This document shows positions 1-64,000 of a stretch of DNA of 64,000 bases, in pieces; positions within the stretch are counted from its first letter, which is position 1, and each line of letters begins with the position of its first letter. The position numbers were made by a program, and so were the translations under genes. The notes beneath the pieces are model-generated. The model did no database searches, was not told where the DNA came from, and saw only the letters and a program-made list of their open reading frames with translations. Location: positions 124,001-188,000 of the forward strand of contig NZ_JZUE01000009.1 in NCBI RefSeq assembly GCF_000969605.1, read 5' to 3'. This stretch comes from Aquincola tertiaricarbonis. GTDB taxonomy: Bacteria; Pseudomonadota; Gammaproteobacteria; Burkholderiales; Burkholderiaceae_C.

Positions 1-1629
1 GGCACGCCCACGCGTGCCGATGCGGTGCGCTTCCTGACCCAGGCCACCTTCGGGGCCACGCCGGCCGACATCGAGCGTGTGCTGGCCCTGGGCTACCAGG
101 GTTGGCTAGACGAGCAGTTCGCCCGCCCAGGCGGCTCGCTGCGCAGCAGCTGGGACGCCGCCCACGCCGCCATCCAGGCGGCCGATGCCACCAAGTCGGC
201 CGGCCAGCGCGAGGTGCTGGACGCCTTCTACCGCGAGGCGGTGACCACCGACGCCCAGCTGCGCATGCGCGTGGCCTTCGCGCTGTCGGAGATCTTCGTC
301 GTCTCGTTCCAGAACGACGCCGTCACCAACAACACCCGCGCCGTCGCGGCCTACATGGACATGCTGCGCGGCAACGCCTTCGGCAGCTACCGCCAGGTGC
401 TGGAAGGCGTGGCGCTGCATCCGGCGATGGGGCTGTACCTCTCGCACCTGCGCAACCAGAAGGAGAACGTCGCGGCGGGTCGCGTGCCCGACGAGAACTT
501 CGCGCGCGAGGTGATGCAGCTGTTCTCCATCGGCCTGCACCAGCTCAACGCCGACGGAAGCCGCAAGCTCGACGGCAACGGCGCGCCGATCGCCACCTAC
601 ACCCACGACGACATCGCCGGCCTGGCCAAGGTGTTCACCGGTTTCAGCTACGCCGGCCCGGACACCCACAACAACCGCTTCTGGGGCGCGACTGGTTACC
701 AGGACCCCGACCGCCTGTGGAAGCCGATGCAGGGCTATTCGCAGTTCCATTCGGTGAGCGAGAAGCGCTTCCTCGGCGCCGTGGTGCCGGCCCAGGGCAC
801 GGCGCAGCCGGCCGCCAGCCTGAAGGCGGCGCTGGACACGCTGGCCGCGCACCCCAATGTCGGCCCCTTCATCGGCCGCCAGCTCATCCAGCGCCTGGTG
901 ACCAGCCATCCCAGCCCGGCCTACGTGGGACGCGTGTCGGCGGCGTTCACCGGCTCGGGCGGCGACCTGAAGGCGACCGTCAAGGCCATCCTGCTGGACA
1001 GCGAGGCCCGCGGCAGCGCGGCGCTGGCCGATCCCGCCTTCGGCAAGCTGCGCGAGCCGGTGCTGCGCCTGACGGCCACGCTGCGTGCGCTGGGCGCCAC
1101 CTCCGATTCGGGCAGCTGGCTCATCAGCAACACCGACGACGCCGCCACCGCGCTGGGCCAGACGCCGCTGCGCTCGCCGTCGGTCTTCAACTTCTTCCGT
1201 CCGGGCTATGTGGCGCCGGGCACGCTGTCCGGCGCCGCCGGCATGACCACGCCGGAACTGCAGCTCACCCATGAATCGTCGGTGGCCGGCTACGCCAACT
1301 ACATGCGCGGTGGCGTGCAGTCGGGCTGGGGCATGCAGGGCCTGGACGGCAAGGCCGCCCGCCGCGACGTGCAGGTGGACCTCAGCGGCGAGGAGGCCGT
1401 GGCCGACCGCCCCGATGAACTGGTCGACCGCGTGGCCGCCCGCCTGATGGGCGCCGCCGCGCCCGCCGCCCTGCGCGGCGAGTTGCTGACCGCCGTGCAG
1501 TCGGTGGCCATCCCCGCCGCCCGCGCCGACGGCAGCAATGCCACCCAGATCGCCAACGCCCGACGCAACCGCGCGCTCATCGCCACCTTCCTGGTGCTGG
1601 TGTCCCCCGAATTCCTCGTGCAGAAATGA
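1..1629 (+). CDS. DUF1800 family protein (5' end outside window)
   Basis: Member of the DUF1800 family, whose biochemical role is unknown. The frame is already open at base 1 (first residues GTPTRADAVRFLTQATFG), so the true start and any signal peptide lie upstream; the GTG at base 25 is only an internal candidate. The RFLTQATFG motif followed by an ALGYQGWLDEQF helix is the usual family opening, and the protein ends with the typical LVLVSPEFLVQK. Its TGA overlaps the ATG of the next gene (ATGA), so the two are probably translationally coupled. DUF1800 genes commonly sit directly before DUF1501 genes, which is the arrangement here. 542 residues are visible. Confidence 0.85.
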   Translation, partial: GTPTRADAVRFLTQATFGATPADIERVLALGYQGWLDEQFARPGGSLRSSWDAAHAAIQAADATKSAGQREVLDAFYREAVTTDAQLRMRVAFALSEIFVVSFQNDAVTNNTRAVAAYMDMLRGNAFGSYRQVLEGVALHPAMGLYLSHLRNQKENVAAGRVPDENFAREVMQLFSIGLHQLNADGSRKLDGNGAPIATYTHDDIAGLAKVFTGFSYAGPDTHNNRFWGATGYQDPDRLWKPMQGYSQFHSVSEKRFLGAVVPAQGTAQPAASLKAALDTLAAHPNVGPFIGRQLIQRLVTSHPSPAYVGRVSAAFTGSGGDLKATVKAILLDSEARGSAALADPAFGKLREPVLRLTATLRALGATSDSGSWLISNTDDAATALGQTPLRSPSVFNFFRPGYVAPGTLSGAAGMTTPELQLTHESSVAGYANYMRGGVQSGWGMQGLDGKAARRDVQVDLSGEEAVADRPDELVDRVAARLMGAAAPAALRGELLTAVQSVAIPAARADGSNATQIANARRNRALIATFLVLVSPEFLVQK

Positions 1630-3161
1630 CCATGGACCGCTCCGTGAACGCTTCCCGCCGCGCCTTCCTGCAACGGGCGGCCGCGCTCTCCTCCCTGGGT
1701 GCCGCCGCCACGCCGCTGGCGCTCAACCTGGCCGCGATGGGCACTGCCAGCGCGCAGACCGCCGGCGACTACAAGGCGCTGGTGTGCGTCTTCCTCAACG
1801 GCGGCAACGACGCCTTCAACATGGTGCTGCCCACCGACGCCGCTTCCTGGCAGGCGTACACCACGGTGCGCAACCAGGCGCCCGACCCGATCAACCTGCG
1901 CGCGGCCGGCACCGCGCCGGTGGCCACCGCCGCCATCGGCTCGCCCGACCGGCTGGGCGGCGTGCTGGCGCTCGACCCGGTGAACGCACAAGGCCGCAGC
2001 TTCGCGCTGCATCCGCTGATGACCGGCGCGCGCGACCTGTTCGCCGCCGGCCGGCTGGCGGTGCTGCCCAACATCGGCCCGCTGGTGCGCCCGACCACGC
2101 GCGCCGACTACAACACCGCCTCGTTCCCGCGGCCGGCCAGCCTGTTCTCGCACAACGACCAGCAGGCCGCATGGCAGACGCTGGGCGCCGAAGGCAGCAC
2201 CGCGGGCTGGGGCGGCCGCATGGGCGACCTGCTGATGTCCGCCAACAGCGGCGCCACCTTCACCTCCATCTCCGCCGCCGGCAGCGCCGTGTGGCTGGCC
2301 GGCCGCAGCGTGCTGCAGTACCAGGTGTCGGCCGGCAGCGGCGCCATGCGCATCGGCGGGCAGGGCGCCACCACGCTGTTCGGCAGCGCGGTGGCGATGA
2401 ACGGCATGCGCAACGTGATGCGCAACGCCCGCACCAGCGACCTGCTGGCCCGTGACCATGCGGCCATCGTCGGCCGCTCGATCGATGCCGAGCAGCTGGT
2501 CTCCGCCGCGCTGCCGGCCGCCAACCAGGCGCCGTACGACGCGCCGGGTGCGACCGCCGGCGTGGCGACCTCGCAGCTCTGGTACGACACGGTGAACGGC
2601 AGCCGCGCGCTCAACCCGCTGGCGCAGCAGCTGCAGGTGGTGGCCCGCCTGATGGCGGCGCGCGACACGCTGGGCGTGCGCCGCCAGGTATTCTTCGTCA
2701 ACCTGGGCGGCTTCGACACCCACGATGCGCAGAACCGTGTCCATGGTGACCTGATGGCGCGGCTGTCGCACGCGCTGGCGTACTTCGACGGCGTGCTCGG
2801 CGCGATGGGCCTGCGCGAGAGCGTCACCACCTTCACCGCCAGCGACTTCGGCCGCAGCTTCACCAGCAACGGCGACGGCACCGACCACGGCTGGGGCGCG
2901 CACCACTTCGTGCTCGGCGGTGCGGTGCGCGGCCGCGACCTGTACGGCACCTTCCCGCAGCTGGGCCTGCCCGACGGCCGGGGCGGCTTCAACAGCCCCG
3001 ATCAGATCGCCAACGGCGCCCTGCTGCCCACCACGTCGGTGGAGCAGCTCGGCGGCACCCTGGGCCGCTGGTTCGGCCTGTCGGACGGTCAGCTGATGGA
3101 CGTGTTCCCCAACCTGGCGAACTTCGACGCCAGCAAGCGCAACCTGGGTTTCATGGCCTGA
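1626..3161 (+). CDS. DUF1501 family protein, Tat-exported
   Basis: 511 residues of the DUF1501 family, related to the alkaline phosphatase/sulfatase fold; substrate unknown. The N terminus has a twin-arginine signal (SRRAFLQRAAAL at about residues 10-21), a hydrophobic stretch and a probable cleavage site after ASAQ, so it is likely folded before export. Family hallmarks are the early VFLNGGNDAFN segment, NLGGFDTHDAQ, the TASDFGRSFTSNGDGTDHGW segment and a GAVRGRDLYGTFP motif near the C terminus. The start overlaps the DUF1800 stop by 4 bp; a second ATG two codons downstream (1632) is possible. It converges with comM, 11 bp away. A shared exported function with the DUF1800 partner is inferred from context only. 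Confidence 0.85.
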   Translation: MTMDRSVNASRRAFLQRAAALSSLGAAATPLALNLAAMGTASAQTAGDYKALVCVFLNGGNDAFNMVLPTDAASWQAYTTVRNQAPDPINLRAAGTAPVATAAIGSPDRLGGVLALDPVNAQGRSFALHPLMTGARDLFAAGRLAVLPNIGPLVRPTTRADYNTASFPRPASLFSHNDQQAAWQTLGAEGSTAGWGGRMGDLLMSANSGATFTSISAAGSAVWLAGRSVLQYQVSAGSGAMRIGGQGATTLFGSAVAMNGMRNVMRNARTSDLLARDHAAIVGRSIDAEQLVSAALPAANQAPYDAPGATAGVATSQLWYDTVNGSRALNPLAQQLQVVARLMAARDTLGVRRQVFFVNLGGFDTHDAQNRVHGDLMARLSHALAYFDGVLGAMGLRESVTTFTASDFGRSFTSNGDGTDHGWGAHHFVLGGAVRGRDLYGTFPQLGLPDGRGGFNSPDQIANGALLPTTSVEQLGGTLGRWFGLSDGQLMDVFPNLANFDASKRNLGFMA

Positions 3162-3172
3162 CGGCCACGGGC

Positions 3173-5395
<2,223 letters not shown>

Positions 5396-5422
5396 CGACG
5401 CCCAACACTAAAAGAAGCACCC

Positions 5423-6961
5423 ATGAAAAAACTGATTGTCTCGTTGGCCCTGGGCTTGTCGCTCCTGGGCATCGGAGGGATGGCCGCGGCGCAGCCTGAT
5501 GCCGCCTCGGCACCGGCGGCGACGGCACCGGCCGAAGCTGCCTCTGACGCCGCCGCCGCACCGGCCGCGGCCGCTCCGGCTGCCGATGCAGCCTCGGCCC
5601 CGGCCGAAGCCGCGGCTGCCGCACCCGTTCCCAACAAGGGCGACGTCTCGTGGATGATGCTGTCCACGCTGCTGGTCATCATGATGGCCGTGCCCGGCCT
5701 GGCACTGTTCTACGGCGGCCTGGTGCGCAGCAAGAACATGCTGTCGGTGCTGATGCAGGTGATGGTCACGTTCGCGATGATCGTCGTGCTGTGGGCCATC
5801 TACGGCTACAGCCTGGCCTTCACCGAGGGCAATGCCTTCATCGGCGGCTTCGACCGCCTGATGATGAAGGGCGTGTGGGACAACACCGCCGGCACCTTCG
5901 CCAACGCAGCCACCTTCAGCAAGGGCGTGGTCATCCCGGAGATCGTGTTCGCCGCCTTCCAGGCCACGTTCGCCGGCATCACCTGCGCGCTGATCGTCGG
6001 TGCCTTCGCCGAGCGCATCAAGTTCTCGGCCGTGCTGCTGTTCACCGCCATCTGGTTCACGTTCAGCTACACGCCCATCGCGCACATGGTGTGGTTCTGG
6101 ATGGGCCCGGACGCCTACAGCGGCGCCGACGTGGCCGACGCGATGACCGCCAAGGCCGGCCTGATCTGGCAGTGGGGCGCGCTGGACTTCGCGGGCGGCA
6201 CCGTCGTGCACATCAACGCAGCGGTCGCCGGCCTGGTGGGTGCCTACATGGTGGGCAAGCGCATCGGCTACGGGCGTGAATCCATGGCGCCGCACAGCCT
6301 GACGCTGACCATGGTGGGTGCCTCGCTGCTGTGGGTGGGCTGGTTCGGCTTCAACGCCGGCTCCGCGCTGGAAGCCAACGGCTTTGCCGCGCTGGCCTTC
6401 ATCAACACGCTGTTCGCCACCGCCGCCGCCGTGCTGGCCTGGTGCATCGGTGAAGCGCTGATGCGCGGCAAGGCGTCCATGCTGGGTGCCGCCTCGGGCG
6501 CCGTGGCGGGCCTGGTGGCCATCACGCCGGCGGCCGGCAACGTCGGCATCGCCGGCGGCCTGATCATCGGCTTCATCGCCGGCTTCGCCTGCCTGTGGGG
6601 CGTCAACGGCCTGAAGAAGATGCTGGGCGCGGACGACTCGCTGGACGTGTTCGGCGTGCACGGCGTGGGCGGCATCGTCGGCGCGCTGCTGACCGGCGTG
6701 TTCAATTCGCCCAACCTGGGCGGCCCCAGCGCCGTGGCCGACTGGACCACGGTGGCGATGATCGCCCCCGACGCCTACACCATCGCCGGCCAGGTGTGGA
6801 CGCAGGCCAAGGCGGTGCTGCTGACCATCGTGTGGTCGGGCGTGGTCTCGGTGATCGCCTACAAGATCGTCGACCTGACCATCGGCCTGCGCGTGCCGGA
6901 AGAAGACGAGCGCGAAGGCCTGGACATCACCTCGCACGGCGAGACGGCCTACAGCAAGTAA
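5423..6961 (+). CDS. amtB: AmtB ammonium transporter
   Basis: 512-residue Amt/MEP/Rh-family ammonium channel of the inner membrane. Residues 1-24 form a signal peptide (MKKLIVSLALGLSLLG...AAAQ). The pore twin histidines are visible as H263 (GGTVVHINAA) and H413 (FGVHGVGGIVG), with about 11 hydrophobic segments between residues 77 and 490. Unusually, residues 25-70 are an Ala/Pro/Asp/Glu-rich low-complexity linker between the signal peptide and the first core helix, predicted periplasmic. It is co-transcribed with glnK and ends 32 bp before a strong intrinsic terminator. Confidence 0.95.
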   Translation: MKKLIVSLALGLSLLGIGGMAAAQPDAASAPAATAPAEAASDAAAAPAAAAPAADAASAPAEAAAAAPVPNKGDVSWMMLSTLLVIMMAVPGLALFYGGLVRSKNMLSVLMQVMVTFAMIVVLWAIYGYSLAFTEGNAFIGGFDRLMMKGVWDNTAGTFANAATFSKGVVIPEIVFAAFQATFAGITCALIVGAFAERIKFSAVLLFTAIWFTFSYTPIAHMVWFWMGPDAYSGADVADAMTAKAGLIWQWGALDFAGGTVVHINAAVAGLVGAYMVGKRIGYGRESMAPHSLTLTMVGASLLWVGWFGFNAGSALEANGFAALAFINTLFATAAAVLAWCIGEALMRGKASMLGAASGAVAGLVAITPAAGNVGIAGGLIIGFIAGFACLWGVNGLKKMLGADDSLDVFGVHGVGGIVGALLTGVFNSPNLGGPSAVADWTTVAMIAPDAYTIAGQVWTQAKAVLLTIVWSGVVSVIAYKIVDLTIGLRVPEEDEREGLDITSHGETAYSK

Positions 6962-6993
6962 GCCGCTGCGCCAGACAGATCGACAGAGCGATT

Positions 6994-7020
6994 GGGCCGC
7001 CTTCGGGCGGCCCTTTTTTT
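6994..7020 (+). terminator. Intrinsic terminator after amtB
   Basis: Perfect 8-bp stem GGGCCGCC / GGCGGCCC closed by a stable TTCG tetraloop and followed by seven T residues. It closes the glnK-amtB transcript. Confidence 0.93.
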
Positions 7021-7116
7021 GCCCGTGGCGGAAGGGGCCCCTGGCGTTCCGGCCGGCCGGCCCCACCTGCCGCACTCCTAGAATCGATCATCACTCTGCG
7101 CAGACGGGCGATCAGC

Positions 7117-8409
7117 ATGGTTCCGCATCTCATCACCGCCCTCACCGGGCCGATCAACGAACTCGAGCAGCGCATCCTCGAATCGATGCCCGCCATCGAG
7201 CGCTGGTTCCGGCTGGAATGGATGGAGCACACGCCGCCGTTCTACACCTCGGTGGACCTGCGCAATGCCGGGTTCAAGCTGGCGCCGGTGGACACCAACC
7301 TGTTCCCGGGCGGCTGGCACAACCTGACCCCCGAGATGCTGCCGCTGGCGGTGCAGGCCGCGATGGCGGCCATCGAGAAGATCTGCCCCGAGGCCAAGAA
7401 CCTGCTGCTGGTGCCCGAGCGGCACACCGGCAGCTTCTACCTGGCCAACGTGCAGCGGCTGAAGAACATCTTCCACCAGGCCGGGCTGAACGTGCGCCTG
7501 GGCTCGCTGGACGAGAGCCTGACCGGCCCCACCACCATCACCCTGCCCGACGGCAGCGACCTGACGGTGGAGCCGCTGCAGCGCATCCGTGGCCGCGTGG
7601 GTCTGAAGGACTTCGATCCCTGCACCGTGCTGCTGAACAACGACCTCTCGGCCGGCCTGCCGCACGTGCTGGAGAACCTGCACGAGCAGTACCTGCTGCC
7701 GCCGCTGCATGCGGGCTGGGCGGTGCGCCGCAAGAGCAACCACTTCCAGAGCTACGAGGAAGTGGCCAAGAAATTCTCCAAGCTGATGGGCATGGACCCG
7801 TGGCTGATCAATCCGATGTTCGCGCAGTGCGGCCAGGTCGATTTCACCGAGGGCGAGGGCCTGGAGTGCGTGCAGACGCAGGCCGACGCCATGCTGGCCA
7901 AGGTGCGGCGCAAGTACAAGGAATACGGCATCAACGAGAAGCCGTTCGTGGCCGTGAAGGCCGACAACGGCACCGACGGCATGGGCATCCTGATGGTGCG
8001 CGACGCCAAGGAACTGGCCGAGCTGAGCCGCCGCGCGCGCAGCAAGCTCAGCGAGGTGAAGGACGGCCAGCACGTGTCGCAGGTGCTGATCCAGGAAGGC
8101 GTGCCCACCTACGAGCGCATGCACGACGCGGTGGCCGAGCCGGTGGTCTACATGATCGACCGCTACGTGGTGGGCGGCTTCTACCGCGTGCATGCCGAGC
8201 GCGGCACCGACGAGAACCTGAACACCCCGGGCGCCTCCTATGTGCCGCTGGCCTTCGCCGAGCACAACCAGCTGCCCAAGCCCGGCGCCAAGCCGGGGGC
8301 CAGCGCGCCCAACCGCTTCTACATGTACGGCGTGATCGGCCGCCTGGCGATGTTGGCCGCCAGCTACGAGCTGGAAGCCACCGACCCGGACGCCGAGGTC
8401 TACGAGTAG
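7117..8409 (+). CDS. gshA: Glutamate-cysteine ligase, ferrooxidans/Burkholderiales type
   Basis: 430-residue gamma-glutamylcysteine synthetase of the type found in Acidithiobacillus and beta-proteobacteria, unrelated in sequence to enterobacterial GshA. It performs the first, ATP-dependent step of glutathione synthesis. Recognisable family segments are FYTSVDLRNAGFKLAPVDTN, LFPGGWHNL, LLVPERHTGSFYLAN and KADNGTDGMGI. The start is the ATG at 7117; the frame is open far upstream into the amtB terminator but without family similarity. gshB, the second-step enzyme, lies 3.2 kb downstream on the same strand after two transporter genes. Confidence 0.92.
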   Translation: MVPHLITALTGPINELEQRILESMPAIERWFRLEWMEHTPPFYTSVDLRNAGFKLAPVDTNLFPGGWHNLTPEMLPLAVQAAMAAIEKICPEAKNLLLVPERHTGSFYLANVQRLKNIFHQAGLNVRLGSLDESLTGPTTITLPDGSDLTVEPLQRIRGRVGLKDFDPCTVLLNNDLSAGLPHVLENLHEQYLLPPLHAGWAVRRKSNHFQSYEEVAKKFSKLMGMDPWLINPMFAQCGQVDFTEGEGLECVQTQADAMLAKVRRKYKEYGINEKPFVAVKADNGTDGMGILMVRDAKELAELSRRARSKLSEVKDGQHVSQVLIQEGVPTYERMHDAVAEPVVYMIDRYVVGGFYRVHAERGTDENLNTPGASYVPLAFAEHNQLPKPGAKPGASAPNRFYMYGVIGRLAMLAASYELEATDPDAEVYE

Positions 8410-8491
8410 GGTTTGCGCTGCGGTGCAGCACGGCCGGCGAGCACAATAGCCGTGTTTCGATGACCGACCCCCGCCGGTGGGGTGCCGCTTC

Positions 8492-10375
8492 GTGGGTTCT
8501 CACAACGCCAACCGCTCCCCGGCCGCCCTGGCCGCCTTGACGCTCGCCGCCCTGGGCATCGTCTACGGCGACATCGGCACCAGCCCGCTGTATGCCCTGA
8601 AGGAAGTGTTCGCCGAAGGGCGCGTGCCCGTCACGCACGACAACGTGCTGGGCGTGCTGTCGATGATCTTCTGGACGATGACCATCGTCGTCTCGCTGAA
8701 GTACGTGCTGCTGATCCTGCGCGCGGACAACAACGGCGAGGGCGGCCTGATCGCCATGCTGGCGCTGGCCACCACCGCGGTGAAGGAACGGCCCGCGCTG
8801 CGGCAGACGCTGCTGCTGGTGGGCATGTTCGGCACCGCGATCTTCTACGGCGACGGCGTCATCACGCCGGCCATCTCGGTGCTGTCGGCGGTGGAGGGCC
8901 TGGAGGTGGCCGCGCCGGCGCTGCACGGCGTGGTGGTGCCGGTCACGCTGCTGCTCATCACCGTGCTGTTCGCGGTGCAGCGCTTCGGCACGCGCGGCAT
9001 CGGTCGCTTCTTCGGGCCGGTGATGCTGGTGTGGTTCATCGTGCTGGTGGCGCTGGGGCTGCCGCACATCCTGCGCAACCCGCATGTGCTGCTGGCGCTC
9101 AATCCGGTGTTCGCGATGGGCTTCATCGCCGAGCATCCGACCACCGCGTTCATCGCGCTGGGGGCCGTGGTGCTGTGCATCACCGGCGGCGAGGCGCTGT
9201 ATGCCGACCTGGGCCACTTCGGCAAGCAGCCGATCCGCATCGCCTGGTACAGCTTCGTGATGCCGGCGCTGGTGGTGAACTACTTCGGCCAGGGCGCGCT
9301 GCTGCTGGAGCAGCCCGAGGCGGCGGCCAGCCCCTTCTACCTGCTGGCGCCGCAGTGGGCGGCGCTGCCGCTGGTGGGCCTGGCCACCTGCGCCACCATC
9401 ATCGCCTCGCAGGCGCTGATCACCGCGGCCTTCTCGGTCACGCGGCAGGCCATCCAGATGGGCCTGCTGCCGCGCATGTACATCAAGCACACCTCGGTGC
9501 GCGACACGGGGCAGATCTACGTGCCCTTCGTCAACTGGGGGCTGTATGCGCTCATCGTGCTGGCGGTGGGTCTGTTCGGCAGCTCGTCCAACCTGGCGCA
9601 TGCCTACGGCATCGCGGTCACGCTGGACATGACCATCACCACCGTGATGACCTTCTACGTCATCCGCTACGGCTGGAAGTACTCGCTGCCGCTGTGCCTG
9701 CTGGCCACCGGCTTCTTCTTCATCATCGACGTCACCTTCTTCGCGTCCAACCTGCTGAAGTTCTTCTCCGGCGGCTGGTTCCCGATCGTCATCGGCCTGG
9801 GCATGTTCACGCTGATGACAACCTGGATGCGCGGCCGCCAGCTGGTGGCGGAGCGCCTGCGCGACGACGCCATCGACCTCAAGAGCTTCCTCGAGTCGGT
9901 GTTCATCAGCCCGCCCACGCGGGTGCAGGGCACGGCCGTGTTCCTGGCGGCCGACCCCACCATCGTGCCCAATGCGCTGATGCACAACCTCAAGCACAAC
10001 AAGGTGCTGCACGAGTACAACCTGTTCGTGTCGGTGCAGAACCACGAGGTGCCGTGGATCGGCTTCGGCCGCCGGCTGGAGATGACGCCGCTGGGCCACG
10101 ACTGCTGGTCGGTGCTGCTGCACTTCGGCTTCAAGAACGACCCCGACGTGCCCGAGGCGCTGAAGCTGCTGGCCGGCCGCGGGGTGCCGCTGGACGAGAT
10201 GGAGACCAGCTACTTCCTCAGCCGCGACATTGTGGTGCCCAGCATCGGCCAGGGCATGGCGATGTGGCGCGAGAAGCTGTTCGCCAACATGCACCGCAAT
10301 GCCGCGGCCGCGGCCGACTTCCTGCACCTGCCGGCCAACCGCATCGTGGAGCTCGGCTCCAAGGTCGAAATTTGA
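8492..10375 (+). CDS. kup: Kup potassium uptake permease
   Basis: 627-residue Kup/Trk-D potassium:proton symporter of the inner membrane. The signature [19 protein letters not shown] is near the N terminus, about 12 hydrophobic segments follow, and a hydrophilic cytoplasmic C-terminal domain begins near residue 455. No ATG start is available. GTG at 8492 is chosen because GGTGGGG lies 9 bp upstream; GTG at 8477 would add five residues (MGCRF). E. coli Kup is about 620 residues, so the length is normal. It sits inside the gsh block; a link between potassium and glutathione is known for Kef systems but here is only contextual. Confidence 0.92.
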
Positions 10376-10377
10376 GC

Positions 10378-11547
10378 ATGCGCTTTCTGCGTGACGCGTC
10401 GCTGAGCGCGACGGTCGCCGGCTTCGTGGCGGTGCTGGTGGGCTTCACCAGCTCGGTGGTCATCGTGTTCCAGGCGGCCGCCAGCCTGGGCGCAACGTCG
10501 GCGCAGCTCACGTCGTGGATGTGGGCGCTGGGCCTGGGCATGGGCCTGACCAGCGCCGGCCTGTCGCTGTGGTACCGGCAGCCGGTGCTCACCGCCTGGT
10601 CCACGCCGGGCGCGGCGCTGCTGGTCACCGCTGGCGCGGGCCGCTCGATGGGCGAAGCGGTGGGTGCGTTCATGCTCTGCGGGCTGCTCATCGCGCTGGC
10701 CGGTGCCACCGGCGCCTTCCGCCGGGCGATGGACCGCATTCCGCAGGCGCTGGCCGCGGCGTTGCTGGCCGGGGTGCTGGCGCGCTTCGCGTTCGATGCC
10801 TTCCTGTCGCTGCGCACCGAGTTCACGCTGGTGCTGTGCATGCTGCTGGCCTACCTGGCCGGCCGCCGCGGCTGGCCGCGCTATGCGGTGCCCGGCGTGC
10901 TGGCGGTGGGCATCGCGGTGGCGGCCTGGCGCGGGCTGCTGCACCTGGAGGGCATCTCCTGGGCGCCGGCGATGCCGGTGTTCACCGCGCCGGCGTTCAG
11001 CCTTGGCGGGCTGGTGGGCATCGCGCTGCCGCTGTTCGTGGTGACCATGGCCTCGCAGAACCTGCCCGGCGTGGCGGCGCAGCGTGCCGCGGGCTACGAC
11101 ACGCCGGTGTCGCCGGTGATCGCCGTCACCGGCCTGGCCAGCCTGCTGCTGGCACCGTTCGGCGGCTTCGCCTTCAACCTGGCGGCCATCACCGCGGCCA
11201 TCTGCATGGGGCGCGAGGCGCATGAGGACCCGCGCCGGCGCTACATGGCCGCGGTGGCGGCCGGGGGCTTCTACATCGCCATCGGCCTGCTGGGCGGCGC
11301 GGTCGTGGGCCTGATCGCCGCCTTCCCGAAGGAACTGGTGCTGGCCGTGGCCGGCTTCGCGCTGCTGGGCACCATTGGCAGCGGGCTGTCGGTGGCGATG
11401 AAGGACGACGCCAGCCGCGAGGCCGCGCTCATCACCTTCCTGGTGACGGCCAGCGGGCTCAGCCTGTTCGGCGTGGCATCGGCCTTCTGGGGCGTGGTGG
11501 CCGGCGGCCTGGCGCTGGCTGTGCAACACTGGCGCCCCGCCCGCTGA
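10378..11547 (+). CDS. BenE-family (benzoate/H+ symporter type) membrane transporter
   Basis: 389-residue integral membrane protein of the BenE family (benzoate:proton symporters within the nucleobase transporter fold). It has about 11-12 hydrophobic helices. Family segments include an N-terminal MRFLRDASLSATVAGFVAVL, the TAWSTPGAALL motif, MASQNLPGVAAQRAAGY and FGGFAFNLAAITAAICMG. The ATG at 10378 lies 2 bp after the kup stop and the gene runs to within 14 bp of gshB, so all are probably one transcript. No benzoate catabolic genes are nearby, so the substrate is unassigned. Confidence 0.88.
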   Translation: MRFLRDASLSATVAGFVAVLVGFTSSVVIVFQAAASLGATSAQLTSWMWALGLGMGLTSAGLSLWYRQPVLTAWSTPGAALLVTAGAGRSMGEAVGAFMLCGLLIALAGATGAFRRAMDRIPQALAAALLAGVLARFAFDAFLSLRTEFTLVLCMLLAYLAGRRGWPRYAVPGVLAVGIAVAAWRGLLHLEGISWAPAMPVFTAPAFSLGGLVGIALPLFVVTMASQNLPGVAAQRAAGYDTPVSPVIAVTGLASLLLAPFGGFAFNLAAITAAICMGREAHEDPRRRYMAAVAAGGFYIAIGLLGGAVVGLIAAFPKELVLAVAGFALLGTIGSGLSVAMKDDASREAALITFLVTASGLSLFGVASAFWGVVAGGLALAVQHWRPAR

Positions 11548-11561
11548 CCCGTCTGCGCCCC

Positions 11562-12521
11562 ATGGATCTGCTGTTCGTTGCCGACCCGCTGGAGGTCTTC
11601 AAGACCGCCAAGGACACCACCTTCGCGATGATGCGCGAGGCCGCCCGCCGCGGCCATGCGATCTGGGCCTGCGAGCAGCGCGGCCTGGCCTGGCAGCGCG
11701 GTGCCAGGGTGGTGGCCCGCGGCGCTCGCCGCATCACGCTCACCGGCGATGCCTATGCCTGGTTCCAGGTGGCCGAGCAGGCCACCGTGGAACTGGCTGC
11801 GGTGGACGCGGTGCTGATGCGCAAGGACCCGCCCTTCGACAGCGAGTACTTCTACGCCACCCACCTGCTCGAGCAGGCCGAGCGCGAGGGCGCGCGGGTG
11901 CTCAACAGCCCGCGGGCGCTGCGCGACCATCCCGAGAAGCTGGCCATCCTGGAGTTTCCCGACGTGATCGGCCCCACGCTGGTCACGCGTGATGCGCAGG
12001 CCATCCGCGACTTCCATGCCGAGCACCAGGACATCATCCTGAAGCCGCTGGACGGCATGGGCGGGATGGGCATCTTCCGCGTGGGTGCCGACGGCCTGAA
12101 CCTCGGCTCCATCATCGAGACGCTGAACCAGCACGGCCGCACCACGGTGATGGTGCAGAAGTACCTGCCCGAGATCGTGCAGGGCGACAAGCGCATCATC
12201 CTGATCGACGGCCAGCCCATCCCGCATGCACTGGCGCGCATTCCGCAGGGCAGCGAGATCCGCGGCAACATGGCCGTGGGCGGCAAGGGCGTGGCCCAGC
12301 CGCTGTCGGCGCGCGACCGCGAGATCGCCGAGGCCATCGGCCCGGTGCTGGCCGCGCGCGGCCTGCTGTTCGTGGGCCTGGACGTGATCGGCGACTGCGT
12401 CACCGAGATCAACGTCACCAGCCCCACCGGCTTCCAGGAGATCACCCAGCAGACCGGCTTCGACGTGGCGGCCCGCTTCGTCGATGCGCTGGAAGCCGCG
12501 GTGGCCGCGCCCCGCACCTGA
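11562..12521 (+). CDS. gshB: Glutathione synthetase
   Basis: 319-residue ATP-grasp enzyme joining gamma-glutamylcysteine and glycine. The N-terminal [21 protein letters not shown], the [17 protein letters not shown]-binding segment, [19 protein letters not shown], and the C-terminal [20 protein letters not shown] metal/ATP site are all intact. The length matches E. coli GshB (316). The start at 11562 follows the BenE-type gene by 14 bp. It completes the glutathione pathway begun by gshA and directly precedes two glutathione-dependent formaldehyde enzymes. Confidence 0.96.
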
Positions 12522-12600
12522 CGCGGCACCCGCCGCCCACCCCACCCCTGCTGGCCGTCTTCAGCGGCCGGTTCCGTTTGCAGAAGCAGGAGACCCACCG

Positions 12601-13707
<1,107 letters not shown>

Positions 13708-13720
13708 ACGGGAGCAGCGC

Positions 13721-14578
13721 ATGGCCTTCGAACTGCTCAGCGCGCATGGCTGCTTCGGCGGTGAACAGCGCTTCTACAGGCACGAGTCGGGCGAGATCGG
13801 CCTGCCGATGCGCTTCGGCCTGTACCTGCCGCCGCAGGCCACGCAGGGTACGGTGCCGGTGTTGACGTATCTCGCCGGCCTCACCTGCAACGAAGAAACC
13901 TTCGCCATCAAGGCCGGCGCCCAGCGCTTCGCGGCGCAGCACGGCATCGCGCTGCTGATGCCCGACACCAGCCCACGCGGCGCCAATGTGCCGGGCGAGG
14001 CCGACGCCTGGGACTTCGGCGTCGGCGCCGGCTTCTACCTGGATGCCACCGAGGCGCCGTGGTCCGCCCACTGGCGCATGGAAAGCTACCTGATGCAGGA
14101 GCTGCTGCCCGAGGCTGCGGCCGCGTTCGGGCTGGATGCGCAGCGTGCCGGCCTGTTCGGCCACTCGATGGGCGGGCACGGGGCGCTGACGCTGGCGCTG
14201 CGCCATCCGGGGCGCTTCAAGTCGGTGTCGGCCTTCGCGCCCATCGCCGCGCCCACGCGCTGCCCCTGGGGCCACAAGGCCTTCACCGGCTACCTGGGCG
14301 CTGACCGCAGCACCTGGCAGGCGCATGACGCCAGCGTGTTGATGTCCCAGCGCACGGTGGCCGCGTTCCCGCAGGGCATCCTGATCGACCAGGGCCTGGC
14401 CGACAAATTCCTTGCGGAGCAGCTGTACCCGGAGGCCTTCGAGGCCGCCTGCCAGGCCGCCGGCCAGCCGCTGACGCTGCGCCGGCATGCGGGCTACGAC
14501 CACGGCTACTACTTCATCAGCACCTTCATCGCCGATCACTTGGCCCATCACGCGGCGGTGCTCAACGCCCCCGCCTGA
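13721..14578 (+). CDS. fghA: S-formylglutathione hydrolase
   Basis: 285-residue esterase-D family serine hydrolase that splits S-formylglutathione into formate and glutathione. The nucleophile is Ser149 in GHSMGGHGAL; the Asp (LIDQGLADKF) and His (YDHGYYFIS) of the triad are near the C terminus. The family LTYLAGLTCNEETF and PDTSPRG segments are present. The length is typical (about 280). It follows frmA by 13 bp with a GGGAG ribosome site, forming the glutathione-dependent formaldehyde detoxification pair. Confidence 0.95.
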   Translation: MAFELLSAHGCFGGEQRFYRHESGEIGLPMRFGLYLPPQATQGTVPVLTYLAGLTCNEETFAIKAGAQRFAAQHGIALLMPDTSPRGANVPGEADAWDFGVGAGFYLDATEAPWSAHWRMESYLMQELLPEAAAAFGLDAQRAGLFGHSMGGHGALTLALRHPGRFKSVSAFAPIAAPTRCPWGHKAFTGYLGADRSTWQAHDASVLMSQRTVAAFPQGILIDQGLADKFLAEQLYPEAFEAACQAAGQPLTLRRHAGYDHGYYFISTFIADHLAHHAAVLNAPA

Positions 14579-14583
14579 AGGCC

Positions 14584-15198
14584 GTGGCCTTCACGCTGGC
14601 TGCACCGGTTTCAAGCGAGCTGGTCATCAAGAAGAGCCGCTTCATCGGCTGCGTGGAGCCGATGCGCGACCGGCCCGGCGCCCTGCAGCGTGTGGCTGAA
14701 CTGCGCGCGATGCATCCCGCCGCCGCCCATGTGTGCTGGGCGCTGCTGGCCGGCGGCGACTCGGCGGCCAACGACGACGGCGAGCCCGGCGGCACCGCCG
14801 GCCGCCCGATGCTGGAGGTGTTGCGCCACCAGGAGCTGGAAGGCGTGCTGGCCACCGTGGTGCGCTACTTCGGCGGCGTGAAGCTCGGCGCCGGCGGGCT
14901 CGTGCGCGCCTATACCGATGCGGTGGCGCAGGCGCTGCTGTCGGCCCAGCGTGTGCGGCTGGAGCGCCTGGCCGCCCTGCAATGCACCGTGCCTTATGCG
15001 ATGGAAGGCGCGCTGCGGCGCGAGCTGGAAGCGGCCCAGGCCACGCTGGGCGAGGTGTCCCACGGCATGGAGGTGACGCTGGCCTTCACCGTCACCGAGC
15101 CGGCCGTGCAGGCGCTTCGGCAGCGCATCGAAGACCTGACCCAGGGCCGGGTGCGATGGGCGCAGCCCGGCCCTGGCGGTGCTCACGACACGGCCTAG
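14584..15198 (+). CDS. YigZ/IMPACT family protein
   Basis: 204-residue UPF0029/IMPACT (YigZ) protein. The N-terminal domain carries the family motifs KKSRFIGCVEP, the DDGEPGGTAGRPML loop and VVRYFGGVKLGAGGLVRAY; a DUF1949-type domain follows. The family is linked to translation control in eukaryotes but its bacterial role is not established. The start is GTG at 14584, six bases after the fghA stop, so it probably shares that transcript. Its TAG stop overlaps the stop of the convergent TonB receptor gene within the palindrome CTAG. Confidence 0.9.
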   Translation: MAFTLAAPVSSELVIKKSRFIGCVEPMRDRPGALQRVAELRAMHPAAAHVCWALLAGGDSAANDDGEPGGTAGRPMLEVLRHQELEGVLATVVRYFGGVKLGAGGLVRAYTDAVAQALLSAQRVRLERLAALQCTVPYAMEGALRRELEAAQATLGEVSHGMEVTLAFTVTEPAVQALRQRIEDLTQGRVRWAQPGPGGAHDTA

Positions 15199-17456
15199 AA
15201 CGTCGCCTTGAACGACGCACCCCAGGTGCGCGGCTCGTTGATGAAGCCGGTGAGGTTGTTGAAGTCGATCGCGCCCGTGGCCACCACCTTGTCGGTGATG
15301 TTGCGGCCGAACACCGCGGCCTCGTACTTGCCGTTGCCCCAGATGTAGCCCAGGCGCACGCCGCCTTCCAGCAGCGACTTGCCGGTGAACTCCTTCGATT
15401 CGTACAGGAAGAAGTTGACCTTGCTGCGGTACGACCAGTCGGTGAACACATACCACTCGCCGGTGGCGGTAGGCACGCTGTAGCGCAGGTTGATGTTGCC
15501 GATCCACTTCGGCGCGTTGGGCAGCGGGTTGCCGTCGATGTTGTACGAGCCGGCCACGGTGCCCGCCGGGTCGGTGACGGTGCAGCCGCCGCCGCAGCCG
15601 AACACCTGCAGGTTGCCGTCCTTGATCTTGGTGTGGTTGTAGCTGCCCGACAGGCCCAGCAGCAGGTTGTCGGTGAGGTAGGCGGTGAGGTTCATTTCCA
15701 CGCCCTGGCCCTGCGACTTCTTGGCACTCACCAGGATGTTGGCGTTGTCGGTGCCGCCCACCGCGGTGAGCTGCTGGTCCTTCACCGTGTAGCGGAACAC
15801 GCTGGCCGACAGGCGCGCGCGGCGGTCGAACAGGTCGGCCTTGACCCCGGCTTCGTACGAGGTGTTGGTCTCCGGCGCGGCCGAGGACATCGGCGCGAAG
15901 GCCGAGGCCGGCTGGATGCTGGCGCCGCGGAATCCGGTGGCCACGCGGGCATACACGTTCACGTCGGGCGTGAGGGCATAGGTGGCGCTGGCGTCCCAGT
16001 TGGTCTTGGAGTCGCTGGTGTCCATCGCCAGGCCGTTGGCGGTGTTCAGCGACGCATCCGGCGCGGTGCCCAACTCCTTCTTGTCATGGGTGTAGCGCAG
16101 GCCGCCGCGCAGCTTCAGCCGCGGGCTCACCGCGTAGCTCAGGGAGCCGAAGGCCGCCCAGGCCTTGTTCTCCTGCGTGGTCTCGGTCTGGCTGATCTTG
16201 GGGTTGCCGGCGGCGGTGGAGTCGTAGCCCGAGCTCAGCATGCGGTACTTCTCGTTGAAGAAGTACAGGCCGGTCTGCCATTGCAGCGGCGCGTCGGTGG
16301 CCGATTCCAGCCGGAACTCCTGCGACACCTGCCGGTGGTCGCGCAGCGCGTCGGCCGTCTCGGACGGGAAGGGGATCGGCGCCGGCTCGGCCGCCGGACC
16401 GGCGCCGAAGCCACCGTCCACGTCGCCGCGGCTGAAGCTGCTCAGCGTCTCGTAGCCGGTGATGGAGTACAGCGCCATGCCCGGCAGGCCGAACTTCAGC
16501 CGCACGCTGCCGCCGGTGTTGGACAGGGTCTGCTCGTTGATGCCGTCGATGCTCACCTTGTCCGGGTCGAAGCCATCGACCAGGCCGTTGCTGCCGGGCC
16601 GGATGATGTTGGCGCGGAACAGCCGCGCGCTGCCCGAGAGGTCGCGGTTGTGCACGTTGAACAGCGCGCTGAAGTCCTTGCTGGGCTCATACAGCGCCTG
16701 CAGCCGCACCGCACGGTCGCGGTAGCCCTCGAGGTCCTGCGTGCCGGTGGACTGGGTGTTGCTTACCCAGTCGTCGCGGCGCTGCGCCAGGGCCGACACC
16801 CGCGCCGACCAGGCGCCGGTCAGCGGCAGGTTGAACGCACCTTCCAGGTTCACCGCGCTGTCGCTGCCCACGCTGCCGCTGAAGTAGCCCTCCTGCTTCT
16901 GCGAAGGACGCACCGAATTGAACTTCACCACGCCGGCCGGCGTGTTGCGGCCGAACAGCGTGCCCTGCGGCCCGGCCAGCACCTCGATGCGTTCCAGGTC
17001 GAAGGCGGGGAAGCCCTTCAGGATCGGGTTCTCCTGCACCACGTCGTCGTAGATGAGCGAGACCGGCTGCGAGGCATTCAGCCGGAAGTCGGTGTTGCCG
17101 TAGCCGCGGATGTAGAAGCGCGGAAAGGCCCGGCCGAAGGACGACTCGATGTTCATGCTGGGCACGCGGCCCGACAGCACACGCACGTCCTGGCCGCTGG
17201 AATTGAGCACGTCCAGCACCTCGCCCGAGATCGTGGACACCGAGCTGGGCACGTCCTTGATGTTCTCGGCCCGGCGCTCGGCGGTGACGGTCACCGATTC
17301 CAGCTTGGGGGCCTCCTGCGCCAGCGCCGGCAAGGCCAGCAGCAGCGCGGCGGACAGGGGGGCGAACTGGAAGCCGGTGCGGCGGCTGGCGATACGGCGG
17401 GCAGTGGGCAAGGGTTCCTCCAGGGATGGTTTGCCCGGGGGAACCGCAAGGCCCAT
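15195..17456 (-). CDS. TonB-dependent outer-membrane receptor
   Basis: 753-residue TonB-dependent receptor. After a signal peptide (hydrophobic core SAALLLALPALAQ) come a TonB-box-like ESVTVTAERR, a plug domain (about residues 60-170, with IEVLAGPQGTLFGRNTPAGVV) and a long beta-barrel ending in the terminal Phe of GASFKATF, as expected for outer-membrane insertion. The ATG at 17456 gives a long N-region; TTG at 17411, preceded by GGAGGAACCC, is a credible alternative start. It lies downstream of, and on the same strand as, a NUP-family gene and a secreted nucleosidase, separated from them by a hairpin with four T's. A nucleoside or nucleotide-derived substrate is inferred from neighbours only; siderophore-type receptors look similar. 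Confidence 0.9.
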   Translation of the reverse strand: MGLAVPPGKPSLEEPLPTARRIASRRTGFQFAPLSAALLLALPALAQEAPKLESVTVTAERRAENIKDVPSSVSTISGEVLDVLNSSGQDVRVLSGRVPSMNIESSFGRAFPRFYIRGYGNTDFRLNASQPVSLIYDDVVQENPILKGFPAFDLERIEVLAGPQGTLFGRNTPAGVVKFNSVRPSQKQEGYFSGSVGSDSAVNLEGAFNLPLTGAWSARVSALAQRRDDWVSNTQSTGTQDLEGYRDRAVRLQALYEPSKDFSALFNVHNRDLSGSARLFRANIIRPGSNGLVDGFDPDKVSIDGINEQTLSNTGGSVRLKFGLPGMALYSITGYETLSSFSRGDVDGGFGAGPAAEPAPIPFPSETADALRDHRQVSQEFRLESATDAPLQWQTGLYFFNEKYRMLSSGYDSTAAGNPKISQTETTQENKAWAAFGSLSYAVSPRLKLRGGLRYTHDKKELGTAPDASLNTANGLAMDTSDSKTNWDASATYALTPDVNVYARVATGFRGASIQPASAFAPMSSAAPETNTSYEAGVKADLFDRRARLSASVFRYTVKDQQLTAVGGTDNANILVSAKKSQGQGVEMNLTAYLTDNLLLGLSGSYNHTKIKDGNLQVFGCGGGCTVTDPAGTVAGSYNIDGNPLPNAPKWIGNINLRYSVPTATGEWYVFTDWSYRSKVNFFLYESKEFTGKSLLEGGVRLGYIWGNGKYEAAVFGRNITDKVVATGAIDFNNLTGFINEPRTWGASFKATF

Positions 17457-17473
17457 GCCTGTCGGCGTGCCTC

Positions 17474-17497
17474 AAAACAGGGTGCGGCAGCACCCTG
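17474..17497 (-). terminator. Hairpin terminator/attenuator between the NUP gene and the TonB receptor gene
   Basis: On the minus strand a perfect 8-bp stem CAGGGTGC / GCACCCTG with a four-base loop is followed by only four T's. It sits in the 49-bp gap, so it may end the nucleosidase-NUP transcript or only reduce read-through into the receptor. Confidence 0.55.
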
Positions 17498-17505
17498 TGC
17501 ACCGC

Positions 17506-18543
17506 TCAAGGCTTGGGCACGCCCTCACGCCACTGCGGCCAGTTCGCCACGATGTCCCGCACCAGCGTGCCGCCCACCGTCTGCAGGTTCTGCAGCGCGG
17601 GCATGAAGCCGCCGGTCTGGCCCGAATGGGACGCGGTGAGCGAGGCATGCGCCGTCTGCCCCGGGTGCGGGCGGTCGAAGTTGGAGCCGGCGCGCAGCAC
17701 TGCCAGCCGCTTGAGGTCGACCTTGCCTGCGGCAGCCGCACGCTCCAGCGCGTTGTAGGTGGCGTTGTCCTCCTGTTGCGTGGTGCAGTAGGTGGCCTGG
17801 CCGTCGCTGAGCAGCTTGCTCCAGTCGCGTGCGTGCGCGCCCAGCCGGTGGCCGTGCCACCAGGTGTCGCCGCCCAGCGTGTCGCACTGCGTCACCTGCG
17901 GCTTGGCCCGTGCAGCAGGCTCCTTGTACTTGGCGCGGTAGGCCGCGGCCTCGGGGCTGTCGGCCAGCGGCAGGCCGCGGGTCAAGGCCAGGGCCTTCTG
18001 CAGCAGGGCTTCGTCCAGCCGGGCAGCCTCGGTGCGGTACTCGAACTTGGGCTTCTCGCCGGGGCCCTTGGTGAGCAGGCCGTAGTAGCCGGTGGACCAG
18101 CCCCTGGGCATCTCGCGTGCATCGATCTCGTGCGCGATGCCGAAGTCGATCAGCCAGCGCGCCCAGGCCGCGGTGCCCAGCGTGCCCTGCTGCGGGTCGA
18201 GGCCGGCAATGCCGGCGATGAGGAACCAGGTGCGGGTGAAGTCGAAGCGCGGGTCCAGCGTCAGCGCCAGCGTGGAGGCCGCGGCATTGGCATGGCCCAT
18301 GCCGGTGGTCAGCAGGCACACGTCGTCGGTGTTGCACTGGATGGCCGGGTGGTCGGGAAACAGGCCCGGCACCGGGATGCGCTCGTCCAGCTTGAACGGC
18401 TTCACCCAGCCTTCGGCCTCGGGTGAGAACATGGTGATGACCACGGCCTTGATCGGCCGCGGTGCCGCCGCGGTCTGGGCCAGCAGCGGCGTGGCCAGCG
18501 TGAGGGCCGCGGCCAGGAGGGTGAGCTTGGGCAGTGTCTTCAT
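17506..18543 (-). CDS. NUP-family purine nucleoside permease-type protein
   Basis: 345-residue NUP-family protein, named after yeast/fungal purine nucleoside permease but related to the nucleoside phosphorylase fold. It has a clear signal peptide (MKTLPKLTLLAAALTLATPLLAQ) and no transmembrane helices afterwards, so it should be periplasmic. Family motifs seen are IKAVVITMFSPEAEGW, LLTTGMGHANAAAS, WFLIAGIAGLDP and QEDNATYNAL. It lies 17 bp downstream of another secreted phosphorylase-superfamily gene and 49 bp before the TonB receptor. It is more likely a nucleoside-binding or nucleoside-cleaving enzyme than a permease. Confidence 0.85.
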   Translation of the reverse strand: MKTLPKLTLLAAALTLATPLLAQTAAAPRPIKAVVITMFSPEAEGWVKPFKLDERIPVPGLFPDHPAIQCNTDDVCLLTTGMGHANAAASTLALTLDPRFDFTRTWFLIAGIAGLDPQQGTLGTAAWARWLIDFGIAHEIDAREMPRGWSTGYYGLLTKGPGEKPKFEYRTEAARLDEALLQKALALTRGLPLADSPEAAAYRAKYKEPAARAKPQVTQCDTLGGDTWWHGHRLGAHARDWSKLLSDGQATYCTTQQEDNATYNALERAAAAGKVDLKRLAVLRAGSNFDRPHPGQTAHASLTASHSGQTGGFMPALQNLQTVGGTLVRDIVANWPQWREGVPKP

Positions 18544-18560
18544 GGGCAGGTAGGGTGCGG

Positions 18561-19577
18561 TCAGCGGGCGGCCTTGCGGCGGGCCGCCCAGGCTTCGAGG
18601 AAGGACAGGGTGACGGCGGCTTCATTGGCTTCGGCCAGTCCGCTGGAGAACAGCGCAGCCACGTCGGCATTGAATTCCTCCGCGCCCGCCAGGTCGCTCA
18701 CGCTGCGCATGGCGATGTAGGGCACGCGGTTGGCATAGGCCACGTGGGCCAGCGCGGCCGTCTCCATCTCGACCACCTGGGCGTTCAGGTTGTCGAACAG
18801 GTAGCGGCGGTAGGACGCATTGGCCAGGAAGGCGGTGCCCGACACGCCGGTGCCGCCCACCACCAGCTTGGGCTGCTGGCGCACGCACTGCTTCTCGTCC
18901 ACGGTGCCGCCGGCGGCGGCCTTGGGGCCGCAGCGCTGCAGCGAGGGCTTCAGGGACTGCGCCACGGCCAGCATGTCGGGGTCGACGGGATAGTCGAATC
19001 GGAACTCGCCCTTGGGCGCGCTGATGGCGTTCATCACGAAGTTCTCGCGCAGGAACCAGCCCTGGTAGGCGGGCATCGGCTGGCCATCGGGCTTCTTCGC
19101 CAGCGACAGGCCGAGGCAGGACACGTCGCCCGGTGCACCGCAGGCGGCGGGCACCTGGTCGTTCGCATTCCAGAACACTTCCATCGGCATCACCCAGCGG
19201 TCGGGCACCGTCACGTCCCCCACATGGTGGGCCGGGTTCACGCCGCCGGCGATGCCGCTCATGATCAGCCGCTGCACCCGGAAGTGGTCGAGCATCAGCT
19301 GCGTGACCATCGTCGAATTGATCATGCTCACGCCGCTGAGCACGATGACGACGCGGTTGCCGCGCAGCGTGCCGGTGGTGAAGCGGTTGCCGTTGATGGT
19401 GTGCGTGCGCTTGCCGGTGGTCTGGGCCACCAGGATGTCGGCCTCCGCACCGAAGGCCGAGACGATGCCGATGCGCGGCGTGCATTCGGTCAGGCAGCGG
19501 GCCGGGGCAGCGGCCTGGGCCGGGGCGGTGAAGGCGCTGGCCAGCAGCGCGAGAAGCAGGGTGGGAAGGCGGCGCAA
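18561..19577 (-). CDS. Secreted phosphorylase-superfamily nucleosidase (MTAN-like)
   Basis: 338-residue member of the PNP/UDP phosphorylase superfamily, closest in motif layout to methylthioadenosine/S-adenosylhomocysteine nucleosidases: RIGIVSAFGAEADIL near the start, SGIAGGVNP, and the VVEMETAALAHVAYANRVPY - RSVSD segment with the purine/ribose-binding Glu and Asp. Unlike cytosolic MTANs it has a signal peptide (LPTLLLALLASAFTAPAQA) and a long insertion. No ATG is available; TTG at 19577 is supported by GGAG six bases upstream. It is the first gene of a minus-strand cluster (nucleosidase, NUP, then TonB receptor) and diverges from rdgC. Confidence 0.82.
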   Translation of the reverse strand: MRRLPTLLLALLASAFTAPAQAAAPARCLTECTPRIGIVSAFGAEADILVAQTTGKRTHTINGNRFTTGTLRGNRVVIVLSGVSMINSTMVTQLMLDHFRVQRLIMSGIAGGVNPAHHVGDVTVPDRWVMPMEVFWNANDQVPAACGAPGDVSCLGLSLAKKPDGQPMPAYQGWFLRENFVMNAISAPKGEFRFDYPVDPDMLAVAQSLKPSLQRCGPKAAAGGTVDEKQCVRQQPKLVVGGTGVSGTAFLANASYRRYLFDNLNAQVVEMETAALAHVAYANRVPYIAMRSVSDLAGAEEFNADVAALFSSGLAEANEAAVTLSFLEAWAARRKAAR

Positions 19578-19720
19578 GAAGGTCTCCGGGCGGTGGTGGT
19601 GGAGGGTCGGCGGTGTTCGGCGGGGATGCGCAAATCAGCAATATTGATGCCATTGCACCGCGGTGGCCGCGGAGTGCGGCCAGCGGACAATCCGCGGTTT
19701 TTCGCCTTGCCCTTTCCCAC

Positions 19721-20623
19721 GTGTTCAAGAACCTGATCGTCTATCGCATCGCGCCCGAATGGGCGGCCGACCCCGTGCAGCTGGAAGCGGCGCTGGACAA
19801 GATGCGTTTCGTGCCCTGCACGCCCACACAACCGATGTCGGCCGGCTGGGTGGAGCCGCGCGGCGTGGCCCATGCGCCGCTGCTGGAGGTGGTGGACGGC
19901 CACTGGCTGCTCAAGCTGCAGGTGGAGCAGAAGGCCGTGCCGGGCGCGGTGGTGCGCCGCCGCGCCGAGGACATGGCCGCGCAGATCGAGCAGCAGACCG
20001 GCCGCAAGCCCGGCAAGAAGCAGATGAAGGAGCTGAAGGAGGACGCGCTGCATGAGCTGCTGCCGCAGGCCTTCGCCAAGCGGGCCGCGGTGCAGGTGTG
20101 GATCGACCCCGAGCAGCGGCTGATGGCCGTGGACAGCGGCAGCGCCAACCGCGCCGACGAGGTGGTGACGCAGCTGGTCAAGGCCGCCGAAGGCCTGGGC
20201 GTGACGCTGCTGCAGACCGCCGAGACGCCCGCCGCGGTGATGTCGGCCTGGCTGGCCGGCACCGAGCCGCCGGCCAGCTTCAGCATCGACCGCGAATGCG
20301 AGCTGAAGTCGCCCGACGAGATGAAGTCGGTGGTGCGCTATGCCCGCCACGCGCTGGACATCGACGAGGTGCGCCAGCACATCGCCGGCGGCAAGCTGCC
20401 GACGCGGCTGGCGCTCACCTGGCAGGGCCGCGTGTCTTTCGTGCTGAGCGATACCGGCCAGATCCGCAAGATCGCCTTCCTGGACGGCGTGTTCGAAGGC
20501 CTGCCCAAGGCCGAGAAGGACGAGGCCTTCGAGGCCGACGCCGCCATCGCCACCGGCGAACTGCGCCAGCTGATCCCCGACCTGCTGGAAGCGCTGGGCG
20601 GCGAGCACACCATGGCGCTCTGA
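19721..20623 (+). CDS. rdgC: Recombination-associated protein RdgC
   Basis: 300-residue RdgC, a ring-shaped DNA-binding protein that modulates RecA. The start is set at GTG 19721 because the product then begins VFKNLIVYRIAPEW like family members; the frame is open 36 codons further upstream without similarity. Family segments are FVPCTPTQPMSAGWV, the HWLLKLQVEQKAVPGAVV region, KQMKELKEDALHELLPQAF, and the C-terminal LALTWQGRVSFVL. The length equals E. coli RdgC (303). It converges with the porin gene, 16 bp away, and is not obviously related to the flanking nucleoside genes. Confidence 0.94.
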   Translation: MFKNLIVYRIAPEWAADPVQLEAALDKMRFVPCTPTQPMSAGWVEPRGVAHAPLLEVVDGHWLLKLQVEQKAVPGAVVRRRAEDMAAQIEQQTGRKPGKKQMKELKEDALHELLPQAFAKRAAVQVWIDPEQRLMAVDSGSANRADEVVTQLVKAAEGLGVTLLQTAETPAAVMSAWLAGTEPPASFSIDRECELKSPDEMKSVVRYARHALDIDEVRQHIAGGKLPTRLALTWQGRVSFVLSDTGQIRKIAFLDGVFEGLPKAEKDEAFEADAAIATGELRQLIPDLLEALGGEHTMAL

Positions 20624-20639
20624 AGCGCCCCGGGCGCGC

Positions 20640-21746
20640 TCAAAAGGCGTGCACCACGCCGAGGTCGAAGCCGCCACCGCGGCGGCCGACGACGGTGGTG
20701 CCGTCGATGTTGTAGCGGGCGCCGTCCGGGGCGGTGTCCGCCGCCGCCAATGCCGATTGCGTCAGCCGCGCAACGCTGCCGTACAGCAGCGTGTGCCTGG
20801 AGAGCTTGTGCACGTACTGCAGGCCCAGCTGCCGGGCGCCCTGGTCGTCGCTGCCCATCCCCGAGCGGTCGGCCGCCGTCCACGCAACGTTGAGGCTGCC
20901 GGCCGGACCCACCGGCACCATCGCGCCCAGGTTCAGGTTGCGCTGCGTGCGGTGCTGCCCGCTGGAGACCTCCTGCGCGCTGCGCCAGTACATCACCGAG
21001 CCGAGCAGCCGCACCGGCCCGAAGTCGTGCGACAGGCCCAGCGCGCCATAGTCGAAGTGGCCCTTCGCCGCCACCTTGCGGCTGGCACCGGACAGCGGAT
21101 CGACCCGCGCCACCCGGTCCACCGTCGTGCGGCCCCAGGTCAGGCGCGCCTCGGTGGCCGGTTGCCGGTAGAACAGGCCCGCTGCCACATGCCGGTGGCC
21201 GCTGCTGCCTTCGGAGGGTGCGGCCTGGAGCTGCGCATGCAGGCCCTGCCAGGCCGGCGTGATGTACGACACCGCGTTGTTCACGCGGGTGTAGGTGGCG
21301 GCATTGGAGAAGTTGAACGGCGTGGCCAGGTTCATCACGTTGCCCACGCCCTTGCCGTTGAGTGCGTCGAAGTCGCCGCCGATCGAGTTCTGCAGCGCGA
21401 AGTCGCGGCCCAGGCGCAGCTCGCCGACCGGGCCCCACAGGCGCACGATGCTCTGCCGCTCCCAGAAGGTGGAGGCGGAAGTGCCGGTGTCGGCACGGAG
21501 CTGGCTCTCCAGCACGAAGCCCGCCTTCCAGCCGTTGCCCAGGTCGTCGCTGCCTTGGACCGACAGCTTGCTGCTGCGCGCGCCCTCGCGCTGCATCAGG
21601 CGGGTGGTGTCGGGGCCGTTGTCGACCTGGCGCAGCGCCAGGTCGATGCGGCCGGAAATCGTCATCTGTTGGGCGACGACCGGCAGGGCGGCCGCGCAGG
21701 TCAGCATGCCGGCCAGGAACCGGAGGATTCGTTGCTTGAAGCGCAT
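20640..21746 (-). CDS. Gram-negative porin (Burkholderia type)
   Basis: 368-residue outer-membrane porin. It has a signal peptide ending AALPVVAQ, then QMTISGRIDLALRQVD. Typical family pieces are SKLSVQGSDDLGNGWKAGF, a WERQSIVRLWGPVGELRLGRD segment, and repeated beta strands ending in GGGFDLGVVHAF with the C-terminal Phe needed for barrel assembly. It is divergent from the 5'-nucleotidase gene across a 156-bp, comparatively AT-rich spacer. It could supply general diffusion of nucleotides or phosphate, but specificity cannot be read from sequence. Confidence 0.92.
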   Translation of the reverse strand: MRFKQRILRFLAGMLTCAAALPVVAQQMTISGRIDLALRQVDNGPDTTRLMQREGARSSKLSVQGSDDLGNGWKAGFVLESQLRADTGTSASTFWERQSIVRLWGPVGELRLGRDFALQNSIGGDFDALNGKGVGNVMNLATPFNFSNAATYTRVNNAVSYITPAWQGLHAQLQAAPSEGSSGHRHVAAGLFYRQPATEARLTWGRTTVDRVARVDPLSGASRKVAAKGHFDYGALGLSHDFGPVRLLGSVMYWRSAQEVSSGQHRTQRNLNLGAMVPVGPAGSLNVAWTAADRSGMGSDDQGARQLGLQYVHKLSRHTLLYGSVARLTQSALAAADTAPDGARYNIDGTTVVGRRGGGFDLGVVHAF

Positions 21747-21902
21747 CGTGGACAGGAGGAGAAGGGTGGGGAGGAGAACTGCCGCGAGCCTTCAACTGCG
21801 CAAGAAGCGTTCCATCAATGATGAAAATGACACCAAGGCGCTGATACTTGCGGCTTGCATCAATCTTGCTGTGCCGCCGGACCCGCTGCTTGGTGCCCGA
21901 CC

Positions 21903-23747
21903 GTGACCGACCTTCTTCCCAGCCCCCTGTTGCGCCGCCTGGCCCGGCCTGCCATCGCCGCCCTGTTCACGCTGCTCGCGGGGTGCGCGACGTTGCCCCC
22001 TGCCGAGCCATTCAAGCTGCGCATCGTCCACATCAACGACCACCATGCGAACCTCGAGCCGCAGCGCGGCTTCGACCTCACGGTGGAGGGCCTGCCCACG
22101 CGGGTGGAACTCGGCGGCATGCCGCGCGTGGTGTCCGCGATGCGGCAGCTGGACGACGGCCGGCCGCTGCTGAAGATCCATGCCGGCGACGCGCTCACCG
22201 GCACGCTGTTCCATACGGTGTTCGGCGTCGCGGCCGATGCGCAGGTGATGAACCTCGGCTGCTTCGACACGTTCACGCTCGGCAACCATGAGTTCGACGA
22301 AGGCGATGCGGCGCTGCGCCGCTTCCTCGACGCCTTGCGCGCCGACGGCCGCTGCGGCACGGCGGTGCTGTCGGCCAACGTGCGGCCGGCAGCCGGCACG
22401 CCGCTGGCGCCCGGGGGCGGGCCGGCCTTGGTGCAGCCATACGTGGTGCGCTCCGTTGGCGGCGTGCGCGTGGGCATCGTCGGGCTGACGATCAAGGGCA
22501 AGACGCTCGCTTCGTCGCAGCCGCTGCCCAGCACCGTCTTCCTGGAAGAAGTGGACGCCGCGGCCGATGCCGTGGCGGCGCTGCGTGCGCAGGGTGTGCG
22601 CCACATCGTGCTGGCAACGCACCTCGGCCTGCAGAACGACCTGGCGCTGGTGCGCCGGCTGCCGGAGGTCGACGTGGTGGTGGGCGGCGACTCGCACACG
22701 CTGCTGGCCTCACCGGGCCTGGCCGAGTCCGGCCTGAAGCCCGCCGGTCCCTATCCGCTGCAGGCCACCAACGCCGACGGCGCGCCGGTGTGCGTGGTGC
22801 AGGCGTGGGAATACGCCAAGGCGGTCGGCGCGCTGGACGTCACCTTCGACGCCACGGGCCGCGTCACCGCCTGCGGTGGCCGCCTGGTGCTGCCGATCGG
22901 CGAGACCGTGCAGCGGCAGGACGCGGCCGGCCGCTGGGCCGCCCTGCCGGCGCCCGAGGCCCGCGCGGTGCGCGAAGTCCTGGCCCGCTCACCCGAATGG
23001 CAGGTGTTGCCGCCCGACCCGGCCGCCGAGGCCGTGGTGGCCGGCTACGCCCGGCAGCTGGGGGAACGCCTGCGCGAGCGGCTCGGCGAGGCGCCGGCTG
23101 GCCTGTGCCACGAGCGGGTGCCGGGCGGCACGCCCAGCTCGGGCTGCGGGCCGCAGGGCAGCGACACCGCCCAGGTGGTGGCCCAGGCCTTCCTGCAGGC
23201 GTCGCGCCGCGCGCACTTCGCGCTGCAGAACGCCGGTGGCGTGCGCACGTCCATCCCGCAGGGCACGATCAGCTACGACACCGCCTACCGCGTGCTGCCT
23301 TTCGCCAACACGCTGGTGGAGATGGAACTCACCGGCGCGGAAGTGGCTGCCATGCTGGAAGACGCGGTGTCCTTCCACCGCGACCCGGTCAACGGCGTTC
23401 GCGGCTCCGACGGCTCGCATCCCTACGCCGCCGGGCTGCGCTGGTCGCTCGACCTGAACCAGCCGCGCGGCCGCCGCTTCACCGCGCTGGAAGTGCGCGA
23501 CCGGGCCACCGGACGCTGGCTGCCGCTGCAGCCCGAAGGCCGCTACGTGGTGATGACCAACGACTACATCGCCGGCGGCAAGGACGGCTATGCCACGCTG
23601 GGCCGGGTGCATGCCGACCCCACGCGCTGGGTGGACACGGGCCTGTACTACACCCAGACCTTCGTCGACTTCATCCGCGCCCACGGCGCGCTGCGGCCGG
23701 TGCCGCCCGACGAGTATTCGCACCGCCTACCGCCCTCCGCCCGCTGA
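21903..23747 (+). CDS. 5'-nucleotidase/UshA-like metallophosphoesterase lipoprotein
   Basis: 614-residue bimetallic phosphoesterase of the UshA/5'-nucleotidase family. GTG at 21903 is chosen because it places a lipobox (LLAG-Cys) about 25 residues in, predicting a periplasm-facing lipoprotein. Metal motifs are seen in order: HINDHHANLEP, KIHAGDALTG, LGNHEFDEG, VLATHLG and VVVGGDSHTLL. The C-terminal substrate domain carries QNAGGVRTSIPQGTISY and the YVVMTNDYIAGGKDGY strand. It likely dephosphorylates external nucleotides to nucleosides. It is divergent from the porin and close to the nucleosidase/NUP/TonB genes. Confidence 0.9.
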   Translation: MTDLLPSPLLRRLARPAIAALFTLLAGCATLPPAEPFKLRIVHINDHHANLEPQRGFDLTVEGLPTRVELGGMPRVVSAMRQLDDGRPLLKIHAGDALTGTLFHTVFGVAADAQVMNLGCFDTFTLGNHEFDEGDAALRRFLDALRADGRCGTAVLSANVRPAAGTPLAPGGGPALVQPYVVRSVGGVRVGIVGLTIKGKTLASSQPLPSTVFLEEVDAAADAVAALRAQGVRHIVLATHLGLQNDLALVRRLPEVDVVVGGDSHTLLASPGLAESGLKPAGPYPLQATNADGAPVCVVQAWEYAKAVGALDVTFDATGRVTACGGRLVLPIGETVQRQDAAGRWAALPAPEARAVREVLARSPEWQVLPPDPAAEAVVAGYARQLGERLRERLGEAPAGLCHERVPGGTPSSGCGPQGSDTAQVVAQAFLQASRRAHFALQNAGGVRTSIPQGTISYDTAYRVLPFANTLVEMELTGAEVAAMLEDAVSFHRDPVNGVRGSDGSHPYAAGLRWSLDLNQPRGRRFTALEVRDRATGRWLPLQPEGRYVVMTNDYIAGGKDGYATLGRVHADPTRWVDTGLYYTQTFVDFIRAHGALRPVPPDEYSHRLPPSAR

Positions 23748-23823
23748 GGCAGGGGCCGGCGGGTATGCTCCCCCGTTGCGTGCGGCGTACCGCTGCACCG
23801 CGCCTGAACGCTGCTTGCATCCC

Positions 23824-25719
23824 ATGGCCCTGCTGTCCCTCTCCAATGCCCACCTCGCGTTCGGCCACGTCCCGCTGCTCGATGGCGCGGGCTTCTCGCT
23901 CGAAGCCGGCGAGCGCGTGGCCCTCATCGGCCGCAACGGCGCCGGCAAGTCCTCGCTGCTGAAGGTGCTGGCCGGCACCGAGAAGCTGGACGACGGCCTG
24001 CTGCAGGCGCAGCAGAACGTGCGCCGCTTCTATGTGCCGCAGGAGCCCGACTTCCCGGCCGGCGCCACCGTGTTCGACGTGGTGAGCGAAGGCGTGGCCG
24101 AGGCCAAGGCCCTGCGCGCGCGCTATGAAGCGCATGAGCCCGGCGACGACCTGGACGCCATCCAGACCCGCATCGAGGCACTCGACGGCTGGAACTGGGA
24201 ACGCCGGGTGGACGAGACGCTGCAGCGCCTGCACCTGGACCCCACGGCCGTGGTGGATGCGCTGTCCGGCGGCACCAAGAAGCGCGTGGCGCTGGCGCAG
24301 GCCTTAGCCGCGCACCCCGACGTGCTGCTGCTGGACGAGCCCACCAACCACCTGGACCTGGACGCCATCGTCTGGCTGCAGACGCTGCTCAACGAGTGGA
24401 CGGGCGCGCTGCTGCTCATCTCGCACGACCGCGCCTTCATCGACGCCGTGGCCACCCGCATCGTGGAGCTGGACCGCGGCACGCTGCGCAGCTACCCCGG
24501 CCACTTCACCGCCTACGAGGCCACCAAGGCCCGCGAGCTGGAGGACGAGGCGCTGGCCAACGCCCGGGCCGACAAGCTGCTGGCCCAGGAAGAGGTGTGG
24601 GTGCGCAAGGGCGTGGAAGCGCGCCGCACCCGTAGCGTGGGCCGCGTGCAGCGGCTGCAGGCGCTGCGCGAGCAGCGTGCGCGCCGCCGCGATTCGCTGG
24701 GCCAGGTGCGGCTGGAAGTGGACTCGGGCGCGCCCAGCGGCAAGATCGTGGCCGAGCTGCGCGACGTGAGCCAGCGCTTCGGCGACCGCACGCTGATCGA
24801 CCATTTCAGCGCCACCATCCTGCGTGGCGACAAGGTGGGCCTGGTCGGCCCCAACGGCAGCGGCAAGACCACGCTGCTCAAGCTCATCCTGGGCGAGCTG
24901 GAGCCCACGCAGGGCACGGTGCGCCGCGGCAGCAACCTGCAGGTGGCCTACTTCGACCAGATGCGCGCCGGCCTCAACCTGGACGCCACGCTGGTGGACA
25001 CCATCAGCCCGGGCAGTGAATGGGTGGAAATCGGCGGTCAGCGCAAACACGTCAAGAGCTACCTGACCGACTTCCTGTTCTCGCCCGAGCGCGCCAACAG
25101 CCCGGTGCGCACGCTGTCGGGTGGTGAACGCAACCGGGTGCAGCTGGCCCGGCTGTTCGCGCTGCCGGCCAACGTGCTGGTGCTGGACGAGCCCACCAAC
25201 GACCTCGACATCGACACGCTGGAGCTGCTGGAAGAACTGCTGCAGAGCTACAGCGGCACTGTGTTCCTGGTGAGCCACGACCGGCGTTTCGTCGACAACG
25301 TGGTCACCAGCACCATCGCCTGGGAGGGCGACGCCCAGCCCGGCCTGTGGCGCGAATACGAAGGCGGCATCGAGGACTGGCTGCAGCAGCGCGACCGCTC
25401 GCGCGCCGTGGTGGCGGCTGCGGCTGCCGCGGCCCCGGCATCAGCGCCATCGCCCGCGGCCGGCGGCACCGCGGCCGCCAAGCCGGCCGCGGCCACGCGC
25501 AAGCTCAGCTACAAGGAACAGCGCGAGCTGGACGCGCTGCCCGCAAAGATCGAGGCGCTGGAGACCGAGCAGAAGAAGCTCGGCGAGCAGCTGGCCGACC
25601 CCGACATTTACACCCGCGAAACCCACCAGAAGGTGGCCGAGCTGCAGGCGCGCTACGCCGCCATCGACGACGAGCTGCTGTCGGCACTGGAGCGCTGGGA
25701 GCAGCTGGGCGCGCGCTGA
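23824..25719 (+). CDS. uup: ABC-F family ATPase, Uup-like
   Basis: 631-residue soluble twin-ABC protein without membrane helices. Domain 1 has Walker A GRNGAGKSS, signature LSGGTKKRVALA and DEPTNHLD; domain 2 has GPNGSGKTT, LSGGERNRVQLA and DEPTNDLD. A charged linker (about residues 230-300) separates them. The C-terminal region is an Ala/Pro-rich stretch followed by a coiled-coil domain (SYKEQRELDALPAKIEALE), which is characteristic of Uup, a ribosome/DNA-associated ABC-F protein whose loss raises transposon excision in E. coli. The ATG at 23824 fits the alignment. A thioesterase gene follows after 6 bp. Confidence 0.9.
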   Translation: MALLSLSNAHLAFGHVPLLDGAGFSLEAGERVALIGRNGAGKSSLLKVLAGTEKLDDGLLQAQQNVRRFYVPQEPDFPAGATVFDVVSEGVAEAKALRARYEAHEPGDDLDAIQTRIEALDGWNWERRVDETLQRLHLDPTAVVDALSGGTKKRVALAQALAAHPDVLLLDEPTNHLDLDAIVWLQTLLNEWTGALLLISHDRAFIDAVATRIVELDRGTLRSYPGHFTAYEATKARELEDEALANARADKLLAQEEVWVRKGVEARRTRSVGRVQRLQALREQRARRRDSLGQVRLEVDSGAPSGKIVAELRDVSQRFGDRTLIDHFSATILRGDKVGLVGPNGSGKTTLLKLILGELEPTQGTVRRGSNLQVAYFDQMRAGLNLDATLVDTISPGSEWVEIGGQRKHVKSYLTDFLFSPERANSPVRTLSGGERNRVQLARLFALPANVLVLDEPTNDLDIDTLELLEELLQSYSGTVFLVSHDRRFVDNVVTSTIAWEGDAQPGLWREYEGGIEDWLQQRDRSRAVVAAAAAAAPASAPSPAAGGTAAAKPAAATRKLSYKEQRELDALPAKIEALETEQKKLGEQLADPDIYTRETHQKVAELQARYAAIDDELLSALERWEQLGAR

Positions 25720-25725
25720 GCCGGC

Positions 25726-26142
25726 ATGATCGGGGGCATGAGCAGTTCCTTTCCCCCCGACACGCTATTCGGCCTGAGCATCCCGCTGGCCACCACCTTC
25801 GGCCTGCAGGGCGAAGCCGTGGGCGACGACCAGGCCCGTGTGCGCCTGCCCTTCAACCCTGCCTATGCCAACAGCCGCGGCGACGTGCATGGCGGCGCCC
25901 TGTCGGTGCTGTTCGACTGCGGCCTGGCCGCCGCGGTGCGCTCGCATGCGCCGGTGCAGTTCGGCGTGGCCACCATCGACCTGAGCATCCACTTCGTGGC
26001 CGCCGCCCGCGGCGACGTGGTGTGCACCGCCCGCTGCGAACGCCGTGGCCGCTCGATCAGCTTCGCCCGCGGCGAGGCGCACGACGCCGAAGGCACCCTG
26101 GTCGCGCTGGCCACCGGCAGCTTCAAGCTGATGGAGCGCTGA
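25726..26142 (+). CDS. PaaI-type hotdog thioesterase
   Basis: 138-residue single hotdog-fold protein of the PaaI/YdiI acyl-CoA thioesterase group. The motif NSRGDVHGGALSVLFDCGLAAAV contains the conserved Asn/His-Gly-Gly and helix Asp of the family, and the second half (ATIDLSIHFVAAARGDVVCTA ... RRGRSISFARGEAHD) forms the strands. Either ATG 25726 or ATG 25738 could be the start; the first has a GAG five to six bases upstream. It is probably co-transcribed with uup. The acyl substrate is unknown. Confidence 0.82.
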   Translation: MIGGMSSSFPPDTLFGLSIPLATTFGLQGEAVGDDQARVRLPFNPAYANSRGDVHGGALSVLFDCGLAAAVRSHAPVQFGVATIDLSIHFVAAARGDVVCTARCERRGRSISFARGEAHDAEGTLVALATGSFKLMER

Positions 26143-26175
26143 AGACCGCGCAACCCGGCTGGCGGCGGCTCCGTC

Positions 26176-26907
26176 CTATCGACCGCCTGTTGCCGCGGGA
26201 TGGGTGCGGCTGACGATCAGGCCCGCCTGCAGGTACAGGCCGTTGAGCAGCCGCGCCGCGCGCACGCGGTCGAAGCCGGGCCACTCGGCCAGGTCGCGCA
26301 GGTTGATCGACTGTCGCTGCAGCCGCTGCACCGCCGCCAGCAGCGTGCCGCTCAGGCCGAGGTTGCGAAGGTCGGTGCCGGGTGAAATGCGGTAGGCCGC
26401 CTGGCCGGCGATCTCGGGCAGCAGCTCGTCGCGCGCGCCGCGCATCGCCATGTCCCAGGTGAGCTGCGGCAAGGGGTGGTACAGGTGGGTGTCGCCCACC
26501 AGCGAGGCCTGCGCATCGCCCGGCGGCCGCAGCACCGCGGGTTCCACATGCATCACCCGCAGGTCGGACAGCCGCCCGCCCAGCAGTTCCTCCAGCGGCA
26601 CCGGGCAGTGCGCCAGCTGCTGCGCGGGAAACACCGTCAACGGCAGCACCTTGTCGCCGCTTTGCAGGTGCACCGCCAGCGCATGGCCATGGCGCAGGCT
26701 GGCGGCGATGACCACCAGCACGTCGGCCGGCTGGCCGCTCTGTTCCACCCGCTGCAGGTCCATCATCAGCGACGGGCTGAGCGAGGCCAGGAATCCGGGC
26801 ACGCCTTCGCTGCGCTCGGTGAGCACGAGCTCATCGAGGTACCGCTGGAAGTCACTCACCCGCATGAGGTCGGGTGTGCCAAAGGGCAGGGTGGATTCGA
26901 AATTCAC
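26176..26907 (-). CDS. Conserved hypothetical protein with C-terminal winged-helix-like segment
   Basis: 243-residue soluble protein of no family I can name with confidence. It begins MNFESTLPFGTPDLMRVSDF with no signal peptide or membrane segment. The last roughly 60 residues (INLRDLAEWPGFDRVRAARLLNGLYLQAGLIVSR) resemble the small winged-helix repeats at the ends of DUF4388-type regulatory proteins, suggesting a role in signalling or protein interaction. It stands alone between the convergent thioesterase gene and the MocR gene on the same strand. Codon use matches its neighbours. Confidence 0.7.
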   Translation of the reverse strand: MNFESTLPFGTPDLMRVSDFQRYLDELVLTERSEGVPGFLASLSPSLMMDLQRVEQSGQPADVLVVIAASLRHGHALAVHLQSGDKVLPLTVFPAQQLAHCPVPLEELLGGRLSDLRVMHVEPAVLRPPGDAQASLVGDTHLYHPLPQLTWDMAMRGARDELLPEIAGQAAYRISPGTDLRNLGLSGTLLAAVQRLQRQSINLRDLAEWPGFDRVRAARLLNGLYLQAGLIVSRTHPAATGGR

Positions 26908-26996
26908 GTTGGGTGCCGCGCCGGAAAAGGGGGCATACGCCCGCCCATGTTAAGCGCTGCAACCGCCGGTCCGGCCGGCGTTTCGCCGCGCAGGCT

Positions 26997-28424
26997 CTAC
27001 AGGCTCCGTCGCACCTCGCCCAGCGTTTGCCACAGCGCCGCGTTCTGCGCGGTGGCGAAGTTCACCCGCATCAGCGTGGTGGGCCGTGGCGTGGCATGGA
27101 ACAGCGTGCCCGGCGCCAGCAGCCAGCCGCGGTCGAGCATGGCTTCGGTCAGGCGCTCGGTGTCCACCTGCGTGTCCACCCATCCGAACAGGCCCTGCGG
27201 CGGCGCGGCGAAGTGGAAGCCCGCTTCCTGCGCCAGCCGCTGCGTGCGCATGCGCGCGGCCTCCAGCCGGGCGGTCACCCGCTCCGCATGGCGGCGCAGC
27301 GAGCCCTGCTCCAGCGTGACGGCCAGCGCGCGCTCGGGCGCGGTGGGCGTGCTGAGCATGCCCAGCAGCCGGGTGTCGATCAGCCGCTCCGTCAGCGCCG
27401 GCGCGGCGGCGATGCAGCCCACGCGCCAATTGGGCGTGAGGATCTTGGAGAAGCCGGTGAGGTAGACGCTGCGCTGCAGGTTGTCCAGCGCCGACAGGCG
27501 CGGCGCATGCACCGGGGCCATGTAGGCATAGGTGTCGTCCTCCACGATGGTGAAGTCGAAGGCCTCGGCCAGCTTCAGCACCTGGTGTGCGGCGGCCAGC
27601 GACAGCATGGCGCCGGTGGGGTTGTGCAGCACCGAGACCGTGATGTACAGGCGCGGCCGGTGCGCCTGGGCCAGCGCACGCATCACCTCCAGGTCGGGGC
27701 CCTGCGCGCCGCGCGGCACCGGCAGCACCCGCAGGCCGAGGCGGGCGAGGCGCGCGAATTCGATCGGCCAGCCGGGCTCGTCCACCAGCACCGCATCGCC
27801 GGGCTGGGTGAGGGTGCGCGACACCACGTCCAGCGCCTGGGTGGCGCCCATGGTGGTGAGCAGCTGCGCGGGGGTGGCGGCGATGCCGATGTCGGCCAGC
27901 CGCTGGACGAAGGCGGTGCGGAAGCGCAGGTCGCCGGCCGGCTCGCCATAGCGCAGCGCGCTGTCGTCGTCCGCCATCGCGCGGCGCATGGCACCGTTGA
28001 GCAGCGGCAGGTCCAGCCAGTCCGGCGGCAGCGTGCCCATGCCGGGGCCGGGCGTGCCCACGCCGTGGAACATGCCGCGGATCATCGCCGCCGCGTCGGT
28101 GGGGCGGATGCGCGGCGCGCTGCCGGTGGCCGCGGGGGGCCTCTGTGCCGGCCGCCGCAGCGATTGCGGACCGCGCACGAAGAAACCGCGCTGCGGGCGC
28201 GCCTCCACCAGGCCCTGCGCCGCCAGCTGGTCGTAGGCGGCCACCACGGTGCTGGGGCTCACCGTGTGGCGGCGTGCGCATTCGCGCACCGAGGGCAGGC
28301 GCGCGCCGGGTGCCAGCAGCTGCTGCTCGATGCGCTCGGCATAGCGGGCGGCCAGCTGGGCGGCCAGCGTGGCCTCGCCGTCGCGGGAGAGGGCGGTGGA
28401 AGGCAGGGGCGTAGCGGCATTCAT
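26997..28424 (-). CDS. MocR-type GntR/aminotransferase transcriptional regulator
   Basis: 475-residue MocR regulator. Residues 20-90 form a GntR winged helix (LAPGARLPSVRECARRHTVSPSTVVAAYDQL), followed by a linker and a fold-type-I aminotransferase domain (about 130-470) with the PLP-lysine motif TGFSKIL and the Asp of TIVEDDTYAYM. MocR proteins sense PLP with amino-acid or vitamin-B6 ligands. It diverges from an operon for an exporter, a racemase and an aminotransferase, with a 133-bp spacer carrying three copies of an 8-mer, so it probably controls that operon and possibly itself. Confidence 0.9.
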   Translation of the reverse strand: MNAATPLPSTALSRDGEATLAAQLAARYAERIEQQLLAPGARLPSVRECARRHTVSPSTVVAAYDQLAAQGLVEARPQRGFFVRGPQSLRRPAQRPPAATGSAPRIRPTDAAAMIRGMFHGVGTPGPGMGTLPPDWLDLPLLNGAMRRAMADDDSALRYGEPAGDLRFRTAFVQRLADIGIAATPAQLLTTMGATQALDVVSRTLTQPGDAVLVDEPGWPIEFARLARLGLRVLPVPRGAQGPDLEVMRALAQAHRPRLYITVSVLHNPTGAMLSLAAAHQVLKLAEAFDFTIVEDDTYAYMAPVHAPRLSALDNLQRSVYLTGFSKILTPNWRVGCIAAAPALTERLIDTRLLGMLSTPTAPERALAVTLEQGSLRRHAERVTARLEAARMRTQRLAQEAGFHFAAPPQGLFGWVDTQVDTERLTEAMLDRGWLLAPGTLFHATPRPTTLMRVNFATAQNAALWQTLGEVRRSL

Positions 28425-28444
28425 GGGCAGGTGGTGCGCTGTAG

Positions 28445-28510
28445 CTGTGCTGGCAGTGGCAGCAGCACAGATCAGGCTGCAGTGTGCCGAAGTGTACTGA
28501 TACTGTGCTG
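28445..28510. promoter_or_regulatory. Repeated 8-mer, candidate MocR operator
   Basis: CTGTGCTG occurs at 28445-28452 and 28503-28510, and its exact complement CAGCACAG at 28463-28470, making an inverted pair with a 10-bp spacer plus a distal direct copy. All lie between the divergent MocR and EamA genes. MocR factors typically bind such mixed direct/inverted repeats. The right copy lies 48 bp upstream of the EamA start codon. Confidence 0.45.
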
Positions 28511-28557
28511 GTGCTGGGCCCTAGACTGGGCAGCCGACCTCCTGTGAGAGAGACGCC

Positions 28558-29535
28558 ATGAGCACCGCGCTGCCGATCCTGCCCCGCCCGACCCCGATCA
28601 CCGGCGCCGCGGCCACCCGGGCGGCCCGCCGCGGCTGGTGGCTGGGCCTGGCCGGCGTGCTGATGTTCGCGCTCAGCATCCCGATGACGCGCCTGGCCGG
28701 CGGCGATGCCGCACAGCCGCAGCTGCCGCCGGATTTCGTGGCCATCGGTCGCGCAGCGGTGGCCGGCCTGCTGTCGGTGCTGTACCTGGCCGCCACCGGC
28801 GCGCCACGCCCGCGCGGCGCACAGTGGAGCCTGCTGGCCGTCAGCGCGGCCGGGGTGGTGTTCGGCTTCCCGTGGTTCAGCGGCTTCGCCGTGCGCCATG
28901 TGGAGGCCATCCACGCCTCGGTGATCAACGGCTTCCTGCCCCTGGCCACCGCGGTGGTGGGTGCGCTGTGGCTGCGCCAGCGGCCGGCGCCGGCCTTCTG
29001 GCTGTGCGCGTTGCTGGGCTGCGGCCTAGTGCTGGCCTTCGCGGTGGTGCAGGGCGGCGGCCGGCTACAGGCGGCCGACGGGCTGCTGCTGGCCGCGGTG
29101 GCCAGCGGCGCGGTGGGCTACGTGGGCGGCGCCCGGCTGGCGGCGCAGGGCATGCGCGGCGAGCACGTCATCTGCTGGATGCTGGTGCTGTGCCTGCCGC
29201 TCACGCTGCCCTGGGCGCTGGCCATCGGCCTGCGCCATCCGGAAGCCCTGGCCGCGGCCCGGCCTGCGGCATGGGGCGGCTTCGCCTATGTGTCGCTGGT
29301 GTCGATGTGGCTGGGCTTCTTCGCCTGGTACCGCGGGCTGGCGCTGGGTGGCACGCTGCGCGTGAGCCAGGTACAACTGGTGCAGCCCTTCGCCTCGATG
29401 CTGGTGGCGGTACCGCTGCTGGGAGAGCGGCTGGACGGCGTCACCGTGCTGTTCGCGCTGGCGGTGATCGCCACCGTGCTGGTGGGCAAGCGCGTGCCCG
29501 TGGCCCCTTCCACTTCACCGGAGCCTTCGCGATGA
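28558..29535 (+). CDS. EamA/DMT-superfamily transporter
   Basis: 325-residue inner-membrane protein with about ten hydrophobic helices in two EamA repeats (roughly residues 25-160 and 165-315). This superfamily includes many metabolite and amino-acid exporters. The ATG at 28558 is preceded by GAGAGAGACGCC. It is the first gene of a six-gene run on the plus strand divergent from the MocR regulator; the next gene starts within its stop codon (ATGA). By context an amino acid or a related amine is the likely substrate. Confidence 0.88.
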   Translation: MSTALPILPRPTPITGAAATRAARRGWWLGLAGVLMFALSIPMTRLAGGDAAQPQLPPDFVAIGRAAVAGLLSVLYLAATGAPRPRGAQWSLLAVSAAGVVFGFPWFSGFAVRHVEAIHASVINGFLPLATAVVGALWLRQRPAPAFWLCALLGCGLVLAFAVVQGGGRLQAADGLLLAAVASGAVGYVGGARLAAQGMRGEHVICWMLVLCLPLTLPWALAIGLRHPEALAAARPAAWGGFAYVSLVSMWLGFFAWYRGLALGGTLRVSQVQLVQPFASMLVAVPLLGERLDGVTVLFALAVIATVLVGKRVPVAPSTSPEPSR

Positions 29536-30257
29536 GAACCCTCGGCCTGCTCGGCGGCATGAGCTGGGAATCCACTGCCGTCTACTACCGCCTGCTCAAC
29601 CAGGGCGTGGCCCGCCGGCTGGGCGGCCTGCACAGCGCGCCGCTGCGCATCGCCAGCGTCGATTTCGCGCCGGTGGCGCAGTGGCAGTCCGACGGCCAGT
29701 GGGCCGCCGCGGCGCAGCACCTGGGCGCACTGGGCTCGGGCCTGTGGCGCGCCGGTGCGCAGGGCCTGGTGCTGGCCACCAACACCATGCACAAGGTGGC
29801 CGATGCCATCGAGGCCGCGGCTGGCCTGCCGCTGCTGCACATCGCCGATGCGACCGGCACCGCCATCCGCGCGGCCGGCCTCACCCAGGTGGGCCTGCTG
29901 GGCACCCGCTTCACGATGGAGGACGACTCCATCCTGATCGACCGCCTGCGCCAGCGCAGCGGCGTGGAGGTGCTGGTGCCGCCGGCCGCCGACCGCGCCA
30001 AGGTGCATGCCACCATCTACGATGAGCTGTGTCGCGGTGTCGTCAGCGATGCCTCGCGGCAGGTGTTCCTCGGCGTGATCGATCGCCTGGCCGCGCGCGG
30101 TGCGCAGGGCGTCATCCTCGGCTGCACCGAGATCTCGCTGCTGCTCGACCCCGAGAAGCATCCGTTTCCCCTGTTCGACAGCACCGGGCTGCATGCCGCC
30201 GCGGCCGTTGGCTGGTTGCTGGAAGAACCGTCCCACCCTGAACGAAAGCCCTCATGA
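29532..30257 (+). CDS. YgeA-type broad-specificity amino-acid racemase
   Basis: 241-residue aspartate/glutamate racemase-superfamily protein, PLP-independent. It opens MRTLGLLGGMSWESTAVYYR and has the two active-site positions: the first cysteine is replaced by Thr in ATNTMHKVAD, while the second is kept in LGCTEISLL. The same Thr/Cys pair is characteristic of E. coli YgeA (RacX), a broad-specificity racemase. The start overlaps the EamA stop and its own stop overlaps the next start (ATGA), so translation is coupled across three genes. A glutamate-specific role (murI) is unlikely given the Thr. Confidence 0.88.
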   Translation: MRTLGLLGGMSWESTAVYYRLLNQGVARRLGGLHSAPLRIASVDFAPVAQWQSDGQWAAAAQHLGALGSGLWRAGAQGLVLATNTMHKVADAIEAAAGLPLLHIADATGTAIRAAGLTQVGLLGTRFTMEDDSILIDRLRQRSGVEVLVPPAADRAKVHATIYDELCRGVVSDASRQVFLGVIDRLAARGAQGVILGCTEISLLLDPEKHPFPLFDSTGLHAAAAVGWLLEEPSHPERKPS

Positions 30258-31432
30258 CCTGGAACATGGCACGCCGCGCCGAGCGGCTCAATCCGTCGAT
30301 CATCCGAGAGATCCTGAAGGTCACCGAGCGCCCGGGCATCGTCTCGCTGGCCGGCGGCCTGCCCGCGGCCGAGGGCTTTCCGGTGCAGGCCATGCGCGAG
30401 GCCACCGCCCGCGTGCTGGCCGACCACCCCCAGGAAGCCCTGCAGTACGCGGCCAGCGAAGGCTTCGCCCCGCTGCGCGAATGGGTGGCCGCGCAGCTGG
30501 CCACGCAGGGCATGAAGTGCGACGCCGACCAGGTGCTGATCACCACCGGCTCGCAGCAGGGCCTGGACCTGGCCGGCAAGGTGCTGCTGGACCCAGGCAG
30601 CACGGTGGCGGTGGAGTCGCCCACCTACCTGGGCGCGCTGCAGGCCTTCGCGCCCTACGAGCCCGAGTTCCTGGCCGTCGATTGCGACGAGCAGGGCCCG
30701 CTGCCGGCCGCGCTCAAGGCGGCAAAGGGCGCGCGCTTCCTGTACATGCTGCCCAACTTCCAGAACCCGAGCGGTCGCTGCATGGGCGCGGCCCGCCGCG
30801 ACGCGCTGATGGCCGAATGCCTGCGCCTGGGCCTGCCGGTGGTGGAGGACAACCCCTACGGCGACCTCTGGTTCGACCAGCCGCCCGCCGCCCCGCTGGC
30901 CGCGCATGCGCCCGACGAAGTGCTGTACCTGGGCTCCTTCTCCAAGGTGCTGGCGCCCGGCCTGCGCCTGGGCTACATGGTGGCGCCGCGCCTGCTGTAC
31001 CCCAAGCTGCTGCAGGCCAAGCAGGCGGCCGACCTGCACACGCCGGGTTTCAACCAGCGCGTGGTGCACGAGGTCATCAAGAACGGCTTCCTCGACCAGC
31101 ACGTGCCCACCATCCGCGCCCGCTACAAGGCCCAGCGCGATGCGATGCGTGCCGCGCTGGAGCGCCACCTGCCGGCCGGCTGCCAGTGGCAGCTGCCCGC
31201 CGGCGGCATGTTCTTCTGGGTGACGCTGCCCGAAGGCTTCGACACCCTGGCGCTGCTGCCGCGGGCGGTGGATGCCGGCGTGGCCTACGTGCCCGGCGCC
31301 GCCTTCTATGCCAGCGAGCCGCGCATGAACACGCTGCGGCTGAGCTTCGTCACCGTGGCCCCGGAGTTGATCGAGCAGGGCATTGCCGCCCTCGGCCGGG
31401 TGCTGAAGGCTTCGCAGGAGGTGCAGCCATGA
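30254..31432 (+). CDS. PLP-dependent aminotransferase, LysN/2-aminoadipate-type
   Basis: 392-residue class I/II aminotransferase without a GntR domain, starting MTWNMARRAERLNPSIIREI. The N-terminal SLAGGLPAAEGFP loop is typical of the 2-aminoadipate/multi-substrate LysN group. PLP contacts are visible in TGSQQGLDLAG, the PNFQNPSGR turn, VVEDNPYGDL and the Schiff-base lysine in LGSFSKVLAPGLRLGYM. It overlaps the racemase by 4 bp and the PhzF gene by 4 bp. Exact donor/acceptor specificity is not readable, but it pairs naturally with the racemase and MocR context. Confidence 0.9.
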   Translation: MTWNMARRAERLNPSIIREILKVTERPGIVSLAGGLPAAEGFPVQAMREATARVLADHPQEALQYAASEGFAPLREWVAAQLATQGMKCDADQVLITTGSQQGLDLAGKVLLDPGSTVAVESPTYLGALQAFAPYEPEFLAVDCDEQGPLPAALKAAKGARFLYMLPNFQNPSGRCMGAARRDALMAECLRLGLPVVEDNPYGDLWFDQPPAAPLAAHAPDEVLYLGSFSKVLAPGLRLGYMVAPRLLYPKLLQAKQAADLHTPGFNQRVVHEVIKNGFLDQHVPTIRARYKAQRDAMRAALERHLPAGCQWQLPAGGMFFWVTLPEGFDTLALLPRAVDAGVAYVPGAAFYASEPRMNTLRLSFVTVAPELIEQGIAALGRVLKASQEVQP

Positions 31433-32280
31433 GCCAGGACAAGACCCGCCGCTTCACCCAGCTCGACGTGTTCACCGGCCGTGCGCTGTACGGCAACCCG
31501 CTGGCCGTGGTGCATGACGCCGAAGGCCTGAGCGACGAGCGCATGGCCGCCTTCGCCCGCTGGACCAACCTGTCGGAGACCACCTTCCTGCTGCCGCCCA
31601 CCGACCCGCAGGCCGATTACCGGGTGCGCATCTTCACCCCCACCGGCGAGCTGCCGTTTGCCGGCCATCCCACGCTGGGCAGCTGCCACGCCTGGCTGCA
31701 GGCCGGCGGCCAGGCCAGGGGCGACCATGTGGTGCAGCAATGCGAGGTGGGCCTGGTGCGCGTGCGCCGCCAGGCGGAAGGCGATGTGCAGCGCCTGGCC
31801 TTCGCCGCCCCGCCGCGCCGGCGCACCGGCCCGCTGCCGGACGACGTGCTGGCCCGCATCACCGCGGCGCTGGGCCTGCCGCGCGATGCCATCCGCCACC
31901 ACGAGTGGTGCGACAACGGCCCCGGCTGGGCCGGCGTGATGCTGGATTCGGCCGGGCAGGTGCTGGCGCTGCAGTGCGACTACGCGGCCCTGGGCGACCT
32001 GAAGCTCGGCGTGGTGGGGCCGCATGCGGCCGGGCACGATGCGCAGTTCGAGCTGCGTGCCTTCATCGGCGACGGCGACTACGAGGACCCGGTGACCGGC
32101 AGCCTGAACGCAGCCGTGGCGCAGTGGCTGATTGGCGCCGGGCTGGCACCGGCGCGCTACGTGGCTGCGCAGGGCACGGCCATGGGCCGCGCCGGCCGTG
32201 TGTTCCTCGAGCATGACGGCAGCGACGTGTGGGTGGGCGGCGAGGTGGCCGGCTGCATCGAAGGCCAGGTGCGCCTGTAG
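31429..32280 (+). CDS. PhzF-family isomerase
   Basis: 283-residue PhzF-fold protein related to phenazine biosynthesis isomerase and diaminopimelate epimerase. The catalytic glutamate is likely Glu50 in NLSETTFLLPP; the paired glycine-rich segments PFAGHPTLGSCHAW and DYEDPVTGSLNAA are conserved. The ATG at 31429 is preceded by AGGAGGTGCAGCC. No phenazine genes are present, so it is one of the many PhzF proteins of unknown substrate, probably acting on an amino-acid-derived compound made or taken up by the neighbouring genes. Confidence 0.88.
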   Translation: MSQDKTRRFTQLDVFTGRALYGNPLAVVHDAEGLSDERMAAFARWTNLSETTFLLPPTDPQADYRVRIFTPTGELPFAGHPTLGSCHAWLQAGGQARGDHVVQQCEVGLVRVRRQAEGDVQRLAFAAPPRRRTGPLPDDVLARITAALGLPRDAIRHHEWCDNGPGWAGVMLDSAGQVLALQCDYAALGDLKLGVVGPHAAGHDAQFELRAFIGDGDYEDPVTGSLNAAVAQWLIGAGLAPARYVAAQGTAMGRAGRVFLEHDGSDVWVGGEVAGCIEGQVRL

Positions 32281-32298
32281 GCCCGAAGGCTGCATCCG

Positions 32299-32970
32299 AT
32301 GCACGTCGAACTCGATCACCTGGTGGTGGGCGCGCGCAGCCTGGAAGAAGGCGCGGCCTGGTGCGAAGCCACCTTCGGCATCGTGCCCGGCCCGGGCGGC
32401 CAGCATCCGTTGATGGGCACGCACAACCGGCTGCTTCGGCTGCAGGGCGGCGATGCGTTTGCGCAGGCCTACCTGGAGATCATCGCAATCGACCCGGCGG
32501 CCGCGCCGCCTGGCCGGGCGCGCTGGTTCGGGCTGGACACGCCGCCGGTGCAGGCTGCGCTGGCCCGCGGACCGCAGCTGCTGCACTGGGTGGCGCGCAG
32601 CAGCGCGCTGGCGGAGCAGCACCGGCGGCTGGCCGATGCGGGCCACGACACCGGTCGCGTGCTGGCGGCCGAACGGGCCACGCCGGCCGGCCTGCTGCGC
32701 TGGCGCATCGTGGTGGCCGACGATGGCCTGCCGCGCTGCGCGGGCGCGCTGCCCACGCTGATCGAATGGGCCGGCGCGCATCCCACCGACAGCGTGCCCG
32801 ACAGCGGCCTGCAGCTGCAGGCGCTGGCAGTGCGCGGCCTGCCGAACGTCGCGGCGGAGGTGCTGCAGCCTGCCGGCATCCAGCGGCCGCAGGATGCCGG
32901 CCCGGTGCTGTGTGCGCGGTTTCTCAGTCCGCGGGGGCCGGTCATCCTGTCCTCGCCCTTCATGGTGTGA
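32299..32970 (+). CDS. VOC/glyoxalase-like domain protein
   Basis: 223-residue protein of the glyoxalase-like (VOC) group; it opens MHVELDHLVVGARSLEEGAAW with the usual first beta-strand His and has the GTHNRLLRLQGG segment. Such proteins are often metal-dependent lyases or dioxygenase-like enzymes, but no function can be assigned. It starts 18 bp after the PhzF gene; its TGA overlaps the ATG of the following AlaX gene, so it belongs to the same operon. Confidence 0.8.
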   Translation: MHVELDHLVVGARSLEEGAAWCEATFGIVPGPGGQHPLMGTHNRLLRLQGGDAFAQAYLEIIAIDPAAAPPGRARWFGLDTPPVQAALARGPQLLHWVARSSALAEQHRRLADAGHDTGRVLAAERATPAGLLRWRIVVADDGLPRCAGALPTLIEWAGAHPTDSVPDSGLQLQALAVRGLPNVAAEVLQPAGIQRPQDAGPVLCARFLSPRGPVILSSPFMV

Positions 32971-33692
32971 TGCCGATGTCCACCGAAGAGCTGTTCCGCG
33001 AAGACGCCGAGCTGGCCGACTGCGAGGCCCGCGTCGTGCAGGCCGGCGCGGAAGGCGTGGTGCTGGACCGCACCGTGTTCTATCCGCTGGGCGGCGGCCA
33101 GGCCGGCGACCGCGGCGAGCTGCGGCTGCCCGATGGCCGGGTGCTGCGGATCGCCGACACCCGCAAGGGCGAAGCCGGCGTGCTGCATGTGCCCGCGCCC
33201 GACCAGCAGGCGCTGCTGGCCGCGCTGCAGCCCGGCATGGCGGTGCAGGCCTGCATCGACCAGGCGCGCCGTGCACGGCACCGGCGCTTCCACACCGCCA
33301 CCCACCTGCTGTGCGCCCTGGTGCCGCATCCGGTGGATGGCTGCTCCATCACCGCCGAATCGGCGCGGCTGGACTTCCACATGACCGAGCCGCTGGACAA
33401 GGACGTGCTGAACGCCGGCCTGGCCCGGCTGGTGGCCGCGGCCCATCCGGTGCGCCACCGCTGGATCGCCGAGGAGGAGCTGGACGCCAACCCGGGCCTG
33501 GTGCGCAGCATGAGCGTGCAGCCGCCGCGCGGCCATGGCCGCATCCGGCTGCTGGAGGTGCAGGGCGTCGACCTGCAGCCCTGTGGCGGCACCCATGTGG
33601 CCAACACCGCCGAGATCGGCGCGGTGTTCGTCAGCAAGATCGAGAAGAAGTCGGCCCGCACGCGGCGCGTGGTGCTGGGCCTGGCCGACTAG
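32970..33692 (+). CDS. AlaX-type alanyl-tRNA editing protein
   Basis: 240-residue free-standing editing domain related to the C-terminal half of AlaRS, which hydrolyses Ser- or Gly-tRNA(Ala). Zinc/catalytic motifs are visible: RRFHTATHLLCAL (HxxxH) and CGGTHVANTAEIG. The FYPLGGGQAGDRG loop is the usual N-terminal marker. The ATG at 32970 overlaps the VOC stop (TGATG); ATG 32976 is an alternative. Being last in a MocR-linked amino-acid operon, it may protect translation when non-canonical or D-amino acids accumulate (inference). Confidence 0.9.
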   Translation: MPMSTEELFREDAELADCEARVVQAGAEGVVLDRTVFYPLGGGQAGDRGELRLPDGRVLRIADTRKGEAGVLHVPAPDQQALLAALQPGMAVQACIDQARRARHRRFHTATHLLCALVPHPVDGCSITAESARLDFHMTEPLDKDVLNAGLARLVAAAHPVRHRWIAEEELDANPGLVRSMSVQPPRGHGRIRLLEVQGVDLQPCGGTHVANTAEIGAVFVSKIEKKSARTRRVVLGLAD

Positions 33693-33707
33693 GGCGGGTG
33701 GCGCGTC

Positions 33708-34625
33708 TCAGGGCCAGACGAGCGCGGCCAGGGCCGTGAAGTCCGGCGCGTCCTGCCAGCCCGCCAGCGCGATCTGCGCCGGCAGGTGGCTGTAGCGGTG
33801 CAGCAGCAGCAGGCGCAGCAGCGCCTCGCGCTGGCGGCGGTCGAAGGGCCGGCCGTGATAGCCGTCGAAGAAGGCGTCCAGCAGCGACGCATCCCCGGCG
33901 GCGAGGAAGCACATCGGCCCCAGCCAGTCGTATTCGCGCGGACCCACCAGGCCATCGCCGAAATCGAACATGCCGCTCAGCGCCTGGCCGCGGTGCAGCA
34001 GGTTGAAGGGCGTGTACTCGCCCGTCAGCAGCACCTCGGGGCCTTCGGGTACCGGGCCGTGCAGGAAGGTGTCGAGCTGCGCCAGCAGGTGCGCCGGCAG
34101 GCCGGTGCGCTGCTGGCGCGGGTGGCAGCGTTGCCGTTGGCCCTGCAGGAAGTCGGCCCAGCGCGGCGCCAGCGCGGGCAGCTCGCCCGCCGGCAATGCA
34201 TGCACCTGCGCCGCGAGGCGGCCGATCTTGTGCAGCACGGCCTGCCGCTGCGGCGGCGGCAGCATGGGCCAGACGCGGTCGAGCGGCGTGCCCGGCAGCT
34301 GCGTCATCACCAGGTAAGGCCAGCCGTCATGCTCGGCGCTGTCCACCAGGCGCGGCGTGGGCAGCGCCAGCCGGCCGTGCAGCTGCGCCAGCATCGCTCG
34401 CTCGAAGGCGAAGTGGTCGCGCAGGAAGGGGGGGTACAGCTTGAGCACCAGGCCGTGGCCCAGCAGGGCCACCAGCACCGTGCCCTCGCCGGCCGGCACC
34501 GCCGGCGCGGCGGTGTAGCGCGCGCCCAGCGCGGCCATCACGCCGATCCAGCGCGCGGGGTCCTCCTGCAGGGCGTCGAACTCGGCGACGCCCGGGTTGG
34601 CAGGCAGCTGCAACGCCGCGGTCAT
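33708..34625 (-). CDS. APH/choline-kinase-fold protein with altered catalytic motif
   Basis: 305-residue aminoglycoside-phosphotransferase-fold protein. The ATP-anchoring Lys62 (LVLKLYPP) and the metal-binding DFG (residues 221-223) are present, but the catalytic loop usually read HGDxxxxN is TGEYTPFN (201-208), with Asp replaced by Glu and His by Thr. It may be a kinase with a variant loop or a non-phosphorylating relative. It follows cytochrome c' by 24 bp on the minus strand and converges with the AlaX gene. There is no evidence that it confers antibiotic resistance. Confidence 0.82.
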   Translation of the reverse strand: MTAALQLPANPGVAEFDALQEDPARWIGVMAALGARYTAAPAVPAGEGTVLVALLGHGLVLKLYPPFLRDHFAFERAMLAQLHGRLALPTPRLVDSAEHDGWPYLVMTQLPGTPLDRVWPMLPPPQRQAVLHKIGRLAAQVHALPAGELPALAPRWADFLQGQRQRCHPRQQRTGLPAHLLAQLDTFLHGPVPEGPEVLLTGEYTPFNLLHRGQALSGMFDFGDGLVGPREYDWLGPMCFLAAGDASLLDAFFDGYHGRPFDRRQREALLRLLLLHRYSHLPAQIALAGWQDAPDFTALAALVWP

Positions 34626-34649
34626 GGGCGCAGCGGGCGGGGCCGCGGC

Positions 34650-35105
34650 CTACTTGGCGCGGAAGTCGTCGTGGCAGGCCTTGCAGGTCTGCGCGGTGGA
34701 ACCGAACGCGGTCTTCAGCTGCGCCAGGTCGCCGGTCTTGGCGGCCACCAGCAGCTTGCCGGTCTCGTCCTGCATCTTCGCGGCGGCAGACTTGAACTTG
34801 TCCTGTTCCTTCCAGACCTCGGGCTTGGCCTTGGTGTTGTGGCCCTTGTCGGTGCCCTCGCCGAAGGCGGCCCAGGGCAGCTTGGCCAGGGTGTTCACGA
34901 TCTCGGCGTTGTCGGCCGCGGCCTTGGCATCGAAGGGCGCCTTGCCGTTGGCCATGGCGCCGATGCGGCCGAAGTGCTGGCCCATCACGAAGAAGGCGCC
35001 TTGCCGGTACTCGATGGTGTCTTCGGTCTTCTGGAACTGGGCGGCGGCCGGGAAGGCGACGGCGGTCATCAGCGTGGCAAGAACGGTCGGCAACGTTTTC
35101 TTCAT
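34650..35105 (-). CDS. Cytochrome c'
   Basis: 151-residue class II c-type cytochrome (four-helix bundle) exported to the periplasm. The ATG at 35105 gives a signal peptide (MKKTLPTVLATLMTAVAFPAAAQ). The haem-binding CKACH motif is near the C terminus (TCKACHDDFRAK), as in cytochromes c', which bind NO and may protect against nitrosative stress. The frame is open far upstream but the signal peptide fixes the start. It is divergent from a cytochrome b561 gene, a common pairing that suggests membrane electron supply. Confidence 0.93.
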   Translation of the reverse strand: MKKTLPTVLATLMTAVAFPAAAQFQKTEDTIEYRQGAFFVMGQHFGRIGAMANGKAPFDAKAAADNAEIVNTLAKLPWAAFGEGTDKGHNTKAKPEVWKEQDKFKSAAAKMQDETGKLLVAAKTGDLAQLKTAFGSTAQTCKACHDDFRAK

Positions 35106-35270
35106 GCGGGGGTCTCCGGGCGGAAAGCTGGGGCTGGCAAGACCTCGCGGCGCGAGGCCCGATGAGTGTACGGACGCACCATCGCTTTCATTCCCTGGCG
35201 CCCGCAGCGGCTGGAAGCGCCGGCCCGCAGCGGTTATCTTCCAGCCCATGACAGGCTTTCGGAGCTGGGA

Positions 35271-35957
35271 ATGAACGGGGATGCGCCGCTGCAGCGCGTG
35301 CGTGTGTGGGACCTGCCCACACGGGTGTTCCATTGGCTGCTGGCGGCCGCGGTGATCGCGCTGGTGGTCACCGCCAAGGTCGGCGGCAACGCGATGACCT
35401 GGCACTTCCGCCTGGGCTACCTGGTGATGGCGCTGCTGGCCTTCCGCCTGCTGTGGGGCCTGGTGGGCGGCCATTGGTCGCGCTTTGCCAACTTCATCTA
35501 CGGCCCGGGCAGCACCTTCGCCTACCTGCGCGGCCACCGCGGACCCGACGGCCGCTTCGAAGTGGGCCACAGCCCGGTGGGCGCACTGTCGGTGTTCGCG
35601 CTGCTGGGCGTGCTGGTGGCGCAGGTGGCCACCGGGCTGGTGGCCGACGACGAGATCGCCAACCAGGGCCCGCTGTATGCCCTCGTCTCGGGCGACACCT
35701 CGGCCGCCGCCACCGGCTGGCATTCAGGCTATGGGCAGTGGCTCATCATCGGCCTGGTGGTGCTGCATGTGCTGGCCATCGTGTTCTACCGCGTGGTCAA
35801 GCGTCGCAACCTGGTGGGCCCGATGCTGTCGGGCGACAAGGCCCTGCCCGCGGGCACGCCCGCCTCGGCCGACCGTGCAGCCACCCGCGCGCTGGCCGCG
35901 CTGCTGCTGGCGCTGTGCGCCGGCGGCGCGGCCTGGGTGGCTTCGCTCGGGGGATGA
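35271..35957 (+). CDS. Cytochrome b561-type di-haem membrane protein
   Basis: 228-residue bacterial cytochrome b561/Ni-Fe-hydrogenase-b-type protein. It opens RVRVWDLPTRVFHWLLAA with the first haem-ligand His, and has four to five helices with further histidines in TWHFRLGYL, VGHSPVGALS and the final helix IGLVVLHVLAI. The ATG at 35271 has GGAG upstream. It probably passes quinol electrons to periplasmic cytochromes such as the divergent cytochrome c'. A GNAT gene begins 4 bp downstream. Confidence 0.9.
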   Translation: MNGDAPLQRVRVWDLPTRVFHWLLAAAVIALVVTAKVGGNAMTWHFRLGYLVMALLAFRLLWGLVGGHWSRFANFIYGPGSTFAYLRGHRGPDGRFEVGHSPVGALSVFALLGVLVAQVATGLVADDEIANQGPLYALVSGDTSAAATGWHSGYGQWLIIGLVVLHVLAIVFYRVVKRRNLVGPMLSGDKALPAGTPASADRAATRALAALLLALCAGGAAWVASLGG

Positions 35958-35961
35958 GGCG

Positions 35962-36456
35962 ATGAGCGAATCGCCCCGCATCGAGCTGGTGGACGCCGCG
36001 ACGCCGGCCCTGCTGGAAGCCACCCGCGGCATCTTCCGCGAATACGCCGAGCAGCTGGGCGTGGACCTGTGCTTCCAGAACTTCGATGCCGAGCTGGCCG
36101 GCCTGCCCGGGGACTATGCGCCGCCGGCCGGCGCGCTGCTGCTGGTGTTCGTCGACGACGAACTGGCCGGCTGCGGCGGCTTCCGCCCGCTGCCCGAATC
36201 CGACTATCCCAACGCCTGCGAGATGAAGCGGCTGTACGTGCGCCGCGCCTTCCGTCGCTTCGGCCTCGGCCGGCTGCTGGCGCAGGCGCTGATGGACCGC
36301 GCGTTGCAGGCCGGCTATTCGTCGATGCTGCTGGACACGCTGGACGACATGGAGGCCGCCCGCGGCCTGTACAGCTCGCTGGGTTTCGAAGAGATCCCGC
36401 CCTACTACTTCAATCCCCTGCCGGGATCGCACTACCTGCGCGTGCAGCTGGGCTGA
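35962..36456 (+). CDS. GNAT-family N-acetyltransferase
   Basis: 164-residue single-domain GNAT protein. The acetyl-CoA motif A is seen in EMKRLYVRRAFRRFGLGRLL (R/Q-x-x-G-x-G/A pattern), and the end YSSLGFEEIPPYYFNPL is typical of small amino-acid/amine acetyltransferases. The start ATG at 35962 follows the cytochrome b561 stop by 4 bp. Substrate unknown. Confidence 0.85.
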   Translation: MSESPRIELVDAATPALLEATRGIFREYAEQLGVDLCFQNFDAELAGLPGDYAPPAGALLLVFVDDELAGCGGFRPLPESDYPNACEMKRLYVRRAFRRFGLGRLLAQALMDRALQAGYSSMLLDTLDDMEAARGLYSSLGFEEIPPYYFNPLPGSHYLRVQLG

Positions 36457-36480
36457 GGCCGCGCGCGGGCCGACGGTACG

Positions 36481-37362
36481 ATGGCCCGCATGAACGATCC
36501 AACGCCTTCCCCGCACATCCTCGAACTGCGCGCCGGACCGCTGCGCCTGGCCCTGCGCCCCGACCTGGGCGGCTGCATCGCCGGCCTGTGGCGGGGCGAC
36601 GTGGCGGTGCTTCGCAGCACCGAGCCGGCCGAGCTGCAGGCCTCGCGGCCTTCGGGTTGCTACCCGCTGGTGCCGTATTCCAACCGCATCGGCTTCCGCC
36701 GGTTCAACTGGCTGGGGCAGGCCCACACCACCCAGCCCAACTTCGACCAGAGCCCGCACTCGGTCCATGGCGTGGGCTGGAAGCGGCCCTGGGCGGTGGT
36801 CTCGCACACCGACACCGAGGCCGTGCTGCGCTACGTGCATGCGGCCGACGACCACTGGCCCTTCGCCTTCGAGGCCACGCAGACCTTCGTGCTCAACCCC
36901 GCTGGCCTGGAGGTGCGCATGGCCGTCACCAACCAGGCCGACCAGCCGCAGCCGGTGGGCCTGGGCTGGCATCCATACTTTCCCAAGCGCGAACGCAGCC
37001 ACCTGCAGATCCAGGCGGCGCAGCGCTGGGATTCCGACCCCGCCGACGAGCTGCCTCGCCAGGCCGTGCCCCAGCCTGCCATCGACGCGCCGGTGCGCGA
37101 GCTGCGCTTCGACAACTGCTTCCAGGGCTGGACGGGCACCGCGCTGATCCGCGACGAACTGCTGTCGCTGCGCCTCACCTCGGCCATGCCCTACCTGGTG
37201 GTCTTCACGCCGCAGACCAAGGACTACTACTGCGTGGAGCCGGTCAGCCACCTCAGCAATGCCATCCAGATGGCGGACCCGCTGGCGCATGGGCTGGTGT
37301 CGCTGCCACCGGGGCAGACGCTGCAGGGCTGGATGAAGCTGGACGTGGAGGCGGTGCGATGA
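36481..37362 (+). CDS. Aldose 1-epimerase family protein
   Basis: 293-residue galactose-mutarotase-fold protein. Family residues are seen in YPLVPYSNRI, the catalytic His region SPHSVHGVGW and GLGWHPYFPK, and a C-terminal VVFTPQTKDYYCVEPVSH with the likely catalytic Glu. ATG at 36481 or 36490 may be the start. Its stop overlaps the ATG of the SMP-30 gene (ATGA), so the two are coupled; together they suggest sugar anomer interconversion followed by lactone hydrolysis. Confidence 0.9.
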   Translation: MARMNDPTPSPHILELRAGPLRLALRPDLGGCIAGLWRGDVAVLRSTEPAELQASRPSGCYPLVPYSNRIGFRRFNWLGQAHTTQPNFDQSPHSVHGVGWKRPWAVVSHTDTEAVLRYVHAADDHWPFAFEATQTFVLNPAGLEVRMAVTNQADQPQPVGLGWHPYFPKRERSHLQIQAAQRWDSDPADELPRQAVPQPAIDAPVRELRFDNCFQGWTGTALIRDELLSLRLTSAMPYLVVFTPQTKDYYCVEPVSHLSNAIQMADPLAHGLVSLPPGQTLQGWMKLDVEAVR

Positions 37363-38276
37363 ACGAGCTGCAAGCCGTCGCCGACGCGGTGGGCGTGATC
37401 CCTGTGGCCCCTTCGCTGCTCGGCGAATCGCCGATGTGGCATCCCGGCGAGCAGTGCCTCTACTGGTGCGACATCCCCGGCCACAAGCTCAACCGCTTCG
37501 ACCCCGCCAGCGGCCGGCACGACGAATGGGCCTTCGACACCGACGTGGCCTGCTGCGCGCCGGTGCTCGGCGGCGAGCTGCTGCTGGCGCTGCGCAGCGG
37601 GCTGGTGAACTTCGATCCCCGCACCGGCAAGAGCCGCCCGCTGGCCAAGCCGCCCTATGACCCGGCGGTGGAGCGCTTCAACGACGGCAAGGCCGATCCG
37701 CAGGGCCGCATGTGGGCCGGCACGCTGTATGAGCCCAAGGACCGGCCGGCCGCCGCGCTGTACCGCTGGTCGGCCGGCAAGCTCACCCGGCAGGCCGAGG
37801 GCGTGACCACCGCCAACGGCCTGGCCTGGAGTCCCGACGGCCGCACCGCCTACTGGAGCGACACCAAGGCCCACACCATCTACGCCTTCGACTTCGACCC
37901 CTCGCAGGGCACCTTGTCGGGCAAGCGCGTGTGGGTGCAGTTCCCGGTCAAGCAGCCCGGCACGGACCTGGCCGACTACGGCGGCCGCCCCGACGGTGCC
38001 AGCGTCGACACCGAAGGCTGCTACTGGGTGGCGATGTTCGAAGGTGCGCGCGTGCTGCGCCTGTCGCCACGCGGCGAGGTGCTGCGCGAGGTCAGGCTGC
38101 CGGTGCGCTGCCCCACCATGCCCTGCTTCGGCGGCCCCGACCTGAAGACGCTCTACATCACCACCGGCCGCGAGAACCGACCGGCTGACGAGCTGGCCCG
38201 CACGCCCTGGGCCGGCGCGGTGCTCACGCTGCAGGTGGACGTGCCCGGCCTGCCGGCCAACTTCGCGCGGCCCTGA
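37359..38276 (+). CDS. SMP-30/gluconolactonase/LRE family protein
   Basis: 305-residue six-bladed beta-propeller lactonase. Calcium and active-site segments are visible: LLGESPMWHPGE (Glu), VERFNDGKADPQGRMWAG (Asn/Asp), TTANGLAWSPDG and YGGRPDGASVDTEGCYWVA. It likely hydrolyses sugar lactones to aldonic acids in the cytoplasm; no signal peptide is seen. It overlaps the aldose epimerase by 4 bp. No aldonate dehydratase or sugar dehydrogenase is next to the pair, so the pathway is incomplete here. Confidence 0.9.
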   Translation: MNELQAVADAVGVIPVAPSLLGESPMWHPGEQCLYWCDIPGHKLNRFDPASGRHDEWAFDTDVACCAPVLGGELLLALRSGLVNFDPRTGKSRPLAKPPYDPAVERFNDGKADPQGRMWAGTLYEPKDRPAAALYRWSAGKLTRQAEGVTTANGLAWSPDGRTAYWSDTKAHTIYAFDFDPSQGTLSGKRVWVQFPVKQPGTDLADYGGRPDGASVDTEGCYWVAMFEGARVLRLSPRGEVLREVRLPVRCPTMPCFGGPDLKTLYITTGRENRPADELARTPWAGAVLTLQVDVPGLPANFARP

Positions 38277-38285
38277 CCGCGCCGT

Positions 38286-38903
38286 TCAGGCGCCGGCGGC
38301 GTACTTGATGGAGCAGCCGTAGGCCTGCGTGCGCGACTGCGACACCGGCTTGCCGGCCAGCGATTCGGCCAGGGCGGCGGTCACATGGTTGGTGGCGGTG
38401 GCGATGTCGGCCGGGTTGGCGGTGGGCTTGCTGTCGATGGCACCCGCATACACCAGCGTGCCCTTGGGGTCGATGATGTACATGTGCGGCGTGGTGCGGG
38501 CGCCGTAGGCACGGCCGATCCGGCCGTCGTCATCCATCAGCGTGGCGGTGGCGGCCGCCTGCTTCGATTGCATCCACTGCTGCAGCTCGGCCGGTGCCTT
38601 GTAGTCGCTGGCTTCGCGCGCGGTGGAGCTCACCGCCAGCCACACCACGCCCTTGGCCACTGCGGCCTTTTGGGTGGCGGGCAGGTTGCCGGCGTTGTAG
38701 TGCTTCTGGACGAAGGGGCAGCCGGGGTTCACCCACTCCAGCACCACGTGCTTGCCCTTGAAGTCGGCCAGCGAGACCGGCCTGCCCTGTGCATCCGTCG
38801 CGGTGAAGGCGGGCGCGGGCGCGCCCACCGATGCGGCGGCCGCTGCGGTGCCGGCAGCCATGGCCAGCAGTGCGGTGCAGGCCCAGGCGGTGACTGTGTT
38901 CAT
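38286..38903 (-). CDS. Exported redoxin (AhpC/TSA-like) with a single N-terminal cysteine motif
   Basis: 205-residue thioredoxin-fold protein. ATG at 38903 is chosen because GGAG lies six bases upstream and it gives a signal peptide ending GTAAAA. The active site is GCPFVQKHY (Cys62) rather than CxxC, while a second conserved-looking Cys occurs near the C terminus (AYGCSIKY), suggesting a two-cysteine peroxiredoxin-like cycle. It lies 46 bp downstream of a DsbD/ScsB-type gene on the same strand, which would be its source of electrons. Confidence 0.85.
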   Translation of the reverse strand: MNTVTAWACTALLAMAAGTAAAAASVGAPAPAFTATDAQGRPVSLADFKGKHVVLEWVNPGCPFVQKHYNAGNLPATQKAAVAKGVVWLAVSSTAREASDYKAPAELQQWMQSKQAAATATLMDDDGRIGRAYGARTTPHMYIIDPKGTLVYAGAIDSKPTANPADIATATNHVTAALAESLAGKPVSQSRTQAYGCSIKYAAGA

Positions 38904-38949
38904 GCGGTACTCCATCAGACAACACCCGCAACGCCGCGGGCAGGCAGAG

Positions 38950-41097
38950 CTACAGCCGGCCGAGTGCTTCGCGCACGGCCTGGGCAGTGAGGATCTCGGG
39001 CAGCAACTGTGGCGCGCCGCCGCCGGCACCGGGCCGGTACAGCGCATACACCGGCACGCCGCTGCGGCCCAGTCGCGTCAGCTCGGCGCCGATGGCGGCG
39101 TCGCGCCGGGTCCAGTCGGCCCGCAGCAGCGCCACGTCGCGGGCCTGGAAGTCGGCCATCACCTGCGCATCGGCCAGCGTGCCGCGCTTGTTGAACTGGC
39201 AGGTCACGCACCAGGCGGCGGTGAAGTCCACGAACACCGGCCGGCCCTGCGCGGTGAGCTCCGCCACCCGGGCGGCGCTCCAGGGCTCCCACGCGCCGGT
39301 GGCGATGCCGGCGGTGGCCACCGGTGCATCGGCCGGCGGCTCGCGCAGCGCCGGCAGCGCCCAGGCCAGCGCCGCCGCCAGCAGCAGGGCGCTTACGCCC
39401 CCAAAGCCCAGGCGCGCGGTGCGGCCGAAGCCCGGGCCGCCCCAGGCCCAGGCCGCGAAGGCCAGTGCCAGCAGCAGGCCCAGCAGGGCCGCCACCGCAT
39501 CGATGCCGGCCTGCTGGCCCAGCACCCAGACCAGCCACACCACCGTGGCGAACATCGGGAAGGCCATCAGCACCTTGAAGCGCAGCATCCACACCCCCGG
39601 GCGCGGCAGGGCGCGCGCCGCCGCAGGCCACAGGCTGGCGGCCAGGTAGGGCAGGGCCATGCCCAGGCCCAGCGCGCCGAAGACGGCCAGCGCCTGCGCC
39701 GCCGGCAGCGTGACGGCCAGGCCCAGCGAAGCCCCCATGAAGGGCGCGGTGCAGGGCGAGGCCACCGCCACCGCCAGCACGCCGGTGAGGAACGAGTCGG
39801 CCATCGGGTGGCGTGCGCGCAGGCTGGCCAGGTTGCCCGGCAGCACGGAGCCGAACTCGAACACGCCCGCCAGGTTCAGCCCGATCAGGGTGAACAGCGC
39901 GGCCAGCGCCGCCACCACCGAAGGCGATTGCAGCTGGAAGCCCCAGCCCAGCTGCTCGCCGCCGGCGCGCAGCGCCAGCAGCACGCCGGCCAGCGCCAGG
40001 AACGACAGCACCACGCCCGCGGTGTAGGCCAGGCCGCCGCCCACGCGGGCGCGCCCGTCGTGCGCATGGCTGGCAAAGCCCAGCACCTTGAGCGACAGCA
40101 CCGGGAACACGCAGGGCATCAGGTTGAGCAGCATGCCGCCACCCAACGCCAGCAGCAGCGCACCGGCCCAGCCCAGCGACGTGCCGGACGGCGTGGCCTG
40201 AGCGCCTGCCTCGTGGGCCGGCGCCGGCGGCGCCGCGGCGGCGAGCGCCGGGTCGGGCCAGGGCCCGGGCACGTCGAAGGCCACCTGCACACCGGCCGGC
40301 ACCCCCGCGGCCACCAGCACCGCGGCCATGCGGGCGGGGCTCTCGCTGCGCTGGGCCGACAGCGGCACCGCGGCCTGCCAGGCGTCGCCCTGCCACTGCG
40401 CTGTGATGCGCGCGGCGTTGTCGACCACGCCCGCCGTCTCGGGGAAGAACTCGACGGCGCGGCCCTGCCATGCGGCCGGCAGGCCGGCGATGCGCAGTTG
40501 CAGCGCGGTGTCGCTCAGCGTGGCGGTGGCGCGAGCCTGCGGCAGAGGCGCCGGCATGCGGCGCTGCGCCGCGTCGAAGTCGGCCGCATTCGCCGCCGTG
40601 GCGGCCTGCGCTGGCAGCGCCAGCGTGAAGTCGCCGGACTGCGGGATGCACACCTCCTTGCACACCAGCCACTCCGCATGCAGCTTCACCTCCACCGTGG
40701 GCGCGGCGAAACCGGCCGGCACCGTCAGCGGCACCGGCAGCAGCAGCGTGTCCTCGTAGCCGTAGTTCACCAGCGGGCCGACGGGCAGCTTCTTCGGCGT
40801 GGGCCAGGCCACCTCGCCGGCCTGCAGGCCGGTCGGCAGCGTCCACTGCAGCGTGGTGGGCAAGCCGGAATCGCCCGGGTTCTTCCAGTAGGTGTGCCAG
40901 TGCGGCTCGTGGGTGATCTTCAGGCCCAGCCACACGGGCTTGCCGGCCTGCACGCCATCGGGCGCATGCGCCACCAGCTCCACACGCACCTGGTCGGTCT
41001 TGACCACCGCGGGCGAGCCGCCGAACAGCACGGCATGCGCGCTACACGGCACGACGAATGCCAGGGACAGCAGGACACGTGGGAGCAGCATGCGCAT
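38950..41097 (-). CDS. DsbD/ScsB-type thiol:disulfide interchange protein
   Basis: 715-residue inner-membrane electron carrier. It has a signal peptide (MRMLLPRVLLSLAFVVPCSAHA), a large N-terminal periplasmic domain (with EWLVCKEVCIPQSGDF), a central DsbD-like eight-helix domain beginning near residue 310 (MLLNLMPCVFPVLSLKVLGF and SPCTAPFMGASLG with the paired membrane cysteines) and a C-terminal thioredoxin domain with FTAAWCVTCQFNKRG. This layout matches ScsB-like proteins more than classical DsbD. It would move reducing equivalents from cytoplasmic thioredoxin to periplasmic partners such as the redoxin gene downstream. It is divergent from the atp operon. Confidence 0.9.
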   Translation of the reverse strand: MRMLLPRVLLSLAFVVPCSAHAVLFGGSPAVVKTDQVRVELVAHAPDGVQAGKPVWLGLKITHEPHWHTYWKNPGDSGLPTTLQWTLPTGLQAGEVAWPTPKKLPVGPLVNYGYEDTLLLPVPLTVPAGFAAPTVEVKLHAEWLVCKEVCIPQSGDFTLALPAQAATAANAADFDAAQRRMPAPLPQARATATLSDTALQLRIAGLPAAWQGRAVEFFPETAGVVDNAARITAQWQGDAWQAAVPLSAQRSESPARMAAVLVAAGVPAGVQVAFDVPGPWPDPALAAAAPPAPAHEAGAQATPSGTSLGWAGALLLALGGGMLLNLMPCVFPVLSLKVLGFASHAHDGRARVGGGLAYTAGVVLSFLALAGVLLALRAGGEQLGWGFQLQSPSVVAALAALFTLIGLNLAGVFEFGSVLPGNLASLRARHPMADSFLTGVLAVAVASPCTAPFMGASLGLAVTLPAAQALAVFGALGLGMALPYLAASLWPAAARALPRPGVWMLRFKVLMAFPMFATVVWLVWVLGQQAGIDAVAALLGLLLALAFAAWAWGGPGFGRTARLGFGGVSALLLAAALAWALPALREPPADAPVATAGIATGAWEPWSAARVAELTAQGRPVFVDFTAAWCVTCQFNKRGTLADAQVMADFQARDVALLRADWTRRDAAIGAELTRLGRSGVPVYALYRPGAGGGAPQLLPEILTAQAVREALGRL

Positions 41098-41245
41098 TGG
41101 AAGGCCGCGGGCGGCGGCGGTTCCGGATCTCGGGGCCGATCATTTCAGCACGCTGGGCCGAGCAACGCTGCCTTACGTGAAGACACGTTCGGAGGTCAAT
41201 CCGCAGCAAGAGGGTGGGATGCCGGGAAAAGCACGGGTTTGACCG

Positions 41246-41251
41246 TATACT
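41246..41251 (+). promoter_or_regulatory. Possible -10 element of the atp operon
   Basis: TATACT lies 40 bp before the atpI start codon in the spacer divergent from the DsbD gene. No good -35 hexamer is found at 16-18 bp, so this is tentative. Confidence 0.35.
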
Positions 41252-41291
41252 CCCGCCGCTTTGCCACTGGCCGGTAAGAGAGAGCAGCACG

Positions 41292-41771
41292 ATGTCAGAA
41301 CGGACGCACCGCTCGGACACGTGGGCCGATACCGGACAAGATGAGGTCGACGAGCAGCAGGCCAAGAGCCTGTCGCCCGAAGAGGCCCAGGCTTGGCGCG
41401 AGCGGCACCCGGCGATTTCGCCGTGGCGGGTGGTGAGGTTCCAGGCCCTGGTGGGCGTGGTCATCGCCCTCGTGACGTGGGCTGTGACACGGGAGTCGAG
41501 CGCGTTCTGGTCGGCGTTGTACGGTGCCGGTGTGGTGGTGTTGCCGGGTGCCGTGATGGCGCGCGGAATCACCAGCAGGCTGAGTGCCACAGCCCCCGGG
41601 TCCGGAGCCGTGAGCTTCATGATCTGGGAGTTGGTGAAGTTGCTGGTTTCGGTGTCGCTGCTTGTGCTGGCACCAAAGCTTTTGCCGCATCTGAGCTGGC
41701 CGGCTTTGCTGGTCGCCCTGGTGCTGTGCTTGAAAACGTACTGGGTCGCGCTGTTGTGGCGCGGACGGTGA
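41292..41771 (+). CDS. atpI: ATP synthase subunit I (AtpI)
   Basis: 159-residue small membrane protein at the head of the atp operon. The hydrophilic N terminus (about 45 residues) is followed by four hydrophobic segments, as in AtpI, which helps assemble the c-ring or bring in Mg2+. The ATG at 41292 is preceded by AGAGAGAGCAGC; the frame is open further upstream but without similarity. Sequence conservation in this family is low, so the call rests on topology and position 28 bp before atpB. Confidence 0.85.
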   Translation: MSERTHRSDTWADTGQDEVDEQQAKSLSPEEAQAWRERHPAISPWRVVRFQALVGVVIALVTWAVTRESSAFWSALYGAGVVVLPGAVMARGITSRLSATAPGSGAVSFMIWELVKLLVSVSLLVLAPKLLPHLSWPALLVALVLCLKTYWVALLWRGR

Positions 41772-41799
41772 AACGATAAGACTACAGGTTCAAACAGAG

Positions 41800-42684
41800 A
41801 TGGCAGCAGCAGAAGGACACGCGCCCACCGCCGGCGAGTACATCGTCCACCACCTCCAGCACCTGCAGAAGACCCTGTCGTTCGAGCCTGCCAAGCAGAC
41901 CTCGATCGTGGACTTCGGCGTGTTCAACCTCGATTCGCTGGTCTACTCGGTGCTCCTGGGCATCCTGGGCTGCTTCGTGCTGTGGCGTGCCGCTCGCGCT
42001 GCCACCTCGGGCGTGCCGGGCCGCTTCCAGGCCGCGCTGGAGATCATGGTCGAGATGGTGGACAACCAGGCCAAGGGCGTGATCCACAACGCCAACAGCC
42101 GCAAGCTGGTGTCGCCGCTGGCACTCACGGTGTTCGTCTGGATCTTCCTGATGAACTTCATGGACATGCTGCCGGTCGACCTGCTGCCCAGCATCTGGCA
42201 CAACGTCGGCCCCGCCATGGGCCAGGCCGACTACATGCGCGTGGTGCCCACCGCCGACCTGTCCACCACGCTGGGCCTGTCGTGCAGCGTGCTGCTGGTC
42301 TGCATCTTCTACAACATCAAGATCAAGGGCCTGGGCGGCTGGTCGCATGAGCTGATCGCGGCGCCGTTCGGCGACAAGTGGTTCCTGTACCCGGTCAACT
42401 TCCTGATGCAGATGATTGAGTTCCTGGCCAAGACCGTCTCGCACGGCATGCGGCTGTTCGGCAACATGTTTGCCGGTGAACTCGTGTTCATGCTGATCGC
42501 GCTGATGGGTGGCGTGTGGGCGTGGCAATTCAACCCCTTGTCCGGCGGCTTCTGGCTGGGCGTCGGGCATGTGGTGGCCGGGACCGTCTGGACCCTGTTC
42601 CACATTCTGGTGATCACGCTGCAGGCGTTCATTTTCATGATGCTCACGCTGATCTATGTCGGTCAGGCGCACGACGCGCACTGA
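41800..42684 (+). CDS. atpB: F1Fo ATP synthase subunit a
   Basis: 294-residue Fo subunit a, forming the proton half-channels beside the c-ring. The essential arginine is in the helix HGMRLFGNMFAGELVF, and the C-terminal helix carries the usual LQAFIFMMLTLIYVGQAHD. The N-terminal EYIVHHLQHLQ segment is typical of beta-proteobacteria. The length is normal (about 270-300). Confidence 0.96.
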   Translation: MAAAEGHAPTAGEYIVHHLQHLQKTLSFEPAKQTSIVDFGVFNLDSLVYSVLLGILGCFVLWRAARAATSGVPGRFQAALEIMVEMVDNQAKGVIHNANSRKLVSPLALTVFVWIFLMNFMDMLPVDLLPSIWHNVGPAMGQADYMRVVPTADLSTTLGLSCSVLLVCIFYNIKIKGLGGWSHELIAAPFGDKWFLYPVNFLMQMIEFLAKTVSHGMRLFGNMFAGELVFMLIALMGGVWAWQFNPLSGGFWLGVGHVVAGTVWTLFHILVITLQAFIFMMLTLIYVGQAHDAH

Positions 42685-42733
42685 TCCCGTTCTTTCTCTC
42701 GTTTCCTTCCTTTCTCACCAAAACTCTCCTTAG

Positions 42734-42994
<261 letters not shown>

Positions 42995-43034
42995 TTTCCC
43001 GCCCTGACCCTTTCACGAGCGAAAGGATCGTGCC

Positions 43035-43505
43035 GTGAACATCAATTCGACCCTGTTCCTGCAGGCGGTTGTCTTTGCGATCCTCGTCTGGTTCTCGATG
43101 CGCTATATCTGGCCGCCGATCACCAAGGCGCTGGATGAGCGGGCCCGCAAGATCGCCGATGGCCTGGCTGCGGCCGACAAGGCCAAGTCCGAGCTGGCGC
43201 AAGCCAACCAGCGCGTCGAGCAGCAGCTGAGCGCTGCGCGCGACGACGCCGGCAAGCGCCTGGCCGACGCCGAGCGCCTGGCCCAGTCCATCGTCGAGGA
43301 AGCCAAGCAACGCGCCAACGACGAAGGCGCCAAGATCGTCGCCGCCGCCAAGGCCGAGGCCGACCAGGCCATCGTCCAGGCCCGCGAAGCCCTGCGCGAG
43401 CAGGTGGCTGCGCTGGCCGTCAAGGGTGCCGAGCAGATCCTGCGTCGCGAGGTCAATGCCAGCGTGCATGCCGATCTGCTGCAGCGCCTGAAGACGGAAC
43501 TCTGA
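43035..43505 (+). CDS. atpF: F1Fo ATP synthase subunit b
   Basis: 156-residue peripheral-stalk subunit, starting with GTG at 43035 (AAAGGA upstream). One N-terminal membrane helix ([18 protein letters not shown]) is followed by a long charged, Ala/Gln/Glu-rich coiled coil (about residues 30-150). The length equals E. coli AtpF (156). Confidence 0.96.
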
Positions 43506-43509
43506 AGCC

Positions 43510-44034
43510 ATGGCCGAGCTTGCAACCATCGCGAGGCCCTACGCCGAGGCGCTGTTCAAGGCCGGCGGCGACGCGCAGACCGCACAGCAACTGAACGCAC
43601 TGGCCGCCGTGGCGGCCGATGCACGGTTGCAGCAGTTCGCCGACAACCCGAAGGCCCAGCCCGACCAGGTCTATGACCTGATCACGTCGGTGGCCAACCA
43701 GCCGCTGTCGCCGGCGCTGCAGAACTTCCTGCGCACCGTGATCGACAACGGCCGGCTCGCCGCGCTGCCCGAGATCGCTGCCCAGTTCCATGCGCTGGTC
43801 AATGCCCGTTCGGGCATTTCCGACGCAGCCATCTACAGCGCCTTCCCGATCGACGACACCGCTCTGGCCGAGATGGTGGCTGCGCTCGAAAGGCGCTTCG
43901 GGCGCAAGCTCAATCCCACCGTCTGGATCGATCCGGCGCTGATCGGCGGCGTCCGCGTCGTCGTGGGCGACGAAGTGCTCGACACCTCGGTGAAGGCACG
44001 TCTCGAACAGATGAAGGTCGCGCTCACCGCCTGA
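43510..44034 (+). CDS. atpH: F1Fo ATP synthase subunit delta
   Basis: 174-residue delta subunit joining the peripheral stalk to the F1 head. It opens [16 protein letters not shown], the family signature, and ends with the conserved [20 protein letters not shown] strand. It begins 4 bp after atpF. Confidence 0.95.
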
Positions 44035-44068
44035 GTGTCCTCGGCCCCGCGGCCGACCGGAGAAAGCT

Positions 44069-45622
<1,554 letters not shown>

Positions 45623-45634
45623 CAGGAGCCCGAG

Positions 45635-47943
<2,309 letters not shown>

Positions 47944-47958
47944 GCGCGGAGCATCGAC

Positions 47959-48378
47959 ATGGCCACCCTACACGTGGATGTCGTTTCGGCCGAGGAGCTC
48001 ATCTTCTCGGGCGAGGCGAAGTTCGTCGCACTGCCGGGCGAAAACGGCGAGCTGGGCATCCTGCCCCGCCACACGCCGCTGATCACCCGGATCAAGCCCG
48101 GCGCGGTGCGCATCGAGCGCGCCGACAACGGCGAGGAAGAGTTCGTGTTCGTGGCGGGTGGCATCCTCGAGGTGCAGCCTGGCACCGTGACGGTGCTTGC
48201 TGACACCGCCATCCGCGGCCATGACCTGGACGAGGCCAAGGCGGCCGAGGCCAAGAAGGCGGCCGAGGAGGCGATGAAGAACGCCAAGACCGACATCGAC
48301 TTCGCGGCGGCACAGAGCGAGTTCGCCGCCATGGCGGCCCAGCTCGCGGCGCTGCGCAAATTCCGCGGCAACAAGTAA
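47959..48378 (+). CDS. atpC: F1Fo ATP synthase subunit epsilon
   Basis: 139-residue epsilon subunit: an N-terminal beta-sandwich ([20 protein letters not shown], then [12 protein letters not shown]) and a C-terminal helical hairpin rich in Ala/Lys/Glu that can inhibit ATP hydrolysis. It is the last gene of the atp operon, followed after about 30 bp by a terminator. Confidence 0.96.
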
Positions 48379-48410
48379 GTCACCCGCGGCGCGACGGCGC
48401 CGTCGGGCAC

Positions 48411-48440
48411 AAAAAAGCGGGCCGAGGCCCGCTTTTTCTT
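48411..48440 (+). terminator. Intrinsic terminator after atpC
   Basis: A-run, then stem GCGGGC / GCCCGC with a CGAG loop, then TTTTTCTTT. The flanking A5/T5 extend the stem, so it may work in both directions and also serve the convergent PEP-CTERM gene. Confidence 0.9.
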
Positions 48441-48485
48441 TGCCTGCCGCCGGTGAGGGCGGCAAGGCGAGGCAGTTGCCTACGC

Positions 48486-48968
48486 TCAGTTCGAGCGGCG
48501 ACGAGCGGCCATGAAGCCGATGGCGCCCAGGCCAGCCAGGAACAGGGCGTACGTTTCGGGTTCCGGAACGGCGGCCACGACCGACTTCAGGGCGTAGGTG
48601 CTGCCCGGGGTGCCGACACCCTTGACCGTGTAGAAATAGTCACCAGCGGCAAGATTTGCCGTAAAGGTGGAGCCAATCGAGCCGCTGGCGATGGAGCCCG
48701 GCGACGTGAAGCTCGACAGTTCGAAGAAACCCGCCGAGAACGACGAGGGCAGCACGGCGGTCAGGCCGGCTTCGATGGTGCTCTCGCCCGTCAGGGTGAA
48801 CGAGAACGTGTCCACGAACGAACCAGCCACGACGGCGAAAGCGTGGTCAGCGCCCGAGGTGATGGAGTCACCGAAGGTGGTGAACACGGTCGTCGAGGCC
48901 GCATTGGCCTGTGCGCAGGCCAGAACGACTGCAGCCAGTACGGCCGATTGCTTGAGAACTTGCTTCAT
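48486..48968 (-). CDS. FxDxF-type PEP-CTERM exported protein
   Basis: 160-residue secreted protein. A signal peptide (MKQVLKQSAVLAAVVLACAQANA) is followed by a small Ser/Thr/Gly-rich beta domain that includes SFVDTFSF (the FxDxF pattern), and the C terminus has VPEPETYALFLAGL plus a hydrophobic stretch and AARRRSN, a complete PEP-CTERM sorting signal. Such proteins are processed by an exosortase, usually in exopolysaccharide-producing cells. No exosortase gene is in the window. A GGAGGAGCC ribosome site precedes the start. Confidence 0.93.
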   Translation of the reverse strand: MKQVLKQSAVLAAVVLACAQANAASTTVFTTFGDSITSGADHAFAVVAGSFVDTFSFTLTGESTIEAGLTAVLPSSFSAGFFELSSFTSPGSIASGSIGSTFTANLAAGDYFYTVKGVGTPGSTYALKSVVAAVPEPETYALFLAGLGAIGFMAARRRSN

Positions 48969-49125
48969 GAAGATGGCTCCTCCTGATGTGCCACTGAACC
49001 CCCGGCCTGCCCATCAGGCCGAAATACGGTGCAGCAACGGCATCACGCCGGTTGCAGTGCAGCAAGAAGAGCGCCAATGTTCGGGTTTCCCCCCTGAACG
49101 GGGGCAGGGTTCCGGAAAGTTTGTG

Positions 49126-49647
49126 TCAAGGTGTCCATGGAGTATCCGGCAGTTCATTGCGCGGAAGGTCACTGTCACCGGCCGGAAAACGGGCCGTGAG
49201 CAGGGCGTCCACCGCGTCGATGGCCAGGTTCAGGCCCTGCTCGAACCGGCCGGCACGGAACGCCTCGCGCATGCCGTGCAGGATCGACTGCCACTGCGTC
49301 GAGTCCACCGCGCGTGACACTCCCCGGTCCGCCACGATCTCGATGGCGTGGTCGGCCATCAGCAGGTAGATGAGCACGCCGTTGTTCTGCTCGGTGTCCC
49401 ATACCCGCAGCTTGCCGAAGAGCGTGACCGCGCGGTCACGCGCGCTGAGGTCGTTCCACAGGTAGGACAGGGGCAGTCCGGCCTCCACCGCCAAGCGGAT
49501 CTCGCCGGTATGGCGGCGCTCACTGACTTCCACGCGGGCCTGCAGCCGAGCCATCGCCTCGGCGTCCAGTGCGCGGCTGACGTCGGATTCGTCGAGCAGG
49601 CGGTGCCGCAGCAGCCTCAGCCAGCGGGAGCGATGTTGCCTTGCCAT
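49126..49647 (-). CDS. TPM-domain protein (small)
   Basis: 173-residue protein of the TPM domain family (TLP18.3/Psb32/MOLO-1). There is no signal peptide. The domain spans about residues 30-150, with RRHTGEIRLAVEAGLPLSY and NGVLIYLLMADHAIEIVADRG. ATG at 49647 overlaps the stop of the upstream TPM gene (TGATG); GTG at 49650 is possible. It is third in a lemA - TPM - TPM set on the minus strand. Role unknown; such sets are linked to membrane or cell-envelope upkeep. Confidence 0.85.
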   Translation of the reverse strand: MARQHRSRWLRLLRHRLLDESDVSRALDAEAMARLQARVEVSERRHTGEIRLAVEAGLPLSYLWNDLSARDRAVTLFGKLRVWDTEQNNGVLIYLLMADHAIEIVADRGVSRAVDSTQWQSILHGMREAFRAGRFEQGLNLAIDAVDALLTARFPAGDSDLPRNELPDTPWTP

Positions 49648-50636
49648 CACCAGTCCCCCGAGGCGCCGCCGCCGCCAAAATCGCCGCCGCCGCCGGAAGA
49701 GAACCCGCCGCCGCCGAAGCCGCCGCTACCCCCGCCAAAGCCGCCGCCGCCGAAGATGATGGGTGGAATGCCCGCCCGGCCACCGCGCCGCAGGCCGCCA
49801 GCGCGGCGCCCGGCGCTGCCCACGCCCAGCAACCCGACCAGCACCAGGGACACCACCGCCACCGCGCCGCCCATCAGCAGGCTGGCCGACAGCAGCCATC
49901 CCAGGCCACCGGCGGCGCCCGCTGTCACCACTGAGCCCAGCTTGCGCCCAAGCACGCCGGTGAGCACTGCGCCCACGACCGGCACGCCGATGAAGAAGAA
50001 CAACATCAACTCTTCCCACTGCGGACCGGGCTGCGCGTCGCCTCTGCCGGCGGGCGCCGCCTCGGGCGCGGGGAGGTTCTCGCCACGGATGCGGGCAATC
50101 AGTGCGTCCACGGCCGCCTGCAGGCCGCCCGCATAGTCGTTCGCCCGGAAGGCCGGCACGATGGTGCGCTCGATGATCTGGCGCGCGGCCAGGTCCGGCA
50201 CCGCGCCCTCCAGCGCCTTGGCCGGTGCGATGCGCACCTTGCGATCGTTCTTGGCCACCACCAGCAGCAGGCCGTCGCCCACCTCGCGGCGGCCGATCTT
50301 CCAGGCGTCGCCCAGACGCTGCGTGAAGTCGGTGATGTCCTCCGGTTGTGTCGTGGGCACGATGACGACCACGATCTGCGGCCCCTGCTGGGCCTCGAAG
50401 CCGGCCAGCTTGGCGTCCAGCGCGGCGGCCTGTTCGGGGGTGAGGGTGCCCGTCTGGTCGATCACCCGGCCGCTGAGCGCAGGCACCGGCACCAGCGCGG
50501 GCTGGGCGTGCAGGGCGACGGCCGGCCACAGCAGCGCCAACGTCATCGCCAGCAGGGGCAGGCAGCCAGCCAGCCACCGCAGCCGGGCCCGTGCCGGTGC
50601 AAGCGAGGGATGGAAGAGCGCCAGCGCGGCGCGCAT
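49647..50636 (-). CDS. TPM-domain membrane protein with Gly-rich tail (YgcG family)
   Basis: 329-residue protein. It has a signal peptide (hydrophobic core LAGCLPLLAMTLALLWPAVALHAQ), then a TPM domain (about 55-190, VPALSGRVIDQTGTLTPEQ ... GDGLLLVVAKNDRKVRI), two hydrophobic helices (about 215-275) and a C-terminal tail of Gly-Gly-Phe repeats ending GGGASGDW. This is the common YgcG layout found next to lemA. It starts 4 bp after lemA and overlaps the following TPM gene, forming an operon. Confidence 0.9.
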   Translation of the reverse strand: MRAALALFHPSLAPARARLRWLAGCLPLLAMTLALLWPAVALHAQPALVPVPALSGRVIDQTGTLTPEQAAALDAKLAGFEAQQGPQIVVVIVPTTQPEDITDFTQRLGDAWKIGRREVGDGLLLVVAKNDRKVRIAPAKALEGAVPDLAARQIIERTIVPAFRANDYAGGLQAAVDALIARIRGENLPAPEAAPAGRGDAQPGPQWEELMLFFFIGVPVVGAVLTGVLGRKLGSVVTAGAAGGLGWLLSASLLMGGAVAVVSLVLVGLLGVGSAGRRAGGLRRGGRAGIPPIIFGGGGFGGGSGGFGGGGFSSGGGGDFGGGGASGDW

Positions 50637-50640
50637 GCGC

Positions 50641-51276
50641 TTACCTCGATGCCGCGGGCGCGGCCGGCTTGCCGAAGTCCACCGTCGGCGGCGTGGAGAT
50701 CTGCGCCTCGTTCTGCACGGTGAAGCTGGGCTTGACCTCGTAGCTGAAGATCTTGGCCGTGAGGTTGGTGGGGAAGCTGCGAGCCAGCACGTTGTAGTCG
50801 GCCACCGTCTTGATGTAGCGGTTGCGGGCCACGGTGATGCGGTTCTCGGTGCCTTCCAGCTGCACCCGCAGGTCCTGGAAGCCCTGGTTGGCCTTCAGGT
50901 TGGGGTACTGCTCGGACACCACCAGCAGCCGGCTCAGGGCGCTGCTCAGCTCGCCCTGTGCGGCCTGGAATCTCTGGAATGCCTCGGGGTTCTCGATCAG
51001 CTCGGGCGTGGCCTGGATCGAGGTGGCACGCGAACGCGCCTCGATGACGCGGGTGAGCGTCTCCTGTTCAAAGGCCGCCTCGCCCTTCACCGTGTTCACG
51101 ATGTTGGGGATGAGGTCGGCGCGGCGCTGGTACTGGTTCAGCACCTCGCTCCAGCTGGCCTTGGTCTCTTCGTCCAGGCGCTGGAAGTCGTTGTAGCCGC
51201 AGCCGGACAACAGGGCGGCAGTGCTCAGCACGGTGGCCGCCAGGACGCTGCGGGCGGCGGTTCGGGGAGTGCGCAT
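50641..51276 (-). CDS. lemA: LemA family lipoprotein
   Basis: 211-residue LemA protein. ATG at 51276 is preceded by AGGAGG ten bases upstream. The N terminus has a lipobox (LLSGC) predicting a lipoprotein, followed by the typical helical domain: GYNDFQRLDEETKASWSEV, QYQRRADLIPNIVNTVKG and YNVLARSFPTNLTAKIF. It heads the lemA-TPM-TPM operon. LemA proteins are conserved envelope proteins of uncertain function. Confidence 0.92.
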   Translation of the reverse strand: MRTPRTAARSVLAATVLSTAALLSGCGYNDFQRLDEETKASWSEVLNQYQRRADLIPNIVNTVKGEAAFEQETLTRVIEARSRATSIQATPELIENPEAFQRFQAAQGELSSALSRLLVVSEQYPNLKANQGFQDLRVQLEGTENRITVARNRYIKTVADYNVLARSFPTNLTAKIFSYEVKPSFTVQNEAQISTPPTVDFGKPAAPAASR

Positions 51277-51371
51277 CGGGGGTTTCCTCCTGTTTCGGGG
51301 CATGCTACCCCGCTGCTCTAGGTGCGCGCGTCACGGCGCGCTTTCAAGCGCAGGGCACATACTGGGCCCAC

Positions 51372-52169
51372 ATGACCACCTCCCTGCACGATGCCCTGCG
51401 TGGCGCCCGCCAACCGGCCCCGAGTACCGCCCCCGCCGTGCGCCGCGCCGTCGTGGCCGGCGCCGCCGGCGCGCTGGGTGCCGCGGTGCTCGAACAGCTC
51501 CTCGGCCGCGGTGGCTTTGCCCAGGTGGCCATCACCACGGTGCAGCCGCTGCAACCCACGTTGCGCGGCATGTGCACGCTGCCCTGGCCGGCGGACGTTG
51601 CCACGCTGTCGGCCTTCGGTGCCGCCACGGGCGTGGTGGTGCTGGACGCTCCCCGGCATGCCAACGGCCGCGAGGCGGCCATGCACCGGCCCATGCCGCA
51701 AGACCTGCCGGCGCTGGCTGCATGGATGCACGACGCCGGCATCCAGGACCTGCTGGTGGTGCTGCCGCACGACGCCGCCCGGGCGCCCGAAGCGCTGAAG
51801 GCGGGCCTGGCCACGCTGGACGAGCAGGCCGTGGCGGCCCTGGGCTTCCGGCACGTGGTGTTCATGCGGCCGGCGCGCGCACCGCAGCGCCAGGCCGCCG
51901 GCGGTGCACTGGCCCGCGTGGCCGAGCTGATGCTGTCGCAGCTGCGTTTCATGGTGCCGCAGCGCGACCTGCCGGTGCGCGCGGCCAAGGTGGCCGAGTT
52001 CGCGGCGGAACTGGCCCGCGGTCTGGCCGATGCGCCAGGCGGCACCCGGGTGGTGCCGGCGGAACTGGTGTGGCAGGCGGCCCAGCAGGCCGATGCGGCC
52101 GCACTCGCACGTGCCTGGCTGGCCGGCGAGGCGCTGCCCCCGGCCCACGAGCGCGCCCGCCGCATGTAG
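51372..52169 (+). CDS. Hypothetical Rossmann-like protein upstream of hemE
   Basis: 265-residue soluble protein. The segment VVAGAAGALGAAVLEQLLGRG (about 27-47) resembles the GxxGxxG turn of NAD(P)-binding atypical short-chain dehydrogenases, and RHVVFMRPAR is placed like the strand seen in YwnB/oxidoreductase-like proteins, but the catalytic YxxxK is not evident. It ends 42 bp before hemE and may share its transcript. Function not assigned. Confidence 0.7.
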   Translation: MTTSLHDALRGARQPAPSTAPAVRRAVVAGAAGALGAAVLEQLLGRGGFAQVAITTVQPLQPTLRGMCTLPWPADVATLSAFGAATGVVVLDAPRHANGREAAMHRPMPQDLPALAAWMHDAGIQDLLVVLPHDAARAPEALKAGLATLDEQAVAALGFRHVVFMRPARAPQRQAAGGALARVAELMLSQLRFMVPQRDLPVRAAKVAEFAAELARGLADAPGGTRVVPAELVWQAAQQADAAALARAWLAGEALPPAHERARRM

Positions 52170-52211
52170 CTGCCGCGCCACGCCGAGGCGGCCGGCGCCG
52201 ATAATCCGCCG

Positions 52212-53291
52212 ATGCCAGCCCCTCTGCAAAACGACAGCTTCCTGCGCGCCTGCCTGCGCCAGCCCACTGACCACACGCCCATCTGGCTCATGCGCCAGGC
52301 CGGGCGCTACCTGCCGGAGTACAACGCCACCCGCGCGCGTGCAGGCAGCTTCATGGGCCTGGCCACCAGCCCGGCCTATGCCACCGAGGTGACGCTGCAG
52401 CCGCTCGAGCGCTTTCCGCTGGATGCGGCCATCCTGTTCTCCGACATCCTCACGGTGCCCGACGCCATGGGCCTGGGCCTGAGCTTCGCCATCGGCGAAG
52501 GCCCGCGATTCGCCACCCCGGTGCGCGACGAGGCGGCGGTGGACGCGCTGGCCGTGCCCGACATGGACAAGCTGCGCTACGTCTTCGATGCGGTGCGCTC
52601 CATCCGCCAGGCGCTGAACGGGCGGGTGCCGCTGATCGGCTTTTCCGGCAGCCCGTTCACCCTGGCCTGCTACATGGTGGAAGGCGCGGGCAGCGACGAC
52701 TACCGCCGCATCAAGACGATGCTGTACGCCAGGCCCGACCTGCTGCATCGCATCCTGGCCATCAATGCGGAGGCGGTGGCGCAGTACCTCAACGCGCAGA
52801 TCGACGCCGGCGCCCAGGCGGTCATGCTGTTCGACAGCTGGGGTGGCGTGCTGGCCGATGGCGCCTTCCAGGCATTCAGCCTGGCCTACACGGCCCGCGT
52901 CCTGGCGGCGCTGAAGCGCCAGGACGCCGACGGCCAACCCGTGCCGTGCATCGTCTTCACCAAGGGCGGCGGCCAGTGGCTGGAGCAGGTGGCCGCGCTG
53001 GGCCCCGACGTGATCGGCCTCGACTGGACGACCGACCTGGGCGCCGCCCGTGCCCGCGTGGGCGACCGCGTGGCCCTTCAGGGCAACCTCGATCCGATGG
53101 TGCTGTTTGCCGGCGAGCAGGCCGTGCGGGCCGAAGCGCGCAGGGTGCTGGACCGCTTCGGCCCGCCGGCCGGTGGCGGCCATGTATTCAACCTGGGGCA
53201 CGGCATCTCGCAGCACACGCCGCCGGACGCCGTCAGCGCGTTGGTAGATGAAGTGCACCGGCATTCACGCGCCCTGCGGCAGGGCGCGTAA
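52212..53291 (+). CDS. hemE: Uroporphyrinogen decarboxylase
   Basis: 359-residue cytoplasmic enzyme converting uroporphyrinogen III to coproporphyrinogen III in haem and (bacterio)chlorophyll synthesis. Signatures are [16 protein letters not shown] with the substrate-binding arginines, the catalytic Asp in [13 protein letters not shown], and [17 protein letters not shown]. The length matches the family (about 355). It is followed by a 934-bp non-coding region with a three-unit DnaA-box array, then priA. Confidence 0.97.
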
Positions 53292-53313
53292 GCCACCGGC
53301 CGAGCGCTGGAAA

Positions 53314-53521
53314 GCTTGACTTATCCCCAGATCGGCGTTCTCGCATGGCGCCTTTTGCAGATTTCCAGGCCGGCTGCCAGCGCTGGGGGCCTTGTTCTAA
53401 GTGCTTGATTTTCCTGGCGATGCGGCTCTGCCGCTTTTGTGGGCAACCTGTCATGCCTGCCCGGCGAATCAAGCATTTAGCGCGTCTGCCATCAGCTTCT
53501 GCACAAAGATATCCACAGAAA
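53314..53521 (+). repeat. hemE-priA array, unit 1
   Basis: First of three tandem units. Blocks, by offset from the unit start: 0 GCTTGACTTATCCCCA; 83 CTAAGTGCTTGATT; 127 GGGCA; 144 TGCCC; 153 AATCAAGCATTTAG; 187 GCACAAAGATATCCACAGAA. Blocks 83/153 are inverted arms and blocks 127/144 an inner stem with a 12-nt loop. The DnaA-like box here is ATATCCACA (53509-53517), one base off consensus; the weaker TTATCCCCA is at 53321-53329. Sequence between blocks is largely unlike units 2 and 3. Confidence 0.8.
53397..53480 (+). other. Conserved nested hairpin, copy 1
   Basis: Outer 14-bp stem CTAAGTGCTTGATT / AATCAAGCATTTAG (one G-U pair if read as plus-strand RNA), inner stem GGGCA / TGCCC (53441-53445, 53458-53462) with a 12-nt loop, and an extra local hairpin GCGGC-TCT-GCCGC (53422-53434). 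Equivalent structures are at 53704-53786 and 54028-54110. Confidence 0.6.
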
Positions 53522-53703
53522 TTCGGGGCAACTCGGGCAAACCCGGAACGCTTGCCAAGCTAGGGATGCGGCAGGCCGTCGCAAGCGGTGCAACAGCCTT
53601 CCAAAAATATCGCGCAGGGGCTTGACTTATCCCCACTTCCACGAACTGCGCCGATGGCGACCCTGGCGGCGAGTGGATGGTTCCTCACTTCAACTGTCAT
53701 ACG

Positions 53704-53786
53704 CTAAGTCTTTGATTTTTATGATTTCTTTCGTTGCCTCAGGAAGAGGCAGCCTAAGCGGCTTGCCTTGCCAATCAAGGGCTTAG
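53704..53786 (+). other. Conserved nested hairpin, copy 2 (covarying)
   Basis: Outer stem CTAAGTCTTTGATT / AATCAAGGGCTTAG pairs over all 14 positions with two U-G pairs; a G-C pair of copies 1 and 3 is C-G here. The inner stem is AGGCA / TGCCT, so the first pair is A-T instead of G-C. An alternative local hairpin TGCCTC-AGGAA-GAGGCA (53735-53751) competes with the inner stem. Confidence 0.6.
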
Positions 53787-53814
53787 CGCATCTGCCTCCA
53801 GCTTTTGCACAAAG

Positions 53815-53823
53815 TTATCCACA
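53815..53823 (+). promoter_or_regulatory. DnaA box (perfect), unit 2
   Basis: TTATCCACA is an exact match to the DnaA-box consensus TTATNCACA. It lies 188 bp after the TTATCCCCA box at 53627-53635, in the same orientation. Confidence 0.75.
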
Positions 53824-54027
53824 GAAAAACTGGGCAAGTTTTCGATTGACAGAATGCAAACGAGTGCTATTCGGATGGCTGCCTTGCCTTTGGCTCGCGC
53901 TTCGATGACATGCCCAGCGGAGTTGCCAACACCGTGCGAGTCCGCTTGACTTATCCCCAAAAAACGGCTTTGCGCTGGCAGGGGGTCGCGGGTAGGGCCG
54001 GGGGCGGCAGAATGACCCAAAACCGTG

Positions 54028-54110
54028 CTAAGTGCTTGATTTTGTTCGCGCAGGCACATGCTGCAAGCTTGGGCAAACCAACGCTGATGCCCGGCGGATC
54101 AAGCAGTTAG
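54028..54110 (+). other. Conserved nested hairpin, copy 3
   Basis: Outer stem CTAAGTGCTTGATT / GATCAAGCAGTTAG has one U-G pair and one G-G mismatch; inner stem GGGCA / TGCCC at 54071-54075 and 54088-54092 with a 12-nt loop. The single arm at 54180-54193 could replace the mismatched right arm. Confidence 0.58.
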
Positions 54111-54138
54111 CGCGTCTACCTCCAGGTTTTGCACAAAG

Positions 54139-54147
54139 TTATCCACA
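54139..54147 (+). promoter_or_regulatory. DnaA box (perfect), unit 3
   Basis: TTATCCACA, exact consensus, again exactly 188 bp after the TTATCCCCA box at 53951-53959. It lies about 80 bp upstream of the priA start codon, so DnaA binding could also affect priA expression. Confidence 0.75.
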
Positions 54148-54225
54148 GAAAATCTGAGCAAGTTCTGAAAGCCGTTTGCCATCAAGCACTTAGACGTCAT
54201 CCCTCAGGCAGAACCGAGCTTCGGT

Positions 54226-56349
54226 GTGCAAGTTGAGCATGCAGTCACCGTGTCCGTGGCGGTGGAAACGCCGCAGCACAGCGGTTTGGGCATGCCGCTG
54301 GACTACGCCAGCCCGCAACCGCTGCCGCCCGGTACCTTGGTGCGGGTGCCGCTGGGGCGTCGCGACGTGCCAGGCATCGTCTGGCAGCGGCCGCCCCAGG
54401 CCGAGGCGCCGCCCGATTTGCGCCCGGTGCGCGAGGTGGTGTCGGCCCTGCCGCCGCTGGGCGCGCACTGGCGGCAGCTGGTGGCCTTCGCGGCGGCGTA
54501 TTACCAGCGTGGGCTGGGGGAGCTGGCCTTGGCCGTGCTGCCGCCTGAGCTGCGCAAGCTGGACGATGTGCAGCTGGCCCGGCGGGTGTCGCGGCTGCGC
54601 AAGGCGACGGCGCCCGCCGTCGGCCCGGCCGCACCGCGTGTCGTCGAGCGCGCCGCCGCGGGCATCGGTGCCGCGCGGGCTGACGAAGTACCGCCGGCGG
54701 ACCTGCCGCCCAGCCGCCCGCCGCTGAATGACGAGCAGCTGATGGCCGTGCAGGCCATCGGCGCGGCAGCGGGCACCTACCTGCTGCACGGTGTCACCGG
54801 CAGCGGCAAGACCGAGGTGTACCTGCATGCGGCGGAGGCGGCACTGGCGGCCGGCCGCCAGGTGCTGGTCATGGTGCCCGAGATCAATCTCACGCCTCAG
54901 CTCGAGGCCCGCTTTGCGGAGCGCTTCGCCGGCCGGCGGCTGGTGTCGCTGCACAGCGCGCTCACGCCGGCGCAGCGGCTCAAGCACTGGCTGCTGGCGC
55001 ACCTGGGCGAGGCTGACCTGGTGCTCGGCACGCGGCTGGCAGTGTTCGCCTCGCTGCCGCGGCTGGGGCTGATCGTGGCCGACGAGGAACACGACCCCTC
55101 CTTCAAGCAGCAGGAGGGCGCCCGCTACTCGGCGCGCGACCTGGCGGTGTACCGCGGCCATCTGGAAGGCGTGCCGGTGGTGCTGGGCTCGGCCACCCCC
55201 TCGCTGGAAACCTGGCAGCGGGTGCAGGAAGGGCGCTACACCCGGCTGGCGCTGTCGCAGCGCATCGGCGGCGGCGTGCTGCCGCGGGTGCGGCTGTTCG
55301 ACATGAACACGCTGCCCCGCCAGCGCGGTGCCGCTGCGCCGGCCCTGGCGCCGATGATCGTGGACGCGGTGGCCGAACGCATCGAGCGCGGCGAGCAGAG
55401 CCTGCTGTTCCTCAACCGCCGCGGCTATGCCCCGGTGCTGCATTGCACCGCCTGCGGGTGGAAGAGCGGCTGCCCGCATTGCAGCGCCTGGCGCGTGTTC
55501 CACAAGGGCGATCGCAGCCTGCGCTGCCATCACTGCGGCTTCAGCGAGCGCGTGCCGCGCGCCTGCCCCGACTGCGGCAACCTCGACATCGCGCCGCTGG
55601 GCCGCGGCACCGAGCGGCTGGAGGAGCAGATCGCCGAGCTGCTGCCCGGCGCCCGCGTGGCCCGCATCGACGCCGACACCACGCGGCTCAAGGGCTCGCT
55701 GGAAGCGCAGCTGGGCGCGGTGCATGCGGGCGACGTGGACGTGCTGGTGGGCACCCAGATGATTGCCAAAGGCCATGATTTCCGCCGCATTACGCTGGTG
55801 GCCGCGGTGAACCCGGACAGCGCGCTGTTCGCCAGCGACTTCCGCGCGCCGGAGCGCCTCTTCTCGCTGCTGATGCAGGCCGCCGGCCGCGCCGGCCGCG
55901 ATGCCGAGCATGCGGCCCGCAGCGAGATGTGGGTGCAGAGCTGGCATCCGCAGCATGGCCTGTATGCCGCGCTGCGCAAGCACGATTACGAAGCCTTTGC
56001 CGCCACGCAACTGGAGGAACGCCAAGCCGCCGGCCTGCCGCCCTTCAGCAGCCTGGCGCTGCTGCGGGCCGAGGCGCGCGAGGCCAGCATCGCCCAGGCC
56101 TTCCTGCGGGAGGCCGCCGCGCAGGCACAGGCGGCGGCCGACGAGGCCGGCGTGACGATCTATCCGCCAGTGCCGCCGCCGGTGGCGCGGGTGGCCGACG
56201 TGGACCGCATGCAGATGCTGGTGGAGTCGCCCTCCCGGGTGGCGCTGCAGCGGCTGCTGGCCGACTGGCTGCCGCAGCTGCATGGTCTGCGGACCGTGCA
56301 CAAGGGCGTGCTGCGCTGGGCGGTGGACGTCGATCCGCTGGCCATCTGA
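54226..56349 (+). CDS. priA: Primosomal protein N' (replication restart helicase PriA)
   Basis: 707-residue PriA, the DNA helicase that recognises stalled forks and loads DnaB through PriB/DnaT. The start is GTG at 54226. The N-terminal DNA-binding domain (VSVAVETPQHSGLGMPLDY) is followed by Walker A in HGVTGSGKTEVYL, the DEEH box (VADEEHDPSFKQQ) and a zinc-binding insert with paired cysteines (CTACGWKSGCPHC, CHHCGFSERVPRACPDCG). The helicase C-lobe motif QAAGRAGR is intact. Length normal (E. coli 732). It is preceded by the DnaA-box array and followed directly by an inverted-repeat element. Confidence 0.96.
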   Translation: MQVEHAVTVSVAVETPQHSGLGMPLDYASPQPLPPGTLVRVPLGRRDVPGIVWQRPPQAEAPPDLRPVREVVSALPPLGAHWRQLVAFAAAYYQRGLGELALAVLPPELRKLDDVQLARRVSRLRKATAPAVGPAAPRVVERAAAGIGAARADEVPPADLPPSRPPLNDEQLMAVQAIGAAAGTYLLHGVTGSGKTEVYLHAAEAALAAGRQVLVMVPEINLTPQLEARFAERFAGRRLVSLHSALTPAQRLKHWLLAHLGEADLVLGTRLAVFASLPRLGLIVADEEHDPSFKQQEGARYSARDLAVYRGHLEGVPVVLGSATPSLETWQRVQEGRYTRLALSQRIGGGVLPRVRLFDMNTLPRQRGAAAPALAPMIVDAVAERIERGEQSLLFLNRRGYAPVLHCTACGWKSGCPHCSAWRVFHKGDRSLRCHHCGFSERVPRACPDCGNLDIAPLGRGTERLEEQIAELLPGARVARIDADTTRLKGSLEAQLGAVHAGDVDVLVGTQMIAKGHDFRRITLVAAVNPDSALFASDFRAPERLFSLLMQAAGRAGRDAEHAARSEMWVQSWHPQHGLYAALRKHDYEAFAATQLEERQAAGLPPFSSLALLRAEAREASIAQAFLREAAAQAQAAADEAGVTIYPPVPPPVARVADVDRMQMLVESPSRVALQRLLADWLPQLHGLRTVHKGVLRWAVDVDPLAI

Positions 56350-56507
56350 GAACCTGTGAACGAACCACTCACGCCCGCTAGACGCGCCCTCACAACCCGG
56401 CTTGTCGTTGCAAATGCTCGCCATAGCCCGAGCCATGGCTGCGCTTTGCGCCTGATCCAGGCCGCCCTGTCTCGCCGCTTGGTCGCGACTGGTTCATTCA
56501 CAGGTTC
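56350..56507. repeat. 158-bp element with 18-bp terminal inverted repeats
   Basis: GAACCTGTGAACGAACCA at 56350-56367 is inverted at 56490-56507 (TGGTTCATTCACAGGTTC) with one mismatch. The interior holds an imperfect hairpin (GCAAA ... GCCAT at 56410-56424 against ATGGC ... TTTGC at 56435-56449). It begins immediately after the priA stop codon. The layout is that of a short non-autonomous repeat (MITE- or REP-like), without a transposase gene. An open frame crossing it is not a credible N terminus for the cupin gene. Confidence 0.72.
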
Positions 56508-56565
56508 CGAGGCCGGTGCGCCCGCGCAGAATGGCGGCCGACATGCCGTAAGCAGGAGCCGCCCG

Positions 56566-56844
56566 ATGACCATGCCCACCTTCGACAGCTTCGCCGACGA
56601 AGCCCGCAGCCGCGGCTATCCGCAGGTTCTGGAGCGCAGCTGGCCGGCCGATGCCGTGGTCGAGGACCACAGCCATCCCTTCGCGGTGCAGGCGCTGGTG
56701 GTGCAGGGTGAGATGTGGCTCACCGTGGGCGGCGCCACCCGCCATCTGCAGGCTGGTGATCGCTTCGAGCTGGACCGCGACGAGCCGCATGCCGAGCGCT
56801 ATGGCGCCACCGGTGCCACCTACTGGGCCGCACGGCGGGAGTGA
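56566..56844 (+). CDS. Small cupin-domain protein
   Basis: 92-residue single cupin. Metal-ligand motifs are VVEDHSHPFAVQALVVQGE (the His-x-His and Glu of motif 1) and DRFELDRDEPHAERYG (His of motif 2). The start at ATG 56566 is supported by GCAGGAG; the frame is open upstream through the repeat but without similarity. Function unknown: such one-domain cupins may be enzymes or small-molecule sensors. Confidence 0.82.
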   Translation: MTMPTFDSFADEARSRGYPQVLERSWPADAVVEDHSHPFAVQALVVQGEMWLTVGGATRHLQAGDRFELDRDEPHAERYGATGATYWAARRE

Positions 56845-56855
56845 GCCGCCGCCGC

Positions 56856-57191
56856 TCAGTCCACGAACTGCGCCCGCACCAGCTTCCATTCCTGGGTGCC
56901 GGTGAGGGTGCGTGAGCAGCCCAGCGGCTCGGGTTCGGCCTTCGGCGGCAACTCGCTGCGCGAACGGTCGCCGGTGCCCACGCCCATCTGCACCCGGTCC
57001 AGCCAGATGCGGATGGTGCGGCTGGGGTGGGTGTTGCGCACCTGGATCTGCACGCCGTTGCGCTGCACGCAGGTGGCGGCGAAGTCCTCCACGAACTGCA
57101 CGTAGCCGGCCGCGGAGGTGTCGTCGGCCGCCGCCGCGGGCAGAGCAAGGCCGGCCAGGATCGCAAGCCCGCTGCACAGCATCCATCGCAT
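56856..57191 (-). CDS. Small exported hypothetical protein
   Basis: 111-residue protein with a signal peptide (MRWMLCSGLAILAGLALPAAA) and a short mature domain of about 90 residues containing two cysteines (FAATCVQRNG and PLGCSRTL) that could form a disulfide. The mature part looks like a small beta-rich domain (VQIQVRNTHPSRTIRIWLDR). No family recognised. It converges with the cupin gene and is divergent from the FAD oxidoreductase gene. Confidence 0.68.
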   Translation of the reverse strand: MRWMLCSGLAILAGLALPAAAADDTSAAGYVQFVEDFAATCVQRNGVQIQVRNTHPSRTIRIWLDRVQMGVGTGDRSRSELPPKAEPEPLGCSRTLTGTQEWKLVRAQFVD

Positions 57192-57239
57192 CGCCGTCTC
57201 CAGGTACTTCGGTGTCGGGCCCATCCTAGACTGCGCGGC

Positions 57240-58418
57240 ATGCAAGCACCGATCGTGATCGTGGGTGGTGGCGTCATGGGCGCGGCCACCGCCTGCTTCC
57301 TGGCGCGCGACCAGGGCCTGTCCGCCATCGTCATCGAGCGTGACCCGCTGCATGCGCAGGCCTCCAGCGCGCTGTCGGCCAGCTCCATCCGGCAGCAGTT
57401 CAGCACGCCGCTGAACGTCGCGCTGTCCCAGTGGAGCATTGCCTTCCTGCGCCGGCTGGGCGACGAGCTGGCCGTGCCCGGCGAGCCCGCGCCGCAGATC
57501 GGGCTGACCGAAGCCGGCTACCTGTACCTGGCCAGCCCGGCCGGTGCCGCGGCGATGCGGGCCCACCAGGCGCTGCAGGCGCGTGCAGGCGCCCAGGTGC
57601 AGCTGCTGCAGCCGGATGAGCTGGAGCAGCGCTTTCCGTGGCTCAGCACCGAAGGCATCGCGCTCGGCGCGCTCGGCCTGCGCGGTGAAGGCTGGTTCGA
57701 CGGCCCCGCGCTGCACCAGGCCTTCCGGCGCAAGGCCATGGCCTGCGGCGTGCGCTTCCTGCAGGCCGAAGCAGTGGGCTTCGAGCACGACGGGGCCGGC
57801 CGCGTGCAGGCGGTGCGGTGCGCCGATGGCCTGCGCATCGGCGCCACGCACGGCGTGCTGCTCTCCGCGGGCGCCTGGTCCGCGCCGCTGGCCGCACAGC
57901 TGGGCGTGGTGCTGCCGATCAGCGGCAAGAAGCGTGACGTGTTCGTGCTGGACTGCCCGGCCGCGCCGCTGGCCGGCTGCCCGCTGGTGATCGACCCCAG
58001 CGGCTTCTGGTTCCGGCCAGAGGGCCGCGGCTTCATCGCCGGTGCGCCGCCGCGCGGCGAGGATGCCGACTTCCTGCCGCTGCACCAGATCGACCATGCG
58101 CAGTTCGACGAGCAGCTGTGGCCGCTGATGGCCGCACGCGTGCCGGCCTTCGAGGCTTTGCGGGTGAGATCGGCCTGGGCCGGCTACTACGAGATGAACG
58201 CCTTCGACCACAACGGCCTGGCCGGCGCGCTGCCGGGATGGCGCAACGTGTTCACGGCCTGCGGCTTCTCGGGCCATGGCATGCAGCACGCACCTGCGGT
58301 GGGCAGTGCGATGGCCGCGCTGATGGCCGGCGGCCGCAGCGATGCACCGTCACTGGAAGTGCTGTCGCCGCAGCGCCTGCTCGACGGCCGGCGCGTGGTG
58401 GAGCACAACGTGATCTGA
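57240..58418 (+). CDS. FAD-dependent oxidoreductase (DAO family)
   Basis: 392-residue D-amino-acid-oxidase-fold flavoenzyme. The FAD dinucleotide motif VIVGGGVMGAATACFLA is at residues 5-21, the SALSASSIRQQFSTP loop follows, and the C-terminal ACGFSGHGMQHAPAVGSAMA contacts FAD. The family oxidises secondary or primary amines such as sarcosine, glycine or proline derivatives. It starts 48 bp from the divergent small exported protein gene and converges with the ABC ATPase gene; by context the substrate is probably an amino acid or derivative. Confidence 0.88.
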   Translation: MQAPIVIVGGGVMGAATACFLARDQGLSAIVIERDPLHAQASSALSASSIRQQFSTPLNVALSQWSIAFLRRLGDELAVPGEPAPQIGLTEAGYLYLASPAGAAAMRAHQALQARAGAQVQLLQPDELEQRFPWLSTEGIALGALGLRGEGWFDGPALHQAFRRKAMACGVRFLQAEAVGFEHDGAGRVQAVRCADGLRIGATHGVLLSAGAWSAPLAAQLGVVLPISGKKRDVFVLDCPAAPLAGCPLVIDPSGFWFRPEGRGFIAGAPPRGEDADFLPLHQIDHAQFDEQLWPLMAARVPAFEALRVRSAWAGYYEMNAFDHNGLAGALPGWRNVFTACGFSGHGMQHAPAVGSAMAALMAGGRSDAPSLEVLSPQRLLDGRRVVEHNVI

Positions 58419-58426
58419 GCCCGCGC

Positions 58427-59176
<750 letters not shown>

Positions 59177-59192
59177 GGGGGCTTTCAGGAGG

Positions 59193-59843
59193 TCAGCGGG
59201 CGATGCGCAGCCGGCGCTCCAGCCGGCGGCTCCACCAGGACAGCGGGAAGCACAGCGCGAAGTACATGAGGCCGACGAAACCGTAGGCGATGAAGGGCTG
59301 GAACGTGGCGTTGGCGATCATCTGGCCGGCCTTGGTCACCTCGATGAAGCCGATGACCGAGGCCAGCGCCGTGCCCTTGACCACCTGCACCAGGAAGCCC
59401 ACCGTGGGCGCGATGGCGATGCGAAGCGCCTGCGGGAGGATGACGTGGCGCAACTGCTCGCGCAGGTTCATCGCCAGGCTGGAGGAAGCCTCCCACTGGC
59501 CGCGCGGAATGGCTTCCACGCAGCCCCGCCATATCTCGGTGAGGTAGGCGCCGGCATACAGCGTGAGGCATACCGAGGCCGCCATCAGCGCCGAGGTCTT
59601 CACGCCCAGCAGCGCCAGCCCGAAGTACGCCAGGAACATCTGCATCAGCAGCGGCGTGCCCTGGAACACTTGTACATACAAGCCGACCCCGCGTTGCGCG
59701 CCGGGCAGCCTGGCGATGCGGATGACCAGCATCAGCAGCCCCAGCGCGATGCCGCCTGCGAAGGCGATGAGCGACAGCCCCACCGTCCAGCGCAGCGCCA
59801 GCAGCAGGTGGCGCACGATGTCCCACGTCGAGAACTCGACCAT
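59193..59843 (-). CDS. Polar amino-acid ABC transporter permease (second)
   Basis: 216-residue HisM/GlnP-type permease. ATG at 59843 gives MVEFSTWDIVRHLLLALRWT. About five helices; the EAA loop is seen in EASSSLAMNLREQLRHVILPQALRIAIAP. It follows the first permease gene by 23 bp. Both permeases together form the membrane channel. Confidence 0.92.
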   Translation of the reverse strand: MVEFSTWDIVRHLLLALRWTVGLSLIAFAGGIALGLLMLVIRIARLPGAQRGVGLYVQVFQGTPLLMQMFLAYFGLALLGVKTSALMAASVCLTLYAGAYLTEIWRGCVEAIPRGQWEASSSLAMNLREQLRHVILPQALRIAIAPTVGFLVQVVKGTALASVIGFIEVTKAGQMIANATFQPFIAYGFVGLMYFALCFPLSWWSRRLERRLRIAR

Positions 59844-59866
59844 GTCGTCTTGCCTTTGCGCCCGCG

Positions 59867-60523
59867 TCAGCGGTGGAAGATGAAGCGCGGCCCGGCCCAG
59901 TTGAGCAGGCTGCGCAGCAGCACCGCCAGGCCGAGGTACATCGCGGTGACGACGATGTAGGCCTCGAAGCTGCGGAAGGTGCGGCTGGAGATCAGGTTGG
60001 CCGCATAGGAGGCCTCCTGGGTGGAGATCTGGCTGCACACCGCGGAGCCCAGCATCACGATGATGATCTGGCTGACCAGCGCCGGCCACACGCGCCGCAG
60101 CGCGGGCGGCAGCACCACGCGCGAGAAGATCTGCCAGCGGTCCATGGCCAGGCTTTGCGCGGCCTCGATCTGGCCGCGGCCGGTGTTCTCGATGCCGGCG
60201 CGGATGATCTCGCAGGCATAGCCGCCCAGGTTCAGCACCATGGCCAGCACGCTCGCCACCTCCGGCGACATGCGCACGCCCAGCGAGGGCAGGCCGAAGA
60301 ACACGAAGAACAGCTGGATGATGAAGGGGGTGTTGCGGATCAGCTCCACATAGGCGCCCACCACCCACTGCAGCCAGCCCGGACCCTCGGCGCGCGCCCA
60401 GGCGCAGCCGATGCCTACCACCGTGCCGATGAGCGCGGCAGCCACGGTGAGGCCGATGGTGACCAGCAGCCCGCGCAGCAGCAGCGGCCATTCGGTGAGC
60501 ACGACGAGGAAGTCGAAGGACAT
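59867..60523 (-). CDS. Polar amino-acid ABC transporter permease (first)
   Basis: 218-residue permease beginning MSFDFLVVLTEWPLLLRGL at ATG 60523; the frame is open upstream but the added Pro/Ala-rich residues are not family-like. EAA loop: IEAAQSLAMDRWQIFSRVVLPPALRRV. It is 94 bp downstream of a LysR gene on the same strand. No periplasmic binding-protein gene is found anywhere in the cluster. Confidence 0.91.
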   Translation of the reverse strand: MSFDFLVVLTEWPLLLRGLLVTIGLTVAAALIGTVVGIGCAWARAEGPGWLQWVVGAYVELIRNTPFIIQLFFVFFGLPSLGVRMSPEVASVLAMVLNLGGYACEIIRAGIENTGRGQIEAAQSLAMDRWQIFSRVVLPPALRRVWPALVSQIIIVMLGSAVCSQISTQEASYAANLISSRTFRSFEAYIVVTAMYLGLAVLLRSLLNWAGPRFIFHR

Positions 60524-60617
60524 GGGCACGGCGCCGGCGGGCGCGGGGTGGGCAGGAGCAGCCGGGTGGTTCGCAAGAGGTGTGCCACCGGGCGGCCCGC
60601 CCGGCACCGTCAGGCTC

Positions 60618-61526
60618 CTAGCGCCGGGCCTGCAGCGCGCGCCACAAGGCCGCGCTGGCCGGGCGCTGGCGCTCCACGGCGCAGTGCAGCCGGATCTCCA
60701 GCGGCGTGCCCCACTGGCGCGGGCCGGCTGCCACCAGCGTGCCTTCCTTCAGCTCCTTGGCCACGCAGCTGGCGGGCAGCCAGCCCACGCCATGGCCTGC
60801 CACCACCATGGCCTTGAGGGCCTCGGCCATGTGGGTCTCGAAGCGGGTCTGCAGCGCGCAGGGCTGTGGTGCGTTGAGCAGCAGCATCTCCACCACGTTG
60901 CCCAGGAAGGCGCCGGACGAATACGCCATGAAGGGCAGCGGCCGCTTGGGCACGCCGGGCAGCGCGAACACCGGGCGGCCGCGCTCGTCGGCCACCGAGA
61001 AGGGCAGGATCTCCTCCACGCCCAGCGTGACGGAGGGATAGCGCGACGCATCCAGCAGCAGTGGCAGCTGCGCATGGTGGTAGCCCAGCAGCATGTCGCA
61101 TTCGCCTTCCATGAGCCGCTGCACGCCTTCGGGCACGTTGACCGCCATCACATGCGCGGCCACCTCGCCGAAGTGTTCGTTGAGCCGCTTGAGCCAGCCA
61201 GGAAAGAAGGTGAACACCAGCGTGTGCGCCACCGCGAAGGTCACGGTGCCGGGGTCGCCGGAGAGCTGCTCACGGCCATTGACCAGCGTGCGCGCGGCAT
61301 AGATGCCATGCAGGATGTCGGCCGCCAGGCTGTGGAACAGCCATCCCACCGGCGTGAGCTTGGCGGGGCTGGTGCTGCGGTCCACCAGGGTCACGCCCAG
61401 CCAGCCCTCCAGGGCCTTGATGCGGCGGCTGAGCGCCGACTGGGTGAGGTGCCGCTGCTGGGCGGCACGGGAAAAGCTGCGGGATTCGGCCAGACTCAAG
61501 AAGTCTTCCAGCCATTTCGCTTCCAT
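60618..61526 (-). CDS. LysR-family transcriptional regulator
   Basis: 302-residue LTTR. ATG at 61526 (MEAKWLEDFLSLAESRSFSR) is chosen over an upstream frame extension. The helix-turn-helix is at residues 18-37 (SRAAQQRHLTQSALSRRIKA), followed by a ligand-binding domain with the helper segment TVTFAVAHTLVFTFFPGWL. It diverges from aspA across 161 bp and lies upstream of the ABC transporter genes, so it likely controls aspA, the transporter, or both. Confidence 0.9.
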   Translation of the reverse strand: MEAKWLEDFLSLAESRSFSRAAQQRHLTQSALSRRIKALEGWLGVTLVDRSTSPAKLTPVGWLFHSLAADILHGIYAARTLVNGREQLSGDPGTVTFAVAHTLVFTFFPGWLKRLNEHFGEVAAHVMAVNVPEGVQRLMEGECDMLLGYHHAQLPLLLDASRYPSVTLGVEEILPFSVADERGRPVFALPGVPKRPLPFMAYSSGAFLGNVVEMLLLNAPQPCALQTRFETHMAEALKAMVVAGHGVGWLPASCVAKELKEGTLVAAGPRQWGTPLEIRLHCAVERQRPASAALWRALQARR

Positions 61527-61687
61527 CGGAACGGGTCGGGTCTCAAGGGGTGACCCAGCCAAGATAGCACGCTGCTTGCGCGAAACGGCAAAGACTCAGT
61601 CCGAAACCGCATAACCATCGTCGCAAGGCGGCAGCTTCGCTACGCTGGCGGGCACGCCCGATTCCGAAGGCGACTGGAGGAGACCCG

Positions 61688-63106
<1,419 letters not shown>

Positions 63107-63110
63107 GGCT

Positions 63111-64000
63111 TCAGGCCGGCGGGGCCAGCGCCGCCTCGCGGCCCTTCACCGCCACCCACAGCAGGCGGTTGGCCGGCGCCGGCACGCCCAGGCGGTCGCC
63201 GGTGCGCACCACGAAGCCGTTCAGGTGGTCGATCTCGGTGGGCTTGGCGCGCGACAGGTCCTGCGCGGTGGAGGAGCGCTGCGCCGGCATGGTCTGTGCG
63301 ATGCGCAGCACCGCTTGCCACACCACCTCGTCCTCCAGCGTGGTGACGCCGGCCGCATGCGCCACCTTCAGGCATTCGTCCACCACCTCGCGCATCGCCG
63401 GCAGCATGCCGGTGACCTGGGCCAGCCGGCCATAGGGCAGCTCGGTCAGCGCCGACAGCGCGTTGTAGGCGCAGTTGAGGATCAGCTTGGTCCACAGCGC
63501 GGCCAGCGCATGGTCCGACACCTCCACCGGAATGCCGGCCGCGCGCAGCACCCCAGCCACGCGCTCGCTGTCGGCCGAAGGGCCGACCACCAGCTCGCCC
63601 CGGCCATGGTGCTTCACATGCCCGGGCCCGGCCATGGAGGTGGCCACGTACACCACCGCGGGCAGCACCGGCCGCCCCAGCGCGGCCTGCAGCCGCTCGG
63701 CGTTGTCCACGCCGTTCTGCAGGCTGAGCAGCACCGCGTCGGGCGAAAGGTACGGCGCCATCGCGGCGGCTGCCGCATCGGTGTCGGTGGACTTCACGCA
63801 CACCAGCACCAGCTCGGCGCCCTGCACCGCGGCGGTCTCGGTGCTGGCCTGCACGGGGACCACGAATTCGGTGCCGTCGGCGGCCGACAGGCGCAGGCCG
63901 TCGCGCTGCATCGCTTCCACATGCTGCACGCGGCCCACCATCGTCACCGCATGGCCGGCCGCGGCCAGCAATGCACCGTAGTAGCAACCCACGGCGCCAG
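63111..64000 (-). CDS. 2-dehydropantoate 2-reductase family protein (5' end outside window)
   Basis: NADPH-dependent ketopantoate reductase-like protein. The frame is open to the right edge, reading ...GAVGCYYGALLAAAGHAVTMVGR, which is the Rossmann turn of the family, so only a few N-terminal residues are missing. The GTG at 63992 is internal to that motif and not the real start. Catalytic Lys and Asn/Ser segments are visible in ALWTKLILNCAYNALSALTELPYG and the C-terminal AKPTEIDHLNGFVVRTG with the conserved Glu. At least 296 residues. PanE of pantothenate synthesis is possible, but several paralogues of unknown substrate look alike. Confidence 0.88.
   Translation of the reverse strand, partial: GAVGCYYGALLAAAGHAVTMVGRVQHVEAMQRDGLRLSAADGTEFVVPVQASTETAAVQGAELVLVCVKSTDTDAAAAAMAPYLSPDAVLLSLQNGVDNAERLQAALGRPVLPAVVYVATSMAGPGHVKHHGRGELVVGPSADSERVAGVLRAAGIPVEVSDHALAALWTKLILNCAYNALSALTELPYGRLAQVTGMLPAMREVVDECLKVAHAAGVTTLEDEVVWQAVLRIAQTMPAQRSSTAQDLSRAKPTEIDHLNGFVVRTGDRLGVPAPANRLLWVAVKGREAALAPPA

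Follow-up and report, generated by a model that had tools for sequence, protein, structure and literature searches.

The window, by which we mean the whole stretch of 64,000 nucleotides that was analysed, carries hemE (52212-53291, plus strand; TIGR01464) and priA (54226-56349, plus strand), separated by a gap of 934 bp (53292-54225) in which three tandem units are found. In all three units a distal DnaA box, TTATCCCCA, is followed exactly 188 bp further on by a second box, which reads TTATCCACA in units 2 and 3 and ATATCCACA in unit 1; the distal boxes start at 53321, 53627 and 53951, and the (A/T)TATCCACA boxes, called core boxes here, at 53509, 53815 and 54139. Three units with a box pair at exactly this distance had been described in an earlier note on this DNA, and both the coordinates and the spacing were confirmed; what that note missed was the identity of the other blocks as IHF sites, a weak box 12 bp before TTATCCACA, and an inverted-box position at +14. 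Of the 12 TTATCCMCA motifs in the 6.3-Mb host genome, 5 are inside the hemE-priA gap.

The IHF consensus is WATCAANNNNTTR, and by consensus match the remaining conserved blocks of the window units are predicted IHF sites, each core box being preceded by a minus-strand site at 110-111 bp and a plus-strand site at 42 bp. A figure legend in PMC8682772 gives the consensus in the form TAAnnnnTTGATW. In unit 1, the distal box (box1; 53321-53329, plus strand), a sequence match to TTATCCCCA, is followed by the predicted IHF sites AATCAAGCACTTA (53398-53410, minus strand, 111 bp before the core box) and AATCAAGCATTTA (53467-53479, plus strand, 42 bp before it), then by a DnaA box at -12 with one mismatch, TTCTGCACA (53497-53505, plus strand), the core box ATATCCACA (53509-53517, plus strand), and a degenerate inverted-box position with 4/9 mismatches (53523-53531, minus strand). 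Unit 2 has the same order: distal box (53627-53635, plus strand), IHF site AATCAAAGACTTA 110 bp before the core box (53705-53717, minus strand), second IHF site AATCAAGGGCTTA (53773-53785, plus strand), a box at -12, TTTTGCACA, which fits TTWTNCACA (53803-53811, plus strand), core box TTATCCACA (53815-53823, plus strand), and an inverted-box position, again with 4/9 mismatches (53829-53837, minus strand). In unit 3 the corresponding features are the distal box (53951-53959, plus strand), the IHF site AATCAAGCACTTA 110 bp before the core box (54029-54041, minus strand), a second IHF site with one mismatch to consensus, GATCAAGCAGTTA (54097-54109, plus strand), the box TTTTGCACA at -12 (54127-54135, plus strand), the core box TTATCCACA (54139-54147, plus strand), and an inverted-box position with 4/9 mismatches (54153-54161, minus strand). 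An extra IHF-like site with one mismatch, CATCAAGCACTTA (54180-54192, plus strand), lies 41 bp on from where the core box of unit 3 starts, close to the +40 place that is common in the named beta loci. Across loci L014-L093 the plus-strand IHF site takes one of two places relative to the core box, 42 bp ahead of it or about 40 bp past it, depending on the locus; the window has the site at 42 bp before, and past unit 3 a one-mismatch copy of the after-core kind.

An RNA element was considered for the gap and rejected, as no Rfam family reached its gathering score there; the inverted repeats that might be read as RNA structure are the IHF sites facing each other, and their variable middle bases are unpaired in unit 2. 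Elsewhere in the window, directly after atpC, a reading frame on the minus strand (48486-48968) encodes what its translation suggests to be a small secreted protein, with a C-terminal tail that we take to be PEP-CTERM-like.

The spacing between these sites was then compared over 185 distinct modules (loci L014-L093, L136-L194 and L198-L257). In 148 of the 185, a minus-strand IHF site with at most one mismatch precedes the core box by 105-114 bp, while in 200 shuffles of the spacers such a site was found at this distance in a mean of 1.4 and a maximum of 5. By set, the site is present in 62 of 63, 30 of 34, 15 of 29, 15 of 22 and 28 of 41 modules. The arm from box1 to this IHF site measures 66-70 bp in 30 modules and 76-88 bp in 118, and arms of 71-75 bp do not occur at all, though the search admitted lengths of about 59-96 bp. 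The arm means are about 68 and 78.5 bp, a difference of one helical turn, and the distal same-direction box stands about 178 or 188-190 bp from the core box. Two arm lengths one helical turn apart argue for a looped complex with a fixed helical face; the 185 modules are related rather than independent sequences, so the two lengths may reflect few events.

The module is not lineage-specific. Among the best 80 loci of a HemE scan, priA adjoins hemE in 71, and 66 of these 71 named Burkholderiales hemE-priA loci have at least one unit that includes the minus-strand IHF site (one unit in 58 loci, two in 6, three in 1 and four in 1); the earlier note had proposed loss of the block spacing in relatives as the test of its reading, and the spacing is kept. 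The scan found no unit with an IHF site in five loci, L054, L057, L061, L083 and L093, the last having a gap of 15 bp. In the other 9 of the 80 loci priA is absent from the examined stretch, once through a contig end; a whole-genome search for the box pair in eight of those nine genomes, and in the genome with the 15-bp gap, gave a match in 7 of 9, all 7 by priA. Exact IHF consensus sites occur 134 times in 71 gaps (the window gap and 70 named loci, the 15-bp gap being excluded), as compared with 1.5 expected from shuffles, with at least one in 63 of the 71; there are 0 in 71 kb of control sequence ending at the hemE stops. The box pair at spans of 182-210, a pattern that misses diverged boxes and of which some pairs may not be modules, was found in 82 of the 150 order genomes and in 88 of the 185 class genomes sampled, and its reversed control at the same spans in none of either sample. 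With a shorter spacing (spans 152-181), 8 of 150 genomes match and the control matches in 2. In the phylum sample, a table count of pattern matches only gives 50 of 249 genomes, to which the class contributes 32 of 67 and the rest of the sample 18 of 182. Since the IHF site is present in only 15 of the 29 order-sample modules away from priA, some of the latter are chance pairs or other clusters of DnaA boxes. Two Limnohabitans genomes (L062 and L066 vs L263 and L264) seem to carry two hemE-like genes, one copy beside priA with the module and the other copy not.

Around the core box, a weak box in the same direction at -12 (at most 3 mismatches) is present in 0.91, 0.76, 0.95, 1.0 and 1.0 of the modules in the five sets. 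An inverted box exactly at +14, again with at most 3 mismatches, is found in 20 of 22 and 38 of 41 gamma modules (58 of 63 together), in 15 of 34 and 17 of 29 order modules (two sets that share three modules), and in 34 of 63 named beta modules; for an inverted box at other offsets the median is 0 and the highest count 10 of 63. The gamma loci fetched, 20 of 43 priA-side and 40 of 80 other modules, were picked before the +14 box was known. In E. coli, the boxes at -12, 0 and +14 have 1, 0 and 1 mismatches in DARS1 and 2, 0 and 3 in DARS2; the assignment of core boxes as DARS box I, II or III is our own. With 4/9 mismatches, the inverted-box position of all three window units falls between that of DARS2 (3) and that of datA box 2 (5). 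Scored against the gamma core consensus, the window units reach 22/31, DARS1 26, datA box 2 21, and DARS2 21 as oriented here and 22 when turned round. This score alone does not decide the type of element, since window units, DARS2 and datA box 2 score alike and only DARS1 stands out.

In published work on DARS, the opposed, head-to-head arrangement of DARS boxes I and II is described as a prominent feature, and shifting the DARS2 IHF sites by 5 bp did more harm than shifting them by 10 bp in one direction, while a 10-bp shift of IBS1-2 the other way was also harmful. The IHF arrangement of DARS2 is not that of the module, whose IHF site lies at 110 bp on the side of the weak box. An IHF pair 3 bp apart in the DARS2 region, which we take to be the documented IBS1-2, is found about 209 bp from the core on the side opposite the weak box. 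The genomic place also differs, bioD-uvrB for DARS1 and mutH for DARS2 as compared with hemE-priA in the window, and none of 89 other loci has a mutH match. The E. coli DARS2 region contains in addition an IHF-like site with one mismatch (L197:5571-5583) 109 bp before the core box, which is the module's distance; it is distinct from the presumed IBS1-2, and we do not take it as proof.

As the main rival to a DARS type we consider an element of the datA type, in which same-direction DnaA boxes around an IHF loop would titrate ATP-DnaA and bring about hydrolysis of its ATP, so that initiation would be lowered after the origin has fired. E. coli datA, read as box(+) -65- IHF(-) -97- box(+), has the module's order and orientation, and 12 bp ahead of its TTATCCACA it carries the weak box TTGTAAACA, with 2 mismatches; according to the literature, the essential datA boxes point one way and the intervals between them matter. 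The module is moreover close to the origin: in the relative Comamonas testosteroni it lies near 336 kb of 4.1 Mb (the host's own genome is in 95 contigs), and the distance from dnaA, computed as circular and by hand arithmetic, is 75-515 kb in 7 of 8 single-contig class genomes in which both could be placed, the eighth (G324) having a candidate match at 666 kb. In the beta genome L190 a module (L190:4003-4199) away from priA has nearby amiB-, tsaE- and queG-like genes, which follow datA in E. coli. Amongst the points against this type are the arms, about 68 or 78.5 and 110 bp in the module vs 65 and 97 bp in datA, and the inverted box at +14, which datA lacks (5/9 mismatches) and 58 of the 63 fetched gamma modules have. 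The glyV-X-Y/queG context of datA is found neither in the window nor in general, with a queG match in only 1 of 89 loci (L190) and tRNA-Gly in 0 of 69 loci scanned. L191, a further locus from the genus of L190, has amiB- and tsaE-like genes. The conservation of the inverted box in gamma modules is what makes us lean to the DARS type; because the core score fails to separate DARS2 from datA, and because of L190, that leaning is a tentative one, and a datA-type element stays a possibility that we regard as doubtful rather than slight.

The position of the module suggests another role, that of a cis-regulatory region in which DnaA and IHF would control the transcription of priA and so tie replication-restart capacity to the level of DnaA. 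Upstream of priA, on the same strand and within 3 kb, are 68 of 97 order-sample and 43 of 123 class-sample modules; where the place of priA is listed, no other module is found within 3 kb of it in another orientation; and all seven modules recovered from the nine genomes whose hemE locus lacked priA or had the 15-bp gap are by priA, as noted above. This orientation may however simply be inherited, and the search did not place 29 of the 97 and 80 of the 123 modules upstream of priA. Contig breaks may hide some of these, and for 1 and 9 of them the place of priA is not listed, which leaves 28 of 97 and 71 of 123 that have a listed priA but stand outside the 3 kb upstream of it. Neighbours elsewhere include rpmE, parE, fabF, thrB, rapA, hslO and uup, and further ubiE/earP and flgL; an rpmE-like gene is present in 15 of the 60 gamma loci fetched, and in 14 the module lies upstream of it on the same strand. 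In addition, the fixed 190-bp geometry and the tandem copies exceed what a promoter needs, and we consider a priA-regulating role rather unlikely. In seven gamma loci (L210, L221, L226, L236, L239, L248 and L254) the module is about 96-191 bp upstream of rpmE, measured to approximate starts, and several of the gamma genomes with a module at rpmE have a second one upstream of priA.

A true or accessory replication origin, as the earlier note had also considered, is very improbable. DnaA boxes and IHF sites are present, and the origin of Caulobacter is flanked by hemE. In the complete chromosome of Comamonas testosteroni (G001), however, dnaA begins at base 40, and it is near this gene, not at the module, that the sampled GC skew switches sign, from -0.059 at 1-20 kb to +0.067 at 20-40 kb, after which it is positive in every sample to 2.22 Mb, well past the module. 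The GC skew of the window is noisy and has no clear switch. In this relative, the module locus is thus disfavoured as the origin.

The three tandem copies in the window might also be taken for a plain recent duplication or a functionless dispersed repeat, which is scarcely credible, as the units are only 56-59% alike and yet exact in their motif spacing, this spacing is kept across families, and the spacing statistics over the 185 modules strongly disfavour a repeat without function. The window units resemble each other about as much as they do units of other genera (0.54-0.59), and the view of the earlier note that geometry was selected, rather than a segment recently duplicated, is upheld. 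Between L078 and L085, the first units have an identity of 0.86 and the second units one of 0.74, as compared with 0.47 for neighbouring units, and this likeness of counterparts implies that tandem copies are old in some lineages, with the spacing kept while the filler diverges. In the hemE-priA gap of L087 there are four units, of which 1 and 3 (0.76) and 2 and 4 (0.77) pair as if a block of two had been duplicated. Scattered identical copies, which the note had named as a finding that would speak against it, do not occur in the host's own genome, where BLAST of the gap gave no other full copy and a best other match of 38 bp (E 7.7e-4). A dispersed repeat was also rejected on reading the remaining TTATCCMCA sites of the host genome, which yielded a single diverged partial copy (G000:C2:30553). 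This partial module (L266:3054, minus strand) consists of a three-box core with an exact minus-strand IHF site at -108 and is devoid of a distal box; its neighbours are xseA on one side and, on the other, a gene that weakly matches tolQ.

How chromosomal sites control the nucleotide state of DnaA has been worked out in detail in E. coli. Based on the fixed place of the IHF site, the two arm lengths, the box at -12, the inverted box at +14 and the DARS-like spacing of the core, we suggest, tentatively, that a DARS-type nucleoprotein module of DnaA and IHF is present in three tandem copies in the hemE-priA gap. A datA-like locus that titrates DnaA had been put forward in the earlier note, and the sites, their spacing and their conservation support a DnaA-regulatory element of the datA/DARS class. 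The host's own DnaA (L011) is 52% identical to that of E. coli and keeps the residues D269, R281, R285, L290 and R334 and the DHTTV motif, which we count in favour of the DARS-type reading; its R227 is H, which we count against it, together with the box(+)-IHF(-)-box(+) layout and origin-near place that resemble datA, the 4/9 mismatches of the inverted box in every window unit, and an IHF side unlike that of DARS2. In the DARS-type reading, DnaA would occupy the three-box core made up of the weak box, TTATCCACA and the inverted partner, while IHF bound 110 bp upstream would bend the DNA sharply, so that DnaA at the distal box, 188 bp off, would be brought up to the core on the same helical face. 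The DnaA oligomer formed in this way could then alter the nucleotide state of DnaA, most likely by release of ADP and reactivation of the protein, as E. coli DARS does, and this change would help to time initiation at a distant oriC. As the layout recurs in many relatives and resembles the DnaA-regulating sites of E. coli, the locus probably helps to time chromosome replication.

We further speculate, with considerable doubt, that the module represents an ancient beta- and gamma-proteobacterial DnaA nucleotide switch that combined a DARS core with a datA-like box-IHF-box loop in fixed helical phase, that it was the source of the separate DARS and datA sites of E. coli, and that many lineages kept it by priA, several having it also by rpmE, and that it was multiplied in tandem in the window. 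Fujimitsu 2009 is presumably the work to which PMC10380432 refers for DARS-like sequences in many proteobacteria, and an earlier mention of such sites in that work is possible. Both DARS-like sequences in many proteobacteria and the occurrence of IHF in proteobacteria are referred to in PMC10380432. No account of a DnaA-IHF module at priA was found in the titles and abstract starts of open-licence literature, among the matches listed; the papers cited for the E. coli systems and for IHF are PMC4948915, PMC4585315, PMC12371093, PMC10950094, PMC5742627, PMC10380432, PMC4245941 and PMC8682772. If our reading is true, the measurable geometry of the module and the presence of its box pair in 88 of 185 class genomes would make replication timing directly testable in other bacteria, and control of the DnaA nucleotide would be tied to the restart gene priA.

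When compared with known systems, the module shares with oriC its DnaA boxes and IHF site, whereas the GC-skew switch of the complete relative lies near dnaA. It resembles datA in having same-direction DnaA boxes on either side of a single minus-strand IHF site, a weak box at -12 and a place close to oriC, and differs from it in arm lengths, in the inverted box at +14 and in its neighbours at nearly all loci. Unlike DARS, the module has its IHF site on the weak-box side at 110 bp and a distal box in the same direction, lies upstream of priA, and occurs in tandem copies, with an inverted box that is degenerate in the window. Like DARS1 and DARS2, it has core boxes at -12 and 0, joined in most gamma modules by a clear inverted box at +14, and is noncoding and located beside DNA-metabolism genes (uvrB and mutH in the case of DARS); DARS2 also uses IHF, and does so in a position-sensitive manner.
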